Below are positions 1 to 64,000 of a stretch of DNA of 64,000 bases, piece by piece. Each line of letters starts with the position of its first letter. Position 1 is the stretch's first letter. The stretch lies in NCBI RefSeq assembly GCF_022012415.1, contig NZ_JAKLTR010000011.1, forward strand, positions 62,001 through 126,000, read 5' to 3'. Source of the DNA: Terrimonas ginsenosidimutans. GTDB lineage: Bacteria > Bacteroidota > Bacteroidia > Chitinophagales > Chitinophagaceae. A model generated the notes under the pieces. It worked only from the letters and a program-made list of their open reading frames with translations. It ran no database searches and was not told where the DNA came from. The position numbers and the translations under genes are program-made.

Positions 1-201
1 ACCGGCGTATGATACCTGGTGTACCTGGTAGTTTTTCAGGCCGGAAGAATATTCGTTCCAGACAGCGCCAGGGCAACCGAACCCGGGCAGCAGCATTACA
101 GGTGCCCCGGACCCTTTCTTTTCGATACTGACCGGTTTTGGCTGGGAGAAGAGGGTTATAGTGATTGCAAGCAGCACTATGGAGCAGAAAAGACGTTTCA
201 T
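1..201 (-). CDS. Exported alpha/beta hydrolase, N-terminal part only
   Basis: The gene runs off the left edge of the window, so only 67 codons are present. It starts at the ATG whose complement is at 199-201. The first 20 residues form a typical export signal (MKR, a hydrophobic stretch, then LFSQ). They are followed by a mature start in which GSGAPVMLLPGFGCPGAVW is the usual first beta strand and oxyanion-hole loop of alpha/beta hydrolases. The nucleophile and the rest of the triad lie outside the window, so the substrate cannot be guessed. The opposite strand has a longer open frame here, but its translation has no recognisable domain. A hairpin at 297-337 separates this gene from the next one. 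The fold assignment is fairly sure; the function is unknown. Confidence 0.75.
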   Translation of the reverse strand, partial: MKRLFCSIVLLAITITLFSQPKPVSIEKKGSGAPVMLLPGFGCPGAVWNEYSSGLKNYQVHQVSYAG

Positions 202-296
202 GATATTTTTTATTACTTGGATGCAGGGATGCCGGGATTGTTACAGCCGCCCGAACTTTTTTTTAGATTTATGCTATGTGAGGCCCCCGGGCCAAC

Positions 297-337
297 AAAA
301 AGCCCATGCAAGAACATCTTACATGGGCTTTTTTTAT
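297..337 (+). terminator. Rho-independent terminator, usable in both directions
   Basis: The arms AAAAGCCCATG and CATGGGCTTTT flank a loop of about 13 nt, and the plus-strand side runs into seven T residues. The minus-strand side also has a short T run. On the minus strand it can end the 378-899 lipoprotein transcript before the hydrolase at 1-201. Confidence 0.75.
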
Positions 338-377
338 CTACAGGGGAGGGATTAACTCATTCTGTCCGTTTCGGGAT

Positions 378-899
378 TTATAAATTTTTTATCCAGGATA
401 TGTGAACGCCGACGGTGCAGTCATCCGCACAATTGAGATAATAATAGCCACTGCTGGAGATCATTCCTTGATTGTTCGCTTCAAAAAAATTCGCGGCCCC
501 CGCTCTTTTGACCAGCCAGTCATTTTTTGCCAGATGATAGATCTCGTCAAGTGTTCGTATGGGATACCCGGCAGTGTGCGTATTTAATGTATTTTCATTT
601 TCCTGCCATTCCTCGGCTACTAATACATTTGATAAAATGCCAACGACATAGCGTTTTATAACACAATCCCTGTTAGTTACGCGCCCGGCGCGAACAGTGA
701 TGGTAGTCTGAACGCTGGAGCCGGTCCAGGACGACTGCAATACCTGGTACTGGTATGAATTATTTGAACTTTTTTTAAAGTCGAGAAATGCCGAATAACT
801 CCGCATATACTCTATTCCGTGGTCTGTGTTATCTTTACTGCATCCTGTAATACAAAGAGCTGATAGCAATGTGATAAAGAACATCAGGCGTATTTTCAT
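378..899 (-). CDS. Small lipoprotein of unknown function
   Basis: The protein has 173 residues. Starting at the ATG complementary to 897-899 gives MKIRLMFFITLLSALCITGC followed by SKDNTDHG, a clear lipoprotein signal with the lipid-modified Cys at about residue 20. The frame stays open upstream to 992, but that extension runs through the terminator hairpin of the neighbouring hydrolase (963-993) and adds a non-signal stretch, so the shorter start is preferred. The mature protein contains a segment rich in Tyr, Ser and Gln and pairs of Cys near the C terminus (LNCADDCTVG). No family was recognised. It is probably anchored in the periplasmic or outer-membrane leaflet. It lies downstream of the hydrolase gene at 1034-1855 but is separated from it by that gene's terminator. 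Confidence 0.75.
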   Translation of the reverse strand: MKIRLMFFITLLSALCITGCSKDNTDHGIEYMRSYSAFLDFKKSSNNSYQYQVLQSSWTGSSVQTTITVRAGRVTNRDCVIKRYVVGILSNVLVAEEWQENENTLNTHTAGYPIRTLDEIYHLAKNDWLVKRAGAANFFEANNQGMISSSGYYYLNCADDCTVGVHISWIKNL

Positions 900-962
900 A
901 TCAGGGAAGTTTGTATAAACGGCCTGACAAAGGTTTTTGGTTGACCGTTGCATATATACAAA

Positions 963-993
963 AAAATGGAAATCACGCATGGTGATTTCCATT
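963..993 (-). terminator. Terminator of the 1034-1855 hydrolase gene
   Basis: On the minus strand the arms AATGGAAATCAC and GTGATTTCCATT enclose a 4-nt loop and run into seven T residues. It lies 40 bp past the stop codon at 1034 and is a textbook intrinsic terminator. It also argues against extending the next gene upstream past 899. Confidence 0.85.
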
Positions 994-1033
994 CAGGGTT
1001 TGTTCTTCCTTTTTAGGACAAAAGGATATTATG

Positions 1034-1855
1034 TTATGATTTAATGAACGCCAGTATGTCTGCGTTGATCGTTGCTGCTTCCGTGGTTGGCATACCGTGC
1101 GGAAAGCCAGGATAGGAAATAAGCTTACCATTCTTTAATATCTTCGCTGCAACGGGAGCTGAAATATTATAGGGGACGATCTGGTCATCTTCTCCATGCA
1201 ATACAAGTACGGGAAGGGTGACTGCTTTCAGGTCTTCAGTGAAGTCCGTTTCAGAGAAAACTTTTACGCAATCATAATGTGCTTTGATGCTACCCATCAT
1301 CGCCTGGCGCCACCAGTTGTCTCTTATTCCCTGTGAAGCCTGTGCGCCGGGCCTGTTATAACCATAGAACGGAATAGTGAAGTCCTCAAAATATTGCTGG
1401 CGTCTTGTTGCAGTATTTTCGCGGATCTCATCGAATACGGAAAGAGGCACACCGTCCGGATTGCTGTCTTTTTTGATCATCACGGGGGTGACGGCACTGA
1501 TCAGAACAGCTTTTGCAACGCGATCCTTTCCATATTTTGACACATAACGGATCACTTCGCCGCCGCCGGTAGAGTGCCCAACATGGATCGCGTTCTTAAG
1601 GTCAAGCGCTGATGCGAGTTCTGCAACGTCCGCTGCATAAGTATCCATATCATGACCTACCGGTGTCTGGGAAGATCTTCCGTGTCCGCGGCGATCATGA
1701 GCGATCACCCGGAATCCCTGGCTCAGGAAGAACATCATTTGTGCGTCCCAGTCATCTCCCGACAATGGCCAGCCGTGATGGAATACAATTGGTTGTCCGG
1801 TGCCCCAGTCTTTGTAATAAATTTCAGTTCCGTCTTTTACTGTGATTTTGCTCAT
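1034..1855 (-). CDS. Alpha/beta hydrolase, non-heme chloroperoxidase/arylesterase type
   Basis: The protein has 273 residues, the normal size for cofactor-free haloperoxidase-like hydrolases. The N terminus has the oxyanion-hole motif HHGWPLSGDDW (residues 26-36). The nucleophile elbow is GHSTGG with Ser95, the acid lies in HGEDDQIVP and the catalytic His in GFPHGM near residue 253. These are the hallmarks of the family annotated as chloroperoxidase, arylesterase or lactonase. There is no signal peptide, so it is cytosolic. It starts 38 bp after the end of the DsbA-like gene on the same strand, so the two are probably cotranscribed. That pairing suggests a role in oxidative or peroxide chemistry, but this is inference. 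Members also hydrolyse plain esters, so the natural substrate is open. Confidence 0.9.
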   Translation of the reverse strand: MSKITVKDGTEIYYKDWGTGQPIVFHHGWPLSGDDWDAQMMFFLSQGFRVIAHDRRGHGRSSQTPVGHDMDTYAADVAELASALDLKNAIHVGHSTGGGEVIRYVSKYGKDRVAKAVLISAVTPVMIKKDSNPDGVPLSVFDEIRENTATRRQQYFEDFTIPFYGYNRPGAQASQGIRDNWWRQAMMGSIKAHYDCVKVFSETDFTEDLKAVTLPVLVLHGEDDQIVPYNISAPVAAKILKNGKLISYPGFPHGMPTTEAATINADILAFIKS

Positions 1856-1893
1856 GGTTAATGTTTTTTGATGTGTTGAAAATTGAGTTGACT

Positions 1894-2424
1894 TTATATT
1901 TCAGAGATAGGTGAAAGCGCAGCTCTGAGCAGATTCAGCACATCTGCTGCGTCCCCATCGAATTTTTTTCCATTGATAAAGAAAGTCGGTGTTCCGTTCA
2001 CCCCGCTTCTGATCCCGCTTTCGAGATCTGCATCAATCCGGGCATCAAGAAAAGCGGATTGCAGATCTGCCTCAAATCGCTTTTTGTCAAGCTGAAGTTC
2101 ATCAGCGAGTGTAAACAAAAAAGGCTCATTCAATCGTTCCTGATTTTCATAGATCATATCATGCATTTGCCAGAATTTCCCCTGTATCGCTGCAGACTCT
2201 GCCCCAAGCGCTGCGATTGCGGCATATCGGTGTATCTCTTTCAGCGGAAAATTTCTGAATACAAATTTAACATGACCTTCAAACTCTTTCATCAGCCGCA
2301 CCATCACGGAGTGGGATTCGCGGCAATAAGGACATTGATAATCTCCATACTCTACGATTTCAATGGAGGCTTCTTTGTCACCAAGCAGATGATCGTTTTT
2401 GTTAACAGGAGGTTTTAACGACAT
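1894..2424 (-). CDS. DsbA-family thiol-disulfide oxidoreductase without signal peptide
   Basis: The protein has 176 residues and covers a complete DsbA/thioredoxin_4 fold. The redox motif CPYC is at residues 31-34 after VEYGDYQ, a helical insertion follows, and the cis-Pro loop GTPTFFING comes near residue 143. No export signal is visible, so unlike classical DsbA it should act in the cytoplasm. Cytosolic members of this group resemble FrnE and the thioredoxin domain fused to NhaA, and often act as reductases or peroxide-stress proteins. It is the first gene of a probable two-gene unit with the hydrolase at 1034-1855. No convincing promoter was found upstream. The family is sure; the redox direction is not. 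Confidence 0.9.
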   Translation of the reverse strand: MSLKPPVNKNDHLLGDKEASIEIVEYGDYQCPYCRESHSVMVRLMKEFEGHVKFVFRNFPLKEIHRYAAIAALGAESAAIQGKFWQMHDMIYENQERLNEPFLFTLADELQLDKKRFEADLQSAFLDARIDADLESGIRSGVNGTPTFFINGKKFDGDAADVLNLLRAALSPISEI

Positions 2425-2734
2425 GAGCTGTCTTTTTAAGATGAATGTTTGGTTAAACAGTGATCAGCATTTCAATCGCACAAGGTGAAATTGAAGCAAT
2501 TCATTCTTCATAAAAAGTACTTCCCGCCAGGATCAGCAAAACACTCGTTAAAAGCCGGTTTTCAATCGTTCAACCGATTCCCTGCACAATGATATGCATT
2601 GTTTATTTCACATGGGTGTTTGTATAACTTATTTACCAATCCGCCCAAGTTTTAGACAACAATTGGAAAGTAACGGGGCCAACTCAGAAAGGAAGAAAGG
2701 TTTTGGTGGTCAGAGCGGGGGATCGCAAGTATAA
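2425..2734. other. Intergenic stretch with no gene seen
   Basis: This lies between the DsbA-like gene start and the terminator of the 2828-3637 gene. All six frames are short or interrupted and show no domain. It should hold the promoter of the DsbA-like gene, but no full TTTG/TAnnTTTG pair was found. Confidence 0.5.
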
Positions 2735-2789
2735 AAAAGCTGCCCCTTCACGACTGTCAATTAAGATAGCCAGGAATGGAGCAGCTTTT
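2735..2789 (-). terminator. Long-loop terminator after the 2828-3637 gene
   Basis: The arms AAAAGCTGC and GCAGCTTTT pair over 9 bp around a loop of about 37 nt. On the minus strand the hairpin is followed by TTTTTTAT. It sits about 40 bp past the stop codon of the exported protein gene. The long loop makes it weaker than the other terminators in this window. Confidence 0.5.
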
Positions 2790-2827
2790 AAAATGAAAAA
2801 ATTGACCGGTCGATCCGGTGAGATACG

Positions 2828-3637
2828 TTATTTTCCTCCACCAGGAACCGCTTTGGCGCGCAGTCCTATATTCAATTTGGTGATTTGCCTAACCTCGGTT
2901 GTACTGATGTATTGGCTGGAGGTGGAAGTGATTTCGATATCATTCAGGCTGATCTGGAAAGCTACATCTTTGAAGTTGGCTGCCAGCCATTCAATGGAGC
3001 CCCCTTCTCTTTTTGACGAACTACCCGTTAACCAGTTTTGCCAGTCTTTCGAGTCTGATTCCGCCAACTCTATAGAGAAGGAAGATGGTTGACCGGAAGC
3101 GATCCGGATTGCACTGATCTTAGAGACGCGTTTGGTGGGCAATGAACCGATAGCTAACCGGAAATTCGAGTTAACAACAGCTGCGCCACGCCCTATGCCC
3201 GCCAGATTCACGGAGCCGGAGTTCTCTTTTACAGACACGGATGTTGCTCTTATTTTAACCTGCACTTTAACAAGGTTTTTGTCTACCGCGTCCATTAGCG
3301 GCAAAACGATTTCCTGTATTCCGGCATTCTGATAAAAACGTTCTTCCAGTCCTTTGCCCATTGCGTCCAGTGTTTTGATGGAGAGGCTTAGTTGGCGGTT
3401 CTCAGCTATCGCCGCATAAAGCATCTTTAATGCCGAAACGCTTTCATTGCTGCGCATGCTGATTTCAAAAGAAGCTAAATAGATGAGCCTGCCTCCGTTG
3501 GAAGAGTCGGTGATCGTAGCCGCATCAATCGGAATATTCAGTTGATCAATTGCAAGGTATTTGCTGTTTTGCGCCATCAGCCGACTTGTGAGCAAGGAGG
3601 TGATTACTAAAAAGAGCGATAGAATGGCCTGTTTCAT
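2828..3637 (-). CDS. Exported protein, two-repeat, function unknown
   Basis: The protein has 269 residues with a Sec signal (MKQAILSLFLVITSLLTSRL, cleavage after MAQ near residue 23). The mature part seems to hold two similar halves. Each has a strand-rich opening, an Ala/Trp-rich helix (SVSALKMLYAAIAEN and SDSKDWQNWLTG) and a closing strand (LSLSIKTLD and AFQISLNDIEI). The second half, with GSLPTKRVSKI, DWQNWL and GSIEWL, is faintly reminiscent of phage tail-tube (gp19/Hcp) folds, but that is only a pattern impression and the export signal does not fit it. It has its own terminator and no obvious operon partner. Treat it as an uncharacterised periplasmic or surface protein. Confidence 0.75.
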   Translation of the reverse strand: MKQAILSLFLVITSLLTSRLMAQNSKYLAIDQLNIPIDAATITDSSNGGRLIYLASFEISMRSNESVSALKMLYAAIAENRQLSLSIKTLDAMGKGLEERFYQNAGIQEIVLPLMDAVDKNLVKVQVKIRATSVSVKENSGSVNLAGIGRGAAVVNSNFRLAIGSLPTKRVSKISAIRIASGQPSSFSIELAESDSKDWQNWLTGSSSKREGGSIEWLAANFKDVAFQISLNDIEITSTSSQYISTTEVRQITKLNIGLRAKAVPGGGK

Positions 3638-3857
3638 TTTAATGAGTATTTGAAGCTAAAATACAGGCCAGCGTTGGATTTTGCTATCCTCCGAAATAGG
3701 GATGTTTGGGAAAGCGGAGATACCGGAAATCCGGTAGGGTGAAGAACGCGGCGGCAGCAACGGCACGTTATGGTCGCAACGGGTTAGCAGTGTTATTTGT
3801 ATTCATTGCGGTCTTGCGGTACGTTGCAACCTTCGCCGGCCAGCTTGTGTTACAAAC

Positions 3858-4409
3858 CTACAAGCTCAGCCCCGGCCCGATCAATTTCATTCCGTGTTTC
3901 AGGTGGATTTTCTTTGCTTCTGCTTCAGTGGGCGGAGCCTTCATTTCGCTCATTTCAATAAAGAACTCCTCCATCGTTCCCGCGGGATGGACGGCATAGA
4001 TGAGTTGTCCCTTTTCTGTAAGCTGGATCCAACTATGGGGCACATTCCGCGGCAGAAAGATCGAGTCACCCGCTTTCAGTTCCATTATTTCCTCACCAGC
4101 CAGAAAACGATAAGTTCCTTCAGTTACAAAGAAGATCTCGTCCTGTGCAAGGTGAAGATGGGTGGAAGGCCCGATCTTGTCAAGACCTGCGTATGCAAAT
4201 ACGCTAAACGCGCCGTTCGTATCTTTCTTTGAGATCACAATATTATTAGGATGCTTTCCTTTGTAGAACATTGGTTTTCCATACCGCGCCTCACCGGACC
4301 GGATAACAAATGGCTTTTTAACGGAGGCGGAGAACGTTACGCCTGTTTTTGCGAGTGCAATCATCGGGAGGGCGGAAAGTGCTGTTGCAAGGAATTTTTT
4401 TCGCTTCAT
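3858..4409 (-). CDS. Exported single-domain cupin
   Basis: The protein has 183 residues. The N terminus MKRKKFLATALSALPMIALA is an export signal. A single beta-barrel cupin follows: motif 1 is HLHLAQDEIFFVTEGTYRF (metal ligands His, His, Glu), and motif 2 is GDSIFLPRNVPHSW with the second ligand His. The domain resembles quercetin-dioxygenase-like cupins, but one barrel with this tail (DUF-like, ending KHGMKLIGPGLSL) does not define a substrate. The gene begins 69 bp after the AraC regulator on the same strand, so the regulator may be cotranscribed with it. The cupin fold is sure; the enzymatic activity is unknown, and it could be a small-molecule binder. Confidence 0.85.
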   Translation of the reverse strand: MKRKKFLATALSALPMIALAKTGVTFSASVKKPFVIRSGEARYGKPMFYKGKHPNNIVISKKDTNGAFSVFAYAGLDKIGPSTHLHLAQDEIFFVTEGTYRFLAGEEIMELKAGDSIFLPRNVPHSWIQLTEKGQLIYAVHPAGTMEEFFIEMSEMKAPPTEAEAKKIHLKHGMKLIGPGLSL

Positions 4410-4478
4410 TATTCAGAATTTATGAAGCAAATCTCAGGCACTTGTGCCGGGCTTTAGTGGTAAAAACAAGACATTCTA

Positions 4479-5315
4479 TCAGGTTTCTGCATCACCAAAA
4501 AGACGTTCGGGGGCATTATTGTCGAGTGCAAAAAAACGCGTGGGAGTGTGCCCCGTGAATGTTTTGTAATCTTTTACTAGATGTTGGTAGTCATGATAAC
4601 CACATTGAACAGCCACAGTTAGCCAGTCTGTTTCCGGGAATTTATTTTTGAGCCGGTAGGCTTTGTCAAACCGGATCACCTGCAGGAATTGCTTTGGAGA
4701 AATGCCAACCCGTTGCTTGAACAGTCGGTCAAACTGGCGATGGGAAAGATAGCTATTCTTTAAAAATGGGTCTATACCAAAATGTTCTTCTTCAGCGATC
4801 ATTTTATTAATAGAATGATCAATCGCCTCCAATGCTTTATGGCCGTTTTTTTTCAATGATAACCGTATCAGGAAAGTCTCCACGATGCTGACCATTTCTT
4901 TATAAGAGGCGGCTTCAAAAAGCCGTTCATTTACTTCGTGTATGCCGTTTCCAAAAATATCCGCCGCATCCATATATACATTTGTCAATTCATTCAGGGG
5001 AATTCCCGTCAACCGGAATAATGCCGTTGGTTGAAAGACGACCTGGAAACTCAAAAAATTTTTTCCTACACAACGATGCTGCAGGATCGTATGCTGACCA
5101 ACCAGTGTTGCACGTTTGTTTGAGACTGTAATATTCGATTCAGGATACATTACAGACTCTGTATCTCTGGGATAGAACTGAAGGCAATGCTCAGGGCGCG
5201 GAGAATACAATTTTGGGGGAATGCTGAGATGGTCTTCAAAAAAGAAATCGATAATGCGATAAAGCCGGATATATTCCGCCAGAATGGGGCTGGGGTTTAT
5301 ATGGTTTAATAGCAT
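4479..5315 (-). CDS. AraC-family transcriptional regulator
   Basis: The protein has 278 residues. The N-terminal 150 residues form the ligand or effector domain common in Bacteroidota AraC proteins (starting LLNHINPSPILAEYIRLYRI, with the conserved PRPEHCLQFYPRD). The C terminus has both AraC helix-turn-helix units, including LSHRQFDRLFKQRVGISPKQFLQV in two parts, VAVQCGYHDYQHLVKDYKTFTG and HTPTRFF. It lies just upstream of and on the same strand as the exported cupin, which is the best candidate target. The hairpin-rich gap to the AAA+ gene end lies on its other side. The effector is unknown. Confidence 0.92.
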   Translation of the reverse strand: MLLNHINPSPILAEYIRLYRIIDFFFEDHLSIPPKLYSPRPEHCLQFYPRDTESVMYPESNITVSNKRATLVGQHTILQHRCVGKNFLSFQVVFQPTALFRLTGIPLNELTNVYMDAADIFGNGIHEVNERLFEAASYKEMVSIVETFLIRLSLKKNGHKALEAIDHSINKMIAEEEHFGIDPFLKNSYLSHRQFDRLFKQRVGISPKQFLQVIRFDKAYRLKNKFPETDWLTVAVQCGYHDYQHLVKDYKTFTGHTPTRFFALDNNAPERLFGDAET

Positions 5316-5492
5316 GTAAGAATTTGAGAAAGTAAGTTACATCTTTTCCGGGTATACGGGTAGTAACCGCTGCCGGATTTGATATTTACCGAGGATGCGG
5401 GCCGGTCGCGGGGAAGGTTTTGGGGAAGTGTGAGTGACTTACGTTGTTGCGGTGTTGAACATGGCCGCAGGATGATGTACATCCGGCGTTAG

Positions 5493-5524
5493 GCAAAGCC
5501 CCGGGTTCCAGTCCGGGGCTTTGC
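5493..5524. terminator. GC-rich hairpin after the AAA+ gene
   Basis: The arms GCAAAGCCCCGG and CCGGGGCTTTGC form a perfect 12-bp stem with an 8-nt loop, 21 bp past the stop of the 5545-10389 gene. No T run follows on the minus strand, so it may protect the 3' end or act as a Rho-assisted stop rather than a classical terminator. Confidence 0.6.
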
Positions 5525-5544
5525 GGGAAAACGGAAACAACCTT

Positions 5545-8500
5545 TTAATTCTTTTTACTGATCGCTTTGGCGATCGCTTCCAGATGTTCATTAAAGGAGC
5601 TTAGTTGTATCAGCATCTGTCCGGATGTATCATTTTCCTTCATCATGCCGAACTTGTTATTCTTCATAAAGATCTCTTTGATCTGTTGCCAGCGGGCCGC
5701 TTCCGCTTCGTTCATAAATCCTGCAATTTCTTTTAAGCGCAACAGATTTGCTTCGGCATCGGATGTAAGCGTTTGTGATTCTCCCTCGTAATGTGAAAGG
5801 ATCAATGTATTCACCTCTTCCGGGTTCATCAACGGCACTATCTTCCCGGTCATCTTATTCATGTTACGATAGGATCCCTGAAGTTTAAATGCAGGCTCCG
5901 TTCGATATGCATCTTTCATCGCTGCACTCGCTATGTATTGCTGATTGACGAGGATCACAATATTTCTGATTCGGATCACATTCTTTAGAACGGCGATAGC
6001 ATCATCTGTTTCCTGCCGGTTGTAATTTCCTTCCAATTCAGGCAAAAGTTCACTTTCTGTTTCGATATAGTTGATCAGCTTATAAAGATCTTCAAAGCTT
6101 CGGTTGCTGATGCGTTGCAGATACCTGTTTTCTGCGACCGAGTTTTCTATCAGGCTAAGTTTGAACAGAAGATCAGATCCGCCGATCACATCACCCAGGT
6201 TATACACGTCGGCACGGTTTGCCAGCATGTCCGGGATCTTGAACTGTTCGCCGCTTTCTGTGTACGGGTTACCGGCCATTACAATACAGAAGCGTTTTCC
6301 GCGAAGATCATAGGTGCGGCTTTCGCCTTCGAAAATGCCGTCCATTTTACGCTGACCATCTGCCAGGGAAATGAATTTTTGAAGGAACTCCGGACTGCAA
6401 TGCTGGATATCATCGACGTATAACATCACGTTATCAGCCATTTCAAAGGACAGGTTGATCTTTTTCAATTCTTCACGCGCCCCGGAAGTGGTAGCTTCCT
6501 GCGGATCGATGGAAGTGATATGATGACCGATCGTGGGACCATTGATCTTCACAAAATGCAATCCCATCGTTTTGGCAAGATATTCCATCAGTGTTGTTTT
6601 GCCGTATCCAGGAGGAGATACGAGTAACAGCATACCCATTCTGGCTGTACGCTTATCGTCGCCTGCCGCACCGATCTGCTTTGCCAGGTTCGCCCCGATC
6701 AACGGGAAGTATACCTCATTGATCAGCCTGTTGCGCACAAATGAACTGAGCACCTTTGGTTCAAACTCAGTTATTTTTAACTGTTGACGATAGTCCTTTA
6801 CTAACTGTTCTTTTAGCTGATTGAAAGACGTAAAAGCCGGAACGACGGTTTCAACATATGTTTGCAGTCTTTTGATGAACTGATGATAACTTAGTTTATA
6901 TCTTCCTTCAGCTTCAATTACTGAATGCGTTCCTTTTAAACCCTCGAGAACCAGTGTGTCCGATGCCGCTCTTTCTTTGTATGGGTGATCTTTGAATAGC
7001 AGCAGGCAAACCGTTTCATCCACATATTGTGCGTCAAATTCTTCTGTGTGCATTTGCGAATAAGCGATCACCCAGCTTTGAATGATATAAAAACGTTCTG
7101 TTACATCAAACCCCGTATTGTTTACTTCCTGTTGAAAAAGATCTGTTCTTTTTTTGACTTGCAGATATTCCCTGAATGATTTTTTTAGTTGCATCGCCTG
7201 CTGGCTGCACGTGAAATGTTTCGATACAGAAAATTCGCTGTATAGATAGTGAGCAACATCTTCTGCATCTACTGTTTCGTATGCGAGTGATGACTGTAAA
7301 AATTTTGATGATAGTTCTTTCTCCACAAATGCCGCGCGACGGCTTTGTGGGAAGCTTTCCTGTATTGAATAGGCGGCTGTGATCAGTTGCTGTAGCTTAT
7401 TGCGGGAGGCTTCATCCAGTCCGAACCAGAATAGTTGCGCTGCCACCCGAACTGCCGGCGAATACTGAAGGATGCCGAGCTCTTCCTGCAGCTTTTTCAA
7501 ACCCTGGTAAATAACTGTTGCATCAACATTATGAACTCCTTTTAGATACGCGGCTGCGTAATCCCGCTCTGTACGGTCATTCAGAAATGTCTCAAAACTC
7601 CATTGCTCAGCCTGGTGCAGGCTTTCAAGGAAGGTTTGATAAGCGAGATATTCTGACCGGTATACGGTGCTGTTCTCCGAGATCAATTCCTGTTCCCAGA
7701 TCGTACGATGTGCGTAAAGCGACTCCGCAGTAACTTCCTTATAAAAACTGGTTCCGATCAGGTGATAAAAAAGACGGTCGTTTCTGCGCACGATCGTAAG
7801 ATCCAGCACCTGTTTGTTTACAATAAACTTGTAAGTGCCAAGCGAAATGATATTCTGGCCATCAACGAACAGGTCAGATTTGTCTTTCAGGTTTCTTAAT
7901 GCGGTTTCCTGGGCAACCTTAGTAAGGTTTTCCAGATTCTCTGCTTTTGCAACATCTCCGAGCTCTTTTAACTCATCAACAAGATTCCGAACCTTGTCGA
8001 TCATCAGATCCGTAGAAAAGAAAGCGTAAATGCTTTCCTTGTCGTTGAAGGACTGTGCCTTGTTTTCGATATTCTTCAGCACGCGCATGCCGATCTGCTC
8101 AAGAGCCGTTGTTCGCTTGTTGATCTGCGTGACCAGCATCTCCTTTTTGCCGTTGAACGCTTTGATGATCTCGTCGCGCTTGTCTGCAATTTTTATAACG
8201 AATTCTTCAAAATCGGCAAACTTGCTCTCGAGTTCTTCGACCTGTATACTGATCTTGGTGAAATAGTCTTCACATTTTTCAGGGGTATTGGAAAGGTCCA
8301 GGAAATTCACGATGCTTTGATCGAGCAATGTTAACTGTGCGTGGAACTCACCGGTTGATTCCTGCGTGCGTAATGCGGTTGTGGTGCGTACGAGTTCTGC
8401 TTTTACTTCATTCAGAGATGCGAAAATGAGCGAGATCTTCTCAACGATCCTTGTGGTTTGCGTTGTGTCTTCAATTTTGAGACTGTTAAGAATGTCGATC

Positions 8501-10389
8501 AGCATCTCGAGGCCGGCTGCAATTCCTTTTACCGCTTCCTCAACCGGCTGCGCGTCTATGACTTTTTTTACACCGGCTGCTATTATTTTTTGCTCCGCAA
8601 CCTTCGCTTCGTATGGGGCGAGTGCTTCTTCTTTCAGGAGGAACTGAATCGTATCCTGAGATAGAGACCCGTTATACTGCTGAAGTGTTTCTTTCAGCTT
8701 ATTTACTTCTTCCGTGTTGATGTACCGAACGTTCTGAAGATCTATGAGTGCGCCCTGCATGCTTCTCGTAGCGGCGAGAAGTTCCACCAGTTGATCCAGC
8801 GAAGTGATGGTCGCATTCTTAACATCAACAACCAGCTGATTAACCCTTTTTTGCATTGCATGCAGTGAGTCTTTTGCATGCTGGCGCTGTGCCTGGACTT
8901 TAGCGAACTCATCTATAGCGGTGTTCGCAATATCCCTTATCTGTGCTAAAGGCTGTGCTAAATTGAACGTAGCATCATCCTTTAACCAGAAATAGGAATC
9001 TATAATATCATTTGTTCTTTTATTGATGTCTTCATAAAGATCCTCATAGCTGTCTTCTTTTTGCAAAAGCTGTATCACTTCCTGGCTTTCACTCATTGCG
9101 CTGACAATATCTTTATTACCGATCTTATACAGCACATTACTGCTCATCGCTGTATTTTCTTTCAGCGTTGCTGTATAAGGCGTTTGCCAGATCTGTACCT
9201 GGTGATGCCTGACGGCTTCGTTCTCTGAGCGGAAATAGATCAACGTGCCATCGTCAAACACGGTGAATCCATTACAAATGATCGGTGTTTCTACCTGTTG
9301 AATGATCATGTTGTACGACATCAGGACGTATGTATTGGACGTTCTCTGGTAGAAGATATACAGGAAGTCTTCACCATTTGGAGATGCAATGCTGCGGATA
9401 AATTCCAGTTCTGTAATTGAAGATTCAAAGATCTTGTATTCACCATTCTGGAGATAGTAACCGTTTGGAAAGATCACGCCCTGGTTATCGGGCAATAAAA
9501 TTGCGGCGTCAAGCAGGCTGGAGATAGGTACAACCTGTTTGGTGCGGACATTATATATATATGCACGGAAATCTTCCTGGTAAGGTTTGATCTTGATGGG
9601 GATCAGGTTGCCAAGATCTGCATAGTAATATTCAGCGTCGTCGAGTTGCTGATCCCTGTTCAATACAGGTTCAGCGTAAATGCCTTTACCTGAATCGGTA
9701 TTATTTTCGATCTTGAAAGTGATATCACCGTTAACGGCTTCGATAAAAACTTTATCAAGGATAGAAATATGCGGGTACAAGCCGAGGCGGCGGTTGCTGA
9801 GATCGGTTTTCAGCCACTCAAAATCGTGCTGCGAAGCTTTTCTTACCTCATGAATACTTCGGTCATCTACGTATACCAGCTGGCTTCCTTTGATCAGCCA
9901 TTTAAAAGCCTTGCGGTCATCCGGGCTTTTGCTGGTCTGAAAGATCATGTAGAGGTAGTTCTCCGTTTTGGTGAACTTGGCAAATATCGAATCCCGGTAG
10001 TATTTATAGAGATTGCTGAAATCTGTGATGAAATTCTGGTCCTCTATTAATGTCAGTGGTTGAGGTTCGAAATGATCTCCGGTAAATTTGTAAATGCTGA
10101 ATACATCGCTAAGCTTGATATCTTCCCTCAAACCGAAATGAACATTATAGGCAAAGATGGTCAGATCGCCAAAGGCCATGATGCCCCGGGCCACGCCATT
10201 ATTGTTAGTGGTGATACGCTGGTTGGCGACGAGTTGAAAGCCTGAAGAGTTGAAGATCTCTTTGCGGGCGGTATTCAGTTTAGCCAGGCGTTGCGCCAGA
10301 AGGAGCCGTTGTTCTTCAAGACGGTTTCGGATGATCTCGTATGTGCCGGAGTCGAGTACGGCGGATGTGTTGTTGTCAGTACCTGCCAT
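5545..10389 (-). CDS. Giant coiled-coil AAA+ ATPase ('DNA repair ATPase' family), last gene of PspA/flotillin operon
   Basis: The protein has 1614 residues. Residues 1-450 form the N-terminal domain shared by proteins usually named DNA repair ATPase. Roughly 480-830 is long coiled coil (QRQHAKDSLHAMQKRVNQL and similar), then a mixed helical region. The ATPase core sits near the C terminus: Walker A SPPGYGKTT near residue 1260, Walker B MLYVDDIQH near 1325, and sensor 1 MAGNPY near 1371. The core resembles the MoxR/AAA_5 lineage. Walker B ends in Asp-Asp where Asp-Glu is usual, so ATP hydrolysis may be slow or altered. No signal or membrane segment is present. Gene order (PspA, OB-fold membrane protein, flotillin, then this) argues for membrane remodelling rather than DNA repair; that role is inference. 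Confidence 0.9.
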   Translation of the reverse strand: MAGTDNNTSAVLDSGTYEIIRNRLEEQRLLLAQRLAKLNTARKEIFNSSGFQLVANQRITTNNNGVARGIMAFGDLTIFAYNVHFGLREDIKLSDVFSIYKFTGDHFEPQPLTLIEDQNFITDFSNLYKYYRDSIFAKFTKTENYLYMIFQTSKSPDDRKAFKWLIKGSQLVYVDDRSIHEVRKASQHDFEWLKTDLSNRRLGLYPHISILDKVFIEAVNGDITFKIENNTDSGKGIYAEPVLNRDQQLDDAEYYYADLGNLIPIKIKPYQEDFRAYIYNVRTKQVVPISSLLDAAILLPDNQGVIFPNGYYLQNGEYKIFESSITELEFIRSIASPNGEDFLYIFYQRTSNTYVLMSYNMIIQQVETPIICNGFTVFDDGTLIYFRSENEAVRHHQVQIWQTPYTATLKENTAMSSNVLYKIGNKDIVSAMSESQEVIQLLQKEDSYEDLYEDINKRTNDIIDSYFWLKDDATFNLAQPLAQIRDIANTAIDEFAKVQAQRQHAKDSLHAMQKRVNQLVVDVKNATITSLDQLVELLAATRSMQGALIDLQNVRYINTEEVNKLKETLQQYNGSLSQDTIQFLLKEEALAPYEAKVAEQKIIAAGVKKVIDAQPVEEAVKGIAAGLEMLIDILNSLKIEDTTQTTRIVEKISLIFASLNEVKAELVRTTTALRTQESTGEFHAQLTLLDQSIVNFLDLSNTPEKCEDYFTKISIQVEELESKFADFEEFVIKIADKRDEIIKAFNGKKEMLVTQINKRTTALEQIGMRVLKNIENKAQSFNDKESIYAFFSTDLMIDKVRNLVDELKELGDVAKAENLENLTKVAQETALRNLKDKSDLFVDGQNIISLGTYKFIVNKQVLDLTIVRRNDRLFYHLIGTSFYKEVTAESLYAHRTIWEQELISENSTVYRSEYLAYQTFLESLHQAEQWSFETFLNDRTERDYAAAYLKGVHNVDATVIYQGLKKLQEELGILQYSPAVRVAAQLFWFGLDEASRNKLQQLITAAYSIQESFPQSRRAAFVEKELSSKFLQSSLAYETVDAEDVAHYLYSEFSVSKHFTCSQQAMQLKKSFREYLQVKKRTDLFQQEVNNTGFDVTERFYIIQSWVIAYSQMHTEEFDAQYVDETVCLLLFKDHPYKERAASDTLVLEGLKGTHSVIEAEGRYKLSYHQFIKRLQTYVETVVPAFTSFNQLKEQLVKDYRQQLKITEFEPKVLSSFVRNRLINEVYFPLIGANLAKQIGAAGDDKRTARMGMLLLVSPPGYGKTTLMEYLAKTMGLHFVKINGPTIGHHITSIDPQEATTSGAREELKKINLSFEMADNVMLYVDDIQHCSPEFLQKFISLADGQRKMDGIFEGESRTYDLRGKRFCIVMAGNPYTESGEQFKIPDMLANRADVYNLGDVIGGSDLLFKLSLIENSVAENRYLQRISNRSFEDLYKLINYIETESELLPELEGNYNRQETDDAIAVLKNVIRIRNIVILVNQQYIASAAMKDAYRTEPAFKLQGSYRNMNKMTGKIVPLMNPEEVNTLILSHYEGESQTLTSDAEANLLRLKEIAGFMNEAEAARWQQIKEIFMKNNKFGMMKENDTSGQMLIQLSSFNEHLEAIAKAISKKN

Positions 10390-10454
10390 GTTAGTAGAAT
10401 AGTCGTTTCAATGGAAGTCTAAAATAGTGCCATGTACGTATTGCCGACGGCGCT

Positions 10455-10520
10455 GGGAGCCGCAAAGGCCGCAAAGATCTCTTTGCGGTCCTTGCGCTTC
10501 CTTTGCGTTCTCAGCGATAC
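10455..10520. repeat. CTTTGCGG-type repeat with a palindrome
   Basis: In the 164-bp gap between the flotillin and AAA+ genes lies a run of related words (CGCAAAG, TTTGCGG, CCTTGCG, CTTTGCG). It includes the 20-bp palindrome CCGCAAAGATCTCTTTGCGG at 10469-10488. Such words are a familiar dispersed intergenic repeat in Cytophaga/Chitinophaga-type genomes. Inside an operon it could modulate expression of the ATPase relative to the flotillin. Confidence 0.6.
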
Positions 10521-10553
10521 TCAAACGCGGATGCCGGTAGTGGCATAAAACAA

Positions 10554-12581
10554 TTACAGTTTCTTATTAGAGATCCCCAGGCTGCTTGCCAGGTTCGCCA
10601 GGTTCAGCAATGAAGAGCGGTCGCCTTCAGAGCTTTGCTGCTGCATTTTCAGGATAAGGCTTGAAATGGTCAGGTTCTTGATGTCATTCGTTGAGATATT
10701 ATACTTGTCTGCGAATCCGCGTATACGTTCCATCAGATCGCCACTGTTTGAGCCATCGCCGATCAACGCTGTTTTGATCTGTGTAGCGTTTTCACTCTCG
10801 TTGATCAAACGGTCAAAGCCTTTTGCATTGGAGATCTGGTTTACGATATTCTGGAAGAACATCGTTTCACCACCAACGATATCAATTCTTGCAGATTTCA
10901 ACGCATCACCCAATACCATTGCCTGAGCGTCTGCGATATCTTTCTGGATATTGATCTGTGCAAGTGCGATATCTTTTTCTTTTGCAAGAAGCAGTTTGAA
11001 CTCTTCGTGATCTTTACCAACTGCGTCAAGCTTCTTCATTGCCTCGGCTTTCTCTTCGATGCCGGCAGCTTCTGCCATCGCTTTCTCTTTGGTTACCTCG
11101 GCCTGTGTCAAACCTTCTTTTCGTTTTGCTTCTGCCATTTTCTCCACGACGTTCGCCTCAACGATTCCCTGTCTTTCCGTAGCGTCGGCTTTTGCCATCA
11201 TTACTTCAGCTTCAGACAGACCCAATGTAGCGTCTTCACGCGCCTGTGCTTCAGCAAGTATCTTGCGGGCTTCGGCTTGTTTGACCGCAGCTTCTTTTTT
11301 CGCTTCAGCGTCGATGATCAATTGTTTTGCCTTTTCTTCAGCAGCTTTCTTTTCCGCTTCAGCCTGTTTAACAGTGAAGATCAATTTCTCTTCTGCCTGC
11401 TGACTGGCCTGCGTAATACCAACTGTTTTCTTACGTTCCACGTCACGGAAGGCTTCGAGATCTTTCATTCCCTGCTGCTCTTCTACCACGCCTTTTTCCA
11501 AACGAACGCGATCGCGGATCACATCCTGGATATTCTTACGTTCAACCTCCAGTGTTTTTTCTTTTTCGATCTGGGCAAGTGTTACGATCTTTTCACGCTC
11601 TGTCGCTTCCAATGCGCGGTCTTTTTCCACGCGTTCCGTTTCTACAGCATTTGTACGCTGTTTGTTCTTTTCTGCGATAATGATCTGACGGAGCTTATTT
11701 TCTTCCTGAACGGCCAGTGATTCATCTGTTTTAATGCGGACAGTTTCTGCCTTCAACCTTTCTTCTTCACGAACCTTGATGATCTCAGCGTGTTCACGTG
11801 CTTTGATATTATCGATCTCGCGGCGTTGTTTTTCTTCCTTCTCTGCCATCTGACGATCCAGTTCGAGAATGGCTTCGCGCGCTTCAACGTTTTGTTTCTT
11901 GATCACTTTCTCTTCTTCACGTTTGATGAGGTTTGCCTTTACATTCTGCTCTGCGGTAAGCTCTGTGATCTTTTTGATCCCCTGGGAATCAAGGATATTT
12001 TGTGCACTGAGCCACTTGATCTCTGTTTGTTCAAGATAATCAATCGCGCAGTCATCAAGAATGTAACCGTTCAGATCGGTTCCGATGATATCAAGGATCT
12101 CTGTTCTGAATTCGCGACGAGCTTCATACAGTTCGATAAAATCAAATTTCTTACCAACTGTTTTTAATGCTTCCGAGAACTTGGCTTCAAAGAGGTTACG
12201 GAGTGTATCCACATCACTGGCTCTTTCTGTGCCAATGATCTGGGCAACGTTCAATACGTCGTCAACGTTTTTGTTTACACGTACGAAAAATGCCACTTTG
12301 ATATCAGCACGGATATTGTCTTTACAGATCAAGCCGTCACCTTCGAGGCGGTCGATCTGTAGTTTTTTTACAGAGATATCCATGATCTCCATTTTATGGA
12401 GGATCGGGATCACGTACATACCTTTATTGAAGGCTACTTTACCACCTCCAACACCAGTACGGACGATCGCTTTGCCCTGTGGAATTTTCTTGTAAAAAGT
12501 GGCAAAAGCAAAGAGGATAATAAAAATGAGAAATGCGATTCCCCCGATAAGCAGTAAGCTGATTCCGCCAAATGCTCCCAT
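10554..12581 (-). CDS. Flotillin-like SPFH protein (YqiK type)
   Basis: The protein has 675 residues. The N terminus is one membrane anchor (LLLIGGIAFLIFIILFAFATF, given here in part). The SPFH/band-7 domain follows to about residue 200 (GKAIVRTGVGGGKVAF, RADIKVAFFVRVN, LSAQNILDSQG). Then comes a very long Glu/Ala/Lys coiled coil (residues about 210-560) and a small C-terminal domain ending in LANLASSLGISNKKL. The length and layout match flotillins of the YqiK/YuaG group, which scaffold ordered membrane patches. The NfeD-like gene lies 67 bp upstream, the standard pairing for this family (YqiJ-YqiK, YuaF-FloT). The coiled coil yields long open frames on the opposite strand that should not be read as genes. 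Confidence 0.93.
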   Translation of the reverse strand: MGAFGGISLLLIGGIAFLIFIILFAFATFYKKIPQGKAIVRTGVGGGKVAFNKGMYVIPILHKMEIMDISVKKLQIDRLEGDGLICKDNIRADIKVAFFVRVNKNVDDVLNVAQIIGTERASDVDTLRNLFEAKFSEALKTVGKKFDFIELYEARREFRTEILDIIGTDLNGYILDDCAIDYLEQTEIKWLSAQNILDSQGIKKITELTAEQNVKANLIKREEEKVIKKQNVEAREAILELDRQMAEKEEKQRREIDNIKAREHAEIIKVREEERLKAETVRIKTDESLAVQEENKLRQIIIAEKNKQRTNAVETERVEKDRALEATEREKIVTLAQIEKEKTLEVERKNIQDVIRDRVRLEKGVVEEQQGMKDLEAFRDVERKKTVGITQASQQAEEKLIFTVKQAEAEKKAAEEKAKQLIIDAEAKKEAAVKQAEARKILAEAQAREDATLGLSEAEVMMAKADATERQGIVEANVVEKMAEAKRKEGLTQAEVTKEKAMAEAAGIEEKAEAMKKLDAVGKDHEEFKLLLAKEKDIALAQINIQKDIADAQAMVLGDALKSARIDIVGGETMFFQNIVNQISNAKGFDRLINESENATQIKTALIGDGSNSGDLMERIRGFADKYNISTNDIKNLTISSLILKMQQQSSEGDRSSLLNLANLASSLGISNKKL

Positions 12582-12648
12582 AGTAGTGTGTTTGTTTTAG
12601 GTTGAGTGAATAAGGACTTGTTATAGATATTAAGGTTGTCGAACTTTG

Positions 12649-13335
12649 TCAGACGATATTTTGCAGGTTGATCTCGCGCACAACCAGGTAAAATTTCTTA
12701 TCAGCTGATTCGTCGGCGATCATTACCTCAGCGTCATAGGGGATAGGTTCGCCGGTTTTACTTTTCACATTGATCCGCAGGATATCACTTTGAACTTTTA
12801 CTTCTGCTGCACCAATCGTATTGCCCGCAATGGTCGACTTCATTCTGGCGGTTCTTCCCAGCAGTTCCTGTGCTTCTTCCCCATTATAGCCCATAGCGTG
12901 GTATACTTTTATAAGTGGTTTCGTAGCGTATCTCGTGATCACAAATGCGACAAAGAAAACGGGGATCAGAATGAAGACTGATTTCCAGCCCCAGTTTGCC
13001 AGACCAAATGCGATCGAAGAGGTTAGTGTTACGATCCATGCGATGAACTTAAAGGTAGAATATACTACCATAAATGGCACTTTACCTATATTAACAAATT
13101 CGAGTGCTTTCTGGTAAAAGGGCTTATCGCCTGGAGAATCACCTCCCTCTACATCTGCATCGGTGTCTGTATCCACGTCCGCTCCGTGGGCATCAAGGTC
13201 GGCATCAACCTCCGCATCGCCAAACAAATCTCCGGCAATGAACGTAAAAATCCAGTAGATGGCGGTAATTCCGGTAAGAACCGTCATTATCGCATTACTA
13301 AGCGGGTGAAATAACAGATCAGTGATACTAAGCAT
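12649..13335 (-). CDS. NfeD/YqiJ-like membrane protein with OB-fold domain
   Basis: The protein has 228 residues. Three hydrophobic segments are seen: one near residues 12-35 (MTVLTGITAIYWIFTFIAGDL), and two between about 95 and 140 (SSIAFGLANWGW, FILIPVFFVAFVITRYA). An acidic loop full of Asp (DAEVDADLDAHGADVDTDTD) separates the first from the rest. The C-terminal 65 residues are a small beta-rich OB-like domain (LLGRTARMKSTIAG to FYLVVREI). This architecture matches the NfeD/YuaF/YqiJ partners of flotillins, where the OB domain is cytoplasmic. The gene lies between pspA and the flotillin in one operon. The Asp-rich loop is unusual and could bind divalent cations; that is speculation. Confidence 0.88.
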   Translation of the reverse strand: MLSITDLLFHPLSNAIMTVLTGITAIYWIFTFIAGDLFGDAEVDADLDAHGADVDTDTDADVEGGDSPGDKPFYQKALEFVNIGKVPFMVVYSTFKFIAWIVTLTSSIAFGLANWGWKSVFILIPVFFVAFVITRYATKPLIKVYHAMGYNGEEAQELLGRTARMKSTIAGNTIGAAEVKVQSDILRINVKSKTGEPIPYDAEVMIADESADKKFYLVVREINLQNIV

Positions 13336-13395
13336 AGTTGGAACTAATAAGGTTTATCGGAATTAACGATATAGAGGTATTATTGCCTTATCGTT

Positions 13396-13436
13396 CTCAT
13401 TACCTCACAAATTTTATTTGCTGTTGAGGTAATGAG
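13396..13436 (-). other. Intra-operon hairpin between pspA and the NfeD-like gene
   Basis: CTCATTACCTCA and TGAGGTAATGAG form a perfect 12-bp stem with a 17-nt loop. It lies just after the pspA stop in the direction of transcription and has no T run. It may be a processing or stabilising element that sets the PspA level apart from the downstream membrane proteins. Confidence 0.5.
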
Positions 13437-13453
13437 ACGGTAGGAATTGCGAT

Positions 13454-14179
13454 CTAATGATTGTTGCCTTCCGTATTATCCTGGATTCCCAGTTTTTCTT
13501 TGATTGCTTTCAGATCTTTTTCGATAGACAATGAATCATCTTTCAAAAGAGAATTAAGTTCATCTTTCAGACTGTTCTTGTCACGAGCGATCTCGCCATA
13601 CGCTTTTGATAAAGCTTCCTGGTCTTCCACTTTCGCTTTCATACGTTCCAGCATGGCGATGGTTCCGTTATTATCGAGTTGAGCCAGTTGCTTATTTACC
13701 TGCTCTGTCGCTTTGCTGACTTTTACGCGTGCTTTCAATGTTCTGAGTTCCTTCTCCCATTTCTCCATGTTGGATTTCAGGATCTCTGTATTGCGCAGCA
13801 TTTCTTTGGATGATTGCTGCAGTGCTACCACCTGGCCTCCGAGTTCTTCCGCCTCTGCGAAATACTTACGGCGGAGTGAAAGCGCTTCACGGGCCAGATC
13901 CTCGGCTTTTACCAGATCAACCTGTCCCGACTGTGCTTTTTGCATGATCAAGATAGCTTTTTCTGCATAATTCATCGACTCCTGCTGACAGTGAGCCTGG
14001 TCATTTTCTGTACGGATAGCGAGGGCTTTTACTTTTGCATAAGCTTCGGTTGCTTCCGTCAGGTCGTTCCTTAGTTCACGAAGGCCCTGTTCGGTCATTT
14101 TTACAGGATCTTCCATTTTATCCACGGCGGCATGTATTTCTGCCTGTCCAATTCTGAAGAGACGTTTGAAAATGTTCAT
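13454..14179 (-). CDS. pspA: PspA/IM30 (Vipp1, ESCRT-III-like) membrane-stress protein
   Basis: The protein has 241 residues and is almost entirely helical coiled coil. It opens with the short amphipathic helix MNIFKRLFRIGQAEIHAAVDKMEDPVKM (described here in part) that is typical of PspA/Vipp1. The family signature continues with LRELRNDLTEA and paired helices up to about residue 190. Proteins of this family are bacterial relatives of eukaryotic ESCRT-III. They assemble on damaged or stressed inner membrane. The gene is second in the operon, 42 bp after the YbjN-like gene. Its E. coli counterpart by context is YjfJ (next to YjfI) rather than the pspABC regulon member. The assignment is firm; the stress that triggers it here is unknown. 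Confidence 0.93.
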   Translation of the reverse strand: MNIFKRLFRIGQAEIHAAVDKMEDPVKMTEQGLRELRNDLTEATEAYAKVKALAIRTENDQAHCQQESMNYAEKAILIMQKAQSGQVDLVKAEDLAREALSLRRKYFAEAEELGGQVVALQQSSKEMLRNTEILKSNMEKWEKELRTLKARVKVSKATEQVNKQLAQLDNNGTIAMLERMKAKVEDQEALSKAYGEIARDKNSLKDELNSLLKDDSLSIEKDLKAIKEKLGIQDNTEGNNH

Positions 14180-14221
14180 GACGAATAAGTTTTATAGTTT
14201 TAAAATGACTTTCTATTATAG

Positions 14222-14614
14222 TTACAGTTTTGAAAAATCGATGATCTGCCGGGAAAACTCACTTAACAGGAGACCGAGGGAGTTCAGCGCTCCTTCCAAC
14301 TCATTGAAGTCGATGTTCTCCAACTGCATGGTGTAGCGGAACAAGACCTTATCGCCTTCTTCATTTATCACAAATGCGCCGTGGATCGTATCACGGTTCT
14401 TTTGCAGTAATTTTTTGAACATATCCATATTGTCCTCCCGGAAGGAAAACAGGTATTGTTCCATGATCAGGATAGGGGGAGCGATGCCAATAATGAGATT
14501 ATGGATCCCATCAGGTTGATTGTCGATCTTCAAAATCCCGTTCAATTCGTTCTTGTACACGATCCGGCAATTGAGTTTGAGGGCGAAATCTTCAATGGTA
14601 TCAATATAATTCAT
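14222..14614 (-). CDS. YbjN/CesT-like small protein, first gene of the PspA operon
   Basis: The protein has 130 residues. The ATG complementary to 14612-14614 (MNYIDTIEDF) is chosen because the longer frame to 14641 would overlap the -7 promoter element at 14639-14646. The protein shows an alpha-beta pattern like type-III-secretion-chaperone/YbjN folds: an N-terminal helix, four strands around PPILIMEQYLFSF and GAFVINEEGDKVLFRYTM, and a C-terminal helix. Related proteins next to pspA are annotated DUF2170 (E. coli YjfI) or 'molecular chaperone Tir'. It is cytosolic, and as the operon's lead gene it may be an adaptor or regulator of PspA. That role is inference. Confidence 0.75.
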   Translation of the reverse strand: MNYIDTIEDFALKLNCRIVYKNELNGILKIDNQPDGIHNLIIGIAPPILIMEQYLFSFREDNMDMFKKLLQKNRDTIHGAFVINEEGDKVLFRYTMQLENIDFNELEGALNSLGLLLSEFSRQIIDFSKL

Positions 14615-14638
14615 GGGCGTTGGTTTAAGCTGACTTAA

Positions 14639-14669
14639 CAAATCTACAACGTTTTATCATAAATGCAAA
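14639..14669 (-). promoter_or_regulatory. Promoter of the PspA/flotillin/AAA operon
   Basis: On the minus strand, TTTG (14669-14666) is followed after exactly 19 bp by TAGATTTG (14646-14639). This is a perfect match to the Bacteroidota housekeeping promoter TTTG-N19-TAnnTTTG. The predicted RNA start, near 14634, leaves about 20 nt of leader before the ATG at 14614. Confidence 0.85.
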
Positions 14670-14680
14670 AAATATTGGCA

Positions 14681-14711
14681 TTTGTGTTAAAAGAAATTAC
14701 AACTATCTTTG
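14681..14711 (+). promoter_or_regulatory. Promoter of the XRE regulator gene
   Basis: TTTG (14681-14684), 19 bp, then TATCTTTG (14704-14711) is again a perfect match. The two divergent -33 boxes lie only 11 bp apart, so one bound repressor could shut both. The regulator's ATG begins 6 bp after the -7 box, so its mRNA is probably leaderless. Confidence 0.85.
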
Positions 14712-14716
14712 CAGCC

Positions 14717-15394
14717 ATGACCAAGATCGGGGCAAATATCAAAAAAATCAGGACTACAAAGGGGTTGAGTCAACAAGCCTTTGCGGATCTGTTTACACTA
14801 ACCAGGGGTAATATCTCTTCTTATGAGGAAAGCAGGGCAGAACCAAGGATCGAGACTGTTGTGCAGATTGCCAATTATTTTTGCATACCCCTTGGCCAAT
14901 TTGTTACGCAGAACCTCACGATCAACGAGATCCTGAAGTTTAATGGCGACAAGCTCATCGAGGACGAGAACCATATTATCAAGCTGCAGCTGCATGAAGT
15001 GCCATTCATAAATGATAATATATATATGAAGTGTTGTTACCGGGAATTGCAGTTCAACGACTGGGGGGCTTTTCCCCGGCTGGTGCTTCCGGAAGCGAAC
15101 AATCACAATATGATAGCGCTTACGTTCAATCCCAATATTGCGCACCATGAATCGCTGCCTGAATATCGAATGCACGATGTGCTGATCTTTGAAGAGGTGA
15201 CGGAGGAGAATATTCATCTGTGCCACCATAAGACCGGCCTGTATACCGTCGACCGCGAGATCATGTTAGGCCGTTTTGAAATGAAAGAAGACCGGATCGA
15301 TCTCGTCTTGAATGATTTTAAAAAGCAACAGTTCGATTTCAAACACCGGATGACATTCTGGAAATTGTTTGCGGTTTACCAGCACGTGCTTTGA
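14717..15394 (+). CDS. XRE-family regulator divergent from the PspA operon
   Basis: The protein has 225 residues. It starts at ATG 14717 (MTKIGANIKKIRTTKGLSQQ) because a longer frame would begin inside the promoter. Residues 3-60 are a classic XRE helix-turn-helix (LSQQAFADLFTLTRGNISSYEESRAEP, given in two parts: the recognition helix is around NISSYEE). The C-terminal 150 residues are strand-rich (MHDVLIFEEV, GRFEMKEDRIDLVLND) and recall S24/LexA-like sensor domains of phage-type repressors, but no Ser/Lys dyad was recognised. Its divergent, interleaved promoters make it the likely regulator of the PspA/flotillin/AAA operon and of itself. Confidence 0.88.
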   Translation: MTKIGANIKKIRTTKGLSQQAFADLFTLTRGNISSYEESRAEPRIETVVQIANYFCIPLGQFVTQNLTINEILKFNGDKLIEDENHIIKLQLHEVPFINDNIYMKCCYRELQFNDWGAFPRLVLPEANNHNMIALTFNPNIAHHESLPEYRMHDVLIFEEVTEENIHLCHHKTGLYTVDREIMLGRFEMKEDRIDLVLNDFKKQQFDFKHRMTFWKLFAVYQHVL

Positions 15395-15551
15395 GAGGGG
15401 CCAAAGAAGACGGACCGCAGACAGTTATCAGGTCCGGGATTAGTGAACCCCATAACCCGAATTCAGAATTCCTATTTTTCTGCGAACTTCAAATGAGCTA
15501 CAGATTGGATGTTTGATCTGCCATATGGATCTGCGGTCCGTGGTCAATAAA

Positions 15552-16115
15552 TTATCCCTTTCGAACGTATTTCGTCAATATCACAATCATCTGTTCATTG
15601 ACTTTCCCTTCAATCTGCTCCGTATTATCCGGTACGAGTCTGATCTTTCTGACAACCGTCCCTTTTGTTGCAGTGAAGTTTGCCCCTTTCACATTCAGAT
15701 TTTGCGTTAATACAACAGTGTCTCCACTTTCGAGTACAGTCCCATTGCTGTCTTTATGAACATCCGCAACAATGAATGCGCTGGTAGCCCAATTAATAAC
15801 TGGTTCATCCAATTCTACTGAAGACATGATTTCCTGTGCCCATTCCTGGTCCCTGTTATTATACAGGATCCGGTAGCTTAATGCCTGCACAGACGGCTCT
15901 GTATTCCAGATGCTGCCGGCAAGGGATTGCCAGTATTGCTGGTCGTCGGTGCTGTCTAATTTGGAAAGACAGGTATTGCAAAGCGCTACCTCATTTTCAA
16001 TTACATCATTGTTTTTCGGGCTTACCGCATAGGCTATTGTGGCGGTTTCGGTCGTGCAAAGCTCGCAAAGACCCTGACATCTTTCAGCAAGTTTGGCTGT
16101 AATAGTAGAGCTCAT
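15552..16115 (-). CDS. yjdM: PhnA/YjdM-family zinc-ribbon protein
   Basis: The protein has 187 residues from the ATG complementary to 16113-16115 (MSSTITAKLAERCQGLCELC). Upstream in-frame codons to 16274 lack family sequence. The N terminus is a zinc ribbon with CxxC pairs (CQGLCELC and ALCNTCL). The C terminus is the compact PhnA domain (VLESGDTVVLTQNLNVKG to MIVILTKYVRKG), an SH3-like barrel. The family was once called alkylphosphonate utilisation protein PhnA, but it is not part of the C-P lyase. E. coli YjdM has no firmly known function. The middle segment (QQYWQSLAGSIWNTEPSVQ) is the extended version seen in many bacteria. It is divergent from the lipoprotein gene at 16283. Confidence 0.9.
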   Translation of the reverse strand: MSSTITAKLAERCQGLCELCTTETATIAYAVSPKNNDVIENEVALCNTCLSKLDSTDDQQYWQSLAGSIWNTEPSVQALSYRILYNNRDQEWAQEIMSSVELDEPVINWATSAFIVADVHKDSNGTVLESGDTVVLTQNLNVKGANFTATKGTVVRKIRLVPDNTEQIEGKVNEQMIVILTKYVRKG

Positions 16116-16236
16116 TTTTTCAATTTTAGTATTTCCCAGAGGCAAAAGAGGTCCTAAAGAAATAAAAATGTTCCAGGTTGAACAAATAAACCTTTTCAGT
16201 CGTAGTTTACCTTCATTCTTTCCGGTCCGCAGCTGT

Positions 16237-16266
16237 TTTGTTTGGAAAGAAAAAACTCTATATTGG
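16237..16266 (+). promoter_or_regulatory. Possible promoter of the 16283 lipoprotein gene
   Basis: TTTG at 16237-16240 is followed after 18 bp by TATATTGG (16259-16266), seven of eight matches to TAnnTTTG. The predicted start would be near 16271, about 12 nt before the ATG. The mismatch keeps this tentative. Confidence 0.35.
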
Positions 16267-16282
16267 AAACTCAACCGGTACT

Positions 16283-16792
16283 ATGAAGTCACTTATGGCA
16301 GGTTCATTATTGTTTTCTGCTTTTTTCTGTTCATGTTCGCCGGATCAGGATTCCGGAAAGGCGCAGATCGAAAAGATTGCTGTCGCTGTAAAGTCTAGCC
16401 CTGTCTTTGCAAAATCGGATCTGCGGGACTTTCAAAAATTAGATACATTATTTATCACTGCAAACGAGCTTCCAAAATACCGGCGGCTGCTGGATGATAT
16501 GCATACGTGCGATGACTTGTTGAAAGAGGCTGAAAGTATCAGGGACGGAAAATCTGCGGCTAATAACAAGATCAGCTGCACCATAGGCGATCTTGGCGAA
16601 TTTATCGAAACCGTCAGGTCTGACAGGGAAAGTAAAAAAGATGAGCTGACAGACCTGATCGATAACGCTACCGACACGATCTATAAAGTTCAATGCATCG
16701 AGAACATCAAGAGCAGCAGTAATGTGGTGTCACCAACGCAGGCGACGGTGTATGTCAACAGTCATTTTAAAGTGATCGACTACGACCATTGA
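16283..16792 (+). CDS. Lipoprotein with Cys-containing helical body, unknown function
   Basis: The protein has 169 residues. The ATG at 16283 gives MKSLMAGSLLFSAFFCSC followed by SPDQDS, a lipoprotein signal. The longer frame would start with a TTG and push the hydrophobic core inward. The mature protein is mostly charged helix (FQKLDTLFITANELPKYRR, LLDDMHTCDDLLKEAE) with scattered Cys at CTIG and QCIE, and the C terminus is strand-like. No family was recognised. The convergent AsmA-like gene ends 43 bp downstream on the other strand. Confidence 0.75.
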   Translation: MKSLMAGSLLFSAFFCSCSPDQDSGKAQIEKIAVAVKSSPVFAKSDLRDFQKLDTLFITANELPKYRRLLDDMHTCDDLLKEAESIRDGKSAANNKISCTIGDLGEFIETVRSDRESKKDELTDLIDNATDTIYKVQCIENIKSSSNVVSPTQATVYVNSHFKVIDYDH

Positions 16793-16835
16793 TATTTGCA
16801 AATAAGAACGTTTATTGGCCGTTTTATCGGCTTTA

Positions 16836-19800
16836 TCATTTCTTTTTCTTCAGGCTGATCTTGTAGTCATCCGGCGTTCCTGCAATCCGCAGGTTTACAA
16901 AAGCAACTTTCTTATCAGTATCACGATAGATAATGGCATCTTCCTGTTCCGGATCCACTTCTTCGCGTTTTTTACCCCCAAACAGGTGACGGAAGCCGAT
17001 CTGCGTTACCATCTTTAATGGCACGCGGATGTAATAATCCATGCTGGTGTTAAGTGATTGCGTTCCGCTGATCTCAATAAAACCAAGACTTGAATTGATA
17101 TTCATACTTGGAAACGACAAAGCCGCATTCTTCAGTGTAAGGAGGTTGCTGAGTGTATCAAACCGGATCATACGAAGATTTTTATCCTTAAAATATTTTG
17201 ACATTGCCTGCATGGGTGCAAAATCAACAAGCTGACCATCGGTGATCGTGACATTCATTTCGGCTTCTGCTTTATCGAGGAGCGGAACAAGATCAGGGTG
17301 CATAAAAACAGTGCTTTTGATGTTGCCTGTGAGCATTCCGTGCAGGTTCTTATTCCAGGCGTAATCCTGCCCGAAATTGTCAAAACGAAGCAGCAGCTTG
17401 TCTATATCTACATGATCCAATTGAAGGTCACTTTTAAAATAGATATGCGTCGGATCTGATCCGTTGAAGTATCCGTTCAAAGCGAGTTGTCCTTCGGCAG
17501 CCGCCAGCGTGAATGTATCTACATACAGATAATGATCAGGCTGCATACGCAATGCTGCTGTAACATTTTTTAATGCATTGTGATGATAATGTAGTTCTCC
17601 TATGTCTGCTGTTAGCGAAAGGTGACCAAATGGCAGGCTGAACAGATTGAATGCTGAATCATGCGAGGCGGATCCTTTTTTCTTCAGATCGAAATTGGAA
17701 AGCTCATCTATATCAAGTCTTGCAGAATGTATCTCGATCTTATTGACCTGTTTCTTTAATTCAGCATTGTCTCCTGTATATAAACTCAGGCTTGCTTTCA
17801 GGTCGCTTCGTCCCATCCGGGCATAAAGATCTGAAAATCCTATACGCTGTCTGCCGAAGTAAAAAGTTCCATTTGCGTCCTCCAGTTTCAGGGGATGGAT
17901 TTTCATTTTTGCCTTTACTTTATTGAATGCGATCTGACCGGCTTTTAATGAACTGTCGTACTGTAATCCCATTTCGCCATGAAGCCTGATACCGCTGAGC
18001 TCCTCGTGACGGTAGTCTTGGGGGATGTAATTCTCGCCTTTATAACTGAACATATCCTGCAGTTTGATCAGATCACTCCGGAAGTCGAAAGAAAACCTGG
18101 TAGTGCCTTTTTTATGGTCGGCAAACCACAGATTATAATTGGATAGTTTGCCGTTAAAATGGAAATCGCTTTTGTCTATCTGGCCGGAAAAATCTTTTAA
18201 AGTTGCAGTTGTATCATTGATAAAAAGATCAGCATGGAAATCATGAAACGTATGCGGGTAGTTTTTCAGCTTTGCATAAAGATCATCGATCAGAAATTCT
18301 CCTCTTGGTACTCCTGAAACATGCGTGAGGTCGTTGACGGAGGTTTTAAAGGCGAGATTGATGGAGAAATTACTGATCTCTTCATCTGTTTTACTGGCAA
18401 GAGATGTGTCAAAAGAAAGAAAGTCTTTTATCTTCAGATGTTTTGAGTTTGCCAGCAGAGACACATTGATCGGCTTGTCTTCAAAATGAAAAATAGCTGG
18501 CAGATCATCAAGTGCACCTTTCAGGCTGAGATCGGATGAGCCAAGGCGAAAACGCAGTGTATCCAGATCCAGCTTTCCCTGTTTCATCTGGGCATGTAGG
18601 TTGAGATCTTCTATCGGAGCCTTAAATCCAGGCAATAGAACAGAGAGATCTTTGATCTGCAGTTCACTATCGATCCCTTCTTTTAATTTGACAAGATTAT
18701 TCTCGGGTTGTTGGAAATCTATGAGCTCGTTGAACCGCATGTCGAGCATTACCTTTCCTTTGATACCTTTTAATTGGTCCATATTCAGGAAATCTCCAAG
18801 GAAAGCGAGATCCAGATCCGAATGGAGATCTACGTTGATATGCGGGTCTTCGAAATTCTTTATGATCACATTCCCGGAGAATACGCCAGCACCTGGTCGC
18901 GCCGCTATGTCCAGCAGCTTGAGTTCTGCTGTTTTCATGGAACTGTCAGCGCCATTATTGAAACTTCCCAGGAACCCGAACTGGTCTACTGTTTTATTGG
19001 AAATAGTGTTTTTGAAATAGGCATTTTCGCAACCGAAGTTCGCGTCAATAGCGAATTTATTTCCCGGCGCAAGCCGTCCATTAACACGTGCATCAAAAAA
19101 TACCCGGCCGGCATTGCTGAACGGTTTGAAGTTTTCCAGTATTGCGGGAGGGGCAAGAGAAAGCAGGAGGTTGAAATCTGGTTTGTTGCCATGAATTTCA
19201 AGGTCTGTTTTCAACTGATCATTGATGTCAATACTCCCGGAGAAACCAAATTCCCCATCTTCCAGTGCAAATTCACCTTTCGATATTTTCAGTAATTCAT
19301 TTTTCTGATCGAAGTCGAGATCCGTAGTGATCGATACATGTTTGTGATTGAAGAAGCTGGTGTCACCGCGTTGAACGATATTCAGTTCCATGCCTGTTTT
19401 CAGACGTGCGTGGATGATGTCATCGGTAATACTGAAACTTGCCTTTGCGTCTGTGATATATGTTTCAGCGAGCAGGCTATCGGATTCTTTGTAATAGGTT
19501 ATGTCAATATCCTTCAGACGCACTCTTTTCAGCTTCAGGTGTAATTTGCTGGTATCATTTTCCCGGGTAGAAGTGCTGTCCAGCTTTACATTTTTTGCCA
19601 GCAACAGATTTATATCTCCATTTGCATATTGTACCAGGTCGATATGACCTTTCTCGAGGGAGATCCGTTTTACATCATATTTTCCCTGTATCAGGGCTTT
19701 TGCATCAAAGCCAACATAGAGGTCACTGACTTGATAGATCGGGCGCTGTGTGGTATCTTTTGTGCCGAAAAATCTTACACCGGTAAGATCGATCGAAACA

Positions 19801-20000
19801 TACGGAAAGCCGTTGAGCAGCGAGATATGACTGTCTTCGATCACAAGTTTTCCGCCAAATTCTTTGTTCATTTCGCTCACAACATATTGTACGATGGATT
19901 TTTGTTTTCTATACAGAACGATCGGTACAATTGTAAGAATTAGAATAACGAGGATCAATAAAGAGAGAAGCGAGCGGAGAATGATTTTCTTCCATTTCAT
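16836..20000 (-). CDS. AsmA-family envelope protein (bridge-like), 1054 residues
   Basis: One N-terminal membrane anchor (LLSLLILVILILTIVPIVLY, residues about 12-31) is followed by some 1000 residues of repetitive beta structure. The AsmA signature is at the start (GGKLVIEDSHISLLNGFPYVSI). Repeated blocks of the form 'strand, GxFxFSG, strand' follow, and the AsmA_2 region is near the C terminus (MSKYFKDKNLRMIRFDTLSN, LRIAGTPDDYKISLKKKK). AsmA-like proteins (AsmA, TamB, YhdP) span the periplasm and are thought to move phospholipids to the outer membrane. The length is within the usual range for Bacteroidota members. It stands alone, facing away from a small remnant at 20127. The family is sure; the cargo is inferred. 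Confidence 0.9.
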   Translation of the reverse strand: MKWKKIILRSLLSLLILVILILTIVPIVLYRKQKSIVQYVVSEMNKEFGGKLVIEDSHISLLNGFPYVSIDLTGVRFFGTKDTTQRPIYQVSDLYVGFDAKALIQGKYDVKRISLEKGHIDLVQYANGDINLLLAKNVKLDSTSTRENDTSKLHLKLKRVRLKDIDITYYKESDSLLAETYITDAKASFSITDDIIHARLKTGMELNIVQRGDTSFFNHKHVSITTDLDFDQKNELLKISKGEFALEDGEFGFSGSIDINDQLKTDLEIHGNKPDFNLLLSLAPPAILENFKPFSNAGRVFFDARVNGRLAPGNKFAIDANFGCENAYFKNTISNKTVDQFGFLGSFNNGADSSMKTAELKLLDIAARPGAGVFSGNVIIKNFEDPHINVDLHSDLDLAFLGDFLNMDQLKGIKGKVMLDMRFNELIDFQQPENNLVKLKEGIDSELQIKDLSVLLPGFKAPIEDLNLHAQMKQGKLDLDTLRFRLGSSDLSLKGALDDLPAIFHFEDKPINVSLLANSKHLKIKDFLSFDTSLASKTDEEISNFSINLAFKTSVNDLTHVSGVPRGEFLIDDLYAKLKNYPHTFHDFHADLFINDTTATLKDFSGQIDKSDFHFNGKLSNYNLWFADHKKGTTRFSFDFRSDLIKLQDMFSYKGENYIPQDYRHEELSGIRLHGEMGLQYDSSLKAGQIAFNKVKAKMKIHPLKLEDANGTFYFGRQRIGFSDLYARMGRSDLKASLSLYTGDNAELKKQVNKIEIHSARLDIDELSNFDLKKKGSASHDSAFNLFSLPFGHLSLTADIGELHYHHNALKNVTAALRMQPDHYLYVDTFTLAAAEGQLALNGYFNGSDPTHIYFKSDLQLDHVDIDKLLLRFDNFGQDYAWNKNLHGMLTGNIKSTVFMHPDLVPLLDKAEAEMNVTITDGQLVDFAPMQAMSKYFKDKNLRMIRFDTLSNLLTLKNAALSFPSMNINSSLGFIEISGTQSLNTSMDYYIRVPLKMVTQIGFRHLFGGKKREEVDPEQEDAIIYRDTDKKVAFVNLRIAGTPDDYKISLKKKK

Positions 20001-20126
20001 GGGGCTGGATTTTTTTGAAAACAGGAGATGTAAAAGTAAAGCGTGGGAATTGTAGAAACAACATAAAGGGGTCTAAGAGTTGTTAAACAAGCACAAAGAT
20101 GCTGTTGTTATTAGAAAGAGTTAAGA

Positions 20127-20330
20127 GTGGAATTGCAGCTGGATAAGAAAGCAGTCAAAGAAGCACCGGACAATATGAGCAGAGGCCTTTGGGCTTCTTT
20201 TTCGTGGTGGGACAGTGCAAAGATTGTAACCCTTATTCCTTTTTACAAAAAAGGTGAGCATGAGAACCACACATATCTATGGATAGATTCGACCAAGGGC
20301 AAGGTTTACTTCATGGAGTATGATCTCTAA
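20127..20330 (+). CDS. Possible 67-codon gene or C-terminal gene remnant
   Basis: The frame uses a GTG start just after an in-frame TAG and has coding-like codon choice. Its translation ends in KGEHENHTYLWIDSTKGKVYFMEYDL (only the last strand-rich part is noted here), which reads like the end of a larger globular domain. No upstream part was found in the 126 bp before it. It could be a real small protein or the tail of a lost gene. The imperfect hairpin at 20350-20409 follows it and could terminate it. Confidence 0.35.
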   Translation: MELQLDKKAVKEAPDNMSRGLWASFSWWDSAKIVTLIPFYKKGEHENHTYLWIDSTKGKVYFMEYDL

Positions 20331-20349
20331 GCTCCTGATAAAGCTATAA

Positions 20350-20409
20350 AGCGACTCCTTTTCTTCCTTGCGTTTTTTTCAACTGGAAAGAAGGAAAGGA
20401 ATCGCTTAG
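20350..20409. terminator. Imperfect hairpin between the 20127 frame and the SDR gene
   Basis: AAGCGACTCCTTTTCTT and its near complement AAGGAAAGGAATCGCTT pair with two mismatches around a T-containing loop. It lies between genes that converge here (the SDR gene ends at 20472). It is probably a bidirectional 3'-end structure. Confidence 0.45.
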
Positions 20410-20471
20410 TTCATGTTACAAATATCGGGAGATTGAAGTTTCTGCAAACGATATGTAATAACTATTCGGGA

Positions 20472-21197
20472 TCATGGGTTAGTCGACCACAGTCCAAACT
20501 CTTTAACAAAAGCTCTTTTAGGTAGCTTCAGGTTGTGCACGATCACATATGCAAGGTCTTCCGGTTGCAGTACTTTTTCTGCGTTACCATCAGTGAAGTT
20601 TGCATTCAGGGTCATCTCAGTTGCGATGGTGCTTGGGTTAACGGTTGTTACACGGATATTTGATTTTCTGACTTCCTGCATCAGGCTTTCTGTCATATTG
20701 ATCACGGCAGCTTTTGAGGCGCCGTAAACACTCATCTTCGCTGAGCCTTTCAAACCTGCCGTTGACGCGATGTTGATAATGTCTCCGCTGCTCTGTTTCA
20801 ACAAGAGAGGGAGTACTTCATGTGTTACGTAATACGTGCCGAGAACATTCACCTGTATTACTTCTTCCCATTCTTCAACAGGCAATTCGAGGTAACCTCC
20901 GGTTTTCAGAATACCTGCATTGTTGATCAATATATCTACGGGGCTTGTCGCGGATATTTTTTCAATAGCAGTTTTCACTTCAGCGTAGCTGCCAACATTC
21001 ACTGCGAAGCTGCTGACACTGATCCCGCTGTTCAAGGCTTTTGCTTCGGTTGAGACTTTGTCAAGGTCAGTTTTTGTTCTTGCGATTAGTATAAGGTTTA
21101 CACTTTCTGCCGCCAGTGCAAGTGCCATCGCCTTTCCCAGTCCTTTACCTGCTCCGGTGATCAGTGCTGTTTTACCTTTGAGTGATTCCATATTCAT
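20472..21197 (-). CDS. Short-chain dehydrogenase/reductase (FabG-like)
   Basis: The protein has 241 residues with a complete classical SDR. The Rossmann glycine motif is TGAGKGLG (residues 14-21), then the structural NNAG (ILINNAGIL). The catalytic Ser is in NIASTAG and the catalytic pair is in YGASK. The preference is likely NADP(H), since ARTK follows strand 2. It resembles 3-oxoacyl-ACP reductase sequences but has no fatty-acid gene around it, so it is more likely a general carbonyl reductase. It is divergent from the MFS exporter gene, and a perfect palindrome lies about 49-65 bp upstream. A shared regulator is likely, but none is encoded next door. Confidence 0.9.
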   Translation of the reverse strand: MNMESLKGKTALITGAGKGLGKAMALALAAESVNLILIARTKTDLDKVSTEAKALNSGISVSSFAVNVGSYAEVKTAIEKISATSPVDILINNAGILKTGGYLELPVEEWEEVIQVNVLGTYYVTHEVLPLLLKQSSGDIINIASTAGLKGSAKMSVYGASKAAVINMTESLMQEVRKSNIRVTTVNPSTIATEMTLNANFTDGNAEKVLQPEDLAYVIVHNLKLPKRAFVKEFGLWSTNP

Positions 21198-21245
21198 CTG
21201 TTGATTGTATTTGTTGTCGGCACAATTTCAATATATTTGAACAAA

Positions 21246-21262
21246 ATGACAAGATTTGTCAT
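21246..21262. promoter_or_regulatory. Perfect inverted repeat, probable operator for the SDR/MFS pair
   Basis: ATGACAA and TTGTCAT flank a 3-bp spacer (GAT). The site lies between the divergent SDR and MFS genes, 49 bp from the SDR start. Its size and form suit a dimeric helix-turn-helix repressor such as HxlR, TetR or MarR. Confidence 0.55.
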
Positions 21263-21349
21263 TAGAATGGGTAATGTATAGGACAATTATCCTACGCTAA
21301 CAAAATAAGTAGCGCGATTGTTCTCTCACAAAATCTGCTTACTCCCTCC

Positions 21350-21357
21350 TAACTTTG
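21350..21357 (+). promoter_or_regulatory. -7 element upstream of the MFS gene
   Basis: TAACTTTG fits TAnnTTTG exactly. No TTTG is found at the right distance upstream, so the promoter may be weak or activated. The predicted start near 21362 would leave a leader of about 70 nt before the ATG at 21433. Confidence 0.45.
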
Positions 21358-21432
21358 CCTGCCAAATTTAAATTTAATGATCGCCAGATGAGCGATCTGT
21401 TTTGTTTTATCAGATAAAATAAGTTCAGATAG

Positions 21433-22647
21433 ATGGACAAAAGAGTGATACCTCTTGCGCTTGGAGGATTAGGAATTGGGACAACCGAGTTTGCAATCAT
21501 GGGTTTGCTGCCGGATATTGCAGGTTCGCTTAACGTAAGTATCGCGGATGCGGGTATCCTGATCTCTGCTTATGCATTAGGCGTCGTGGTTGGTGCGCCG
21601 CTACTCATCGGCTTTACGGTGAAGCAACCTCCAAAGAAAGTGCTGATCTGGCTGATGGTGCTGTTCACGATCTTTAATGGTCTTTCTATTATTAGTCCGA
21701 ATTACTATTTCATGTTCTTCGCGCGGTTTTTATCTGGCTTGCCGCATGGTGCTTTCTTCGGTGCCGGTACCGTAGTGGCGTCCCGCCTTGCTGGAAAAGG
21801 GAAAGAGGCACGCTATATCTCCTATATGTTTTCAGGGTTGACCATTGCAAACCTTGCAATGGTACCGCTAGTTACTTATGTTGGGCACGTTTTTCACTGG
21901 CGTTGGTATTTCGCTATTGTGACATTCATTGGCCTGGTCACACTGGCGTTCATTCATTTCTGGTTGCCAGACCTTTCACGGAAAGAGAATGCGAACGCGG
22001 TTGAAGAGTTGAAGTTCCTGCGACGAAAGAAGCCCTGGTATATTCTGCTGATCACGGCGATCGGATTTGGCGGACTGTTTTGCTGGTTCAGTTACATTAC
22101 CCCGCTGATGACGGAAGTTGTCGGCATTCCGAAAGATCAGATGGCCTATGTGATGATCCTTGCCGGTGCTGGAATGGTGGTAGGTAATTTGCTCGGGGGA
22201 TATTTGTCCGACAGGATCGGGGAGGTAAAAGCCACGTTGATGTTAATGATCCTGATGCTTGCAGTTTTGATGGGGATCTTTTTCTTCTCACACAATACAG
22301 TGGTGTCTCTGGTGCTTACATTTATTTGTGGTGGTCTTTCGATGTCTGTGTCTGCACCGATCAATATTATGATGATCAAAGCATCACCCGGGTCGGAAAT
22401 GATGAGTGCTGCTTTTATGCAGGCGGCGTTCAATGTGGCAAACTCATTGGGTGCCTATCTGGGGGGAATTCCATTGAGGAACGGGCTCGGATTTAACTAT
22501 CCTTCGCTTGTTGGTGCAGCGATGACTGTTGCAGGATTGATCATTTGCCTGCGATATAAGTACAAGTTCAACAGAAAGACCGCTCAACTGGCACCCGCTT
22601 TGAATGACGTGAATACTCCGGACGGATTTCAACTGATGGATAAATAA
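21433..22647 (+). CDS. MFS exporter, AraJ/arabinose-efflux type
   Basis: The protein has 404 residues with twelve predicted membrane helices and the DHA1 (12-helix) layout. The start GLGIGTTEFAIMGLLPDIA is the signature of the AraJ/YdhP efflux group, where Glu in helix 1 couples to protons. The A-like motif in the loop between helices 8 and 9 is GGYLSDRIGEVKA. The central cytoplasmic loop is short (ENANAVEELKFLRRKKP). The inner-membrane exporter's substrate is unknown; relatives move sugars, purine ribonucleosides or drugs. It is divergent from the SDR gene, with which it probably shares an operator at 21246. Pairs of this kind often form a small detoxification unit. Confidence 0.9.
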   Translation: MDKRVIPLALGGLGIGTTEFAIMGLLPDIAGSLNVSIADAGILISAYALGVVVGAPLLIGFTVKQPPKKVLIWLMVLFTIFNGLSIISPNYYFMFFARFLSGLPHGAFFGAGTVVASRLAGKGKEARYISYMFSGLTIANLAMVPLVTYVGHVFHWRWYFAIVTFIGLVTLAFIHFWLPDLSRKENANAVEELKFLRRKKPWYILLITAIGFGGLFCWFSYITPLMTEVVGIPKDQMAYVMILAGAGMVVGNLLGGYLSDRIGEVKATLMLMILMLAVLMGIFFFSHNTVVSLVLTFICGGLSMSVSAPINIMMIKASPGSEMMSAAFMQAAFNVANSLGAYLGGIPLRNGLGFNYPSLVGAAMTVAGLIICLRYKYKFNRKTAQLAPALNDVNTPDGFQLMDK

Positions 22648-22714
22648 GGTTCCGGGCACGAATGCTGTTGACAGCGCCCTCTCTTTATTTTACTTCCCGG
22701 TAACCGATCCTTTT

Positions 22715-22985
22715 ATGAGAAGTATCTTTTTTGGCGCTAACTGCTGTTTGCTTTGCAGTCGTGGACAAACTCCCGCAAAAGAAGCACCGGTTGAAGAGCC
22801 GAAGGTTTCCGAGGTAAGCAGGTTTGTCTCTGCTCGGAAAATATCAGGATATTTCGTTTGACAAGCTCGAAGTATTTGCTGCATTTGACATGAACACGGA
22901 CACGGACGATTTTCTTGAAAATGAACGGGTGACTATTACTAAAAAGCGTCCTCAGCCACCTGAGGCGATACGGCTCTTAGCTTAA
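22715..22985 (+). pseudogene. Frameshifted small exported-protein gene
   Basis: Translation from ATG 22715 reads as a degraded signal peptide (MRSIFFGANCCLLCSRGQ) followed by TPAKEAPVEEPKVSEV and stops at 22859. From about 22833 the next frame continues as clean coding-like sequence (KYQDISFDKLEVFAAFDMN, then ENERVTITKKRPQPPEAIRL) to a stop at 22983. The two halves together look like one lipoprotein broken by a frameshift and truncated. The PPEAIRxL piece is faintly like the start of DUF3299 domains, which is not certain. A second broken frame follows directly. Confidence 0.5.
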
Positions 22986-23015
22986 TAATGCGCCGAAACA
23001 GCGTGTGATCTCTTC

Positions 23016-23174
23016 CCGTTATTTATTTCTTACTTTCTTATCATTTCTTTTGTGGTGATCACGCTATTGCCTGCCTGGAAACAAGATCTGGTTTCAGGTC
23101 TTCCCGTATATCGGATTATCGATCGTGATTTGACGAAATACAGTGATCAAAAAAAGCTTGTTATCCCTCAATAG
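23016..23174 (+). pseudogene. Remnant of a membrane protein gene
   Basis: There is no start codon, but 52 codons from 23016 read as a membrane helix (LFISYFLIISFVVITLLPAW) followed by KQDLVSGLPVYRIIDRDLTKY and a stop. It is in the same frame as the second half of the preceding pseudogene, with two stop codons between. It is probably part of the same decayed cluster; the original family was not recognised. Confidence 0.4.
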
Positions 23175-23246
23175 ATTGAAAACTATCTGATTGTCCCGCG
23201 GCATGCCGATTGGCTGTACTAAGCAAATCATTAACAAGTGAAAGAA

Positions 23247-23648
23247 ATGAAAATGCATATTGGGAAAGAGGCTGATTGGGATACAATGCTACAGGAAAGG
23301 GTCAGCGAGTTAAAAGAGAGAAATTATATACTTAAGTTCAGAAGAGAACCTGGTTGTCTTTATTGTTTTGAACTGTCACAATGGCTGCAGCCTGCGGAAT
23401 TCTCGATCGATGAAGCGTATTTATTTGACGAGGCCGGCAGCCCGGATGCAGCGCGAATGATCTATGCTATTTCACTGGCAGGTGGCCTGAAAGGAGTTCT
23501 CGTAGATACCTGCGATGTTTATGCGGATAATATGAGCATGCAGATGGTCTATAAGCTAAAGTCCGAAAGGCTGATGACCAACACAGGGCGAGTTGTCACA
23601 TATGAAAGAAATCATAAACCACTTGAGCTTGGCAAGCATATTTTTTAG
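23247..23648 (+). CDS. Conserved Bacteroidota small protein (often misnamed PRPP synthetase)
   Basis: The protein has 133 residues from the ATG at 23247; a GTG three codons upstream is also possible. The core LQPAEFSIDEAYLFDEAGSPD, MIYAISLAGGLKGVLVDTCD (both shown in part) and VYADNMSMQMVYKL is the signature of a widespread small family in Bacteroidota. Database names such as 'phosphoribosylpyrophosphate synthetase' are carried over by transfer, and the protein has no PRPP synthetase domain. It is soluble and cytosolic, with an alpha-beta make-up. It follows the decayed gene cluster and has no operon partner. The extended C terminus (LMTNTGRVVTYERNHKPLEL) is longer than in the usual 100-residue members. 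Confidence 0.75.
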   Translation: MKMHIGKEADWDTMLQERVSELKERNYILKFRREPGCLYCFELSQWLQPAEFSIDEAYLFDEAGSPDAARMIYAISLAGGLKGVLVDTCDVYADNMSMQMVYKLKSERLMTNTGRVVTYERNHKPLELGKHIF

Positions 23649-23859
23649 ATATGTTTCAGCTTCTGTAATCTATCGACCGTACACTTTCCACTGTCTGTCG
23701 CAACGAAGATGACGGATGTCAGTTCATTGAGGCGGCTGTAATGGCTGTGCACTTTCCATCCGTTCGTGCATGGGACAAGCCTACGCCGGTGCGGTGTCCC
23801 CGCAAAAACCGGTCAGCAACACAATGAAGCAGCAGACATGGTATTTGCCGGGAGCCATT

Positions 23860-24107
23860 TATTTTAATCCATGTCCTTTAATTAAGGATTTTCCCGAAAG
23901 TTCATTCGATGGCCGATGACCGATGGCCGATGGCCGATGACCGATGGCCGTTGGCCGATAATACATATACCTACCAGTGTCAATACCCTATACCAATTAG
24001 CAGCAATCGCTTCCATCCAAATGAGGCCATCGGCCATCGGCCATCGGTCATCGGCCATCGAGCTAGTGTAGGACGATTATTGAACTAAACGACATTGTAT
24101 TTTAATC
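23860..24107. mobile_element. MITE-like foldback element, copy A (228 bp) with 10-bp target duplication
   Basis: The element spans 23870-24097. Its left end reads CATGTCCTTTAATTAAG and the complement of its right end reads CAATGTCGTTTAGTTCAA. Direct repeats TATTTTAATC flank it (23860-23869 and 24098-24107). Inside the left end are seven GATGGCC-type units; inside the right end are five inverse GGCCATC-type units, so the whole can fold back on itself. About 70 bp of unique sequence lies between. It encodes no protein. Copy B lies at 46744-46864 and shares both ends. The ends have drifted more than in copy B, suggesting an older insertion. Confidence 0.8.
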
Positions 24108-24255
24108 GGCATTGGTTCGGGGTATTCCCGAAAAGAAAGATCATTGCAATCGGGTAAGCAGCAAAAAAAGCCCTCGACCTCCTATCGAATGTAAATCCCC
24201 CCATCCATATCATAATTTACCCCCTGCATATTCTTCGAGGACACGATAACTTTAA

Positions 24256-27483
<3,228 letters not shown>

Positions 27484-27577
27484 TGAAAGCCTGTATGTGC
27501 TAAGTAGTTGGACATTTATTTATTTCTTTCAAAGAAGTGAAGGCGATCGAAGGGGGCAGATTACTGCCGACTACGGT

Positions 27578-28243
27578 TTAATGAGGCGTTTGCCCCCAGA
27601 TCAACATCTGGTCAATATTTGCAATTCCTAAATTTGATCGCAGGTTTATCTTTTTCAGGAGTTCAGCAAATTCATGCAGATCTGATTCTGCCTGCTTGAC
27701 TGCTATTTGAAGTTCTGATTGTTCTACCTGTAAAATTTTTTCTGCCGGAGGTGGCGAGAAATGCTCACCCTGGCCTTCTTCAGAGAACTCAAAAGTGATG
27801 ATGCCTTTATGTATTTCAACTGAGGGAGATGGATGTCCTTCATGTGGCTGGTCAACGATTCCCTTTGCCAGAGATCTCCAGTAATGTATATCGCATAGTT
27901 CAGCACAGCATTGAGGAAAGAACTTATCCTTCCCGTTCTTCTTTAAAACGTATCCGCCATCAAGTGAAATAATATCCGGTGTCTTGAATTGGCCTGTGCG
28001 AAGTCCTTCAGTATGTTCGATCACGATTTTGGTTACATCCTCTTCCAGAAGGCTGGATATCGAATAAAAGGGGAAGCCAGTCAGGTACGTTTCCATCCGG
28101 ATAGAATAGCCTTCATGTATCAATGCCTTGCGTGTATACTGCTCCCATAATTCCGTATGCTCCCAAAAAGGATGTTCGGCAGGTGCTGGGATGTCGTTGA
28201 GCGATGGTCTGATGTGGAGAACAGGTATGAGATCAATTTTCAT
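27578..28243 (-). CDS. Uncharacterised cytosolic protein, 221 residues
   Basis: The protein starts MKIDLIPVLHIRPSLNDIPAP and has no signal or membrane segment. A Cys pair (FPQCCAELCDIHYW) in the middle and a charged C-terminal helix (VKQAESDLHEFAELLKKINL) are the only visible marks. Composition and codon use are normal for the window. It converges with lacZ, and about 95 bp separates their ends. No family was recognised. Confidence 0.75.
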   Translation of the reverse strand: MKIDLIPVLHIRPSLNDIPAPAEHPFWEHTELWEQYTRKALIHEGYSIRMETYLTGFPFYSISSLLEEDVTKIVIEHTEGLRTGQFKTPDIISLDGGYVLKKNGKDKFFPQCCAELCDIHYWRSLAKGIVDQPHEGHPSPSVEIHKGIITFEFSEEGQGEHFSPPPAEKILQVEQSELQIAVKQAESDLHEFAELLKKINLRSNLGIANIDQMLIWGQTPH

Positions 28244-28317
28244 TGCCTTAAAGAAATGAATGTTTTGTGAATATCTAACTCATCCAGTGTATATATTTAC
28301 CGGTTTTAGCGGCACCG

Positions 28318-29358
28318 TCAATCCGATTTGCAAACAGTAAAAACCCGTGTGATCGCTTCTTTTCCTCTTAGCGCCACTTCTGTAACAAATATTGCGGTAT
28401 GCCGCTCTTCACCGGAAACGAGCTGAAGGAATGTCTCCGACACAAGCAGGTCTTTTTGTAAACTATTGCAAAGGCTTTGAATCCTCGAAGCTGTATTTAA
28501 GACATCGCCATGATACGCGATCTCTGTTTTGATCTCTCCAACTTCTGCAACCGTTACCTTTCCGCTATGAAGTCCCGCTTTGAACTCAGGGAAAAATCCA
28601 TATTGTGCAAGAAAGTATTCTTTCTTTGATTCCATCTTTTCGCGGAACGCATAAAAGAAATCCAAACAGGAAGAAGCCGTAAAGAAACGACTGATCTTCC
28701 AGGACACCACTACCTCGTCTCCTACATATTGATACACCTGACCACGATAGCGGATCAACGGGTCGGTAAGCTCTGCATAGCAGTCCTGCACCATCCGGCT
28801 GTACGCCACATGTTCGAGCGACTCTGCAATGCGCGTGGATGATTTCAGATCAAGGAACATGAATGCCCGCTCTTCAACTTTCGGAGTGAAGTATTTCCCG
28901 AACGTATATTCCAGCAGAACTCCCGGGCCAAATTTTTTATTGATCTGTAAAATGAAATGATAGAATAAGCTGCAAACGGAAAGATGAAAAAGCACCGTCA
29001 ACCCTTCCGCCGAAAAAACATAGCGCAATGCAAATTCTATCGTATTGCCGTAGAGACTTGCGAGAAAGATGATCGCCATAAAGAAAAGGACATAGCATCC
29101 TGTACCAATAAGCAATACAGAAAGAAAGGATCTTCTTTTATTGAAATGAAATAGCCTGTTTATAGGGAACAATCCGAACAACAGGCCAATAGAAAATCCG
29201 ACTACGACGCCATAAGCGAGCAGACGGCCGTAGTGCAGTTCCTTAGGCCCGGAAACCCCGAATGCGGCATATATTATCGTGATGAAATAAAATGCCGCCA
29301 GTATCCAGTACAATACTGAGAATAAAATGAAGAATGCCCTGAGCTTATTCCTTATCAT
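28318..29358 (-). CDS. Membrane-bound class III adenylate/guanylate cyclase
   Basis: The protein has 346 residues. About five hydrophobic helices fill residues 8-145 (LRAFFILFSVLYWILAAFYF, then LLAYGVVVGFSIGLLFGLFP and others, shown in part). The class III cyclase domain follows from about 165: FMFLDLKSSTRIAESL is the metal-binding strand with the first Asp, YVGDEVVVSW holds the second, and AGLHSGKVTVAEVG and VLNTASRIQSLCN carry the substrate and transition-state motifs. It should make cyclic AMP or GMP at the inner membrane. A Crp/Fnr protein is encoded at 39532, but a link between them is only inference. The membrane part has no named sensor domain. Confidence 0.9.
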   Translation of the reverse strand: MIRNKLRAFFILFSVLYWILAAFYFITIIYAAFGVSGPKELHYGRLLAYGVVVGFSIGLLFGLFPINRLFHFNKRRSFLSVLLIGTGCYVLFFMAIIFLASLYGNTIEFALRYVFSAEGLTVLFHLSVCSLFYHFILQINKKFGPGVLLEYTFGKYFTPKVEERAFMFLDLKSSTRIAESLEHVAYSRMVQDCYAELTDPLIRYRGQVYQYVGDEVVVSWKISRFFTASSCLDFFYAFREKMESKKEYFLAQYGFFPEFKAGLHSGKVTVAEVGEIKTEIAYHGDVLNTASRIQSLCNSLQKDLLVSETFLQLVSGEERHTAIFVTEVALRGKEAITRVFTVCKSD

Positions 29359-29421
29359 AGCAGGCGTTGGCTATGTAAAATAAAGAGTTTTTTGCACGTT
29401 GAAAGGAGTGATTTAGCAGTG

Positions 29422-30099
29422 TCAGGCGATGTAATTTAGATAAACGAGTAAGGTGTTTCCTTTACGCCATTTCAACCAGCCGGTTTTTTCCTTTGTGTCT
29501 TCATCCCATTTTACCTGAAGCCAATCGCCTTTGACCTTTACGGGGAAAAAGAATTCGACATTGTTATGATAGGCGGCACGTTTCAGACCTGTAGTATCTT
29601 GTTTTACCGGATTTTTATCCGCATCAAAATCTACAGAGAATACAGAAGCAACATGATCTTCCCAACGTTGAAAGGTAAGGGTAGGTTCATTCTTTTTTAT
29701 TTTGCCAATAAGACCTGTTTCCTCGTTAACGATCACATCATAGTATTCGGCCTCAATTCCGGTCACGCGAAATACAAGATTCTGATAGTCGGGATAAGCA
29801 GAGTATGGTTTCAATGAATCTGGTATAACGCTATCAGGCTCAAATGCCACCCATTCCTGGTTTTGAAGGTTATAGACCCGGAGTATTCCCTTACCATTTT
29901 CCTTTAATGTGAGCACTCCCTCCGTAAGCTGATCAGCCGGGATTTTAGTGTAAGGAACAGATGATGGAGGAACAGGATCGGTTTCGATCTTTGCCACAGA
30001 TGCAATGGCTGGAACTGCAGCCGTTTGATTTCCGGCAGCTGAGCCTCCGTTTGGTGAATGGCAGGAAGCTGCAACCAGAAGAATAAGGCCGTATCGCAT
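29422..30099 (-). CDS. Lipoprotein with SH3-like C terminus
   Basis: The protein has 225 residues. MRYGLILLVAASC is a short lipoprotein signal, and a Ser/Ala/Pro-rich linker to about residue 50 suggests a flexible anchor. The C-terminal third is strand-rich and ends VKGDWLQVKWDEDTKEKTGW (in part), LKWRKGNTLLVYLNYIA. That pattern resembles bacterial SH3 modules that bind peptidoglycan or protein. A -7 element (TACTTTTG, 30120-30113 on the minus strand) lies 14 bp upstream of the ATG, leaving almost no leader. It stands between the cyclase gene and the divergent dehydrogenase. The function is unknown. Confidence 0.75.
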   Translation of the reverse strand: MRYGLILLVAASCHSPNGGSAAGNQTAAVPAIASVAKIETDPVPPSSVPYTKIPADQLTEGVLTLKENGKGILRVYNLQNQEWVAFEPDSVIPDSLKPYSAYPDYQNLVFRVTGIEAEYYDVIVNEETGLIGKIKKNEPTLTFQRWEDHVASVFSVDFDADKNPVKQDTTGLKRAAYHNNVEFFFPVKVKGDWLQVKWDEDTKEKTGWLKWRKGNTLLVYLNYIA

Positions 30100-30112
30100 G
30101 AATTTTTTTTCA

Positions 30113-30120
30113 CAAAAGTA
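30113..30120 (-). promoter_or_regulatory. -7 element of the 29422-30099 lipoprotein gene
   Basis: TACTTTTG on the minus strand fits TAnnTTTG exactly. No TTTG sits 19 bp upstream. The predicted RNA start is about 9 nt before the ATG at 30099. Confidence 0.4.
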
Positions 30121-30344
30121 AAGTGGCTGATCTGTGAAGAAGACTGCGCTTGAGTAGAACGACTGATCCGTCCAGCGAAGCTTCCATTATTTTAGCCTGC
30201 TGAACTATGGCCGGGCGATTGGAATGATCTATAAGCTGGGCGATGCGCATCCGTTTGTTACATCTTTATAAATGAGTGTAGCCATCTGAACCGCTTTCTG
30301 TATTTTGTGTATCATTATACATTCACATTTTATCTTTCATTGTT

Positions 30345-31592
30345 ATGCAAAAAAGAATTGTATTCCTTTTTTCTACAGCCGTTCTGCTGAACGCCTCCGT
30401 TGGTTGCAACAACGCATCTTCGCCCGGCGATGGCAATCAGGCCGATACTTCGAAGCCGGTAACGGCTGGCCTGGAGAAGAATGCAGCCAATTCCAACTAT
30501 AAACCGGCATTTGAAGGTCAGACGAGGATTGCCGAAGTGGTAAAGACCACAACTCCCTATAAGGTTGATAAAGTTGCTGGTGGCTTGGGTCATCCATGGT
30601 CTGTAAAGGTCCTGCCTGGCGGCCGGATCTTACTCACTGACAAGTCCGGCTATTTGCAGTCCCTTGCCGCTGATGGCAGCGATGTAAAGAAGATCACCGG
30701 CTTGCCAAAGGTTGATGATTCCGGCCAGGGCGGTTTGCTGGATGTAATAGCAGACCCTGATTTTACAAAGAACAAGATCATTTACTGGTCGTTTTCCGAA
30801 CCTTATCAGAAAGGTAATCTGACCGCTGTTGCGAAAGGAAAGCTTAATGAAGAAAAAGGAACGGTAGAAACTCCTGTTGTTATTTTCAGAGCCTTACCTG
30901 AGTTGAACAACAGTGATCTTCACTATGGGTCACGGCTTGTGTTCGATAAAGACGGGAATCTCTTCGTGAGTGCAGGTGAAAGATCTGTCCTGGAAGGCAG
31001 ACACCAGGCACAGGAACTGAATTCCGGTCTTGGAAAGATCTTTAAAATCACAAAAGATGGAAAACCTGCTCCGGGCAATCCGTTCCTGAACCAGGCTGAT
31101 GCTAAGCCTGAAATATTTGCATATGGGGTGCGTAACCCGCAGGGCCTGGCACTAAATCCGGTCACGGGTGAGTTATGGGAAGCCGAGTTTGGTCCGCGTG
31201 GTGGTGATGAAGTAAATATCATTCGCGCAGGTAAAAACTATGGCTGGCCGGTGATCACTTATGGTATTGAATATTCAGGTAAGAAGATCGGTGATTCGAT
31301 TCAGCAGAAAGAAGGGATGGAACAACCCGTTTACTACTGGGATCCCGTTCTGTCTCCAAGCGGCATGAGCTTCTATAAAGGAAATGCTATTCCTGAGTGG
31401 GAGAATAACCTGTTCATTTGTGGCCTGAGTGGTTCACGCATCAACCGCCTTGTGATCAAAGATGATAAGGTGGTAGGCGAAGAATGGTTATTGACGGATA
31501 AGAAAGAGCGCTTCCGTGATATCGTTTATTCGGATGGAATGTTCTATGTTGTTACGGACAGTGGAAATCTTTACAGGATCAGCAAAGGGTGA
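30345..31592 (+). CDS. yliI: PQQ-dependent aldose sugar dehydrogenase (YliI type), lipoprotein
   Basis: The protein has 415 residues. The signal MQKRIVFLFSTAVLLNASVGC ends in a lipobox Cys near residue 21 (written here once, in two overlapping parts of the motif). The six-bladed propeller of the soluble glucose/aldose dehydrogenase family follows. Family marks are GLGHPWSVKVLPGGRILLTD, DSGQGGLLDVIADPDF, HYGSRLVFDKDGNLFVSAGE, YGVRNPQGLALNP and GEDE-like FGPRGGDEVNIIRAGKNYGW. It oxidises aldose sugars in the periplasm and passes electrons to the respiratory chain. It needs PQQ, for which no synthesis genes are in this window. The 7-bp repeat array begins 8 bp after its stop codon. Confidence 0.9.
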   Translation: MQKRIVFLFSTAVLLNASVGCNNASSPGDGNQADTSKPVTAGLEKNAANSNYKPAFEGQTRIAEVVKTTTPYKVDKVAGGLGHPWSVKVLPGGRILLTDKSGYLQSLAADGSDVKKITGLPKVDDSGQGGLLDVIADPDFTKNKIIYWSFSEPYQKGNLTAVAKGKLNEEKGTVETPVVIFRALPELNNSDLHYGSRLVFDKDGNLFVSAGERSVLEGRHQAQELNSGLGKIFKITKDGKPAPGNPFLNQADAKPEIFAYGVRNPQGLALNPVTGELWEAEFGPRGGDEVNIIRAGKNYGWPVITYGIEYSGKKIGDSIQQKEGMEQPVYYWDPVLSPSGMSFYKGNAIPEWENNLFICGLSGSRINRLVIKDDKVVGEEWLLTDKKERFRDIVYSDGMFYVVTDSGNLYRISKG

Positions 31593-31599
31593 TCGGGAC

Positions 31600-31658
31600 G
31601 ATGGACGATGGACGATGGCCGATGATCGATGGCCGATGGCCGATCTACGATGATCGAC
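31600..31658. repeat. Left arm of the GATGGCC heptamer locus
   Basis: Eight 7-bp units follow one another: GATGGAC twice, GATGGCC, GATGATC, GATGGCC twice, GATCTAC and GATGATC. Their orientation is opposite to that of the 44-unit array at 31745. The two arms could pair over a 90-bp centre. Confidence 0.85.
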
Positions 31659-31697
31659 AATTAGCTGCGTTGCCTGATTGGCATTTTCTTCAATTTC

Positions 31698-31744
31698 TGA
31701 TAATGCAATAAAGCCCCGTCAACCGGGGCTTTATTGCATTATCA
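31698..31744. terminator. Very strong bidirectional terminator
   Basis: A perfect 21-bp stem (TGATAATGCAATAAAGCCCC and its complement, plus one more pair) closes on a 5-nt loop. It lies between the convergent dehydrogenase and EamA genes and has AT-rich flanks on both sides. It separates the two opposed heptamer arrays. Confidence 0.85.
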
Positions 31745-32056
31745 GACCATCCGACCATCCGACCATCCGACCATCGGCCATCGACCATCGACCATCGGCC
31801 ATCGACCATCGGCCATCGACCATCGGCCATCGACCATCGGCCATCGACCATCGGCCATCGACCATCGGCCATCGATCATCGGCCATCGGCCATCGACCAT
31901 CGGCCATCGATCATCGGCCATCGGCCATCGACCATCGGCCATCGATCATCGGCCATCGGCCATCGATCATCGGCCATCGGCCATCGGCCATCGACCATCC
32001 GGCCATCGGCCATCGGCCATCGGCCATCGGCCATCGGCCATCGGCCATCGGCCATC
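31745..32056. repeat. 44-copy heptamer array (GGCCATC / GACCATC / GATCATC)
   Basis: About 44 tandem units occupy 312 bp. Most are 7 bp (GGCCATC, GACCATC, GATCATC); the first three and one late unit are 8 bp. Stretches alternate GGCCATC with GACCATC, and a higher-order pattern with GATCATC follows, which suggests repeated duplication of multi-unit blocks. Because 7 is not a multiple of 3 and no unit makes a stop, several frames stay open on both strands; these are artefacts, not genes. The array ends exactly at the EamA stop codon. The unit is the same as in the two foldback elements at 23.9 and 46.8 kb. Confidence 0.95.
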
Positions 32057-33014
32057 ACCCCTCACTCTGTATCTTTTCAGTTACTTTCTTTCCGGCGGAA
32101 AGCATTAGCACGGTTCCAATGATCAGTAATGCGCCAACCCAATCCATTGCATGGAATGACACACCCAGCCAGGCAACAGCAACGATCGTTGCGGAAAGTG
32201 GCTCGGCGGAAGTAAGCAAACTTGCTTTTTGTCCGCCGATAATCTGCACTGCTTTCAGGTAAGTATAGAAAGGGATCAATGTGCCAAAGATGATCACGAA
32301 AATGCTGTTTGCAATCGTGTACGGATCCCAGACCCCATCGATCTTCCATGGTGGGTGAACAATTGAAATGGCGACACCTCCTATGAAAAGGCCCCAGCCG
32401 ATCACGCTCAGCGCACTGTATTTGCTGATCAATGATCCGGGTAAGAGTGTATAAAACGCAAGGCTTACCGCTGACGAAATGCCAAGAATAAATGCCAGTG
32501 GCGAAATGTTCAGGTCGCGGATATTTCCATGCGTAACTAAAAAGAAAGTACCGGCTAATGCAAGACCGATCGCTCCGTATTCCGGAAGGCTTAAACGTCG
32601 CCCATGACGGACCGCAAAGTAGAGCGCGATCAGCACGGGTGCCATGAACTGAAGGATAGTCGCTGTCGCTGCATTCGAATGCTTGATCGCCGCAAAATAG
32701 GTATACTGCACGGTCAGCATTCCGAGTATTCCAAAAATAAGGATCCTCATCCGGTCTGCCTTATTCCGCCAGATCGCCCAGACATGCCGGTCTTTCTTTG
32801 CGAGTGCCACTCCTAATAATATTGAACCAGCTCCAAGCATACGTGCAGACATCAACCATTCGACACTCACTCCCCGTTGCTGAAATAAGAACTGCCCACA
32901 CGTACCGGAAACACCCCATAATGTAGCCGCCACCAATGCCATTACAAAGCCTTTTTTCTGATTATTCTTCACTTTTTTGATCTTTTGCACAAAAATAAAT
33001 TGCGCTCCGTGCAT
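32055..33014 (-). CDS. EamA/DMT-family exporter
   Basis: The protein has up to 319 residues, with ten hydrophobic helices in two EamA halves, the second starting near LNISPLAFILGISSAVSLAF. The motifs LVAATLWGVSGTCGQFL and TVQYTYFAAIKHSNAATATI (each in part) and the closing ASLLTSAEPLSATIVAVAWL are typical of the drug/metabolite transporter superfamily. The true start may be later than 33014 (a GTG at codon 15 or the ATG at codon 25), since the first 20 residues are very basic. It is divergent from an Lrp-type regulator by 47 bp, a common pairing for amino-acid exporters. The stop codon lies at the edge of the heptamer array. Confidence 0.9.
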   Translation of the reverse strand: MHGAQFIFVQKIKKVKNNQKKGFVMALVAATLWGVSGTCGQFLFQQRGVSVEWLMSARMLGAGSILLGVALAKKDRHVWAIWRNKADRMRILIFGILGMLTVQYTYFAAIKHSNAATATILQFMAPVLIALYFAVRHGRRLSLPEYGAIGLALAGTFFLVTHGNIRDLNISPLAFILGISSAVSLAFYTLLPGSLISKYSALSVIGWGLFIGGVAISIVHPPWKIDGVWDPYTIANSIFVIIFGTLIPFYTYLKAVQIIGGQKASLLTSAEPLSATIVAVAWLGVSFHAMDWVGALLIIGTVLMLSAGKKVTEKIQSEG

Positions 33015-33061
33015 TTTTGCCTTAAATTAAGGGCTGTTTTGCACTTTTATTTCATTTCCAT

Positions 33062-33529
33062 ATGCAGATATTAGATCAGCTCGACCATAAGATCCTGGCC
33101 GTTTTACAGGATAATAACATGACTTCTCAGCGGGAGATCGGTGATGCGATCGGATTATCCGCACCCGCCGTTCAACGACGGATCACCCGTCTTCGCGAGA
33201 TCGGTGCCATTAAAGGAGATATTTCTGTACTGAATCCTGATTATCTCGGGTCGCAGATCACGATCGTTGTACAGGTGGAAATGGAAACGGATAAGGTAGA
33301 GCTGATCGCGGAAACCAAGCGCATCTTCAAAAATACGCCGCAGGTGCAGCAATGCTATTATGTAACCGGGGAGAATGATTTTCTGCTGATCATTGTGGTT
33401 TATACAATGAAAGAATATGAAGGGCTGACGCATCAGCTGTTTTTCAACAATCCCGGGGTAAAACGGTTCAAGTCATCTATCTGCATGGACATCGTAAAAA
33501 GTGGTTTGTCTATCCGGATTCCATCCTAG
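33062..33529 (+). CDS. Lrp/AsnC-family regulator
   Basis: The protein has 155 residues, the usual family size. The N-terminal AsnC helix-turn-helix is LDQLDHKILAVLQDNNMTSQ (in part) with recognition helix AIGLSAPAVQRRITRLREIG. The C-terminal ligand-binding RAM domain runs from ITIVVQVEME to FKSSICMDIVKSG and has the conserved FLLIIVVYTMKEYEGL. Family members respond to amino acids. Its gene is read divergently from the EamA exporter, so it probably switches export on when a specific amino acid builds up. That is the standard model for such pairs and is inferred here. Confidence 0.92.
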   Translation: MQILDQLDHKILAVLQDNNMTSQREIGDAIGLSAPAVQRRITRLREIGAIKGDISVLNPDYLGSQITIVVQVEMETDKVELIAETKRIFKNTPQVQQCYYVTGENDFLLIIVVYTMKEYEGLTHQLFFNNPGVKRFKSSICMDIVKSGLSIRIPS

Positions 33530-33799
33530 AGCGTAGTGAAATTTTACTGAAGTTAAGGCCGCAGTAATTTACCGTTATGCATAGCTAAGCTATTATGTTT
33601 ACGCCATTCATCCACTCAGACAACCGCCTGCAATTTCAAATGAGATCAAGCTTCGACCAATAAACCAGCGTCAGGATCTTTCAAAAGAATACCAGCAGCA
33701 GATAACACCATATTAAAGACACTCATCGCCAGCCGCGTTCCTGTATTTTAAAAAGGATTTTCATGGTATCTGGATTTTCTTTACGCAAAACAGCCCTGT

Positions 33800-34192
33800 A
33801 TGCGTCTAACTCCGTTACTCTCTGTGATCGTAGTCTTTGTATGTCTGCTTTGTTGTTCCTGCAGTAAAGATGATGATAATAACAACGGCGGAAATTCCCG
33901 CACATTGAAATATGAGATCTCCGGCACCTTTACCGGAACAGTATATGCGTCCTATACAACTGATGTGGGAGGAACCAACAATGAAGTTGTTACACCTCCC
34001 TGGTCAAAAGAGATCACTTACAAGCCAAACGTCACTGCTGCCATTATCGCAATAACAGGCTTCGGCGGCCAGCCGGGCCAACAAGTGACCGTGGTCATAA
34101 AAAGAGGAAATACCCAGGTGTTCGCGCCCACTACGGCTACTGCGGATGCTGATGGTGGGTTTTCAAAGCCAGCTCCCGTGGTGCAGTTTTAA
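33800..34192 (+). CDS. Small lipoprotein, MmpS-like beta domain
   Basis: The protein has 130 residues. MRLTPLLSVIVVFVCLLCCSC followed by SKDDDNNNGG is a lipoprotein signal (the lipobox Cys is near residue 21; the run is quoted only once). The mature part is a single beta sandwich: LKYEISGTFTGTVYASYTTD, PPWSKEITYKPNVTAAII and TVVIKRGNTQVF. This matches the small secreted domains annotated 'MmpS family transport accessory protein' outside mycobacteria. The name does not imply mycobacterial lipid transport. It is alone between the Lrp gene and a DUF4406-like gene. Confidence 0.75.
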   Translation: MRLTPLLSVIVVFVCLLCCSCSKDDDNNNGGNSRTLKYEISGTFTGTVYASYTTDVGGTNNEVVTPPWSKEITYKPNVTAAIIAITGFGGQPGQQVTVVIKRGNTQVFAPTTATADADGGFSKPAPVVQF

Positions 34193-34380
34193 GGGCGGCA
34201 AACTCTGGTCGGGGATCTTTCACGGTTAACCGCTCTTCTACATATCACTGAGGGACAGGTTGCCGGCTTTACTTCCGGTAGCCTGAAATCATCGATCTGC
34301 TTCAGCAATTCCGCAGTTCACAAATGGTTCATGATCGAAAAGATCGTTTCGGTTTATCTTCGGTCATAAGCTCATTTATT

Positions 34381-34767
34381 ATGAATACAGAGAAGAACAG
34401 CGGATCGATGCTGATCCTGGTTGCCGGGCCGTATCGTTCCGGTACGAATGACAACCCTGACCTGATCGCTGCGAATGTAAAAGCTATGACAGATATGGCA
34501 CTTCAACTTTACCGGATAGGCCATATGCCTGTACTGGGTGAGTGGTTCGCTTTGCCTTTAATAGAAGCAGCGGGCTCGACAAAAACCGGTGATGACATCT
34601 TCAATGAATTATTTCATCCGGTAGCAGTTCAGCTGATCGATCATTGTGATGCCGTACTTCGTATAGGTGGCCCCTCGGCAGGCGCTGATGAAATGATCGC
34701 CACCGGCGTTAAAAAGAACAAGAAGATCTTTATGAACGTCAGTGAGATCCCAAGACCCACTCAGTAG
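34381..34767 (+). CDS. DUF4406/nucleoside-deoxyribosyltransferase-like protein
   Basis: The protein has 128 residues from the ATG at 34381 (MNTEKNSGSMLILVAGPYRS); upstream codons in the same frame add nothing recognisable. The opening VAGPYRSGTNDNPDLI and the later AVLRIGGPSAGADEMIATGV match the Rossmann-like fold of the nucleoside 2-deoxyribosyltransferase superfamily (DUF4406 branch), where the first loop binds the nucleotide. EWFALPLIEAAGS carries a conserved helix. It is cytosolic with no partner gene. The reaction is unknown; base exchange or nucleotide binding is the family expectation. Confidence 0.8.
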   Translation: MNTEKNSGSMLILVAGPYRSGTNDNPDLIAANVKAMTDMALQLYRIGHMPVLGEWFALPLIEAAGSTKTGDDIFNELFHPVAVQLIDHCDAVLRIGGPSAGADEMIATGVKKNKKIFMNVSEIPRPTQ

Positions 34768-34775
34768 CGCAATTC

Positions 34776-35579
34776 CTATTTCCATCGATATAGCGAGTTG
34801 TGTTTGAACACCCATTCGGGTGTGTGCAGGCGACTGCCAAACTCCGTGCTGTACCAGGCTGAACCGTTCTCCGGATTTTTTAAAATATGAATATCCTGTG
34901 CCGGCATATAGCTTTGAGCCAGCATAAATATTTTCTTTCCGTTTGCGGATCGTGCAACATCAGTGACGGTAACGGCGTGTCCCGGACTGCCTCCTTCCAC
35001 AAATACATCACCGGGTTTGATATCATTGATATCGTTGACGCGTTGCAGATCCCTGCTGAGGGATAGTGTACCAGCGTAGCTGAACACGACCTCCAGGTAC
35101 TGGTCGAAGCTTTTCCGCGAGTTGGAAGCCTCCGCTGTTTTTACTTTCTGTAAACGATGTTGACGTAACGGAAATCGGTACCCTTCCTTCCAGCTTTCAT
35201 AATCGATTGTAGTGCCATCAGTGGCGTTGAAGGAGATCCTGTCGTATTGCTGCTTTGAATATTGATACTCGGCATAGAGCCGGATGACGGCATCAGCGCA
35301 CTGTTGGAGATCCTTTTTTCCGACTGAAATATCCATTACAGCAAACTGTGCGTCCTGGTTTCTTTTGCGGTTTCCATTGTATAAATAAACGGTATTGTCT
35401 GGTTTCAGCTTCACGTCGCGCAGCCATTGTGCAAATGAATCAGGAGAAGCTGCCGTTCGTGTAAATCCCGCAGGCAGGGGGATCTGGCCTGTGTTGGGAT
35501 AAACGTTCAGCATATCGGTATCGCTGCACTGTGTCAGTGCGAGACCGAGCAGCAAAGGTTTAAGAAAGTTGCTTCCCAT
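34776..35579 (-). CDS. DUF4846 family lipoprotein
   Basis: The protein has 267 residues. The signal LLLGLALTQC provides a lipobox Cys near residue 18. The body matches DUF4846: PAGFTRTAASPDSFAQWLRD, LYNGNRKRNQDAQFAVMDIS (in part), ADAVIRLYAEYQYSKQQYD, and the end FVEGGSPGHAVTVTDVA and FMLAQSYMPAQDIHIL. The strand-rich C terminus with Gly-His-Ala-Val resembles papain-like or NlpC-like folds, but no catalytic Cys was identified. It is anchored in the periplasm. Its 3' end lies 8 bp from the convergent 34381 gene. Confidence 0.85.
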   Translation of the reverse strand: MGSNFLKPLLLGLALTQCSDTDMLNVYPNTGQIPLPAGFTRTAASPDSFAQWLRDVKLKPDNTVYLYNGNRKRNQDAQFAVMDISVGKKDLQQCADAVIRLYAEYQYSKQQYDRISFNATDGTTIDYESWKEGYRFPLRQHRLQKVKTAEASNSRKSFDQYLEVVFSYAGTLSLSRDLQRVNDINDIKPGDVFVEGGSPGHAVTVTDVARSANGKKIFMLAQSYMPAQDIHILKNPENGSAWYSTEFGSRLHTPEWVFKHNSLYRWK

Positions 35580-35911
35580 AGTCAGTGTGTGTGGAGTTTA
35601 GAAGCCCGAAGAATTACTTTCCATACCGGAGCAGATCCGGATTCTCTTAAAGTAATGTTATTGCTTTTAGATACTGCGGCTGCTCTCCCTATCCTTATCA
35701 TGCAAATTGATGGAGCGCAGGAGTACCGTAACAGGCGCAAAGGACTGCGAAGAGCAAAAAAGATCTTAACATCCGTTACGTTGCTCCTGCGTCAATCGAA
35801 AAAGGCTCTGAACCGGCGCATCGATCGGGAGTGATCAGAATTACTATCGGAAATGATATTGATCATCTTTTGATCATCATGATAATTGTTGCTTTGTTCA
35901 AAAGCACCGAT

Positions 35912-36388
35912 ATGTTTGGAGAAATGGACCGCGAAGAGATACAGCAGTTGATGAGTCGCCAGATACTTGGCCGTCTCGGTTGTCATGCAAACGGCCTGAC
36001 ATACATTGTTCCTGTGAGCTATGCTTACGACAATGGGATCGTGTACTGCCATACGCAGGAAGGCCAGAAGCTGACAATGCTGCGATTGAACCCGCGCATT
36101 TGTTTGCAGGTGGACAATACCGCGGACCTGGCGAACTGGCAAAGTGTGATCTGCTGGGGTGTGTTCGAGGAACTGAAAAAAGATGATGAACGACTGTATG
36201 CACTGACGGTTCTGAATGGGCGTTCATTTCCAATGCAGACTTCCGGTAAAATGCGGATCAATCTTGAATGGCCGTTCACTGCAAAAGAGGCTTCCGATGT
36301 GCCCGGCGTATTCTTCCGGATAGTGATCGATAAGATGACGGGAAGGTTTGAAGAAGCTGTTGGAAAACATTCGCAGATGATTTATTAG
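35912..36388 (+). CDS. Pyridoxamine-phosphate-oxidase-like flavin protein
   Basis: The protein has 158 residues from the ATG at 35912 (MFGEMDREEIQQLMSRQILG); the longer frame begins with a non-conserved hydrophobic stretch. The split-barrel FMN-binding fold is visible in LGRLGCHANGLTYIVPVSYA (in part), DNGIVYCHTQEGQKLTMLR and NPRICLQVDNTADLANWQSV. It belongs to the general PNPOx-like/nitroimidazole-resistance group rather than PdxH, because the PdxH C-terminal substrate residues are missing. Members bind FMN or F420 or haem and reduce small molecules. The 332-bp region upstream to the divergent DUF4846 gene shows no confident promoter. Confidence 0.85.
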   Translation: MFGEMDREEIQQLMSRQILGRLGCHANGLTYIVPVSYAYDNGIVYCHTQEGQKLTMLRLNPRICLQVDNTADLANWQSVICWGVFEELKKDDERLYALTVLNGRSFPMQTSGKMRINLEWPFTAKEASDVPGVFFRIVIDKMTGRFEEAVGKHSQMIY

Positions 36389-36550
36389 ACAGTGGGGGTG
36401 TGTGCCTTGCCATCATCGTTAGGTTTAGGTCTGACTGACGCAGGAATCACGCAATAGATGCAATGTACCGCAACGGGCGCTATGACACCTTCAACCTTCG
36501 GCATTATCGGTTGTATATCGTCATCAGGTTGAGTTTGGGAAAAGCCCGAT

Positions 36551-36606
36551 ATTTTCAATGGCGTAAGGAGTGCAGCGGACACCGCACTCCTTACGCCATT
36601 GAAAAT
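36551..36606. terminator. 23-bp perfect inverted repeat between convergent genes
   Basis: The arms at 36551-36573 and 36584-36606 are exact complements over 23 bp with a 10-nt loop. The arms start ATTTTCAATGGCG. It lies between the PPOX-like gene (ends 36388) and the DJ-1 gene (ends 36628) and would end transcripts from both. Confidence 0.8.
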
Positions 36607-36627
36607 CAAGAATGCTTATTCCTGACA

Positions 36628-37377
36628 TTAATTGCGTTTCAATTGTTCAAGGACAACTTCTCCCAGGTCCTTCGCCGATTGCGGATTCTGGCCTGTTACC
36701 ACCCGCTGATCTGCTACAACATGTGATTGCCACAACCCAGATTTTTCAAAGATCGCTCCGCGCTCAATCAGTTTAGTTTCCAAAGCAAACGGAACGACTT
36801 TCTCCAGTTTAACGGCAACTTCTTCTTCATTGGTAAAAGCATTTATCTTTTTGCCATCTACAAGATATTTTCCGTTTGAAAGTTTTATGTTCACCAATCC
36901 CGCCGGTCCGTGACACACCGCACTCACTATCCCGTTGTTCTCATAGATCTTTGCGGCAATGCTTGCAAGAGCTTTGTTATCGGCAAAATCCCACATTGCA
37001 CCGTGACCACCAGCGAAATGGATCGCCACATATTGGGAGGGATCTACTTCTGAAGGTTTCTTTGTGTGTTCGATCTTATAGCGATACGCTTGATCATCCC
37101 AGAATTTTTTGTTGATGGAATCTCCCAGGTTGAAACCGTCTACCGGAGCGTTACCGCCTTTCGGACTTACAAAGTCAATTTCATAACCGGCAGTTACCAG
37201 TACATCCCAGGGATGCGCGACTTCGGATAGATAGTATCCGGTGGCTTCACCGGTGTTTCCTTTTTTGTCGTGGCTTGTAACAACAAATAATATTTTCTTT
37301 TTCATCTTGTTTCCATTTTGAGCGCTTACCATGCTGGTGCTGATCAGTACCAGTACCCAGGCCATTAATATTTTCAT
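36628..37377 (-). CDS. Exported DJ-1/PfpI-family protein
   Basis: The protein has 249 residues. A Sec signal (MKILMAWVLVLISTSMVSAQ) is followed by a full DJ-1/PfpI domain. The catalytic Cys is in SAVCHGPAG, and a partner Glu/His region is in HFAGGHGAMWDF. The Hsp31-like insert (LSEVAHPWDVLVTAGYEIDF, in part) is present. Hsp31-type members are glutathione-independent glyoxalases or protein deglycases. Its export is unusual and separates it from the cytosolic paralogue at 37778. It follows the ABM gene by 22 bp, so it is the last gene of the Crp/Fnr-controlled operon. Confidence 0.9.
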   Translation of the reverse strand: MKILMAWVLVLISTSMVSAQNGNKMKKKILFVVTSHDKKGNTGEATGYYLSEVAHPWDVLVTAGYEIDFVSPKGGNAPVDGFNLGDSINKKFWDDQAYRYKIEHTKKPSEVDPSQYVAIHFAGGHGAMWDFADNKALASIAAKIYENNGIVSAVCHGPAGLVNIKLSNGKYLVDGKKINAFTNEEEVAVKLEKVVPFALETKLIERGAIFEKSGLWQSHVVADQRVVTGQNPQSAKDLGEVVLEQLKRN

Positions 37378-37399
37378 GATCTGTTTTTATTATGTTGGT

Positions 37400-37702
37400 T
37401 TAGAAATTCAATTGTGAAGAGAGGATAACCTCCCGGTTTTCCAGTTCGGGAACGATTTGTTCAACGACAATTTTTTGGAAGTGGGCAGAATTGCGATGTT
37501 CATCCAGTGCTGTTTGGTCAGCATATGCTTCTGCCAGCATTACCGTATTTTCATCTGCGTTGCCCTGATAAGCGTTGTAGAACAGGTTGCCTTTTTCTTC
37601 CCGGCTTTTTAGTGCTACTTCAGCCAGCAGTGCTTTTACGGTATCGATCCTTCCCGGTTTCACTTGCCATTTGGCAAATACGTATATAGGGTTTGTATTC
37701 AT
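37400..37702 (-). CDS. Antibiotic-biosynthesis-monooxygenase-like (ABM) protein
   Basis: The protein has 100 residues, one ferredoxin-like ABM fold. It opens PIYVFAKWQVKPGRIDTVKA, with the conserved LLAEVALKSREEKGNLFYN and FHFQKI-like end AHFQKIVVEQIVPELEN. The family (YgiN-like) oxidises quinones and other aromatics without cofactors. It sits between the two DJ-1 genes (75 bp after one, 22 bp before the other). That context points to disposal of quinones or reactive carbonyls. It is cytosolic and likely dimeric. Confidence 0.88.
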   Translation of the reverse strand: MNTNPIYVFAKWQVKPGRIDTVKALLAEVALKSREEKGNLFYNAYQGNADENTVMLAEAYADQTALDEHRNSAHFQKIVVEQIVPELENREVILSSQLNF

Positions 37703-37777
37703 GACTTTTTATTTTAGATGGTGCAAAAGCACAGAACAGACCCTTTCGGGAAAGAGTAGGCCTGTCCGGTGCTTGTT

Positions 37778-38455
37778 TTATGCTTTGTTTTCCAGGATTG
37801 CTACGATCTTTTCTCCAACTCCTTTTGCTGATGCAGGGTTCTGGCCGGTTACAATATTTCCATCGGCAATACTGTTAGCGGTCCAGGGAGCCGCCTCATG
37901 GAAGATGGCACCTTGTTCCGTGAGGGCAGATTGAAGGAAGAAAGGAACATCTGCTTTTGCGTAGTTGTTTTCTTCTTCATCTGTGAATGATGCAATATTT
38001 TTCCCTTTAACAAGGTATGAGCCATCACTCAGTTTTACATTGAGCAGAGATACGGGCCCGTGACAAACAGCGCCAACCACTCCGCCACGTTCGTAGGTGT
38101 CGGCGATCACTTTTTTGAGTAATGGATCTTCTGGCATATCCACCATGGGGGCAAGTCCGCCGGGAACAAATACCGCATCATAAGAATCGGTATCTGCAGT
38201 GGAAAGTTTAACGGCTTTTTGCATATCCGCCCAACCTTTCCCGGTGAGGAATGCGAGGTTCTCATGATCGTCAGCAAGATTCAGTGCGTCAAGGTAAGGA
38301 GTGTCACCACTCAGGCTTGCAAAATCGATCTGAAAGCCTGCTTTCTCGAATGCTGAATAGGGATGCGCCACTTCCGGAAGGAACGTACCGGTTCTTCGGT
38401 TATTCGGGCCGATCGAATTGGCGTTTGATACAATGATCAGGATTTTCTTTTTCAT
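37778..38455 (-). CDS. Cytosolic DJ-1/PfpI-family protein (Hsp31-like)
   Basis: The protein has 225 residues and no signal peptide. The catalytic Cys is in GAVCHGPVSLLNVKL, the nucleophile-elbow partner is GGLAPMVDMPED, and the N-terminal Glu region is FLPEVAHPYSAFEKAG. It is a close relative of the exported protein at 36628. Hsp31-type enzymes turn methylglyoxal into lactate without glutathione. It is the first gene of the operon, downstream of a CRP-type palindrome and a -7 element. The two paralogues plus the ABM gene form one likely transcription unit. Confidence 0.9.
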   Translation of the reverse strand: MKKKILIIVSNANSIGPNNRRTGTFLPEVAHPYSAFEKAGFQIDFASLSGDTPYLDALNLADDHENLAFLTGKGWADMQKAVKLSTADTDSYDAVFVPGGLAPMVDMPEDPLLKKVIADTYERGGVVGAVCHGPVSLLNVKLSDGSYLVKGKNIASFTDEEENNYAKADVPFFLQSALTEQGAIFHEAAPWTANSIADGNIVTGQNPASAKGVGEKIVAILENKA

Positions 38456-38500
38456 AATGTTTTATTTAAATAGATCAGGGTTATTGATTGTTTCGTGATA

Positions 38501-38569
38501 CAAAGCTACTGTCAGTACGAAGGGGCGAAAAGGAAGGGGATCACTTTTCCGGTGTGATCCGGATCACAC
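38501..38569 (-). promoter_or_regulatory. Activator-type promoter of the DJ-1/ABM/DJ-1 operon
   Basis: On the minus strand TAGCTTTG (38508-38501) is a perfect -7 box. There is no TTTG box 19 bp upstream. The palindrome GTGTGATCCGGATCACAC (38552-38569) has its centre exactly 52.5 bp upstream of the first T of the -7 box. It matches TGTGA-N6-TCACA. The same geometry occurs at the SDR gene. Confidence 0.75.
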
Positions 38570-38571
38570 TT

Positions 38572-39366
38572 TTAGTGAATTGCTTTTAAGATGCCGCCGT
38601 CAACTCTCACGGCTGCGCCATTGGTAGCGGCTGCGAGAGGGCTTGATGTGAATACAACCGTAGCTGCAACTTCTTCCGGGGAGATAAACCGTTGCAACAG
38701 GCTGAGTGGTCTTGTTTCTGAGAAATATTGATGTTCTACTTCCTGGTTGGTGCTGTTCCTTTGTTCGGCAAGTTCTCCAATGAATCTTTCAACGCCGTCG
38801 GAGAAGGTGGGTCCGGGGAGAACCGAATTGACGGTTACGCCGGTACCTTTTGTGAGCTGCGCAAGGCCATTCGCGATGGAGAGTTGCGCGGTTTTGGACA
38901 TGCCGTAATGGATCATCTCTGTTGGGATCTGGATCGCTGATTCACTGGAGATGAAGATCACCCTGCCCCAATTGTTTTCCAGCATTTCCGGCATGTAGAA
39001 GCGGGTAAGACGAACTCCGCTGATCACGTTGATATTAAAGAGCTTGAACCAGTCTTCGTCTTTGGATTCGAAAAAAGGAACGGGTTCAAAGATCCCGAGG
39101 TTATTGATCAGTATATCAACCTGCGGTAACTCTTTTATTAACTGAGTGAAGCCTTCTTCTGTAACAAGATCGGCTGTGATCCCATGAACGGAGCTGCCCG
39201 GTACGGTTGACAGAATACTGTTTACTGCGGAGGCCACTTTTTGCTTATTGCGGCCATTTATGTAAACGATCGCACCTTCCTCGGCAAAAGCTTTAGCAAT
39301 GGCAAATCCGATACCGGCGGTTGATCCGGATATAAAAACGCGTTTGTTGTTAAGTTGTAAGTTCAT
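38572..39366 (-). CDS. Short-chain dehydrogenase/reductase of the Crp/Fnr module
   Basis: The protein has 264 residues from the ATG complementary to 39364-39366 (MNLQLNNKRVFISGSTAGIG). The upstream in-frame codons overlap the predicted promoter. The Rossmann motif is SGSTAGIG, the NNLG variant of the structural Asn motif is in ILINNLGIF, Ser is in FISSESA and the catalytic Tyr/Lys is in YGMSK. INGRN after strand 2 suggests NADP(H). The end WVDGGI-like motif is RVDGGIL. It is the first target of the adjacent Crp/Fnr protein and probably reduces a toxic carbonyl or quinone. Its 3' end abuts the palindrome of the next operon. Confidence 0.9.
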   Translation of the reverse strand: MNLQLNNKRVFISGSTAGIGFAIAKAFAEEGAIVYINGRNKQKVASAVNSILSTVPGSSVHGITADLVTEEGFTQLIKELPQVDILINNLGIFEPVPFFESKDEDWFKLFNINVISGVRLTRFYMPEMLENNWGRVIFISSESAIQIPTEMIHYGMSKTAQLSIANGLAQLTKGTGVTVNSVLPGPTFSDGVERFIGELAEQRNSTNQEVEHQYFSETRPLSLLQRFISPEEVAATVVFTSSPLAAATNGAAVRVDGGILKAIH

Positions 39367-39390
39367 GATCCTGTGTTTTAGTTTGTAAGT

Positions 39391-39460
39391 CAAAACTAGA
39401 ACACAGTGAAATGGAGGGGAAGGAGGCTGGTCACAAAAAAAGTGTGATCCGGATCACACT
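39391..39460 (-). promoter_or_regulatory. Activator-type promoter of the SDR gene
   Basis: TAGTTTTG (39398-39391 on the minus strand) is a perfect -7 box with no -33 box. The 20-bp palindrome AGTGTGATCCGGATCACACT (39441-39460) is centred 52.5 bp upstream of it, the same distance as at the DJ-1 operon. The predicted RNA start is about 20 nt before the ATG. Confidence 0.75.
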
Positions 39461-39531
39461 GCTTAATTTATTGCCCGAACGAAGCAAGCTCAGGGTGGGG
39501 CGCATTAACTTTAGCGGTCTGGGAGCTCCTG

Positions 39532-40104
39532 CTACTTTCCTCCATTCGAATACAACCTGCTCAATGTCTCCCGGCTGACGCCAAGAAATTCCGCAATGTA
39601 TTTTTTAGGGATGCGTTGCAACAGATCAGGGTATAAGCGGGAAAACTCTTCGTAGCGCTGCTGAGGAGTGCTGGAGAGCAATAGCAGTATTCTTTTTTGC
39701 AACGCGATATAGCCGTTGGTAAGTTTCACGCGGAAGAAGTGTTCCATCTTATGCAGATCTGCCGCCAGCTTTTCTCTTCCCAGAAGCGTAAGACTAAGAA
39801 CTTCGCCTTCTTCGAGACATTCGATGAACATGGTGGAAGCCTGTTGTTTGAAATAGGCGGTATAATCAGACATCCACCAATTTTCACGTGCAAATTGCAG
39901 GATATGCTCCTTACCGTCATTATCTACATAAAATACTTTGTAGATACCCTGCAGTACGAGGTACTCATGTTTTATTTCGTCTCCGTCGTGGATCAGGAAT
40001 TGATTTTTTCTTACCTTTTTTAGTGTAAAAAACGTCTTGATGTAATCAAATTCTTCATCACTAAGAGGAGTGACCTGCTCGATATGTGTTCTTAATTTTT
40101 CCAT
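39532..40104 (-). CDS. Crp/Fnr-family regulator
   Basis: The protein has 190 residues. The N-terminal cyclic-nucleotide-like barrel includes KNQFLIHDGDEIKHEYLVLQ (in part) and GIYKVFYVDNDGKEHILQF. The C terminus has the Crp helix-turn-helix IPKKYIAEFLGVSRETLSR. No Fe-S Cys cluster like that of Fnr is present, and the phosphate-binding Arg/Ser pair of true Crp is not obvious, so the signal is unknown. Similar short Bacteroidota members are common. It lies right upstream of the SDR gene, whose promoter carries a TGTGA-N6-TCACA palindrome, and is the best candidate to bind that and the matching site at 38552. Confidence 0.9.
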   Translation of the reverse strand: MEKLRTHIEQVTPLSDEEFDYIKTFFTLKKVRKNQFLIHDGDEIKHEYLVLQGIYKVFYVDNDGKEHILQFARENWWMSDYTAYFKQQASTMFIECLEEGEVLSLTLLGREKLAADLHKMEHFFRVKLTNGYIALQKRILLLLSSTPQQRYEEFSRLYPDLLQRIPKKYIAEFLGVSRETLSRLYSNGGK

Positions 40105-40338
40105 TTTTGAAGTAGCAACTAAAAATAGTACTTCTTTTATAAGTTAATGTAGAATCGATGGCAATTTAGTTGCCTCGTGGAGGGAGACTGGCATTGTTTT
40201 CCGCTATATACGCAGATCTCTGTCTGCTTGTGGCCAACTAATCTGCGCATCGGCGTCCTGGTCAGCACTACCTGGCGGAAATCCTACGCCGGATCTTAGG
40301 TCAATGTCTGTGGAGGTATGCGCAACAGGTCGGTTTCC

Positions 40339-40974
40339 CTATAGCAAATTCGCTTTAGCAGCAATTTTGATCAGCAGCGCCGTATTATTCACTCCAAACT
40401 TCATCAACAGATTTTTCCTGTGCGTATCCACTGTATGCAGGCTGATGAACAACTTTTCGGCAATTTGCGGATTGGTAGAGCCGTCGGCTATCAGCTGCAA
40501 TACTTCCTTTTCGCGTGAGGTTAGAACCGGTAAATTGTTCAATTCTTTTTTTTCGGCTTCTGCCAGATGAAGATGCTGGCTCATGTAAAGGTATCCTTCA
40601 TGTACACGTAGCAGCGCTTCTTCTATTTCTTCGCGCGAAGCGCTTTTTAATAAATACCCCACAGCGCCATGTTGCAGCATCTGCGAAATATAACTGCGCT
40701 CCTTGAACGTACTCATGGCGATCACTTTTACGCCCGGACATTCTGTTTTGATCTTTTCCGCCAGTTCAATTCCGCTGACCTCTGGCATGTTGATATCTGT
40801 AAGAACGATATCCGGTTGGTGCTTTTTGATCAACTCCATCGCTTCGAAAGCATTGGTGGCAAGACCGGCAAGGTCCACAAAACCGAACTGCGCTAACATT
40901 GATTGCATACCTTCCAGTACCATCGGATGGTCGTCTACGACCATTACACTGATTTTATCCTTGTTGCTGCTCAT
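40339..40974 (-). CDS. NarL/FixJ-type response regulator
   Basis: The protein has 211 residues from MSSNKDKISVMVVDDHPMVL. The receiver domain has the acidic pair in VVDDHP, the phospho-acceptor Asp in DIVLTDINMPEVSG, the switch Thr/Ser in IAMSTFKE and the conserved Lys in YLLKSASREE. The LuxR helix-turn-helix is LTSREKEVLQLIADGSTNPQ (in part) with recognition helix SLHTVDTHRKNLL. It overlaps the sensor kinase gene by 20 bp, so the two are translationally linked. The phosphorylated form should bind DNA as a dimer. Targets are unknown; the large exported proteins at 43080 are on the other side of the kinase. Confidence 0.95.
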   Translation of the reverse strand: MSSNKDKISVMVVDDHPMVLEGMQSMLAQFGFVDLAGLATNAFEAMELIKKHQPDIVLTDINMPEVSGIELAEKIKTECPGVKVIAMSTFKERSYISQMLQHGAVGYLLKSASREEIEEALLRVHEGYLYMSQHLHLAEAEKKELNNLPVLTSREKEVLQLIADGSTNPQIAEKLFISLHTVDTHRKNLLMKFGVNNTALLIKIAAKANLL

Positions 40975-42952
40975 TATATTCAATTAAACATTCTATGTGT
41001 ACTGATGTGCCTTTCCCCGGAGTTGACTGGATATCCAGCTGGCCATGTAAGTAATTTACCCGTGATTGTATATTCCGGATCCCGGCGGTTCTGAATTCTT
41101 CCATCGCTTTTACGGCAAACCCTTTGCCATTATCTTCCACCGTAATGGAAATAAGATTATTCTGCCGGATCACCTGTGCTACAATGATCGTTGCCTGCGC
41201 ATGCTTGATCACATTGTTCAGCAACTCCTGTACGATTCTGTACAGCACTATTTCAATAGACGGCTCCATTCTTTCCTCAAGCCCGTGAAATTCTGTATGA
41301 ATAGGCGAGGGCAGTGATTCGGAAAGGCCATCACAATAATCCTGCAATGCCTGTTGAAGTCCCATATTGAGTAGCGCTTCCGGCATCATGTTATGGGCAA
41401 CACGGCGCATTTCACTGATCGATTCGTCCAGTTTTGTAAGGGCAAGATTGAATGACCGGCCATTTTCTTCGCTGAGGATCAGATTGCCTTTCATGGCGCC
41501 AAGTTGGAGTTTTACGCCACTTAATAAACCTCCAAGGCCGTCATGCAGGTCTTTTGCAAGACGGCTGCGCTCGTCTTCCTGTCCTTTGAGCAATGATTGG
41601 GTAGAAAGCAATTGCCTTTCTGTTTCGAGTTCGCTGATCCGTTGCTGCTGCAGCTTTTGTTTATTTCGGTGGTTACGGTATGCGAGCAGGGCTATGACGA
41701 GGATGGCGGCTACACCGCCCATCAGGATATAGTTCAGAAAATTCTTCTGCCGGATAGAAACTGTCTGCAGTTTGATCTGGTTTTCCTTCTTCTCCGTTTC
41801 ATATTTTTTTTCAAGATCGGCAGCAGACTTGGCTACTTCTTCATTCAGTCCCGCCTGCTGCAGTGAATCTGCTATCCCCTGCGATTTTGCTGACGCAGGG
41901 TAATCTCCTTCCCGGGCAGTAATGTATGAAAGAAGGCGATATCCGTTCAGCAATTCATCACGTATTGAATCTTCGATCGCAATTCCAAGCGACTGATCCA
42001 GGAAACGGCGTGCTTGTTGATTATTGTTAGTATAATAGTTGGCAGCAGCAAGGCTATAATAGGCGGAAGCTTCCATTTTCCGGCTTTTTAATTCTTTGGC
42101 AAGGGCAAGTGATTTTTCTGCCATTCCCCGCATCTTTTCATATTTGCCAAGGCCGGAGTAAAAATTGGTGACGAATTTATAGATCATTCCTTCGGCAAAA
42201 ACATCATTGATCTCTTTGGAAGCAGTGATCGCCTTTTTATAAAAATGATCGGCGCTGTCAATGACACCGATATGCTGGTACTCCTGTGCGAGACTTGAAT
42301 AAAGGCGATTGAAATAAGGCGCTTTGGTCTGATAAAGATCCCGCAGGCGAAGACCCGTAAGTGCGGCATCAATTGCTTTGCGCGATTGACCGAGATCGGA
42401 ATATGCATTGCAAAGACTGTGATAAAGCTGAACCATTTTTTCTTTATCACCGGCCTGTTCTGCTTTTGCCTGTGCCTGCAACACATAGTTAAGTTCATCC
42501 TCGTATTTTCCGAGATACTGGTTGCAGATCGCGAGCATATTCAGCATGGCGATCTCAGATCCGGTCTCTTTCAGTTTCCGGGCAATGCCTAAACCAAGCT
42601 CGCTTTCGCGCAGCGCTTTTTGGTGATCGCCATTCGTAAATGCTACAACGGCCATGCGCTCGTGATAAAGGACCTGGCCTTTCTCATAGGAAAGTTCTGT
42701 AGAAAGCTTCCTGAGCTTTTCAAGGTAGTAGACGGCCGAGTCCAGGTTACTTTTCTCATAATACCTGACCAGGGAATACATGGTCTTTACATTGTTCGTA
42801 TCACGTGCCTGCTCCTGCAACCTGGCAAGCAGGCTGTCACGCTCTGTTGTTTGTGAAAACAGAATGGATGGGAAGGCCAGCAGCAGGATCAGCGTTTGGA
42901 ATCCCCTGCTGCGCGGCAAATGAAGGTGGCTGCACATGCTACAAATAAACAT
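40955..42952 (-). CDS. TPR-domain sensor histidine kinase (HisKA_3)
   Basis: The protein has about 665 residues; the start could also be the ATG at 42937, and a TTG at 42964 is less likely. A signal-like segment (RGFQTLILLLAFPSILFSQ) leads to about eight TPR-like repeats (residues 30-390) in the periplasm. One membrane helix follows (ILMGGVAAILVIALLAYRNH). The HisKA_3 phospho-acceptor His is in LAKDLHDGLGGLLSG (near residue 470). The HATPase_c domain has the N box LLNNVIKHA and the G1/G2 motifs DNGKGF and GIRNIQSRV. It phosphorylates the partner regulator encoded just downstream. The TPR sensor class is typical of Bacteroidota. The signal is unknown. Confidence 0.93.
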   Translation of the reverse strand: MFICSMCSHLHLPRSRGFQTLILLLAFPSILFSQTTERDSLLARLQEQARDTNNVKTMYSLVRYYEKSNLDSAVYYLEKLRKLSTELSYEKGQVLYHERMAVVAFTNGDHQKALRESELGLGIARKLKETGSEIAMLNMLAICNQYLGKYEDELNYVLQAQAKAEQAGDKEKMVQLYHSLCNAYSDLGQSRKAIDAALTGLRLRDLYQTKAPYFNRLYSSLAQEYQHIGVIDSADHFYKKAITASKEINDVFAEGMIYKFVTNFYSGLGKYEKMRGMAEKSLALAKELKSRKMEASAYYSLAAANYYTNNNQQARRFLDQSLGIAIEDSIRDELLNGYRLLSYITAREGDYPASAKSQGIADSLQQAGLNEEVAKSAADLEKKYETEKKENQIKLQTVSIRQKNFLNYILMGGVAAILVIALLAYRNHRNKQKLQQQRISELETERQLLSTQSLLKGQEDERSRLAKDLHDGLGGLLSGVKLQLGAMKGNLILSEENGRSFNLALTKLDESISEMRRVAHNMMPEALLNMGLQQALQDYCDGLSESLPSPIHTEFHGLEERMEPSIEIVLYRIVQELLNNVIKHAQATIIVAQVIRQNNLISITVEDNGKGFAVKAMEEFRTAGIRNIQSRVNYLHGQLDIQSTPGKGTSVHIECLIEYNEQQQG

Positions 42953-43044
42953 CGATTTTGGCAATAAAACGATCCCGTCTTGGGGGGAGACTTAAAAGGA
43001 GGCGAATACCGCTTTCCGGGGATAGGCCAGGCTGGTGGAAGTTC

Positions 43045-43052
43045 TACATTTG
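43045..43052 (+). promoter_or_regulatory. -7 element of the 43080 gene
   Basis: TACATTTG fits TAnnTTTG exactly. No clear -33 box precedes it. The predicted start near 43057 is about 23 nt before the ATG at 43080. Confidence 0.45.
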
Positions 43053-43079
43053 AGGAACCAGGAACTAAAAACTTACATC

Positions 43080-45233
43080 ATGAAAATCGCATCTGCCTGT
43101 CTTATGCTGCTGATATCAGCAGCCTCATTTTCCCAGGTCAAGCCGAAGGCAAAATCAAAAGAAAAAGCCCCCACCCAAAAGGACATGGATGCTGCACTAA
43201 AGGAAATGCAGGGCATGATGGACGAGATGATGAAGGAAATGAGTGATGAAGACAGAAAAATGATGGACAGCATGGGCATCAAGATGCCAAACATGAAAAA
43301 TGTAAAAGTGCCCAAGGCAACAGATAAGCAATGGGCAGAGGCATTTGAAGACGATAATCGCGTGGTGCCAAAGAAAGATGATAAACGGATAGCCGCTATC
43401 CCAAAGCAGGTGACCGCAGCAAAACTCCCTGCATATATCTCCGCGATCCAAAAGAAGATGACCGGGGAGATGGACAGTAAAACAATTACCGCTGGCAATA
43501 ATATCTACAAAGAAATACAGGGTAAAGCTAAATCAACCCGCCAGGCGGGAAGTATGGCAACCTCTCTGTGGATGAGTGGTCAGCCTGAAATTTCACTTTA
43601 CCTGCTGGGAAAAGTTTGTGCCGCGGATGCCAGCGATGCAGATAATCTTAGCAGTTATGCTGCTGCTTTGACTATGCTTGATGGCGAACATCTGGCTATT
43701 CCGATCCTGCAAATACTTAATACAAAGTATCGTCGTAACACAACCGTGCTAAATAATCTTGGACAGGCATGGTTTGGTTTGGGCGATATCGCAAAAGCAG
43801 AGAAATACCTGGATAGTGCACTCACTATCTACCCATTTCATCCTCAGGCAAATCTTACAAAAGCATCTATCGAAGAAAGCCGTGGCAATGTAACAAAGGC
43901 AATAGAAGCGGTAAAGAAATCCATCCGCCATTCTTATACAAAGGAGAAAGAGGAAAAGTTGAACAAGCTTGGTCACAAGCTGACACGGAAAGACCTGCGG
44001 ATCCCTATCAGGGCGAGTGCTGATCCTCTGGGGTTACTGAATACGCGACGTCCTGACTATCCGACATCCGTTGCACAAATGGATGTCCTGGGGCCGGCCT
44101 GGGAGGAATTTAATGCCGCTTGTGATAATAAGATCCTGCAGATCCGGAAAGAGATCAATGAGGTCGGGGCCCAATATACAGCCTCTGCTGCTGCGATGGC
44201 GAAAGACGTTATTGCAACCGCAGAACAGGGAGGTGCGTACACATTTTCGCAGCCACCGTTCTTGAAAAAAGCCACCATCAACCTGGCAGAATGCAAATCG
44301 TTCTACGAACAGAAATTCAAGAAGGAAACAGACCGGTTTATGGCGTTCCGGAACGACCTGGATGCTATAGAAAAAAGATATAGGCCGGCTCCGCCCGAAG
44401 CGAGTTGTTCGCAACGCAGGGACGCGATCAATGCACTTATCAAAGCATCGAACGAACGAAAGAAGAAATATGACGAGGAGACACTACCCCTTTATCGTCA
44501 TTTTTACAATGACATGGCTTATTGGTCCCAATATACCAGCACCAGCCCAACTGAATTCAAACTGATCGTACTTAATTTTCAACTTGGCTGGCTGCAGAAA
44601 GTGCGCGAGCTGCAACCTGTTAATCTGTGGGGTCACAAAGGACAGTTCAGGGATTGTGTGGATAAAGAAGATGGCAAACCGGGCAAGCTTGCCGATTTCG
44701 ATGATGTTGCCTGTAACTACAAAGCAACAATCGACTATGGCATTGCCGTTCAGGAGATCAGCTGCAGCCGTACCAATACCACTTATTTTTTCGGTACACA
44801 TTCTTACACTACGAAAGAGCTTGGGGAGAAATACATCGGTGCAACAGTAAAGGTAAAACCGCGCCTTAGTGCAGGAGCGGATTCCGGCCCGCTGAGTATT
44901 GAAGCTTTTGTTGGCGCGGACTTCACCATTGATCTGGATGAAAATAACAAAGTAAAAGACTGGGGCGGTACCGTAGGTGGGGGAATCGAGACCTCTGCCG
45001 GAGGCAACGTCGGACCAGTGAAAGTGCAGGGTACAGTCACTACAGAGATTGAAGTAGAAATCGGACCAAAGGGAATAGGCGACGTAAATATGATAGGCAC
45101 GGCGGAAATGACAGCCGGCGCCCTCGGCCAGAAAGTGGCGGTTGGCGTACAGGATAAGGTGAGCCTGATCTCTGGCCATGGATCTGTTACAGGAACAGGT
45201 ATTATGAAAGGCACTGTTTTAAGTGAATGGTGA
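43080..45233 (+). CDS. Exported TPR protein with Met-rich N-terminal region
   Basis: The protein has 717 residues from the ATG at 43080 (MKIASACLMLLISAASFSQ is the signal). The next 60 residues are charged and very Met-rich (ALKEMQGMMDEMMKEMSDED), ending in GIKMPNMKNVKVPKATD. Two or three TPR-like helical pairs cover about residues 200-300 (LNNLGQAWFGLGDIAKAEKY). A long helical middle part follows. The C terminus (from YIGATVKVKPRLSAGADSG) is Gly- and Thr-rich beta structure. No family name applies. It should be periplasmic or outer-membrane bound. The next gene, 74 bp downstream on the same strand, is probably cotranscribed. Confidence 0.8.
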   Translation: MKIASACLMLLISAASFSQVKPKAKSKEKAPTQKDMDAALKEMQGMMDEMMKEMSDEDRKMMDSMGIKMPNMKNVKVPKATDKQWAEAFEDDNRVVPKKDDKRIAAIPKQVTAAKLPAYISAIQKKMTGEMDSKTITAGNNIYKEIQGKAKSTRQAGSMATSLWMSGQPEISLYLLGKVCAADASDADNLSSYAAALTMLDGEHLAIPILQILNTKYRRNTTVLNNLGQAWFGLGDIAKAEKYLDSALTIYPFHPQANLTKASIEESRGNVTKAIEAVKKSIRHSYTKEKEEKLNKLGHKLTRKDLRIPIRASADPLGLLNTRRPDYPTSVAQMDVLGPAWEEFNAACDNKILQIRKEINEVGAQYTASAAAMAKDVIATAEQGGAYTFSQPPFLKKATINLAECKSFYEQKFKKETDRFMAFRNDLDAIEKRYRPAPPEASCSQRRDAINALIKASNERKKKYDEETLPLYRHFYNDMAYWSQYTSTSPTEFKLIVLNFQLGWLQKVRELQPVNLWGHKGQFRDCVDKEDGKPGKLADFDDVACNYKATIDYGIAVQEISCSRTNTTYFFGTHSYTTKELGEKYIGATVKVKPRLSAGADSGPLSIEAFVGADFTIDLDENNKVKDWGGTVGGGIETSAGGNVGPVKVQGTVTTEIEVEIGPKGIGDVNMIGTAEMTAGALGQKVAVGVQDKVSLISGHGSVTGTGIMKGTVLSEW

Positions 45234-45307
45234 TTTGTTAAGTATATTGAATAGCAGGAGATAAAATTCAAACTGATAAAACAGCCATGCTGGCCAGGCA
45301 TCAAACA

Positions 45308-46705
45308 ATGAAAAATACATTCCTCGTATTGCTTTATGTGCTGACGACCTTGTCATCCTATTCGCAAAAAGGGACTTATGATATGGTTGATTATACACTT
45401 CCGGCAGTGGGCAGCTGGACAAAAGATGAGAAGAACAGTTTTGTGACCTTTACGCATATTAATGCTCAGAACAACTGGTGCCAGATCATTATTTACAAAG
45501 CGACAGCTTCGGCCGGTACTATCGATGCAGACTTTAACGCCGAATGGAATGACCTGACGGCGAAGGACCTTTCGATCACTTCAGGCCCAAAGAGATCTCC
45601 GGTAAAGAAAACAGGACAATGGACTTCGGTGATTGCGGATGGGAAGGCGGTGTTCGACGGTCTGGATATGTTTATCCGTCATCAGGTGGTCACGGGCTTT
45701 GGTAACCGTGTCAGTATAATCGGCAAAACGAACAGTTCAAAGTTTCTCAGTGTTATCGGACAGGTTAACAATTCTGTTCGTCTCAGAAATCCATCGGCTG
45801 CTTCTACAGCTGCTGGCGTAAATGGGAACAGGTCGCCGGTAAAAGAACCTCTCACGAACGCAACAGGCAAAGAAGCCTCAGTCAAATTTCAGTTTGAAAA
45901 TACTAACTGGGATGATGGATGGATCACCACTTCATCGGAAAATTGGGCTGCTGTGACGAAGGGAAACATCCGGGCGTTGATCCACTATCCAAACAAACAA
46001 GCGGATGCTTATCATTCTGTATTGAAGCAAGGTCTGCAAAACGCCTGGGATCTCCTGGTTGCTCCCCGTTATTCCAATATCAGGAATTATGAATTGAAGC
46101 CTGTTCAGAGTTTTGAGTCCATTGCTTTTGCAGAAGCAGATGCAACGGAGAAACTGACAGGCAGTCAGGTGCATATTGTTCTGTTCAAAAAACATTTCTC
46201 AAACGGAAATGGCCGGTATATCGAGTTTATCACAACAGATAAGCGTGCTTATGAGCAGGAGTTTGGCGCTTATCATAACGATGAATTTGGTTGGGATAAA
46301 GTTTCGAACATGCAGAATCGTAACCGGTTTGCAGTCGCGGCAACGGACCTTGCCGGTAAATGGTCTGGCAGCGATTATGCATCACTCTCTTACTATTATG
46401 TAAATAGTGGAGGGTTTGCAGGAGCAACCGCGACATCCATTTCAAATGAGTTTACGTTCTTTAATACCGGAAAATATGAAAGCGATCATGCCGGCGCATC
46501 GGGTGTTGTAGGTAATCAAAAGTTCGCGCGACAGGTATATAAGGGAGATTTTACGGTAAATAATTGGGATATGGAATTAAAGAACCGTTTCGAAGGAGCG
46601 TCAGAGAAGTACAGTTGTTATTTTGAAGCAGTCAAAGGAGGCCGGATCCTGATAATGATTGATCGCCAGGGATCGGTTTTATCACTTGTGCGTCAGAATA
46701 AATAA
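45308..46705 (+). CDS. Exported protein, lipocalin-like pattern, unknown function
   Basis: The protein has 465 residues from the ATG at 45308 (MKNTFLVLLYVLTTLSSYSQ is a Sec signal). The mature part falls into two halves, joined by a Ser/Ala/Asn-rich linker near residue 165. Both start with Trp-containing strands (YTLPAVGSWTKDEKNSFV and FENTNWDDGWITTSSENW). The C-terminal quarter (DLAGKWSGSDYASLSYYYVN, NEFTFFNTGKYESDH, in part) resembles lipocalin-like stress domains, where GKW opens the barrel. It follows the TPR protein gene. No catalytic motif is visible. A binding or chaperone role in the envelope is a guess. Confidence 0.75.
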   Translation: MKNTFLVLLYVLTTLSSYSQKGTYDMVDYTLPAVGSWTKDEKNSFVTFTHINAQNNWCQIIIYKATASAGTIDADFNAEWNDLTAKDLSITSGPKRSPVKKTGQWTSVIADGKAVFDGLDMFIRHQVVTGFGNRVSIIGKTNSSKFLSVIGQVNNSVRLRNPSAASTAAGVNGNRSPVKEPLTNATGKEASVKFQFENTNWDDGWITTSSENWAAVTKGNIRALIHYPNKQADAYHSVLKQGLQNAWDLLVAPRYSNIRNYELKPVQSFESIAFAEADATEKLTGSQVHIVLFKKHFSNGNGRYIEFITTDKRAYEQEFGAYHNDEFGWDKVSNMQNRNRFAVAATDLAGKWSGSDYASLSYYYVNSGGFAGATATSISNEFTFFNTGKYESDHAGASGVVGNQKFARQVYKGDFTVNNWDMELKNRFEGASEKYSCYFEAVKGGRILIMIDRQGSVLSLVRQNK

Positions 46706-46743
46706 GTGGCCGGAGGGCTTAGAACTGCCCGTCATATCTACCC

Positions 46744-46864
46744 GATTTGATTCCAATGTCATTTAGTTAAGGATTTTTCCGAAAGTTCATTCGATGGCCG
46801 ATGGCCGATGGCCATCGAGCTAATCTAGGACGATCTCTTAACTAAACGACAGTGGATTTGATTC
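46744..46864. mobile_element. MITE-like foldback element, copy B (101 bp) with 10-bp target duplication
   Basis: The element spans 46754-46854. Its left end is CAATGTCATTTAGTTAAG and the complement of its right end is CACTGTCGTTTAGTTAAG (16 of 18 identical). Exact direct repeats GATTTGATTC flank it (46744-46753 and 46855-46864). Inside, the left end has three GATGGCC units and the right end one inverse unit, giving a minimal foldback core. The sequences next to the ends (GGATTTTTCCGAAAGTTCAT and AGCTAATCTAGGACGAT) match copy A. The ends and duplication are as expected for a transposase-mobilised element without its own transposase; IS4-like elements make duplications of this size. Confidence 0.85.
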
Positions 46865-46922
46865 CCTGATTGATTTTACATTATCAGCAAACTTCGTTTG
46901 ACACGGTGATTCCGTATAGTTA

Positions 46923-46959
46923 GCTTCATGCATTCTTTGACCTGCAGAATGCATGAAGC
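46923..46959. other. 14-bp perfect hairpin between convergent genes
   Basis: GCTTCATGCATTCT and AGAATGCATGAAGC pair around a 9-nt loop. No T run follows on either strand. It lies between the 45308 gene and the TraB/GumN-like gene and is probably a 3'-end structure. Confidence 0.55.
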
Positions 46960-47022
46960 CAAACAGCTACCGATACAGCGTATACATAAGGGGAAAATAG
47001 ATCTTCGGTGATCATGAACCGG

Positions 47023-47868
47023 TTATCGGATGGCACACCTTAGTGCATTAAATTGAGTGACCACATGGTCTCTGCCTACAACCGCAAAGACCTTTTCTCC
47101 TTTATTTACGAATATTGACAGCTGCTGATACATATAAATATCACGAAAGGCAGACGACAGCCTGTTTACTTTATTGGTGAAAAGCCCGCCGGTCTCTGCC
47201 GGATCCTTTGCAGGATCAAACCATGCTTGTGGCGCCTGCCACCATTCCGGCCCATTGGGCCAATAATGCTTATATAGTTTTTCAAGATCAGGAATTGATC
47301 GGATCAGCATTGAGTCGCCGGCTATCGCCTGCATTTTTTTGATCATCTCCGTTACCGCTTTATCTATTTGTTCAGGGTTGTAATGCTTTCGTGTTCTGAG
47401 TCGCATGGCTTCGCCAAGGAGGAAGAAAAGCTCCACTTGCTGTTGTTCCATTTGAGTGGTCAGGTATTTAAAAAGTGCTGTCGGCGGAGGCTCAAGAGTC
47501 ATAGCTTTTATGCCGGCACTTTTTGCGAGAAACCGCACATAACCGGATTCGCCAAACTCCCTGATCGTAGCTGTGTCTGAATCCGCGATCCCGCGATCGG
47601 GGCCTTCGAAAAAAGCTATCGTTGGAGTGAAAGAGTTCCAGGCTTTCTGTATTTCTGAAAATTGGGCGTCTTTTGTTTCGTTAAGATGCACTGCTCCAAA
47701 ATAGTAAAGCTTTCCACCGCTCGCTGAACTCAATTGCAACTTATGTTGCGTAGCGTCGCGGTTGCCGTAATTAAAGTTTAAGTTTGTCTGACAACTATCC
47801 TGGCAAAAGCAGGCAGAAGAAAGGAATAGCACAAGCGCGCAAGACACTGCGGCCAAATGATTGGTCAT
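47023..47868 (-). CDS. TraB/GumN-like exported protein
   Basis: The protein has 281 residues from the ATG complementary to 47866-47868 (MTNHLAAVSCALVLFLSSAC, with possible lipobox or Cys-rich signal end FCQ). Upstream codons are non-conserved. The domain has the TraB/GumN (Tiki/erythromycin-esterase-like) marks: LYYFGAVHLNETKDAQFSEI near the start, AFFEGPDRG, and the closing VFAVVGRDHVVTQF where the His is a probable metal or catalytic residue. Related proteins are periplasmic or outer-membrane hydrolases of uncertain substrate. It is alone and converges with the 45308 gene. Confidence 0.75.
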   Translation of the reverse strand: MTNHLAAVSCALVLFLSSACFCQDSCQTNLNFNYGNRDATQHKLQLSSASGGKLYYFGAVHLNETKDAQFSEIQKAWNSFTPTIAFFEGPDRGIADSDTATIREFGESGYVRFLAKSAGIKAMTLEPPPTALFKYLTTQMEQQQVELFFLLGEAMRLRTRKHYNPEQIDKAVTEMIKKMQAIAGDSMLIRSIPDLEKLYKHYWPNGPEWWQAPQAWFDPAKDPAETGGLFTNKVNRLSSAFRDIYMYQQLSIFVNKGEKVFAVVGRDHVVTQFNALRCAIR

Positions 47869-48112
47869 ATCAAATTGTTTAGAAGTTAATAAAGCATACA
47901 GTGTGCTTCCCGGAAAATTCGGGCTTGCTTGTGTGGCGGATGAAGGGTGAGACGCAGGAGGCAACGGAATGTTGCAGCGCTGGAAAATATTTTATAAAGA
48001 TTTTATTGTAGCGACATAAAATTTTCGAAGAATAGGCGGCTTCCCTTAAAAATTTGTTTCAAATCAATGTTGCCGTAACAATCTGTTAACAGGTAAACCT
48101 CACCTTTGCTGC

Positions 48113-48484
48113 ATGCATTATTTAGCAGATCAGCGCGGCCAGGCCGTAGGACTTCTTTATCAGAATATTTTGCTGGACACTTATGGCACGGTCGTGCTCG
48201 GTGTTATTCTTGGAAATTGTGTGTTTGACGGACGGGGAGCCGCGCGTGCAAAATATTTTCGCCACACTCTTTTCGATATGGAAGGGAGTATACTGGCGAA
48301 GGAGAACGGATTTGTACAACATGTTAAGCTCGATACGACAGCAGTCATGCAGACTGCCTGGGAAATTATTCAGACCATCACTGATCATCAATGCCCAATG
48401 ATCGATCCTTCAGAAAACTGGTCATCAGTGCCGGTACTCGAACATTTCGCTGGCAAGCCGGTTTTGGAAGCAGAAATGGCCTGA
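48113..48484 (+). CDS. Conserved small protein, beta-flap-like
   Basis: The protein has 123 residues with no signal. The core (LLYQNILLDTYGTVVLGVIL, NCVFDGRGAARAKYFRHTLF, then DMEGSILAKENG) shows repeated short strands with Gly turns. It recalls the small '4-fold beta flap' proteins of Bacteroidota; this is tentative. The C-terminal third is a helix (VMQTAWEIIQTITDHQC) and a Pro-rich tail. Codon use is normal. No partner gene is nearby. Confidence 0.65.
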   Translation: MHYLADQRGQAVGLLYQNILLDTYGTVVLGVILGNCVFDGRGAARAKYFRHTLFDMEGSILAKENGFVQHVKLDTTAVMQTAWEIIQTITDHQCPMIDPSENWSSVPVLEHFAGKPVLEAEMA

Positions 48485-48705
48485 TCTGCGAACACAGACC
48501 GACCCGCTTGATCTGGTTTGTTATGCACGGAGCACAAAAAGATAAATGAACGGAAAGTGCCGGGGCGCCGGCCAGGTTGGTCGTCACATGATCTTTTTTA
48601 TCAGGTTTTCGAACGATCATTTCGTACCATTTTTCCGAAAGATTTAATATAGCGGTAGTGCAACGATGATTGCGTTGAGAAGATCATACTTCCAAAATAA
48701 TAGCT

Positions 48706-49104
48706 ATGCGTTTTTTATTTGTATTACTTGCTATCGCTGCCGTGCTTCCTTTTTGCACGAAAAAGAAAACCAGTGAATCCGTTTATATCGGTACCTGGGA
48801 ATTGAAAACCTCTGACGGTATGTCCGGACATGTTGAGTATGAGCCAGGCAATGGGTTTAAAATGACGATCACAGAAGATTCCTTATATGAATATGGCAAT
48901 GGTTCGTTACAATACACACGGGCCTTTGGGTTGGTAAAGGATACGCTCAGAGGTTATGGAACTGATCGTCTGGCGGATAAACTTTCTCCCGATATCGTTA
49001 GCGGGTTTGCTACTTTTTTTGAACTCAAAGGAAATACATTGATCCGCTATGCGGGAATCCCTGCGCTGGATGGAGGGAGCAGTACGTATGTCAGGATCAA
49101 GTAA
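48706..49104 (+). CDS. Small lipoprotein, lipocalin-like
   Basis: The protein has 132 residues. MRFLFVLLAIAAVLPFC is a lipoprotein signal and TKKKTSESVYIGTWELKTS follows. The GTWEL opening and the strand pattern (KMTITEDSLYEYGNG, TLIRYAGIPAL) suggest a small lipocalin-type or Bacteroidota lipid-binding barrel. A terminator hairpin follows at 49134. The function is unknown. Confidence 0.75.
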   Translation: MRFLFVLLAIAAVLPFCTKKKTSESVYIGTWELKTSDGMSGHVEYEPGNGFKMTITEDSLYEYGNGSLQYTRAFGLVKDTLRGYGTDRLADKLSPDIVSGFATFFELKGNTLIRYAGIPALDGGSSTYVRIK

Positions 49105-49133
49105 TGACGTATATTTTTGACTTGTTCTTATTA

Positions 49134-49177
49134 ATTAATGCAGCTGCAAAACAGCGCAACTTTACAGCTGCATTAAT
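49134..49177 (+). terminator. Hairpin after the 48706 lipoprotein gene
   Basis: ATTAATGCAGCTG and CAGCTGCATTAAT pair over 13 bp around an 18-nt loop, 30 bp past the stop codon. T runs are weak. The next frame on the other strand ends at 49200, so it can serve both sides. Confidence 0.65.
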
Positions 49178-49199
49178 GTGTTGATGAGTAAGCGCTATT

Positions 49200-49571
49200 T
49201 TAATCAAACATCTTCGCTACATCGAAGCTCAATCCAACCGAGGCATTAAAACCCCGTGCTCTTATCCTGTTATAGTCTGTCACCGGTTGTGTGTTAAATG
49301 TGGTGCTTGCTTCAACAGACATCCATCTTGCGCCGGGAACAGCGCATTGCTGCATTATGGAATATCGATTCTGGAAAAATAACCCAGAGATCCCGGTTGA
49401 GTTTTCATCTGTTGTATCCATCGTCAGAAAGGGATCTACGGGTCTGTTCCGGCTTTTTCCTGGCAATTGAGCCAAACTTGTATCGGCCCCGTATGCATTA
49501 CTGATTACCGCGGCTTTAGTGTAATTTTGCCTGAAATTCCTGATTTTGAGTGTTCCCGTGTTTTTGATCAC
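49200..49571 (-). pseudogene. Probable gene fragment, beta-barrel-like C terminus
   Basis: The 123-codon frame has no signal and overlaps the start of the divergent radical SAM gene, which is unlikely for two intact genes. Its end (RWMSVEASTTFNTQPVTDYN in part, ARGFNASVGLSFDVAKMF) looks like the closing strands of an outer-membrane or surface protein. The first 80 residues lack clear structure. It may be the tail of a larger lost gene, or a genuine small gene with a later start. Confidence 0.4.
49522..49529 (+). promoter_or_regulatory. -7 element of the radical SAM gene
   Basis: TAATTTTG fits TAnnTTTG. The predicted start near 49534 leaves 12-24 nt before the non-ATG start codon. No -33 box is seen. 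Confidence 0.4.
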
Positions 49572-51744
49572 CCCGCCTTTTACGCAGCTTAATACTCCGT
49601 ACCCGGCTACCGCCTACCTGAAAGGTTTTCTGAACACGAAAAGCATTCCCTCTTTTCAAAGCGACCTGGGCATCGAAGTTACGCTGGCACTTTTTTGTCA
49701 TGAAGGCTTGCAGGAATTGTTTAAGCGCATCAACGGGCAGGAAAAGCCGCTGTCCGAAAACGCTGCCCGCATGGTGGCATTACAGGAAGATTATATCTAT
49801 ACGATCAATGATGTGATCCTATTTCTGCAGGGACATAATCCAACACTCGCGCATCGGATCTGCAAACGCGATTTCCTGCCTGAAGCAAGCCGCTTCGGTC
49901 AACTGGAAGATCTCGACTGGGCTTTCGGCTCTATGGGTACGCAGGATAAGGCCAAACATCTGGCGACAATGTATCTCGAGGATCTTTCCGATCTGATCAC
50001 CGAATGCATTGATGAACATTTTGGTTTCAGCCGCTATGCAGAAAAATTGGGTAGAGCCGCGAATAGTTTTGATGAACTCTATGGGGCGCTGCAAAAGGAA
50101 TACACCTTTATTGACGAGCTACTGATCAGATTACTCAAAGAACATATGGAACGGTTGCAGCCAAAATTGGTCGCTATATCAGTTCCCTTTCCCGGTAATC
50201 TGTATACGTCTTTACGTTGCGGTCAGTGGGTTAAACAAAATTATCCCGATACAAAAGTGGCGATGGGCGGCGGCTTCGCTAATACGGAATTACGTTCTCT
50301 CAGTGATCCGAGAGTATTTGAATTCTATGACTATATCACGCTGGATGATGGGGAAGCTCCCCTCGAACAATTGGTGCAATTGGTAGAAGGCCATCGATCA
50401 ACCGAAGACCTGAAACGAACATTCACTTTGCAGGACGGACATGTGCAATACATCAACAATAAAAGCTGCTCCGATTATAAACAGGCGCAGGTGGGCACTC
50501 CCGATTACAGCGATTTTCTTTTGGATAAATACATCTCTGCGATTGAAGTGGTTAATCCCATGCATCGCATGTGGAGTGATGGCCGGTGGAATAAGCTGAC
50601 CATGGCTCATGGATGCTATTGGGGTAAATGTACTTTCTGCGATATCTCACTTGATTACATCAAACTCTATGAACCGATCGCGGCTTCATTGCTGGCAGAC
50701 CGGATGGAAGAGATGATGAAACAGACTGGCCAGAACGGTTTTCATTTCGTTGATGAAGCCGCACCTCCAGCATTGATGCGTGCGTTGGCACTGGAGATCA
50801 TCAGGCGTAAGCTAACCGTAAGCTGGTGGGCAAATGTGCGTTTTGAAAAAAGCTTTACGCGGGATCTTTGCATATTGCTCATGCGATCTGGTTGCATCGC
50901 GATCTCCGGCGGGCTTGAAGTAGCAAGTGATCGTTTGCTGGGATTGATCAATAAAGGGATCACCGTTGCGCAGGTGGCGCAGGTAAACCGCAACTTCACA
51001 GAAGCCGGTATTATGGTGCATGCATACCTGATGTATGGATTTCCTACTCAGACTGACCAGGAAACGATCGATTCATTGGAAATGGTCAGGCAGATGTTTG
51101 CCGCCGGTGTTTTGCAATCCGCCTTCTGGCATCTGTTTACAATGACTGTTCATAGCCCGGTTGGTATGCAGCCTGAGAAGTTCCAGGTAAAACGCGAGTC
51201 ATCACTTGTCGGCACATTCGCTAATAATGATCTTGAACATATCGATGAAGCAGGTGCGGATCATGAAACATTTTCGTTTGCGTTAAAGAAATCGTTGTTG
51301 AACTACATGCACGGAATTGGATTGAATGATCCTTTGCAGAAATGGTTCGATTTCAAAGTGCCGAAGACAACGGTTGCGCCTGACTTTATACAGAAAACTC
51401 TTGAGGAAGATCTGTATGTAGCAGCTAAACCGACCACCCGGATCGTATATCTTGGAAAACCTCCCGTTGTTGAGCATTTTACTAAGAGTAAAAAGGGAAA
51501 TACCTGGGAGATGACTTCACTTGTTTTCCAGGACAAGCGTGCAAAGCATAGCATTAGTGTGAGCCGCGAGCAGGGAGATTGGTTAGCACAGGTGCTGAAA
51601 GAGGTGTCTATTGCGAATCCGAAAACGCTTACTTTACAGGATGTGATGGATAGTTATAACGCAGCAGGTCTGGAAGATTTTGAATTGTTCTGGGATAATA
51701 AACCGGTGAATACCCTACATAAAGTTGGATTGCTCAAGCTGTAG
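49546..51744 (+). CDS. Cobalamin-binding-domain radical SAM protein
   Basis: The protein has 732 residues. The N-terminal part resembles the B12-binding domain group (FLITPPFTQLNTPYPATAYL, in part; VAISVPFPGNLYTSLRCGQW and VAMGGGFANTEL). The radical SAM barrel has its cluster motif CYWGKCTFC (Cys-x4-Cys-x2-Cys spacing seen as C...C..C) near residue 355, and a later GGLEVASDRLL for SAM binding. The C-terminal 200 residues are specific to the subfamily. No ATG begins the conserved sequence, so the start must be TTG 49546 or GTG 49558. Relatives methylate or rearrange unknown substrates. It stands alone, so no pathway can be named. Confidence 0.88.
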   Translation: MSVPVFLITPPFTQLNTPYPATAYLKGFLNTKSIPSFQSDLGIEVTLALFCHEGLQELFKRINGQEKPLSENAARMVALQEDYIYTINDVILFLQGHNPTLAHRICKRDFLPEASRFGQLEDLDWAFGSMGTQDKAKHLATMYLEDLSDLITECIDEHFGFSRYAEKLGRAANSFDELYGALQKEYTFIDELLIRLLKEHMERLQPKLVAISVPFPGNLYTSLRCGQWVKQNYPDTKVAMGGGFANTELRSLSDPRVFEFYDYITLDDGEAPLEQLVQLVEGHRSTEDLKRTFTLQDGHVQYINNKSCSDYKQAQVGTPDYSDFLLDKYISAIEVVNPMHRMWSDGRWNKLTMAHGCYWGKCTFCDISLDYIKLYEPIAASLLADRMEEMMKQTGQNGFHFVDEAAPPALMRALALEIIRRKLTVSWWANVRFEKSFTRDLCILLMRSGCIAISGGLEVASDRLLGLINKGITVAQVAQVNRNFTEAGIMVHAYLMYGFPTQTDQETIDSLEMVRQMFAAGVLQSAFWHLFTMTVHSPVGMQPEKFQVKRESSLVGTFANNDLEHIDEAGADHETFSFALKKSLLNYMHGIGLNDPLQKWFDFKVPKTTVAPDFIQKTLEEDLYVAAKPTTRIVYLGKPPVVEHFTKSKKGNTWEMTSLVFQDKRAKHSISVSREQGDWLAQVLKEVSIANPKTLTLQDVMDSYNAAGLEDFELFWDNKPVNTLHKVGLLKL

Positions 51745-51827
51745 CTCTCCGGATATATCTTTAGTTAAAGCACTGGCTGACCTATAAGGGTTGATTAATT
51801 TCTTTCTTACATTTTCTGCAGAGAGAT

Positions 51828-52346
51828 TTAATGATTTTGCGGAGAGGCTTTCTTCCTGTCAAGTTTTGTCATGGCGATCTTCATAAGCTGTTCTGCATCT
51901 TTTACGGATCGCGCGATCAGTAAAATAAATTCAGTGTTCATCTTTTTCCCTGCTGATGTTTTGTAAAACTTCCGGAGCTGACCGATTTCTTTCTCTGTGT
52001 AAGATTCCCTGTACATGTTCACAAGACAATTCTCTAATAGGCGACCGGTTTCTCCTGTATTCATTTCTTCTAATAGCCTATCATAATATTCGTGCGGGCG
52101 CGATTTGTCTTTTTCCTGTTCCTCTTTTATTTTGATCTGAATGACGAGCTCTATGTTGAGTCCACTTTTTTCTTCGCGCAGTTTTTTGATCTTCCGTGTG
52201 AAGGCGTCATTGGGAGGAGGGATTGTATCTGTTTTGAGCATATCGCCGGACTCCATTGCTTTGAGGCGTTGCAGAAACGCAGTGTCAATCTGTGAAAAGG
52301 CAGTTACAGGAAGAATGAACAAAAGGAGGAAAACGACTTTTCTCAT
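51828..52346 (-). CDS. Exported DUF2059-type protein
   Basis: The protein has 172 residues. MRKVVFLLLFILPVTAFSQ is a Sec signal. The DUF2059 region is at the C terminus: LLENCLVNMYRESYTEKEIG, QLRKFYKTSAGKKMNTEFIL (shared in the family as an F/Y-S-pattern helix pair). The central part is a charged coiled coil (KIKKLREEKSGLNIELVIQI). It is periplasmic. It lies 47 bp downstream of the endonuclease-Q-like gene on the same strand and may be cotranscribed. The function is unknown. Confidence 0.8.
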   Translation of the reverse strand: MRKVVFLLLFILPVTAFSQIDTAFLQRLKAMESGDMLKTDTIPPPNDAFTRKIKKLREEKSGLNIELVIQIKIKEEQEKDKSRPHEYYDRLLEEMNTGETGRLLENCLVNMYRESYTEKEIGQLRKFYKTSAGKKMNTEFILLIARSVKDAEQLMKIAMTKLDRKKASPQNH

Positions 52347-52393
52347 ATGATTTATTTCTATGAAAATACCCCTTTAGAAATAAAAAGGCTATT

Positions 52394-53695
52394 CTAGAAC
52401 AGGGTTCCAGTTTCCAGCGAAGGCTTTCCGTGGAACAGGTTGATCTTCCCATATACTCCATCGTAGCCAGCTTTTCTGATCACTTCACCGGCGCGCATTC
52501 GGCGAATAGCTTCTGCCAGCAACGGATTATAACGATGAATATCGCCTACTGGCACTATTTGTAACAGGTCGAACTCGTTCCCAAAACTCCCCACAGTGTC
52601 AGCATAAGCTTTCATCACTTTTTTAGAGTCGACACCAGTGCCATGTATTTCCGAGAGAATTTCTGCCAGTGGAATTATGTATTGAAAAGACGGAGCTTTT
52701 TCAGGTTGTAAAGGTTGTTTCCGGTCAGCCAGTTTTTCGATCCGCTGCATCACGCCAACGGTGACCGGTTTCCCGCATTTCGGACAGTGGTTATCGAGGG
52801 CCATTGATTCTTCGGGAGAAAGACAGACGCCACAGTTCCGGTGACCATCCCAGGAGTACTTTCCTTCTTCCGGGAAGAATTCATAGGTGCCCAGAAAGCC
52901 ATCCCGATGCCGGATCGCCTCGAACATTGTCTCATAAGAGACTTTTGTTTCAAACAGATTTGCTTCGCGACCGAGTTTCTGTGCAGAGTGCGCGTCGGAG
53001 CTGGAAAGCATGGTCAGGCGGTCGAGCTGGCTCCAGCGCCAGTTCATTGCCGGATCCGAAGAAAGGCCTGTTTCAATGGCAAAGATATAGGACGACAGGT
53101 CGCGGAAGCATTCATCAATACTGTCATAGCCGCCTTTAGAACCCAGTGTGGAGAACCAGGGCGTCCAGGCGTGAGCGGGAACGAGATGGGCATTACCGCC
53201 GGGAGTTTCGAGTACGATCTCCAGCAGATCACGAGAAGACAGGGAAAGAGTTGGCCGGCCGTCTGCTGAGAGGTCTCCATAACGCGAGAGCCGCTTGCTG
53301 ATCCACACTGCCGAAGAAAAATCCGGTACATAGATCAGATTGTGGTTTTTTCTAGTCTTGCCACCATAGCTGTAGACTGACGAGACTTCTGTCGAAAGCA
53401 TGAACCGGACATCCAGCTGTTTTACTTTCGAAGGCGTCAGCCAGGGCTGATCAGGATTTTCCGGCAGGCCGGGTGCTGGGTTTCCTCCAGGTGTATACTT
53501 CATCCTGAAAAGGCCCTGTCCGTCCGGCACCAGCTTATCCTGCAATTCCTGCAGCCATGCAGGGTGCGTGAAATCCCCCGAGCTGATCACCGTAATTCCT
53601 TTGATCAATGCCCATTGATAGAGGGTTTCCACCGTGAGAAATTTCGAGCAAGCCTGTGCGTAGCGGGAATGGGTATGGAGATCTGCGATAAACAA
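52394..53695 (-). CDS. Endonuclease Q family protein (PHP domain plus zinc finger)
   Basis: The protein has 433 residues. It opens with the PHP metal-site motif MFIADLHTHSRYAQACSKF, with further site residues in VISSGDFTHPAWL, FMLSTEVSS, HLVPAHAWTPWF and MLSSSDAHS. A zinc finger follows (CGVCLSPEES to HCPKCGKPVT, a CxxC...CxxC pair), then a C-terminal helix-hairpin-like end. This layout is that of endonuclease Q, which cuts DNA 5' of deaminated bases; archaeal and Bacillus members are described. Many bacterial copies are still annotated 'UvrD helicase-like', wrongly. It is cytosolic. A -7 box lies at 53725-53718. Confidence 0.85.
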   Translation of the reverse strand: MFIADLHTHSRYAQACSKFLTVETLYQWALIKGITVISSGDFTHPAWLQELQDKLVPDGQGLFRMKYTPGGNPAPGLPENPDQPWLTPSKVKQLDVRFMLSTEVSSVYSYGGKTRKNHNLIYVPDFSSAVWISKRLSRYGDLSADGRPTLSLSSRDLLEIVLETPGGNAHLVPAHAWTPWFSTLGSKGGYDSIDECFRDLSSYIFAIETGLSSDPAMNWRWSQLDRLTMLSSSDAHSAQKLGREANLFETKVSYETMFEAIRHRDGFLGTYEFFPEEGKYSWDGHRNCGVCLSPEESMALDNHCPKCGKPVTVGVMQRIEKLADRKQPLQPEKAPSFQYIIPLAEILSEIHGTGVDSKKVMKAYADTVGSFGNEFDLLQIVPVGDIHRYNPLLAEAIRRMRAGEVIRKAGYDGVYGKINLFHGKPSLETGTLF

Positions 53696-53717
53696 GTGTT
53701 ATAAGAATTTTAGTCTG

Positions 53718-53725
53718 CAAAATTA
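53718..53725 (-). promoter_or_regulatory. -7 element of the endonuclease-Q-like gene
   Basis: TAATTTTG on the minus strand fits TAnnTTTG. The predicted RNA start is about 17 nt before the ATG at 53695. No -33 box is seen 19 bp upstream. Confidence 0.4.
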
Positions 53726-53826
53726 CACGCTCAATTCTAACCCTACGAATTACATAAAACCAGAACATAATGAGATCTCCTCCCTTTTTCGCTCTTTCTT
53801 CCAGCTTTTTCCGCTTAGCCTAAAAT

Positions 53827-53851
53827 AATTGTTCAAATAATTTGAACAATT
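53827..53851. promoter_or_regulatory. 11-bp palindrome upstream of tRNA-Asn
   Basis: AATTGTTCAAA and TTTGAACAATT flank a 3-bp centre. It lies 26 bp upstream of the tRNA's -7 box and 132 bp from the start of the endonuclease-Q-like gene. It could be an operator or a structural element; no T run follows. Confidence 0.45.
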
Positions 53852-53876
53852 GCTTTTTCCGAAAACTTCTTTTCCC

Positions 53877-53884
53877 TATTTTTG
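53877..53884 (+). promoter_or_regulatory. -7 element of the tRNA-Asn gene
   Basis: TATTTTTG fits TAnnTTTG. The -33 region has TTTTTC rather than TTTG. The predicted start is about 45 nt before the mature tRNA. Confidence 0.5.
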
Positions 53885-53934
53885 CTGCCCCGAAAGGGGA
53901 GGTAGCGGTGAAAGCTGCGGCCTGTTAAACATAA

Positions 53935-54008
53935 TCCTCCTTAGCTCAGTTGGTTAGAGCATCTGACTGTTAATCAGAGGGTCGCTGGTTCAAGTCCAGC
54001 AGGGGGAG
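53935..54008 (+). tRNA. tRNA-Asn (GTT)
   Basis: The acceptor arm TCCTCCT pairs with AGGGGGA (one G-U pair), the D arm starts GCTC, the anticodon loop is CTGTTAA with anticodon GTT, and the T arm is GCTGG-TTCAAGT-CCAGC. The discriminator base is G and CCA is not encoded. The transcript has a terminator at 54020-54047. Its 3' end borders a gene-poor region, a common insertion site for mobile DNA. Confidence 0.97.
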
Positions 54009-54019
54009 CTTCCAAGTAC

Positions 54020-54047
54020 AAAAGTCTTTTTTCGGAAAGACTTTTTT
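54020..54047 (+). terminator. Terminator of the tRNA-Asn transcript
   Basis: AAAAGTCTTT and AAAGACTTTT pair around a short TTTCGG loop and end in a T run. It starts 12 bp after the tRNA. Confidence 0.75.
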
Positions 54048-54126
54048 ACTTTTAGTAGACATGCTCTTTAGCCCACGAACGCTTGAGTGCCACTCAGGAA
54101 ATTAATGTAGTGAGAACGGGGCATTT

Positions 54127-54519
54127 TTATTTGAAAAGATTGTCATTTACTTCAAAGTCTCTCGGCCTAAAATTCCAATGCCTGTAGGGATGCGACCAAC
54201 GGTCTTCCAGCGAAGTGATTCCCGTACTGCTTCCAATGTTAAAATTTTGCCTTAGCTCAAAGATTTTTGAATGGATGAACTTGTACAGTTTCTCTTTCGC
54301 AATTGTCCTTTTTCCTCTTCTTTTCTTTCCTTCAGGAATTAGCTTGTGTTTATTGTTCAACCTAAAGCAGATACTTCCAGGAACTACATCGAGCATCTGT
54401 AATAATAGATGTTTTTTTGAATCGATTTCTGCAATGTCTTGTTTCGGGTCAAGTTGAAAAGTTGGGGATGGTCTGCAAAATGGCTTGGGTTGAAATGTTC
54501 GGATGAGCATCGCTCGCAT
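54127..54519 (-). pseudogene. C-terminal fragment resembling a DUF3800 protein
   Basis: The frame has 130 codons but the first 15 residues do not fit what follows. From about residue 27, DIAEIDSKKHLLLQMLDVVP, GSICFRLNNKHKLIPEGKKR and KEKLYKFIHSKIFELRQNFN resemble the last third of DUF3800 proteins (the conserved xDSKxxxxLQ-D-G-I helix). The upstream two-thirds, with the catalytic-looking N-terminal Asp-rich strands, are missing. Such genes are common on islands and near defence loci. It is most likely a truncated relic. Confidence 0.4.
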
Positions 54520-55021
54520 AAACTTCTGGCGGCCTTTCCACCGTAGCGAAGCGGAGAAGCGAACCCAGGTCAGTCGCTCAAAAGATTTATCGCCCTCAGC
54601 GTGTCAGCTTGTCACCATTTTTCACTGCCTAAGATCCCGTCAAACTTTGGACGACCAAAGGACGACTAAGAGACGAACTAACGACGACTAACAACCATTT
54701 CAAAAACACGCGAAATTTGACCCTGAATGATTATCATAAGTTACACATCAGCTGGCTTCGCGTGCCAGAATGTCGTATCTGAGGAGCATATATCGCTTCA
54801 AGGCGTGCTCACTTTTTTGTGCCGGATCAGACAGCTATCGCTTAAAAACCTGTAAGTGGACAAGTGATAATAACCCGTTTGCAGAATACCGGCAAGCCTG
54901 ATTACATCAGGCGAGGGACCGAAGCAAAAGCAAAAACTTTAAACTTTTAAACCATCAAACACTTAGACAACCAGCCCACAACTTTTACGCTTGATCCCAT
55001 GTTTCCTAATCTTGATATTAG
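54520..55021. other. Gene-free stretch with short repeated words
   Basis: No frame has domain-like content. Around 54648-54698 the word GGACGACYAA and shorter forms (GACGACTAA, GACGAACTAAC) recur several times. The rest looks like decayed or foreign DNA next to the truncated DUF3800-like frame. Confidence 0.4.
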
Positions 55022-55216
55022 CTAATTGAAATGATCGAAATGTCTGCAATCCTTTAATATATTCTTTAAATCGTTGACGCTTCTCCAATGTAAAAAAATA
55101 GCAGCATTAAACATTCCTGCTTTCTTCCCATTAAAACTTAGACTTAAGTCAAAAGGGAATATTCTCTCTGCATCAAGTTTTTGAAATAATATATCGAAAT
55201 CCTTTAGTTCATGCAT
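55022..55216 (-). CDS. Possible small protein, 64 residues
   Basis: The frame starts with ATG at 55216 and reads MHELKDFDILFQKLDAERIF, then LSLSFNGKKAGMFNAAIFLH and a Cys/His/Phe end. The codon choice is coding-like and the content of aromatic and hydrophobic residues fits a small folded protein. No promoter, RBS or family was found. It may also be a fragment. Confidence 0.4.
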   Translation of the reverse strand: MHELKDFDILFQKLDAERIFPFDLSLSFNGKKAGMFNAAIFLHWRSVNDLKNILKDCRHFDHFN

Positions 55217-55528
55217 AAATAGTTAGAGAATTGTAATTTTCGGCGAGCGAGATTTTTCGAAAGGGTTAATTGCATTCAAAACTTGGATTAATTTTAGAAG
55301 ACTTGTGCGGCGAAAATGTATTAGTTAATTCCGAAACAATATTCTTCATTAATACGGTTCTATACCATTGCTTCATTTGACCTCTATTAAGGTTGCCGAG
55401 ACGGCTTTTTGTTTTTTAAGCGATTGGTCTGTTACAACGAACCAAATACACAACTTGGAAGAATTTCAATTTCTCTACGAAGTTTTCTTTGTCATTGATT
55501 AGGCAAAGTATGAAAGTGCACACTGTTA
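55217..55528. other. AT-rich intergenic stretch
   Basis: No gene is seen. A weak hairpin, GCCG-AGA-CGGC followed by TTTTTG, lies at 55395-55411 and may end transcripts reading rightward. Confidence 0.4.
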
Positions 55529-55891
55529 TTACCATTGCTGAATTATAATACACACCTGTTCATCCCTTAAGGCGAATTCTTTAGCACCCCATGGGCGAAG
55601 CGTAACCTCTTTGAGATTTGGATGAAGAAATTCCGGGTGAGATTTGGAAACCTTTTCATAAATTTCTTCAATATTTTTAGTGACAAACCTGAACTCGGGA
55701 TTATGTTCTTTAGCAAGCTTTGCATGTTCAAAAAGATAAATGCTTAATCGGTCTTTATTCAATACGCAAAAAGGTTGGTCAGATTTTATTTCGTTATGTC
55801 CAATAACAAACCCTAAACAGTCGGCGAACATTTTCAAACCGTTGGTAATATTCACATAATATACGTTCGGAACAAGTTGCTCAAAATTCAT
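55529..55891 (-). CDS. VOC (glyoxalase/bleomycin-resistance) family protein
   Basis: The protein has 120 residues, one VOC domain. The opening LVPNVYYVNITNGLKMFADC, the turn LSIYLFEHAKLAKEHNPEFR (in part) and the close VTLRPWGAKEFALRDEQVCI fit the double beta-alpha-beta-beta-beta fold. Residues usually used as metal ligands are only partly conserved, so it may bind a ligand rather than act as an enzyme. It lies inside the gene-poor stretch with AT-rich flanks, probably acquired. Confidence 0.8.
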   Translation of the reverse strand: MNFEQLVPNVYYVNITNGLKMFADCLGFVIGHNEIKSDQPFCVLNKDRLSIYLFEHAKLAKEHNPEFRFVTKNIEEIYEKVSKSHPEFLHPNLKEVTLRPWGAKEFALRDEQVCIIIQQW

Positions 55892-56446
55892 TGTTCTTTC
55901 TTTACTAGGAGTGTTTAATTTAGTTACAGCTGACTATAAATATACTCAATGTTAGTTGTTTCCACATCTGAGAGCAATTCTGTCCAATCAATTGAACCTC
56001 AGTATGATTTTAGAAATGTGGAATTTATGCCGTTGTTTCAATAAGCGACACTGCCTCCGGCGCTAACAAAATAGCGCTGGCGCGTTTTTGATCAAAACGA
56101 ATTTCCAGCCTCAGCCCTTAATGGTGAATACTATGTGGGTTAGATCATTAATGTGCCCTCAGGAACTCGACAAAAAATTACAATACCGGCAAACAACTAA
56201 GTGCACTGCCTTTATTTCCAGTCAATACAATAAAAGACCTGCTGCTTGATATCGACTACATTTTGAAATCGAACAATCCGGAGGTCTACGGGATCGATTT
56301 TACATTGGATTGCTCGGCAACAGTATGCTTTTGTTTGAGCTATGATAGGAGTTGAAACAGCCCAGCGCTATCTACTGCCTCGCAAATTCAATTTTATCTT
56401 TCTTTTCTATTTTATTTCTGGCTGCTGGCTTCAATCTTGATAGGTT
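55892..56446. other. Intergenic region around the 56152 remnant
   Basis: Apart from the open-codon remnant at 56152-56355 no gene is seen. A small hairpin (GGCGC/GCGCC-like arms around 56058-56080) is present. The 56447 gene has no recognisable promoter. Confidence 0.4.
56152..56355 (+). pseudogene. Gene remnant without start codon
   Basis: Sixty-seven open codons without ATG read as SALPLFPVNTIKDLLLDIDY and ILKSNNPEVYGIDFTLDCSA, a natural-looking folded-protein segment, then stop. Upstream an in-frame TAA closes it. It is probably the end of a lost gene. The rest of 55892-56446 holds no gene. Confidence 0.3.
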
Positions 56447-57604
56447 ATGGCTATGAAAAGCATCCTGGTATTACTTTACATCGCCCTTGGGCTGACAGCT
56501 TCTGTTGAGGCGCAGCAGGCGGCCAGCCGGTTAGATATAAAACTTAACAAAAACATCCTGCAACCCGGCGATTCATTATTTATACAAGCGGATTATAAAG
56601 ACAGTGGCGGACAACTAAGTAATCAATCCCTTGCGACACTGGAGATTGTGATTGAAAACGAAGCAGGTCAGCGCACCCGCCTCCGCTGGCCGGTGATAGA
56701 TGGGCAGGCCACCGGCACAATCTTCCTGCCTGATTCGTTACGCCCTGGGAAATACACATTGGTGGCAGGTTTGCAGCAACGCTTTTTTGAAGTAATCGGC
56801 CAGGTAAAAAACGCCAAGAACATCGGTAGTATACAAGCGATGCTCCTTACTAAAACGGGCGATTGGGACGAGCAGAAAATAATTGTTGCGCAGAATGGCA
56901 CTTTTGCCATCCGTAACTGGCTGTTTGAGGATAATGCATTGTTGGCATTTCATGAAACAAAAGACAACAGGCAGTCGCTGAATATCAGCATCAGCAGTCA
57001 GCTTGATTCCAGCTATCAGCCACTTGCGGTGGCTGGCCGCACATTTTACATAGGTAACCCTCCGGCAGCGGTGCGGTCAACATTGGACAAGCCTGTTGAA
57101 TCGCCTGAATCGCTTTTCACAGACCGTGGAACTTTACTGCCAGCAGTCATCGTAAAGAGTATTGCCAGAACCCCGTCGCAGCAGTTCGATGAACAATATG
57201 TCAGCGGATTGTTCCGGTCGGGAAATGAGCGGTTGATCAGTGTTATGGATGATCCCAGCGCGGTTGGTTCTACAAATATTTTTAACTACCTGCAGGGCAG
57301 GGTTGCCGGTCTTCAAATTGCACCAACAGGCGTTGCCAGTTGGCGGGGCGGCCCGGTAACGTTTTTCCTGGATGAAACAAGGGTATCCGCCCAACAGATT
57401 GCTAACATACCGATAACAGACATTGCAATTGTGAAAGCATATCCCCCACCTTTCTTCGGCGCTCCCGGTGGGAGTGGCGGTGTTGCCATTTATACCCGCC
57501 GGGGTGGTGAAGCCAGTTACCTACCTTCCAACAGACAGGTGTTCAAAATAAGGGGCTACACGCCATCTGCCACGGCGTTGGACATGAATAAGCTACGAAT
57601 GTAA
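56447..57604 (+). CDS. Exported protein with macroglobulin-like domain and isolated TonB plug, probably truncated
   Basis: The protein has 385 residues. A Sec signal (MAMKSILVLLYIALGLTASV, cut after EAQ) precedes a macroglobulin-type strand domain (LNKNILQPGDSLFIQADYKD, FLPDSLRPGKYTLVAGLQ). The C terminus is a TonB-receptor plug (NIFNYLQGRVAGLQI, VTFFLDETRV, GGSGGVAIYTRRGG). No beta-barrel follows. In larger Bacteroidota relatives the text after the plug continues as IRGYTPxREFY and a further domain; here it stops soon after FKIRGYTPSATAL. The gene is probably cut at its 3' end, or is a short variant. The substrate is unknown. Confidence 0.7.
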   Translation: MAMKSILVLLYIALGLTASVEAQQAASRLDIKLNKNILQPGDSLFIQADYKDSGGQLSNQSLATLEIVIENEAGQRTRLRWPVIDGQATGTIFLPDSLRPGKYTLVAGLQQRFFEVIGQVKNAKNIGSIQAMLLTKTGDWDEQKIIVAQNGTFAIRNWLFEDNALLAFHETKDNRQSLNISISSQLDSSYQPLAVAGRTFYIGNPPAAVRSTLDKPVESPESLFTDRGTLLPAVIVKSIARTPSQQFDEQYVSGLFRSGNERLISVMDDPSAVGSTNIFNYLQGRVAGLQIAPTGVASWRGGPVTFFLDETRVSAQQIANIPITDIAIVKAYPPPFFGAPGGSGGVAIYTRRGGEASYLPSNRQVFKIRGYTPSATALDMNKLRM

Positions 57605-58076
57605 TGGCAGGATCATTTCAATCTTGACCAGAAACTGGACAGTTCTGTGAAAAATAGCCAGCCAGACGATTGAATTCTAATCGAAAGAGTTTGATTATTC
57701 AGATTTTCATAATTTGGAAAACAATAAGAATAAGATCGATTTTTTCCGGCCGTCTAAATTTCCCCAAACCTTTATTTAATAAAAATGCTCTTGATTCCCG
57801 GATCATACCCTTCCAGGTAGAAAAGTGATATCATTATTTCGGGAAGTGATCTGGGAGACGGATTGTACGCCAGGTGATTAAGTTATAACTCAGTTAAGAT
57901 GCAATTACAAGTTATGTTAGTGAAAAGGGAAAAATCAGGTCTTCCTTAAAACTGAAGGCTCATGTATGAAATTTTATCGTCTGGTTATATCTTGAAACCT
58001 GGCATCGCGCTAAATAGTAGGTCAGATATTTCATCCTTTCGGGAGCGAACGGTTGGACAGGGTTTCAGAAATTTTT
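57605..58076. other. Gene-free stretch
   Basis: No frame has domain-like content and no repeat or hairpin stands out. It may include decayed 3' parts of the 56447 gene, but no homologous frame was seen. Confidence 0.4.
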
Positions 58077-58376
58077 TCACTTGCCCATCTTTGAAGAGTA
58101 AACATGTCGCCAGGTTTGAAGGCTGATAGCCGTTTCTTCATTGACATCATCGAACACTATCCAGCAATCTGCCTGGTCTGAAAGCGATCTCAGATTTGCA
58201 ATATCTGTCTCGGTAATAAATCCCTGGCCATAGGCGCAAGGACCGTGCAATAATGCATGCCAAAGTGCAAATTCTAAATTAGCCATCCAGCCCGCACTAT
58301 AACAACGCTCTGAGATCTTGGACATGAGGTTTGCAAGGGCGAATTGATCAGTTGTCAGGTTTGATAGCATAAGCAT
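58077..58376 (-). CDS. Conserved small protein of unknown function
   Basis: The protein has 99 residues and no signal. The centre ISERCYSAGWMANLEFALWH and the end DIANLRSLSDQADCWIVFDD with EETAISLQTWRHVY (in part) match a conserved small family in many bacteria, including prophage regions, with Trp and Cys at fixed places. Its function is unknown. It is divergent from the ArsR gene. Confidence 0.7.
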   Translation of the reverse strand: MLMLSNLTTDQFALANLMSKISERCYSAGWMANLEFALWHALLHGPCAYGQGFITETDIANLRSLSDQADCWIVFDDVNEETAISLQTWRHVYSSKMGK

Positions 58377-58474
58377 CTGGTGATCGGGTAAATATACTGA
58401 ACCGTTGGAAGTTTATAATATTTCAAATCTTCCAGTCGGATAACAATTGACGCGGGAACAAATGATCATCATTT

Positions 58475-58497
58475 AAAAGGTCGCCTGGCGACCTTTT
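58475..58497. other. Perfect GC-rich hairpin between divergent genes
   Basis: AAAAGGTCGCC and GGCGACCTTTT mirror each other around one base, forming a tight stem-loop followed by TTGGTTTT on the plus strand. Between two divergent starts a terminator is unexpected. It could end a short RNA transcribed rightward from near 58400 or prevent read-through. Confidence 0.4.
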
Positions 58498-58523
58498 GGT
58501 TTTAACAGTGTAGCAAAATAAAA

Positions 58524-58555
58524 TTTGCGCAGCTGATCGGCTTCACATACATTTG
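58524..58555 (+). promoter_or_regulatory. Promoter of the ArsR/SRPBCC operon
   Basis: TTTG at 58524-58527 and TACATTTG at 58548-58555 are separated by 20 bp, a near-ideal Bacteroidota promoter. The predicted start is about 23 nt before the ATG at 58583. Confidence 0.75.
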
Positions 58556-58582
58556 CAACCGAACGGCTTCATAATACAATCC

Positions 58583-58903
58583 ATGAGACGCGATATCTTT
58601 CAAGCAATTGCAGACCCTACCCGACGAGCGATCCTTGTCCTGGTCGCCGTGCAGGCAATGACTCCTAATGCCATTGCGGAGCATTTTGACATCAGACGGC
58701 AATCCATATCCAAACACCTGCGGATCCTGTCCGAATGCGACCTATTGGTTCCACGACAGGAAGGCAGGGAGATCTTCTATGAACTGAAAATCGATAAAAT
58801 GAAAGAGATCGATGCCTGGCTTGATCAGTTCCGTAAGATCATGGAAGATAGTTTCAAACAACTCGATGACGTATTGTTCACCTTAAAAAACAAGAACAAA
58901 TGA
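58583..58903 (+). CDS. ArsR-family regulator
   Basis: The protein has 106 residues from the ATG at 58583 ([20 protein letters not shown]). The winged helix includes [20 protein letters not shown] and the wing [17 protein letters not shown]. No metal-binding Cys or His cluster is seen, so it belongs to the non-metal ArsR group that controls SRPBCC partner genes. It overlaps the SRPBCC gene by 4 bp (ATGA), so the two are translated together. This two-gene unit is common in bacteria. The ligand is unknown. Confidence 0.92.
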
Positions 58904-59394
58904 ACTTACTGTTTGACTTTACGGTTGACAAGGCCGCGAAAACAATATTCATAACTAGAGAATTTGATGCTGACCTCTCGCTGGTATGGGATGCATTTAC
59001 TAAACCGGAAATACTTGATCAATGGGTGGCACCTAAACCCTGGATGTCAAAAACAAAATATATGGATTTCAAGGTAGGTGGACGAAGATTCTATGCGATG
59101 GTTAGCCCCGAGGGACAGGAGCGTTGGGCAATTCAGAAATACACCTCTATCAGCCCCAAAACCAATTTCAAAATGTTGAATGCTTTTGCGGACAAAGATG
59201 AAAACCCTGAATTACCGGGTTCTGACTGGGATTACACTTTTAGTGAAGAGAATGGAAAGACGACCGTGCGTATTACTATTTATAACGAATCACTTGCCCG
59301 GATGGAGAAAATGATTGAGATGGGTTTCACCGAAGGATTCAAAATGTCAATGAAAAATTTGGAAAATGTGTTGTCGGATTTATCGCAAAAATGA
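58900..59394 (+). CDS. SRPBCC/AHSA1-domain protein
   Basis: The protein has 164 residues and one AHSA1-like hydrophobic-pocket domain. Marks are [40 protein letters not shown] (in part), [18 protein letters not shown] and the closing helix [20 protein letters not shown]. It binds a hydrophobic ligand or acts as a co-chaperone-like protein. It is translationally coupled to the ArsR gene and followed by a VOC gene after 71 bp. The three may form a small detoxification unit. Confidence 0.9.
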
Positions 59395-59465
59395 TTTTCG
59401 TTTTCAAAATGGTCCTCAAAACAAGTAAGAATGAAACCCATTTAACAACCTAAAAAATAAACATT

Positions 59466-59900
59466 ATGGCACTAATCAACCCTCACATTAATTTCAATGG
59501 AAATGCCGAAGAAGCATTTGCCTTTTACAAATCAGTTTTTGGCGGAGAGTTTGAAAAGATTGTCCGTTTCAAAGACCTGGCAAGCCCGGAATTCCCGGTA
59601 GCAGAAAATGAAGAAAATAAAATCATGCATATCGCATTACCGATTGGTAAGGGTAGCAGGTTGATGGCAAATGATGTTCCTGAAATTTTTGGGAAAACAA
59701 ATGAAAATGAGAACAGAAGTAAAATTGTAATAAGCGCAGAAACTAAAGAAGAAGCAGACAGATTATTTAATGGGCTTTCGGTAGGAGGACAAATTGAAGG
59801 GCCTATTGGCGATAGCCCCTGGGGTTCATACTTCGGTTGTTTTAGAGATAAATACGGTATTGAATGGATCGTTGAATTTGAGCCCGGCAATAACCAATAA
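59466..59900 (+). CDS. PhnB-like VOC protein
   Basis: The protein has 144 residues. The opening LINPHINFNGNAEEAFAFYK, the middle IMHIALPIGKGSRLMANDVP and the close SPWGSYFGCFRDKYGIEWIV match the PhnB/YjdN branch of the VOC superfamily (older name: 3-demethylubiquinone-9 methyltransferase-like). These proteins form dimers, and their activity is not known. It follows the ArsR/SRPBCC pair on the same strand and may be cotranscribed. Confidence 0.88.
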   Translation: MALINPHINFNGNAEEAFAFYKSVFGGEFEKIVRFKDLASPEFPVAENEENKIMHIALPIGKGSRLMANDVPEIFGKTNENENRSKIVISAETKEEADRLFNGLSVGGQIEGPIGDSPWGSYFGCFRDKYGIEWIVEFEPGNNQ

Positions 59901-59977
59901 TCGCAGCCTGAGAAAATCTGAAAAACTTTGAAATAAGGAGCAGTCCAATTTAAGGTAGGACAACTATCGGATTTGCT

Positions 59978-60931
59978 TTAAGGAATTTTATTTGAATGGT
60001 TTTTGCTGCATTTATCATAGTTTTCAAGAATCAGCGCGGCAACCAATTGCGGATCCTGAAAATGAACTCCATGACTGTATTTAGTTAATAAGACCACCCT
60101 GCTATTATCATTTTCTCTGATCAAATCCGAAAAATTCTTTATTCTTATTTCATCATACTCTCTCCACCACTGTTTGATGTTGATGCCAAGTTTGAATGTT
60201 TTATTCATTTCCTCTTCATAAGGTTCGATTGGTTTGTTGTAAGAAATAATTACAGTTGCCGGTATATTGATCAAAAGCGGCAGATCCCGATACTCCTGGA
60301 AAAAGGAGGGTGTACTTGCTTTTAAAGCTCTTTTAGCGTCATTCTTTACGCCTTCCGGGACGTTTGCCTCCCGGGACATTGTTTGGAGATTTAAGGTCCA
60401 GATCTGTTGATAGCTTGTCAGACTTTCGGAACGTCTTTTTGCCGCTGCATCATCTTGCGAACTCAACATAAAATCCGTTGGGTCAATAAAAACAAGTCCG
60501 CAAACTTCTTTGGGGAATCTCGCGGTAAACAATCTGATATATGCTCCCCCCACTGAATGCCCGACTAATAGGTATGGTGGTTGAATGTCCAAAGCATGTA
60601 AAAGCTCATGCAATCTTTCCGTAACCTGGGCATCCGTTGTGATATTCGTATCTGCTTCCGATTGCCCAAGACCATTTCTGTCATATTGAATTCCGGAAAT
60701 TGTCTTCGGCAAGAAACGAAATAGTTGTTCAAAACTTCCACCGCCTATCCCATGTTCAAAAACGAGGATTGGATCGTTCTCTTTTCTACCTTCAGGATTG
60801 AAGAGTTTATAGGAGATTTTTTTTCCATCGACACTGGCTGATCTAAAGTCGCCTTGCTGAGCAAAAATTATTTGACTAAGACAAAGGGACAATAAAATCC
60901 CGGTGACTTTCGGTTTTAAAAACATTGTCAT
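59978..60931 (-). CDS. Exported alpha/beta hydrolase
   Basis: The protein has 317 residues with a Sec signal (KVTGILLSLCLSQIIFAQ). The fold marks are LVFEHGIGGGSFEQLFRFLP, the nucleophile elbow GHSVGGAY, the acid region VVLLTKYSHGVHF with catalytic His, and IDPTDF. It resembles periplasmic esterases of wide substrate range. It converges with the VOC gene and starts toward the phosphatase gene end. The substrate is unknown. Confidence 0.88.
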   Translation of the reverse strand: MTMFLKPKVTGILLSLCLSQIIFAQQGDFRSASVDGKKISYKLFNPEGRKENDPILVFEHGIGGGSFEQLFRFLPKTISGIQYDRNGLGQSEADTNITTDAQVTERLHELLHALDIQPPYLLVGHSVGGAYIRLFTARFPKEVCGLVFIDPTDFMLSSQDDAAAKRRSESLTSYQQIWTLNLQTMSREANVPEGVKNDAKRALKASTPSFFQEYRDLPLLINIPATVIISYNKPIEPYEEEMNKTFKLGINIKQWWREYDEIRIKNFSDLIRENDNSRVVLLTKYSHGVHFQDPQLVAALILENYDKCSKNHSNKIP

Positions 60932-61149
60932 ATGGATAAGTTTTTAGTTGTCATTATTCTTTGCTGACGATGTGAAGGCCGGTCTCAGCGATTGTCTTCA
61001 AAGTTTAAAACTATTTTTATGCGGATCACCGGAGAGTGACGGACTTGCAGAAAAATGGGATGAAAGTCTTCATAATAAAGTGGAGCCGGACACACTTCCG
61101 GGCTTTAAGTTGTCTGGTTTTGAGATCTGCCCTATACCACGCATCATCT

Positions 61150-61644
61150 TCAGATCCCGCCATGCATATTTTTCAGCCATCTTACCTGCTCCGTCGTATC
61201 CGGAACTTTTAAACCGCGAATGCGGGAGATAAATTCGATCACGTCTTCCGTTCTCTTTCCTTCTTTTTGCAGAAGTACACCCGCTATGATCGATGAACGA
61301 CCGATACCCATCCTGCAGTGGATTACAATATTTTTCCCTTTATGCAGAAGATCCGATAGCGAAGAAACAAGTGAAGAAACGCTGTGTAAAGAATCGGGAA
61401 CTGATCTGTCCCGTATCGGGAAATTAATAAAGTCAATGCCGGCAGTTTTGCAAAGTGATTCCTCGCGGGCCAGACCAAGTTCTACAATTTCGTGATACTC
61501 CAAAAGTGAAATGACCACATCCACGTTCTGTTTTTTGAGATCAATGATTTCATCGGTAAGCCACTCATTTCCTCTGGGGCGAGCCATAATTCCCAGTCTG
61601 GCCGAGCTGTTAAACCTGTAGAGCCAATAAACGCGATTAGGCAT
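61150..61644 (-). CDS. Dual-specificity/tyrosine phosphatase-like protein
   Basis: The protein has 164 residues from the ATG complementary to 61642-61644 (MPNRVYWLYRFNSSARLGIM). Upstream codons overlap the divergent lipoprotein gene and add no family sequence. The start YWLYRFNSSARLGIMARPRG and the signature HCRMGIGRSSIIAG (Cys-x5-Arg with the P-loop) are those of a bacterial family of dual-specificity phosphatases, with the general acid Asp likely in INFPIRDRSVPD. It is cytosolic. It may dephosphorylate protein Tyr/Ser/Thr or a nucleotide. The end lies 218 bp from the hydrolase start. Confidence 0.88.
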   Translation of the reverse strand: MPNRVYWLYRFNSSARLGIMARPRGNEWLTDEIIDLKKQNVDVVISLLEYHEIVELGLAREESLCKTAGIDFINFPIRDRSVPDSLHSVSSLVSSLSDLLHKGKNIVIHCRMGIGRSSIIAGVLLQKEGKRTEDVIEFISRIRGLKVPDTTEQVRWLKNMHGGI

Positions 61645-61813
61645 AAGAATGATATTTAGTTGTGTTGAATAATAAAGACCTCGATTCCTGTAAGCCGATC
61701 TCAAATGATCCGTCTCCCGTTTCACTTGAGCATTCCAATCCATCACTTCAGCATTGCAACGATAAACTCCGGCGATGAAAACTTTACTTTCACGCACTAA
61801 ATTTTGTACTAAC

Positions 61814-62569
61814 ATGAAAACAAGTTTAAGATCAGCCGGGAAGATATTGCTGTTCATTGTGCTGCTTTCCTGCAGCAAGAAAGATAAAGGATCAGGGGGT
61901 GGTGAAGAACCACAGAAAGGTTATGCCAGTGGTAAGATCACCAATGCTGATGGCAGCCCCTGGCCCGGCGTCAAAGTGATTGTTGAAAATACGCTGTTCT
62001 ATAACACGTATGTTGCGGCTGTTTCTGATGAAAAAGGAGCATACAAAGTTAAGCTTCCTTCTTCAGGCACTTATCATGCAACCGCAGACATTGAGAAAAC
62101 CTACAATGGCAAAAAATATACGCTTCGGTTGCACCCGGACAATGATGATCCTTTTGGAACGAATGGCGCAGTGCGCAACTTTACCTTCAAGCTCACAGGA
62201 GCATATCCCGATGGCCTTGGGTATTACGGGGGTACTGTCATTGTCGATAAAGATGTAATGAGCGAACTGTATGACTCAGAAAATGTCGAGCTCACTTTGA
62301 CACCTGTTGGCAAACTGATCGACGGGTCACAGGGACAAACACTGAAGCTGAGACCCGGTCAGCCGCGTACGGATAATTACGGCAAGCTGGTGGATGTACC
62401 CATAGGACGTTACAATGTCTCCGCCGTTCATATTTCCGGTAGTACAAGAAGGCCGTTGAAACTACAGAACCGCGTTTCCGATGGCCCGTTTGAATCAGTT
62501 CTTCAGATAGATTTCGAACCATCGATTATCTGGGGGAATAATATAGCGGCCCTTGGTTATAAAGAATAA
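61814..62569 (+). CDS. Lipoprotein with carboxypeptidase-regulatory-like domain
   Basis: The protein has 251 residues from the ATG at 61814 (MKTSLRSAGKILLFIVLLSC with the lipobox Cys; KKDKGSGGGEEPQKG follows). The beta domain begins GYASGKITNADGSPWPGVKV, the hallmark of CarboxypepD_reg/CNA_B-like repeats, with a second half (VELTLTPVGKLIDGS, QTLKLRPGQPRTD) of the same type. It is a surface or periplasmic structural domain rather than an enzyme. A strong terminator follows at 62630. It is divergent from the phosphatase gene. Confidence 0.8.
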   Translation: MKTSLRSAGKILLFIVLLSCSKKDKGSGGGEEPQKGYASGKITNADGSPWPGVKVIVENTLFYNTYVAAVSDEKGAYKVKLPSSGTYHATADIEKTYNGKKYTLRLHPDNDDPFGTNGAVRNFTFKLTGAYPDGLGYYGGTVIVDKDVMSELYDSENVELTLTPVGKLIDGSQGQTLKLRPGQPRTDNYGKLVDVPIGRYNVSAVHISGSTRRPLKLQNRVSDGPFESVLQIDFEPSIIWGNNIAALGYKE

Positions 62570-62629
62570 TGATTGACTGCAAGACGGCCCTGGTGCTAAC
62601 AGTATTTTTTTGCACTGTAATATTACTGA

Positions 62630-62667
62630 TAAAATGCGCAAAGCCTTCAGAAGCTTTGCGCATTTTA
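62630..62667. terminator. Strong 15-bp terminator hairpin
   Basis: TAAAATGCGCAAAGC (62630-62644) and its exact complement GCTTTGCGCATTTTA (62653-62667) enclose an 8-nt loop. It sits between the convergent lipoprotein and glycosyltransferase genes and can terminate both. Confidence 0.85.
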
Positions 62668-62759
62668 ATATGCTGGAGGATTTTTGTCCGCCATTCCCGG
62701 TATTTTTTTTGGCTAGCTGAACAGTTTCAATCCGAAATTCATCAGCCATCAACATACCG

Positions 62760-64000
62760 TCACTCTCCTAAATGGTCCTGCTCCTTCATCAAAACGAGCG
62801 AAAATTGTCCCAGTGCGCTATCCCTTGTTTCATGGTTGATGAATTTGCCGTTGAGTTTGCTTACAGGAAAATAATCGAATTCTTTTGACACAGGAATATC
62901 CCGCACCTCGCTGATACTATCAGCTTCTATTTCCGAGGCATACAGTAGATAGGAGTCATAAGGAACAGTAGCGAGCTGTTCCAGGCTATCGATCGTCATT
63001 ACCGGGGAATCGAGGTAAAATGTCAGTGCATAAGAATAGTCTTTGCGAAGCTGCACCACAGGCATTTTCGGGAAATGAGCATTGCTGTAGAAAGCGGCTT
63101 CACTTCCCGCCTGATAGTGCATGATCGATGGATAGGCGACACTGTTCAGGTAAATGTTCACCATAACGGCGGCGATCGCCGTGCGATAGAATAGCATCGG
63201 CTTGCCCGAGAACGGCCCAATCTTCGGTAATAAGATCAGTAAGCAAAGCAAAAGGAACAGCACGATCCAGATCGGCCAGGAGAGGGTAGTGGGACGGAAA
63301 AAGTAATGTAACAGAAGTGGAGCGGCTACCAGCAGAACGATCACTGCGGTCTGTGTGATCCGGACAAAATTCCATTCGCGTGGCATCCGAAGCTGCTGCA
63401 GATAACCGGAGAGAAAGATCGCGAGTAGTGGAAAAATGATATTGCTGTAATGTGGTAACTGGAATTTAGACAATGAAAAAATCAGCAGGGTGAGAAATGC
63501 TCCGGAGAACGTGATCCATTCCACATAAAGCCGTGGCCTTTTCCAGTTTTTGATCCAAACCTTTGCGATGGCGATATATAACAGCAAAGACCATGGCAGG
63601 AAAGCCCATATCAGTGTGTGCAGGAAAAACGAAGGGTCGCCTTTCCCTTTGATCGGGCCGGTGTTAAAAAATCGGCCAAACTGGCTATCCCAGAAGAAGA
63701 ACTGAAGTCCGGACACTCCTGTTCTTCCAAATACTACTTTCTCCGGGTGCAAATCAAACTGGTACCAAAGACAATACAATTCGGGAGTGATAAATAATAA
63801 GATCAGTATTCCGGCGACCAGCCATCGCGGGTGAAACAATTGTTTCCAGCTTTTTTTCAGGATCAGTTCTCCTGCAATTGCGCCCGCGATCGGGATCAAA
63901 GCGAATGGGCCTTTTGTCATCACTGAACAGCCCGCCAGCAATGCGCCCAATACAAGTTGCAGGTGATTCTTTTCCGTATAAGCCCTGTAAAAATGGTAGA
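62760..64000 (-). CDS. ArnT-like PMT-family glycosyltransferase, N terminus outside window
   Basis: The gene runs off the right edge; the frame is open to position 64000 (YRAYTEKNHLQLVLGALLAG upstream of the first possible internal start at 63950). What is visible is the C-terminal 410 or so residues: at least eight membrane helices and the conserved PMT loop region (KGPFALIPIAGAI, GDPSFFLHTLIWAFLPWSLL, KFQLPHYSNIIFPLL). A periplasmic C-terminal domain follows (VQLRKDYSYALTFYLDSPVM). ArnT-type enzymes move sugars from polyprenyl phosphate carriers to lipid A or proteins. The catalytic Asp region of the first periplasmic loop is outside the window, so the donor and acceptor cannot be told. Confidence 0.85.
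   Translation of the reverse strand, partial: YHFYRAYTEKNHLQLVLGALLAGCSVMTKGPFALIPIAGAIAGELILKKSWKQLFHPRWLVAGILILLFITPELYCLWYQFDLHPEKVVFGRTGVSGLQFFFWDSQFGRFFNTGPIKGKGDPSFFLHTLIWAFLPWSLLLYIAIAKVWIKNWKRPRLYVEWITFSGAFLTLLIFSLSKFQLPHYSNIIFPLLAIFLSGYLQQLRMPREWNFVRITQTAVIVLLVAAPLLLHYFFRPTTLSWPIWIVLFLLLCLLILLPKIGPFSGKPMLFYRTAIAAVMVNIYLNSVAYPSIMHYQAGSEAAFYSNAHFPKMPVVQLRKDYSYALTFYLDSPVMTIDSLEQLATVPYDSYLLYASEIEADSISEVRDIPVSKEFDYFPVSKLNGKFINHETRDSALGQFSLVLMKEQDHLGE

Follow-up and report, generated by a model that had tools for sequence, protein, structure and literature searches.

A DUF3686 AAA+ ATPase of Terrimonas ginsenosidimutans with flotillin as its near-constant and PspA as an optional gene partner

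We analyzed a six-gene locus within a stretch of 64,000 nucleotides (the window) from Terrimonas ginsenosidimutans (contig NZ_JAKLTR010000011.1, positions 62,001 to 126,000). The largest gene encodes a DUF3686 AAA+ ATPase. This ATPase and a flotillin are a near-obligate pair, present also in genomes without any PspA match. PspA, an ESCRT-III relative encoded in the same operon, is coupled to the ATPase but optional, whereas a flotillin of this subfamily is nearly obligatory. An earlier, sequence-only reading of the locus had proposed that the ATPase acts on PspA polymers as Vps4 does on ESCRT-III. As a whole, that interpretation is partly supported.

An ORF check of the window recovered all six genes at the coordinates and on the strands reported earlier, and confirmed the order of a small protein (then called YbjN-like), PspA, an NfeD-like protein, flotillin and the 1614-residue AAA+ protein on one strand, with a divergent XRE gene. 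The features of the locus are as follows.

5545–10389, minus strand: DUF3686 AAA+ ATPase, 1614 aa
10390–10553, minus strand: flotillin-ATPase gap of 164 nt with an imperfect inverted repeat, found by eye
10554–12581, minus strand: flotillin-type SPFH protein, 675 aa, with an N-terminal hydrophobic segment, a Band_7 domain and a long charged repetitive part
12649–13335, minus strand: NfeD/YqiJ-like small membrane protein, 228 aa, with a weak YqiJ_N match; position conserved across loci
13454–14179, minus strand: PspA/IM30 family protein, ESCRT-III relative, 241 aa
14222–14614, minus strand: CesT/Tir-like small protein (PF22550); ORF open to 14641, probable start ATG 14614
14639–14669, minus strand: putative Bacteroidota-type operon promoter, TTTG (14669–14666), 19 nt, TAGATTTG (14646–14639); first box inside the operator
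14664–14680, no strand assigned: putative XRE operator, dyad TGCNAA-N5-TTNGCA
14717–15394, plus strand: divergent XRE regulator; ORF open to 14663, conserved start Met 19

Pfam assigned the ATPase to DUF3686 (E = 7.1e-162), with further matches to DUF7902 and AAA, the PspA protein to PF04012 PspA_IM30 (E = 5.5e-39; 134.5 bits against a cut-off of 33.9) and the regulator to HTH_3 (E = 9.7e-9). The label YbjN-like had to be replaced, as the small protein matches CesT_Tir_1 (PF22550) with E = 9.6e-48 and YbjN only below the cut-off (E = 0.0022). For the flotillin, neither the whole protein nor the C-terminal part gave a Pfam match; the N-terminal 240 residues scanned alone matched Band_7 (E = 1.8e-12). 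Its transmembrane segment and coiled coil were judged by eye, the C-terminal part being long, repetitive and charged, and a sequence search found no relative of solved structure at E ≤ 0.001. The start of the XRE protein is most likely Met 19 (14717) rather than 14663, judging from the methionine that 95% or more of 40 aligned relatives share at this position. The CesT/Tir-like protein probably starts at ATG 14614, because TTG 14641 would fall within the predicted promoter. The inverted repeat in the gap upstream of the ATPase gene reads GCAAAGGAAGCGCAAGGACCGCAAAG ... CTTTGCGGCCTTTGCGG; the half that was searched occurs once in the window. Rfam, applied to the whole window at gathering threshold, returned a tRNA (53935–54008) as its sole match.

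The ATPase comprises a β-propeller (residues about 48–404), a long helical and coiled-coil middle part and an AAA+ domain near the C-terminus. Ahead of the propeller, the N-terminus models as a single helix. The Walker A motif spans residues 1258–1266 and the two aspartates of Walker B are residues 1326–1327; Asn1374, Arg1392 and Arg1508 we take to be sensor 1, the probable arginine finger and sensor 2, respectively. A GSYR motif is present in all 97 ATPases compared. A search of solved structures with the sequence of the N-terminal half gave a coiled-coil protein, and a Pfam scan of the ATPase found no MIT domain at E ≤ 0.1.

Among the 50 matches listed by a fold search for the AAA+ fold, CbbQ/NorQ come first, followed by dynein and ClpA/B. 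Foldseek gave a TMt of 0.62 for CbbQ2 versus 0.40–0.41 for spastin; ranked by Foldseek E-value, a Ycf2-FtsHi chain leads. Vps4 does not appear among these 50 matches, an absence that according to the tool's own note excludes nothing. The models thus place the AAA+ domain probably closer to MoxR-type ATPases than to spastin. This placement comes from the fold, whereas sequence matches point elsewhere: the best solved-structure matches of the AAA+ profile are p97/NVL-type AAA proteins and RuvB, over a short P-loop stretch only, and the 60 sequence matches listed include no MoxR protein and, likewise, no CbbQ or NorQ. Pfam AAA outscores AAA_5 (35.0 vs 29.3 bits). CbbQ and NorQ, the closest solved folds, are chains of about 250–270 aa, in contrast to the 1614 aa of the ATPase with its propeller and coiled coil. 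A VWA domain, as found in MoxR-type partners, was not matched in any of nine proteins scanned with Pfam.

The ATPase is sporadic in its distribution. It occurs in 6 of 247 genomes of a phylum sample, 19 of 248 in the order and 3 of 59 relatives (own genome counted each time), and is absent from the sole genome of the same genus that we examined. Among the matches listed, named genomes with ATPase relatives belong to Bacteroidota, Planctomycetota, Verrucomicrobiota, Kiritimatiellota, Thermodesulfobacteriota, Bacillota and Chlorobiota; the plasmid collection PLSDB, some records of which are chromosome-sized, adds Pseudomonadota, Deinococcota and Actinomycetota. A phylum scan around a genome of Desulfobacterales (G511) was positive for the seed genome alone (1 of 148).

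Gene neighborhoods were compared in 98 unique loci, 78 of them extending 7 kb or more upstream of the ATPase. They include the best 80 of 533 relatives (L047–L126; three duplicates of earlier loci were dropped), together with neighborhoods for 20 of the 24 further sites that the phylum and order scans had turned up. As the 80 were ranked by similarity to the window, PspA-bearing Bacteroidota are over-represented. In this biased sample the full cassette, a divergent XRE gene followed by CesT/Tir-PspA-NfeD-flotillin-ATPase, was found in 38 of the 78 loci, and NfeD-flotillin only in 31, in one of which (L040) the pair lies on the opposite strand. The remaining loci have XRE with NfeD-flotillin (two), flotillin only (two), PspA-NfeD-flotillin (one) or none of these genes (four). 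The recurrence of the cassette is more than chance and supports fixed linkage across many genomes: the gene cluster is real and recurrent. Of 84 loci offering 2.5 kb or more, 79 have flotillin upstream on the strand of the ATPase; the five exceptions include L040 as well as L035 and L041, where it lies on another contig of the genome.

Eight of the 12 plasmid-collection loci were opened, and all eight have NfeD-flotillin-ATPase by profile. One, on a Hymenobacter plasmid, is a full cassette whose regulator carries a LexA-family annotation. In pQBR103, a YjfI-PspA polyamine-type block stands just upstream of the triplet. Plasmids carrying the core triplet include those of Hymenobacter (L128), pDEGR-1 (L130), pQBR103 (L133) and a Streptomyces plasmid (L135); such carriage fits the patchy distribution. 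Four loci (L033, L054, L056 and L104) have an ATPase frame broken into two or more ORFs, either draft errors or decayed genes. An apparent fusion, the 3321-aa ATPase of L086, was discarded, most of its extra length being a run of N.

The ranking of the partners follows from the order sample of 248 genomes. The flotillin profile (E ≤ 1e-40) was found in 19 genomes and the ATPase in 19, with 18 in common; the two discordant genomes are both incomplete and belong to a single genus (Fisher p = 3e-25, kinship of genomes ignored). PspA exceeded its cut-off in 11 genomes, seven of which carry the ATPase (p = 1.3e-6, with the same neglect of kinship), so that the coupling of PspA and ATPase implied by the earlier reading has statistical support. 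Because 18 of the 19 ATPase genomes share flotillin, as against 7 of 19 for PspA, we regard flotillin as the constant partner. Within the window's class, six genomes of the phylum sample exceed the PspA cut-off, and they coincide exactly with the six that carry the ATPase; no PspA of this class was found outside the ATPase system there. Together with the coupling above chance, this match argues that PspA is no random passenger.

An ESCRT-III relative is nevertheless not a constant partner of the ATPase. Among 23 ATPase genomes besides that of the window, PspA stays under the cut-off in 12, and nine have no PspA match at all, including G407 (single contig, 99% complete), G426 and G476 (both 100% complete). 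Of 20 further genomes reached via named loci, for which there are no completeness figures, six lack PspA over the cut-off and five any match (Dysgonomonas capnocytophagoides, Chryseobacterium balustinum, C. aahli, Rhodopirellula baltica and Acidaminobacter sp.). Several genomes with no PspA match have ATPase, flotillin and NfeD together. Snf7, considered as a replacement for PspA, was found in none of 12 genomes, and no control genome reached the cut-off of that family either. In a FastTree phylogeny, the ATPases of C. balustinum and C. aahli are nested inside a clade of PspA carriers, and PspA was therefore most likely lost in these two species, with XRE, NfeD, flotillin and ATPase retained. 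On the whole tree the PspA label takes five changes, gains and losses not being separable. Of 342 conserved positions, the ATPases of these two PspA-free Chryseobacterium species have changed at 1 and 2, inside the span of 0–10 observed for six siblings with PspA.

The PspA proteins themselves have a variable linker and, after it, a tail with a conserved LxxLKxxL pattern, found in all 39 operonic PspAs. We considered this tail as a MIM-like docking site for the ATPase and rejected it: the pattern also occurs in 37 of 43 PspAs not adjoining the ATPase, so the tail is not ATPase-specific. For this count the operonic L157 was dropped beforehand, while L179 was included although operonic. In ATPase-free genomes of the phylum sample (L136–L165, L157 again left out as operonic), a CesT/Tir gene lies within 1.5 kb of PspA at 23 of 29 loci. 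The two-gene dyad thus also exists without the flotillin-ATPase core.

The XRE gene lies on the opposite strand in all 40 loci that have one, and 38 of 39 PspA loci have it (sample including the best 80 of 533 relatives). The intergenic region on the XRE side contains the 17-bp dyad TGCNAA-N5-TTNGCA in 31 of the 40 loci, compared with a mean of 0.06 and at most 1 in shuffles; nine loci lack it as written. Since the motif was read by eye from 12 regions, all positive, the held-out figure is 19 of 28. In loci without XRE, none of the 38 regions preceding NfeD contains the dyad; across the remaining 962,874 bases of the 40 XRE loci it occurs 35 times. Promoters of the Bacteroidota type follow the consensus TTTG, 17–21 nt, TAnnTTT. 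A predicted promoter of this kind faces the operon in 29 of the 40 regions, as against 4.12 in shuffled sequences. In 25 of the 31 loci with the dyad the two overlap, 23 times at the same offset; since the dyad includes the TTTG box, independent evidence comes solely from the TAnnTTT box and its fixed distance. A Peptidase_S24 match was obtained in the C-terminal region of 8 of 24 XRE members, the window's own protein not among them. In line with the dedicated switch suggested earlier, the XRE protein looks like a regulator reserved for this operon, and the simplest reading of the predicted elements is repression by XRE covering the -33 box.

We propose, with somewhat better than even confidence, that NfeD-like protein, flotillin and DUF3686 ATPase form a three-gene core that works as a remodeling motor and is extended in Bacteroidota by a PspA module under XRE control. 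At the inner membrane, flotillin and NfeD would oligomerize into a clamp or cage. Docked there via its β-propeller and long coiled coils, the ATPase would use ATP in a MoxR-like AAA+ ring to remodel client proteins of the clamp or the cage itself. In Bacteroidota, the CesT/Tir-like and PspA module would be set ahead of the core behind one promoter. XRE probably represses this promoter through the dyad over the -33 box until a signal releases it; the S24-like C-terminal region of XRE may be the sensor. PspA would add ESCRT-III-like membrane support to a stress response, the motor remaining tied to flotillin. Several points weigh against this proposal: co-occurrence of ATPase and flotillin could reflect a common pathway rather than contact, PspA is coupled above chance with a perfect match within the class in the phylum sample, five of the 84 loci depart from the flotillin arrangement, and the switch is read from sequence, with nine of 40 regions lacking the dyad.

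That the ATPase is a Vps4 analogue dissolving or remodeling PspA polymers on flotillin patches appears unlikely to us as its general function. The recurrent cassette and the PspA-ATPase association favor it, as does the YjfI-PspA block beside the same core on pQBR103, which suggests repeated recruitment; p97/NVL-type AAA proteins are the best solved sequence matches, if only over the P-loop, and passages of a published paper liken PspA-ATPase pairs generally to ESCRT-III/Vps4 (PMC11237479). However, the ATPase, flotillin and NfeD persist where PspA has no match, and there Vps4-like action does not explain the ATPase, whose constraint is undiminished in the two Chryseobacterium species. The PspA tail is hardly less common away from the ATPase than beside it (one of the 43 being operonic), a β-propeller takes the place of an MIT domain, and the nearest folds are MoxR-type. 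Vps4-like action on PspA is possible as an added role where the cassette contains PspA. It is rather improbable that the ATPase opens, closes or dismantles the flotillin cage itself instead of acting on clients: the nearly 1:1 pairing with one flotillin subfamily is what a dedicated assembly factor would give, but is equally expected if the cage merely holds the ATPase.

A phage-defense island would suit the patchy distribution, the occasional plasmid carriage and the XRE repressor; with no PADLOC family matched at E ≤ 1e-5 by the five operon proteins other than XRE, we consider it very improbable. The least credible function is the one in the database name, DNA repair ATPase. The name stands in Pfam and PLSDB records and RuvB is among the sequence and fold neighbors, but the constant gene neighbors are membrane-type proteins and the likeness to RuvB is limited to the P-loop region, below curated cut-offs. 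Our findings argue for replacing this misleading label.

HflK/C-FtsH pairs an SPFH assembly with an AAA+ machine, and prohibitin-m-AAA is another SPFH-anchored machine of this kind. We tentatively suggest, at slightly less than even confidence, that DUF3686-flotillin-NfeD is a further member beside these two, a protease-free one with a MoxR-type motor on a flotillin cage that PspA modules have joined at least twice. FtsH is a membrane metalloprotease, whereas HExxH is missing from 93 of the 97 DUF3686 ATPases. The two joinings appear to be CesT/Tir-PspA with XRE in Bacteroidota and YjfI-PspA upstream of the core on pQBR103. If this reading is true, an ESCRT-III relative would be an optional attachment of a flotillin motor. 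Vps4/ESCRT-III resembles the operon in linking an AAA+ protein to an ESCRT-III relative and differs in that here the link is optional, no MIT domain is matched and the fold is nearer to MoxR-type chains. HflK/C-FtsH is touched on in PMC13220708.

The gene list of the operon is already in print. Passages of an mSystems 2024 paper (PMC11237479) describe an operon group in which CesT/Tir-PspA is accompanied by a flotillin, a protein of the YqiJ/YuaF type and a "novel AAA+ ATPase" that has a β-propeller and a coiled coil, apparently the same five kinds of gene as in the window. The CesT/Tir-PspA dyad, the protein with transmembrane, band-7 and coiled-coil parts and the propeller AAA+ protein all recur in the window's operon; for the published 3TM YqiJ/YuaF protein, the NfeD-like protein is a candidate counterpart with a YqiJ_N match below the cut-off only (E = 0.0023). 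These passages report abbreviated operons without PspA as more widely distributed, propose ESCRT-like roles in general terms and place the PspA-bearing group also in some Proteobacteria, so that "Bacteroidota" describes the present sample. The word XRE does not occur in the main text, and the passages on the group name no XRE gene or operator and no count of PspA-free genomes. The earlier description "little-described" is partly right: the operon is published, but for the ATPase the open-licence literature searched yielded no experimental study, nor any mention of DUF3686 or PF12458 by name. Our analysis adds the ranking of partners, the XRE operator-promoter and the probable MoxR-like fold.

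Acidobacteriota PspA operons also combine PspA with band-7/FloT, an NfeD partner and HTH regulators; the passages concerned contain neither a DUF3686 ATPase nor the divergent-XRE arrangement (PMC9239133). In B. subtilis, an SPFH protein reportedly connects PspA with the membrane (PMC8581546), which counts against our proposal. In Staphylococcus aureus, FloA-NfeD, which likewise joins a flotillin to an NfeD partner, is reported to be an ATP-independent clamp for unfolded proteins, and the abstract and discussion name no ATPase (PMC11222466). It is on an assembly of this sort that the DUF3686 motor would sit.

The function and energy use of bacterial flotillins are unsettled, and an ATPase that tracks one flotillin subfamily about 1:1 offers a direct handle on both. 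PspA-free species with the rest of the operon are natural experiments that part flotillin functions from those of PspA, and the single predicted operator makes the inducing stress screenable by reporter. Two observations concern the flotillin genes. A short SPFH-only paralogue (about 180 aa) lies between NfeD and flotillin in four loci (L032:12369-12920, L033:4321-4863, L040:11081-11632 and L043:2855-3409), and one genome (G384) has several partial flotillin matches on one contig.
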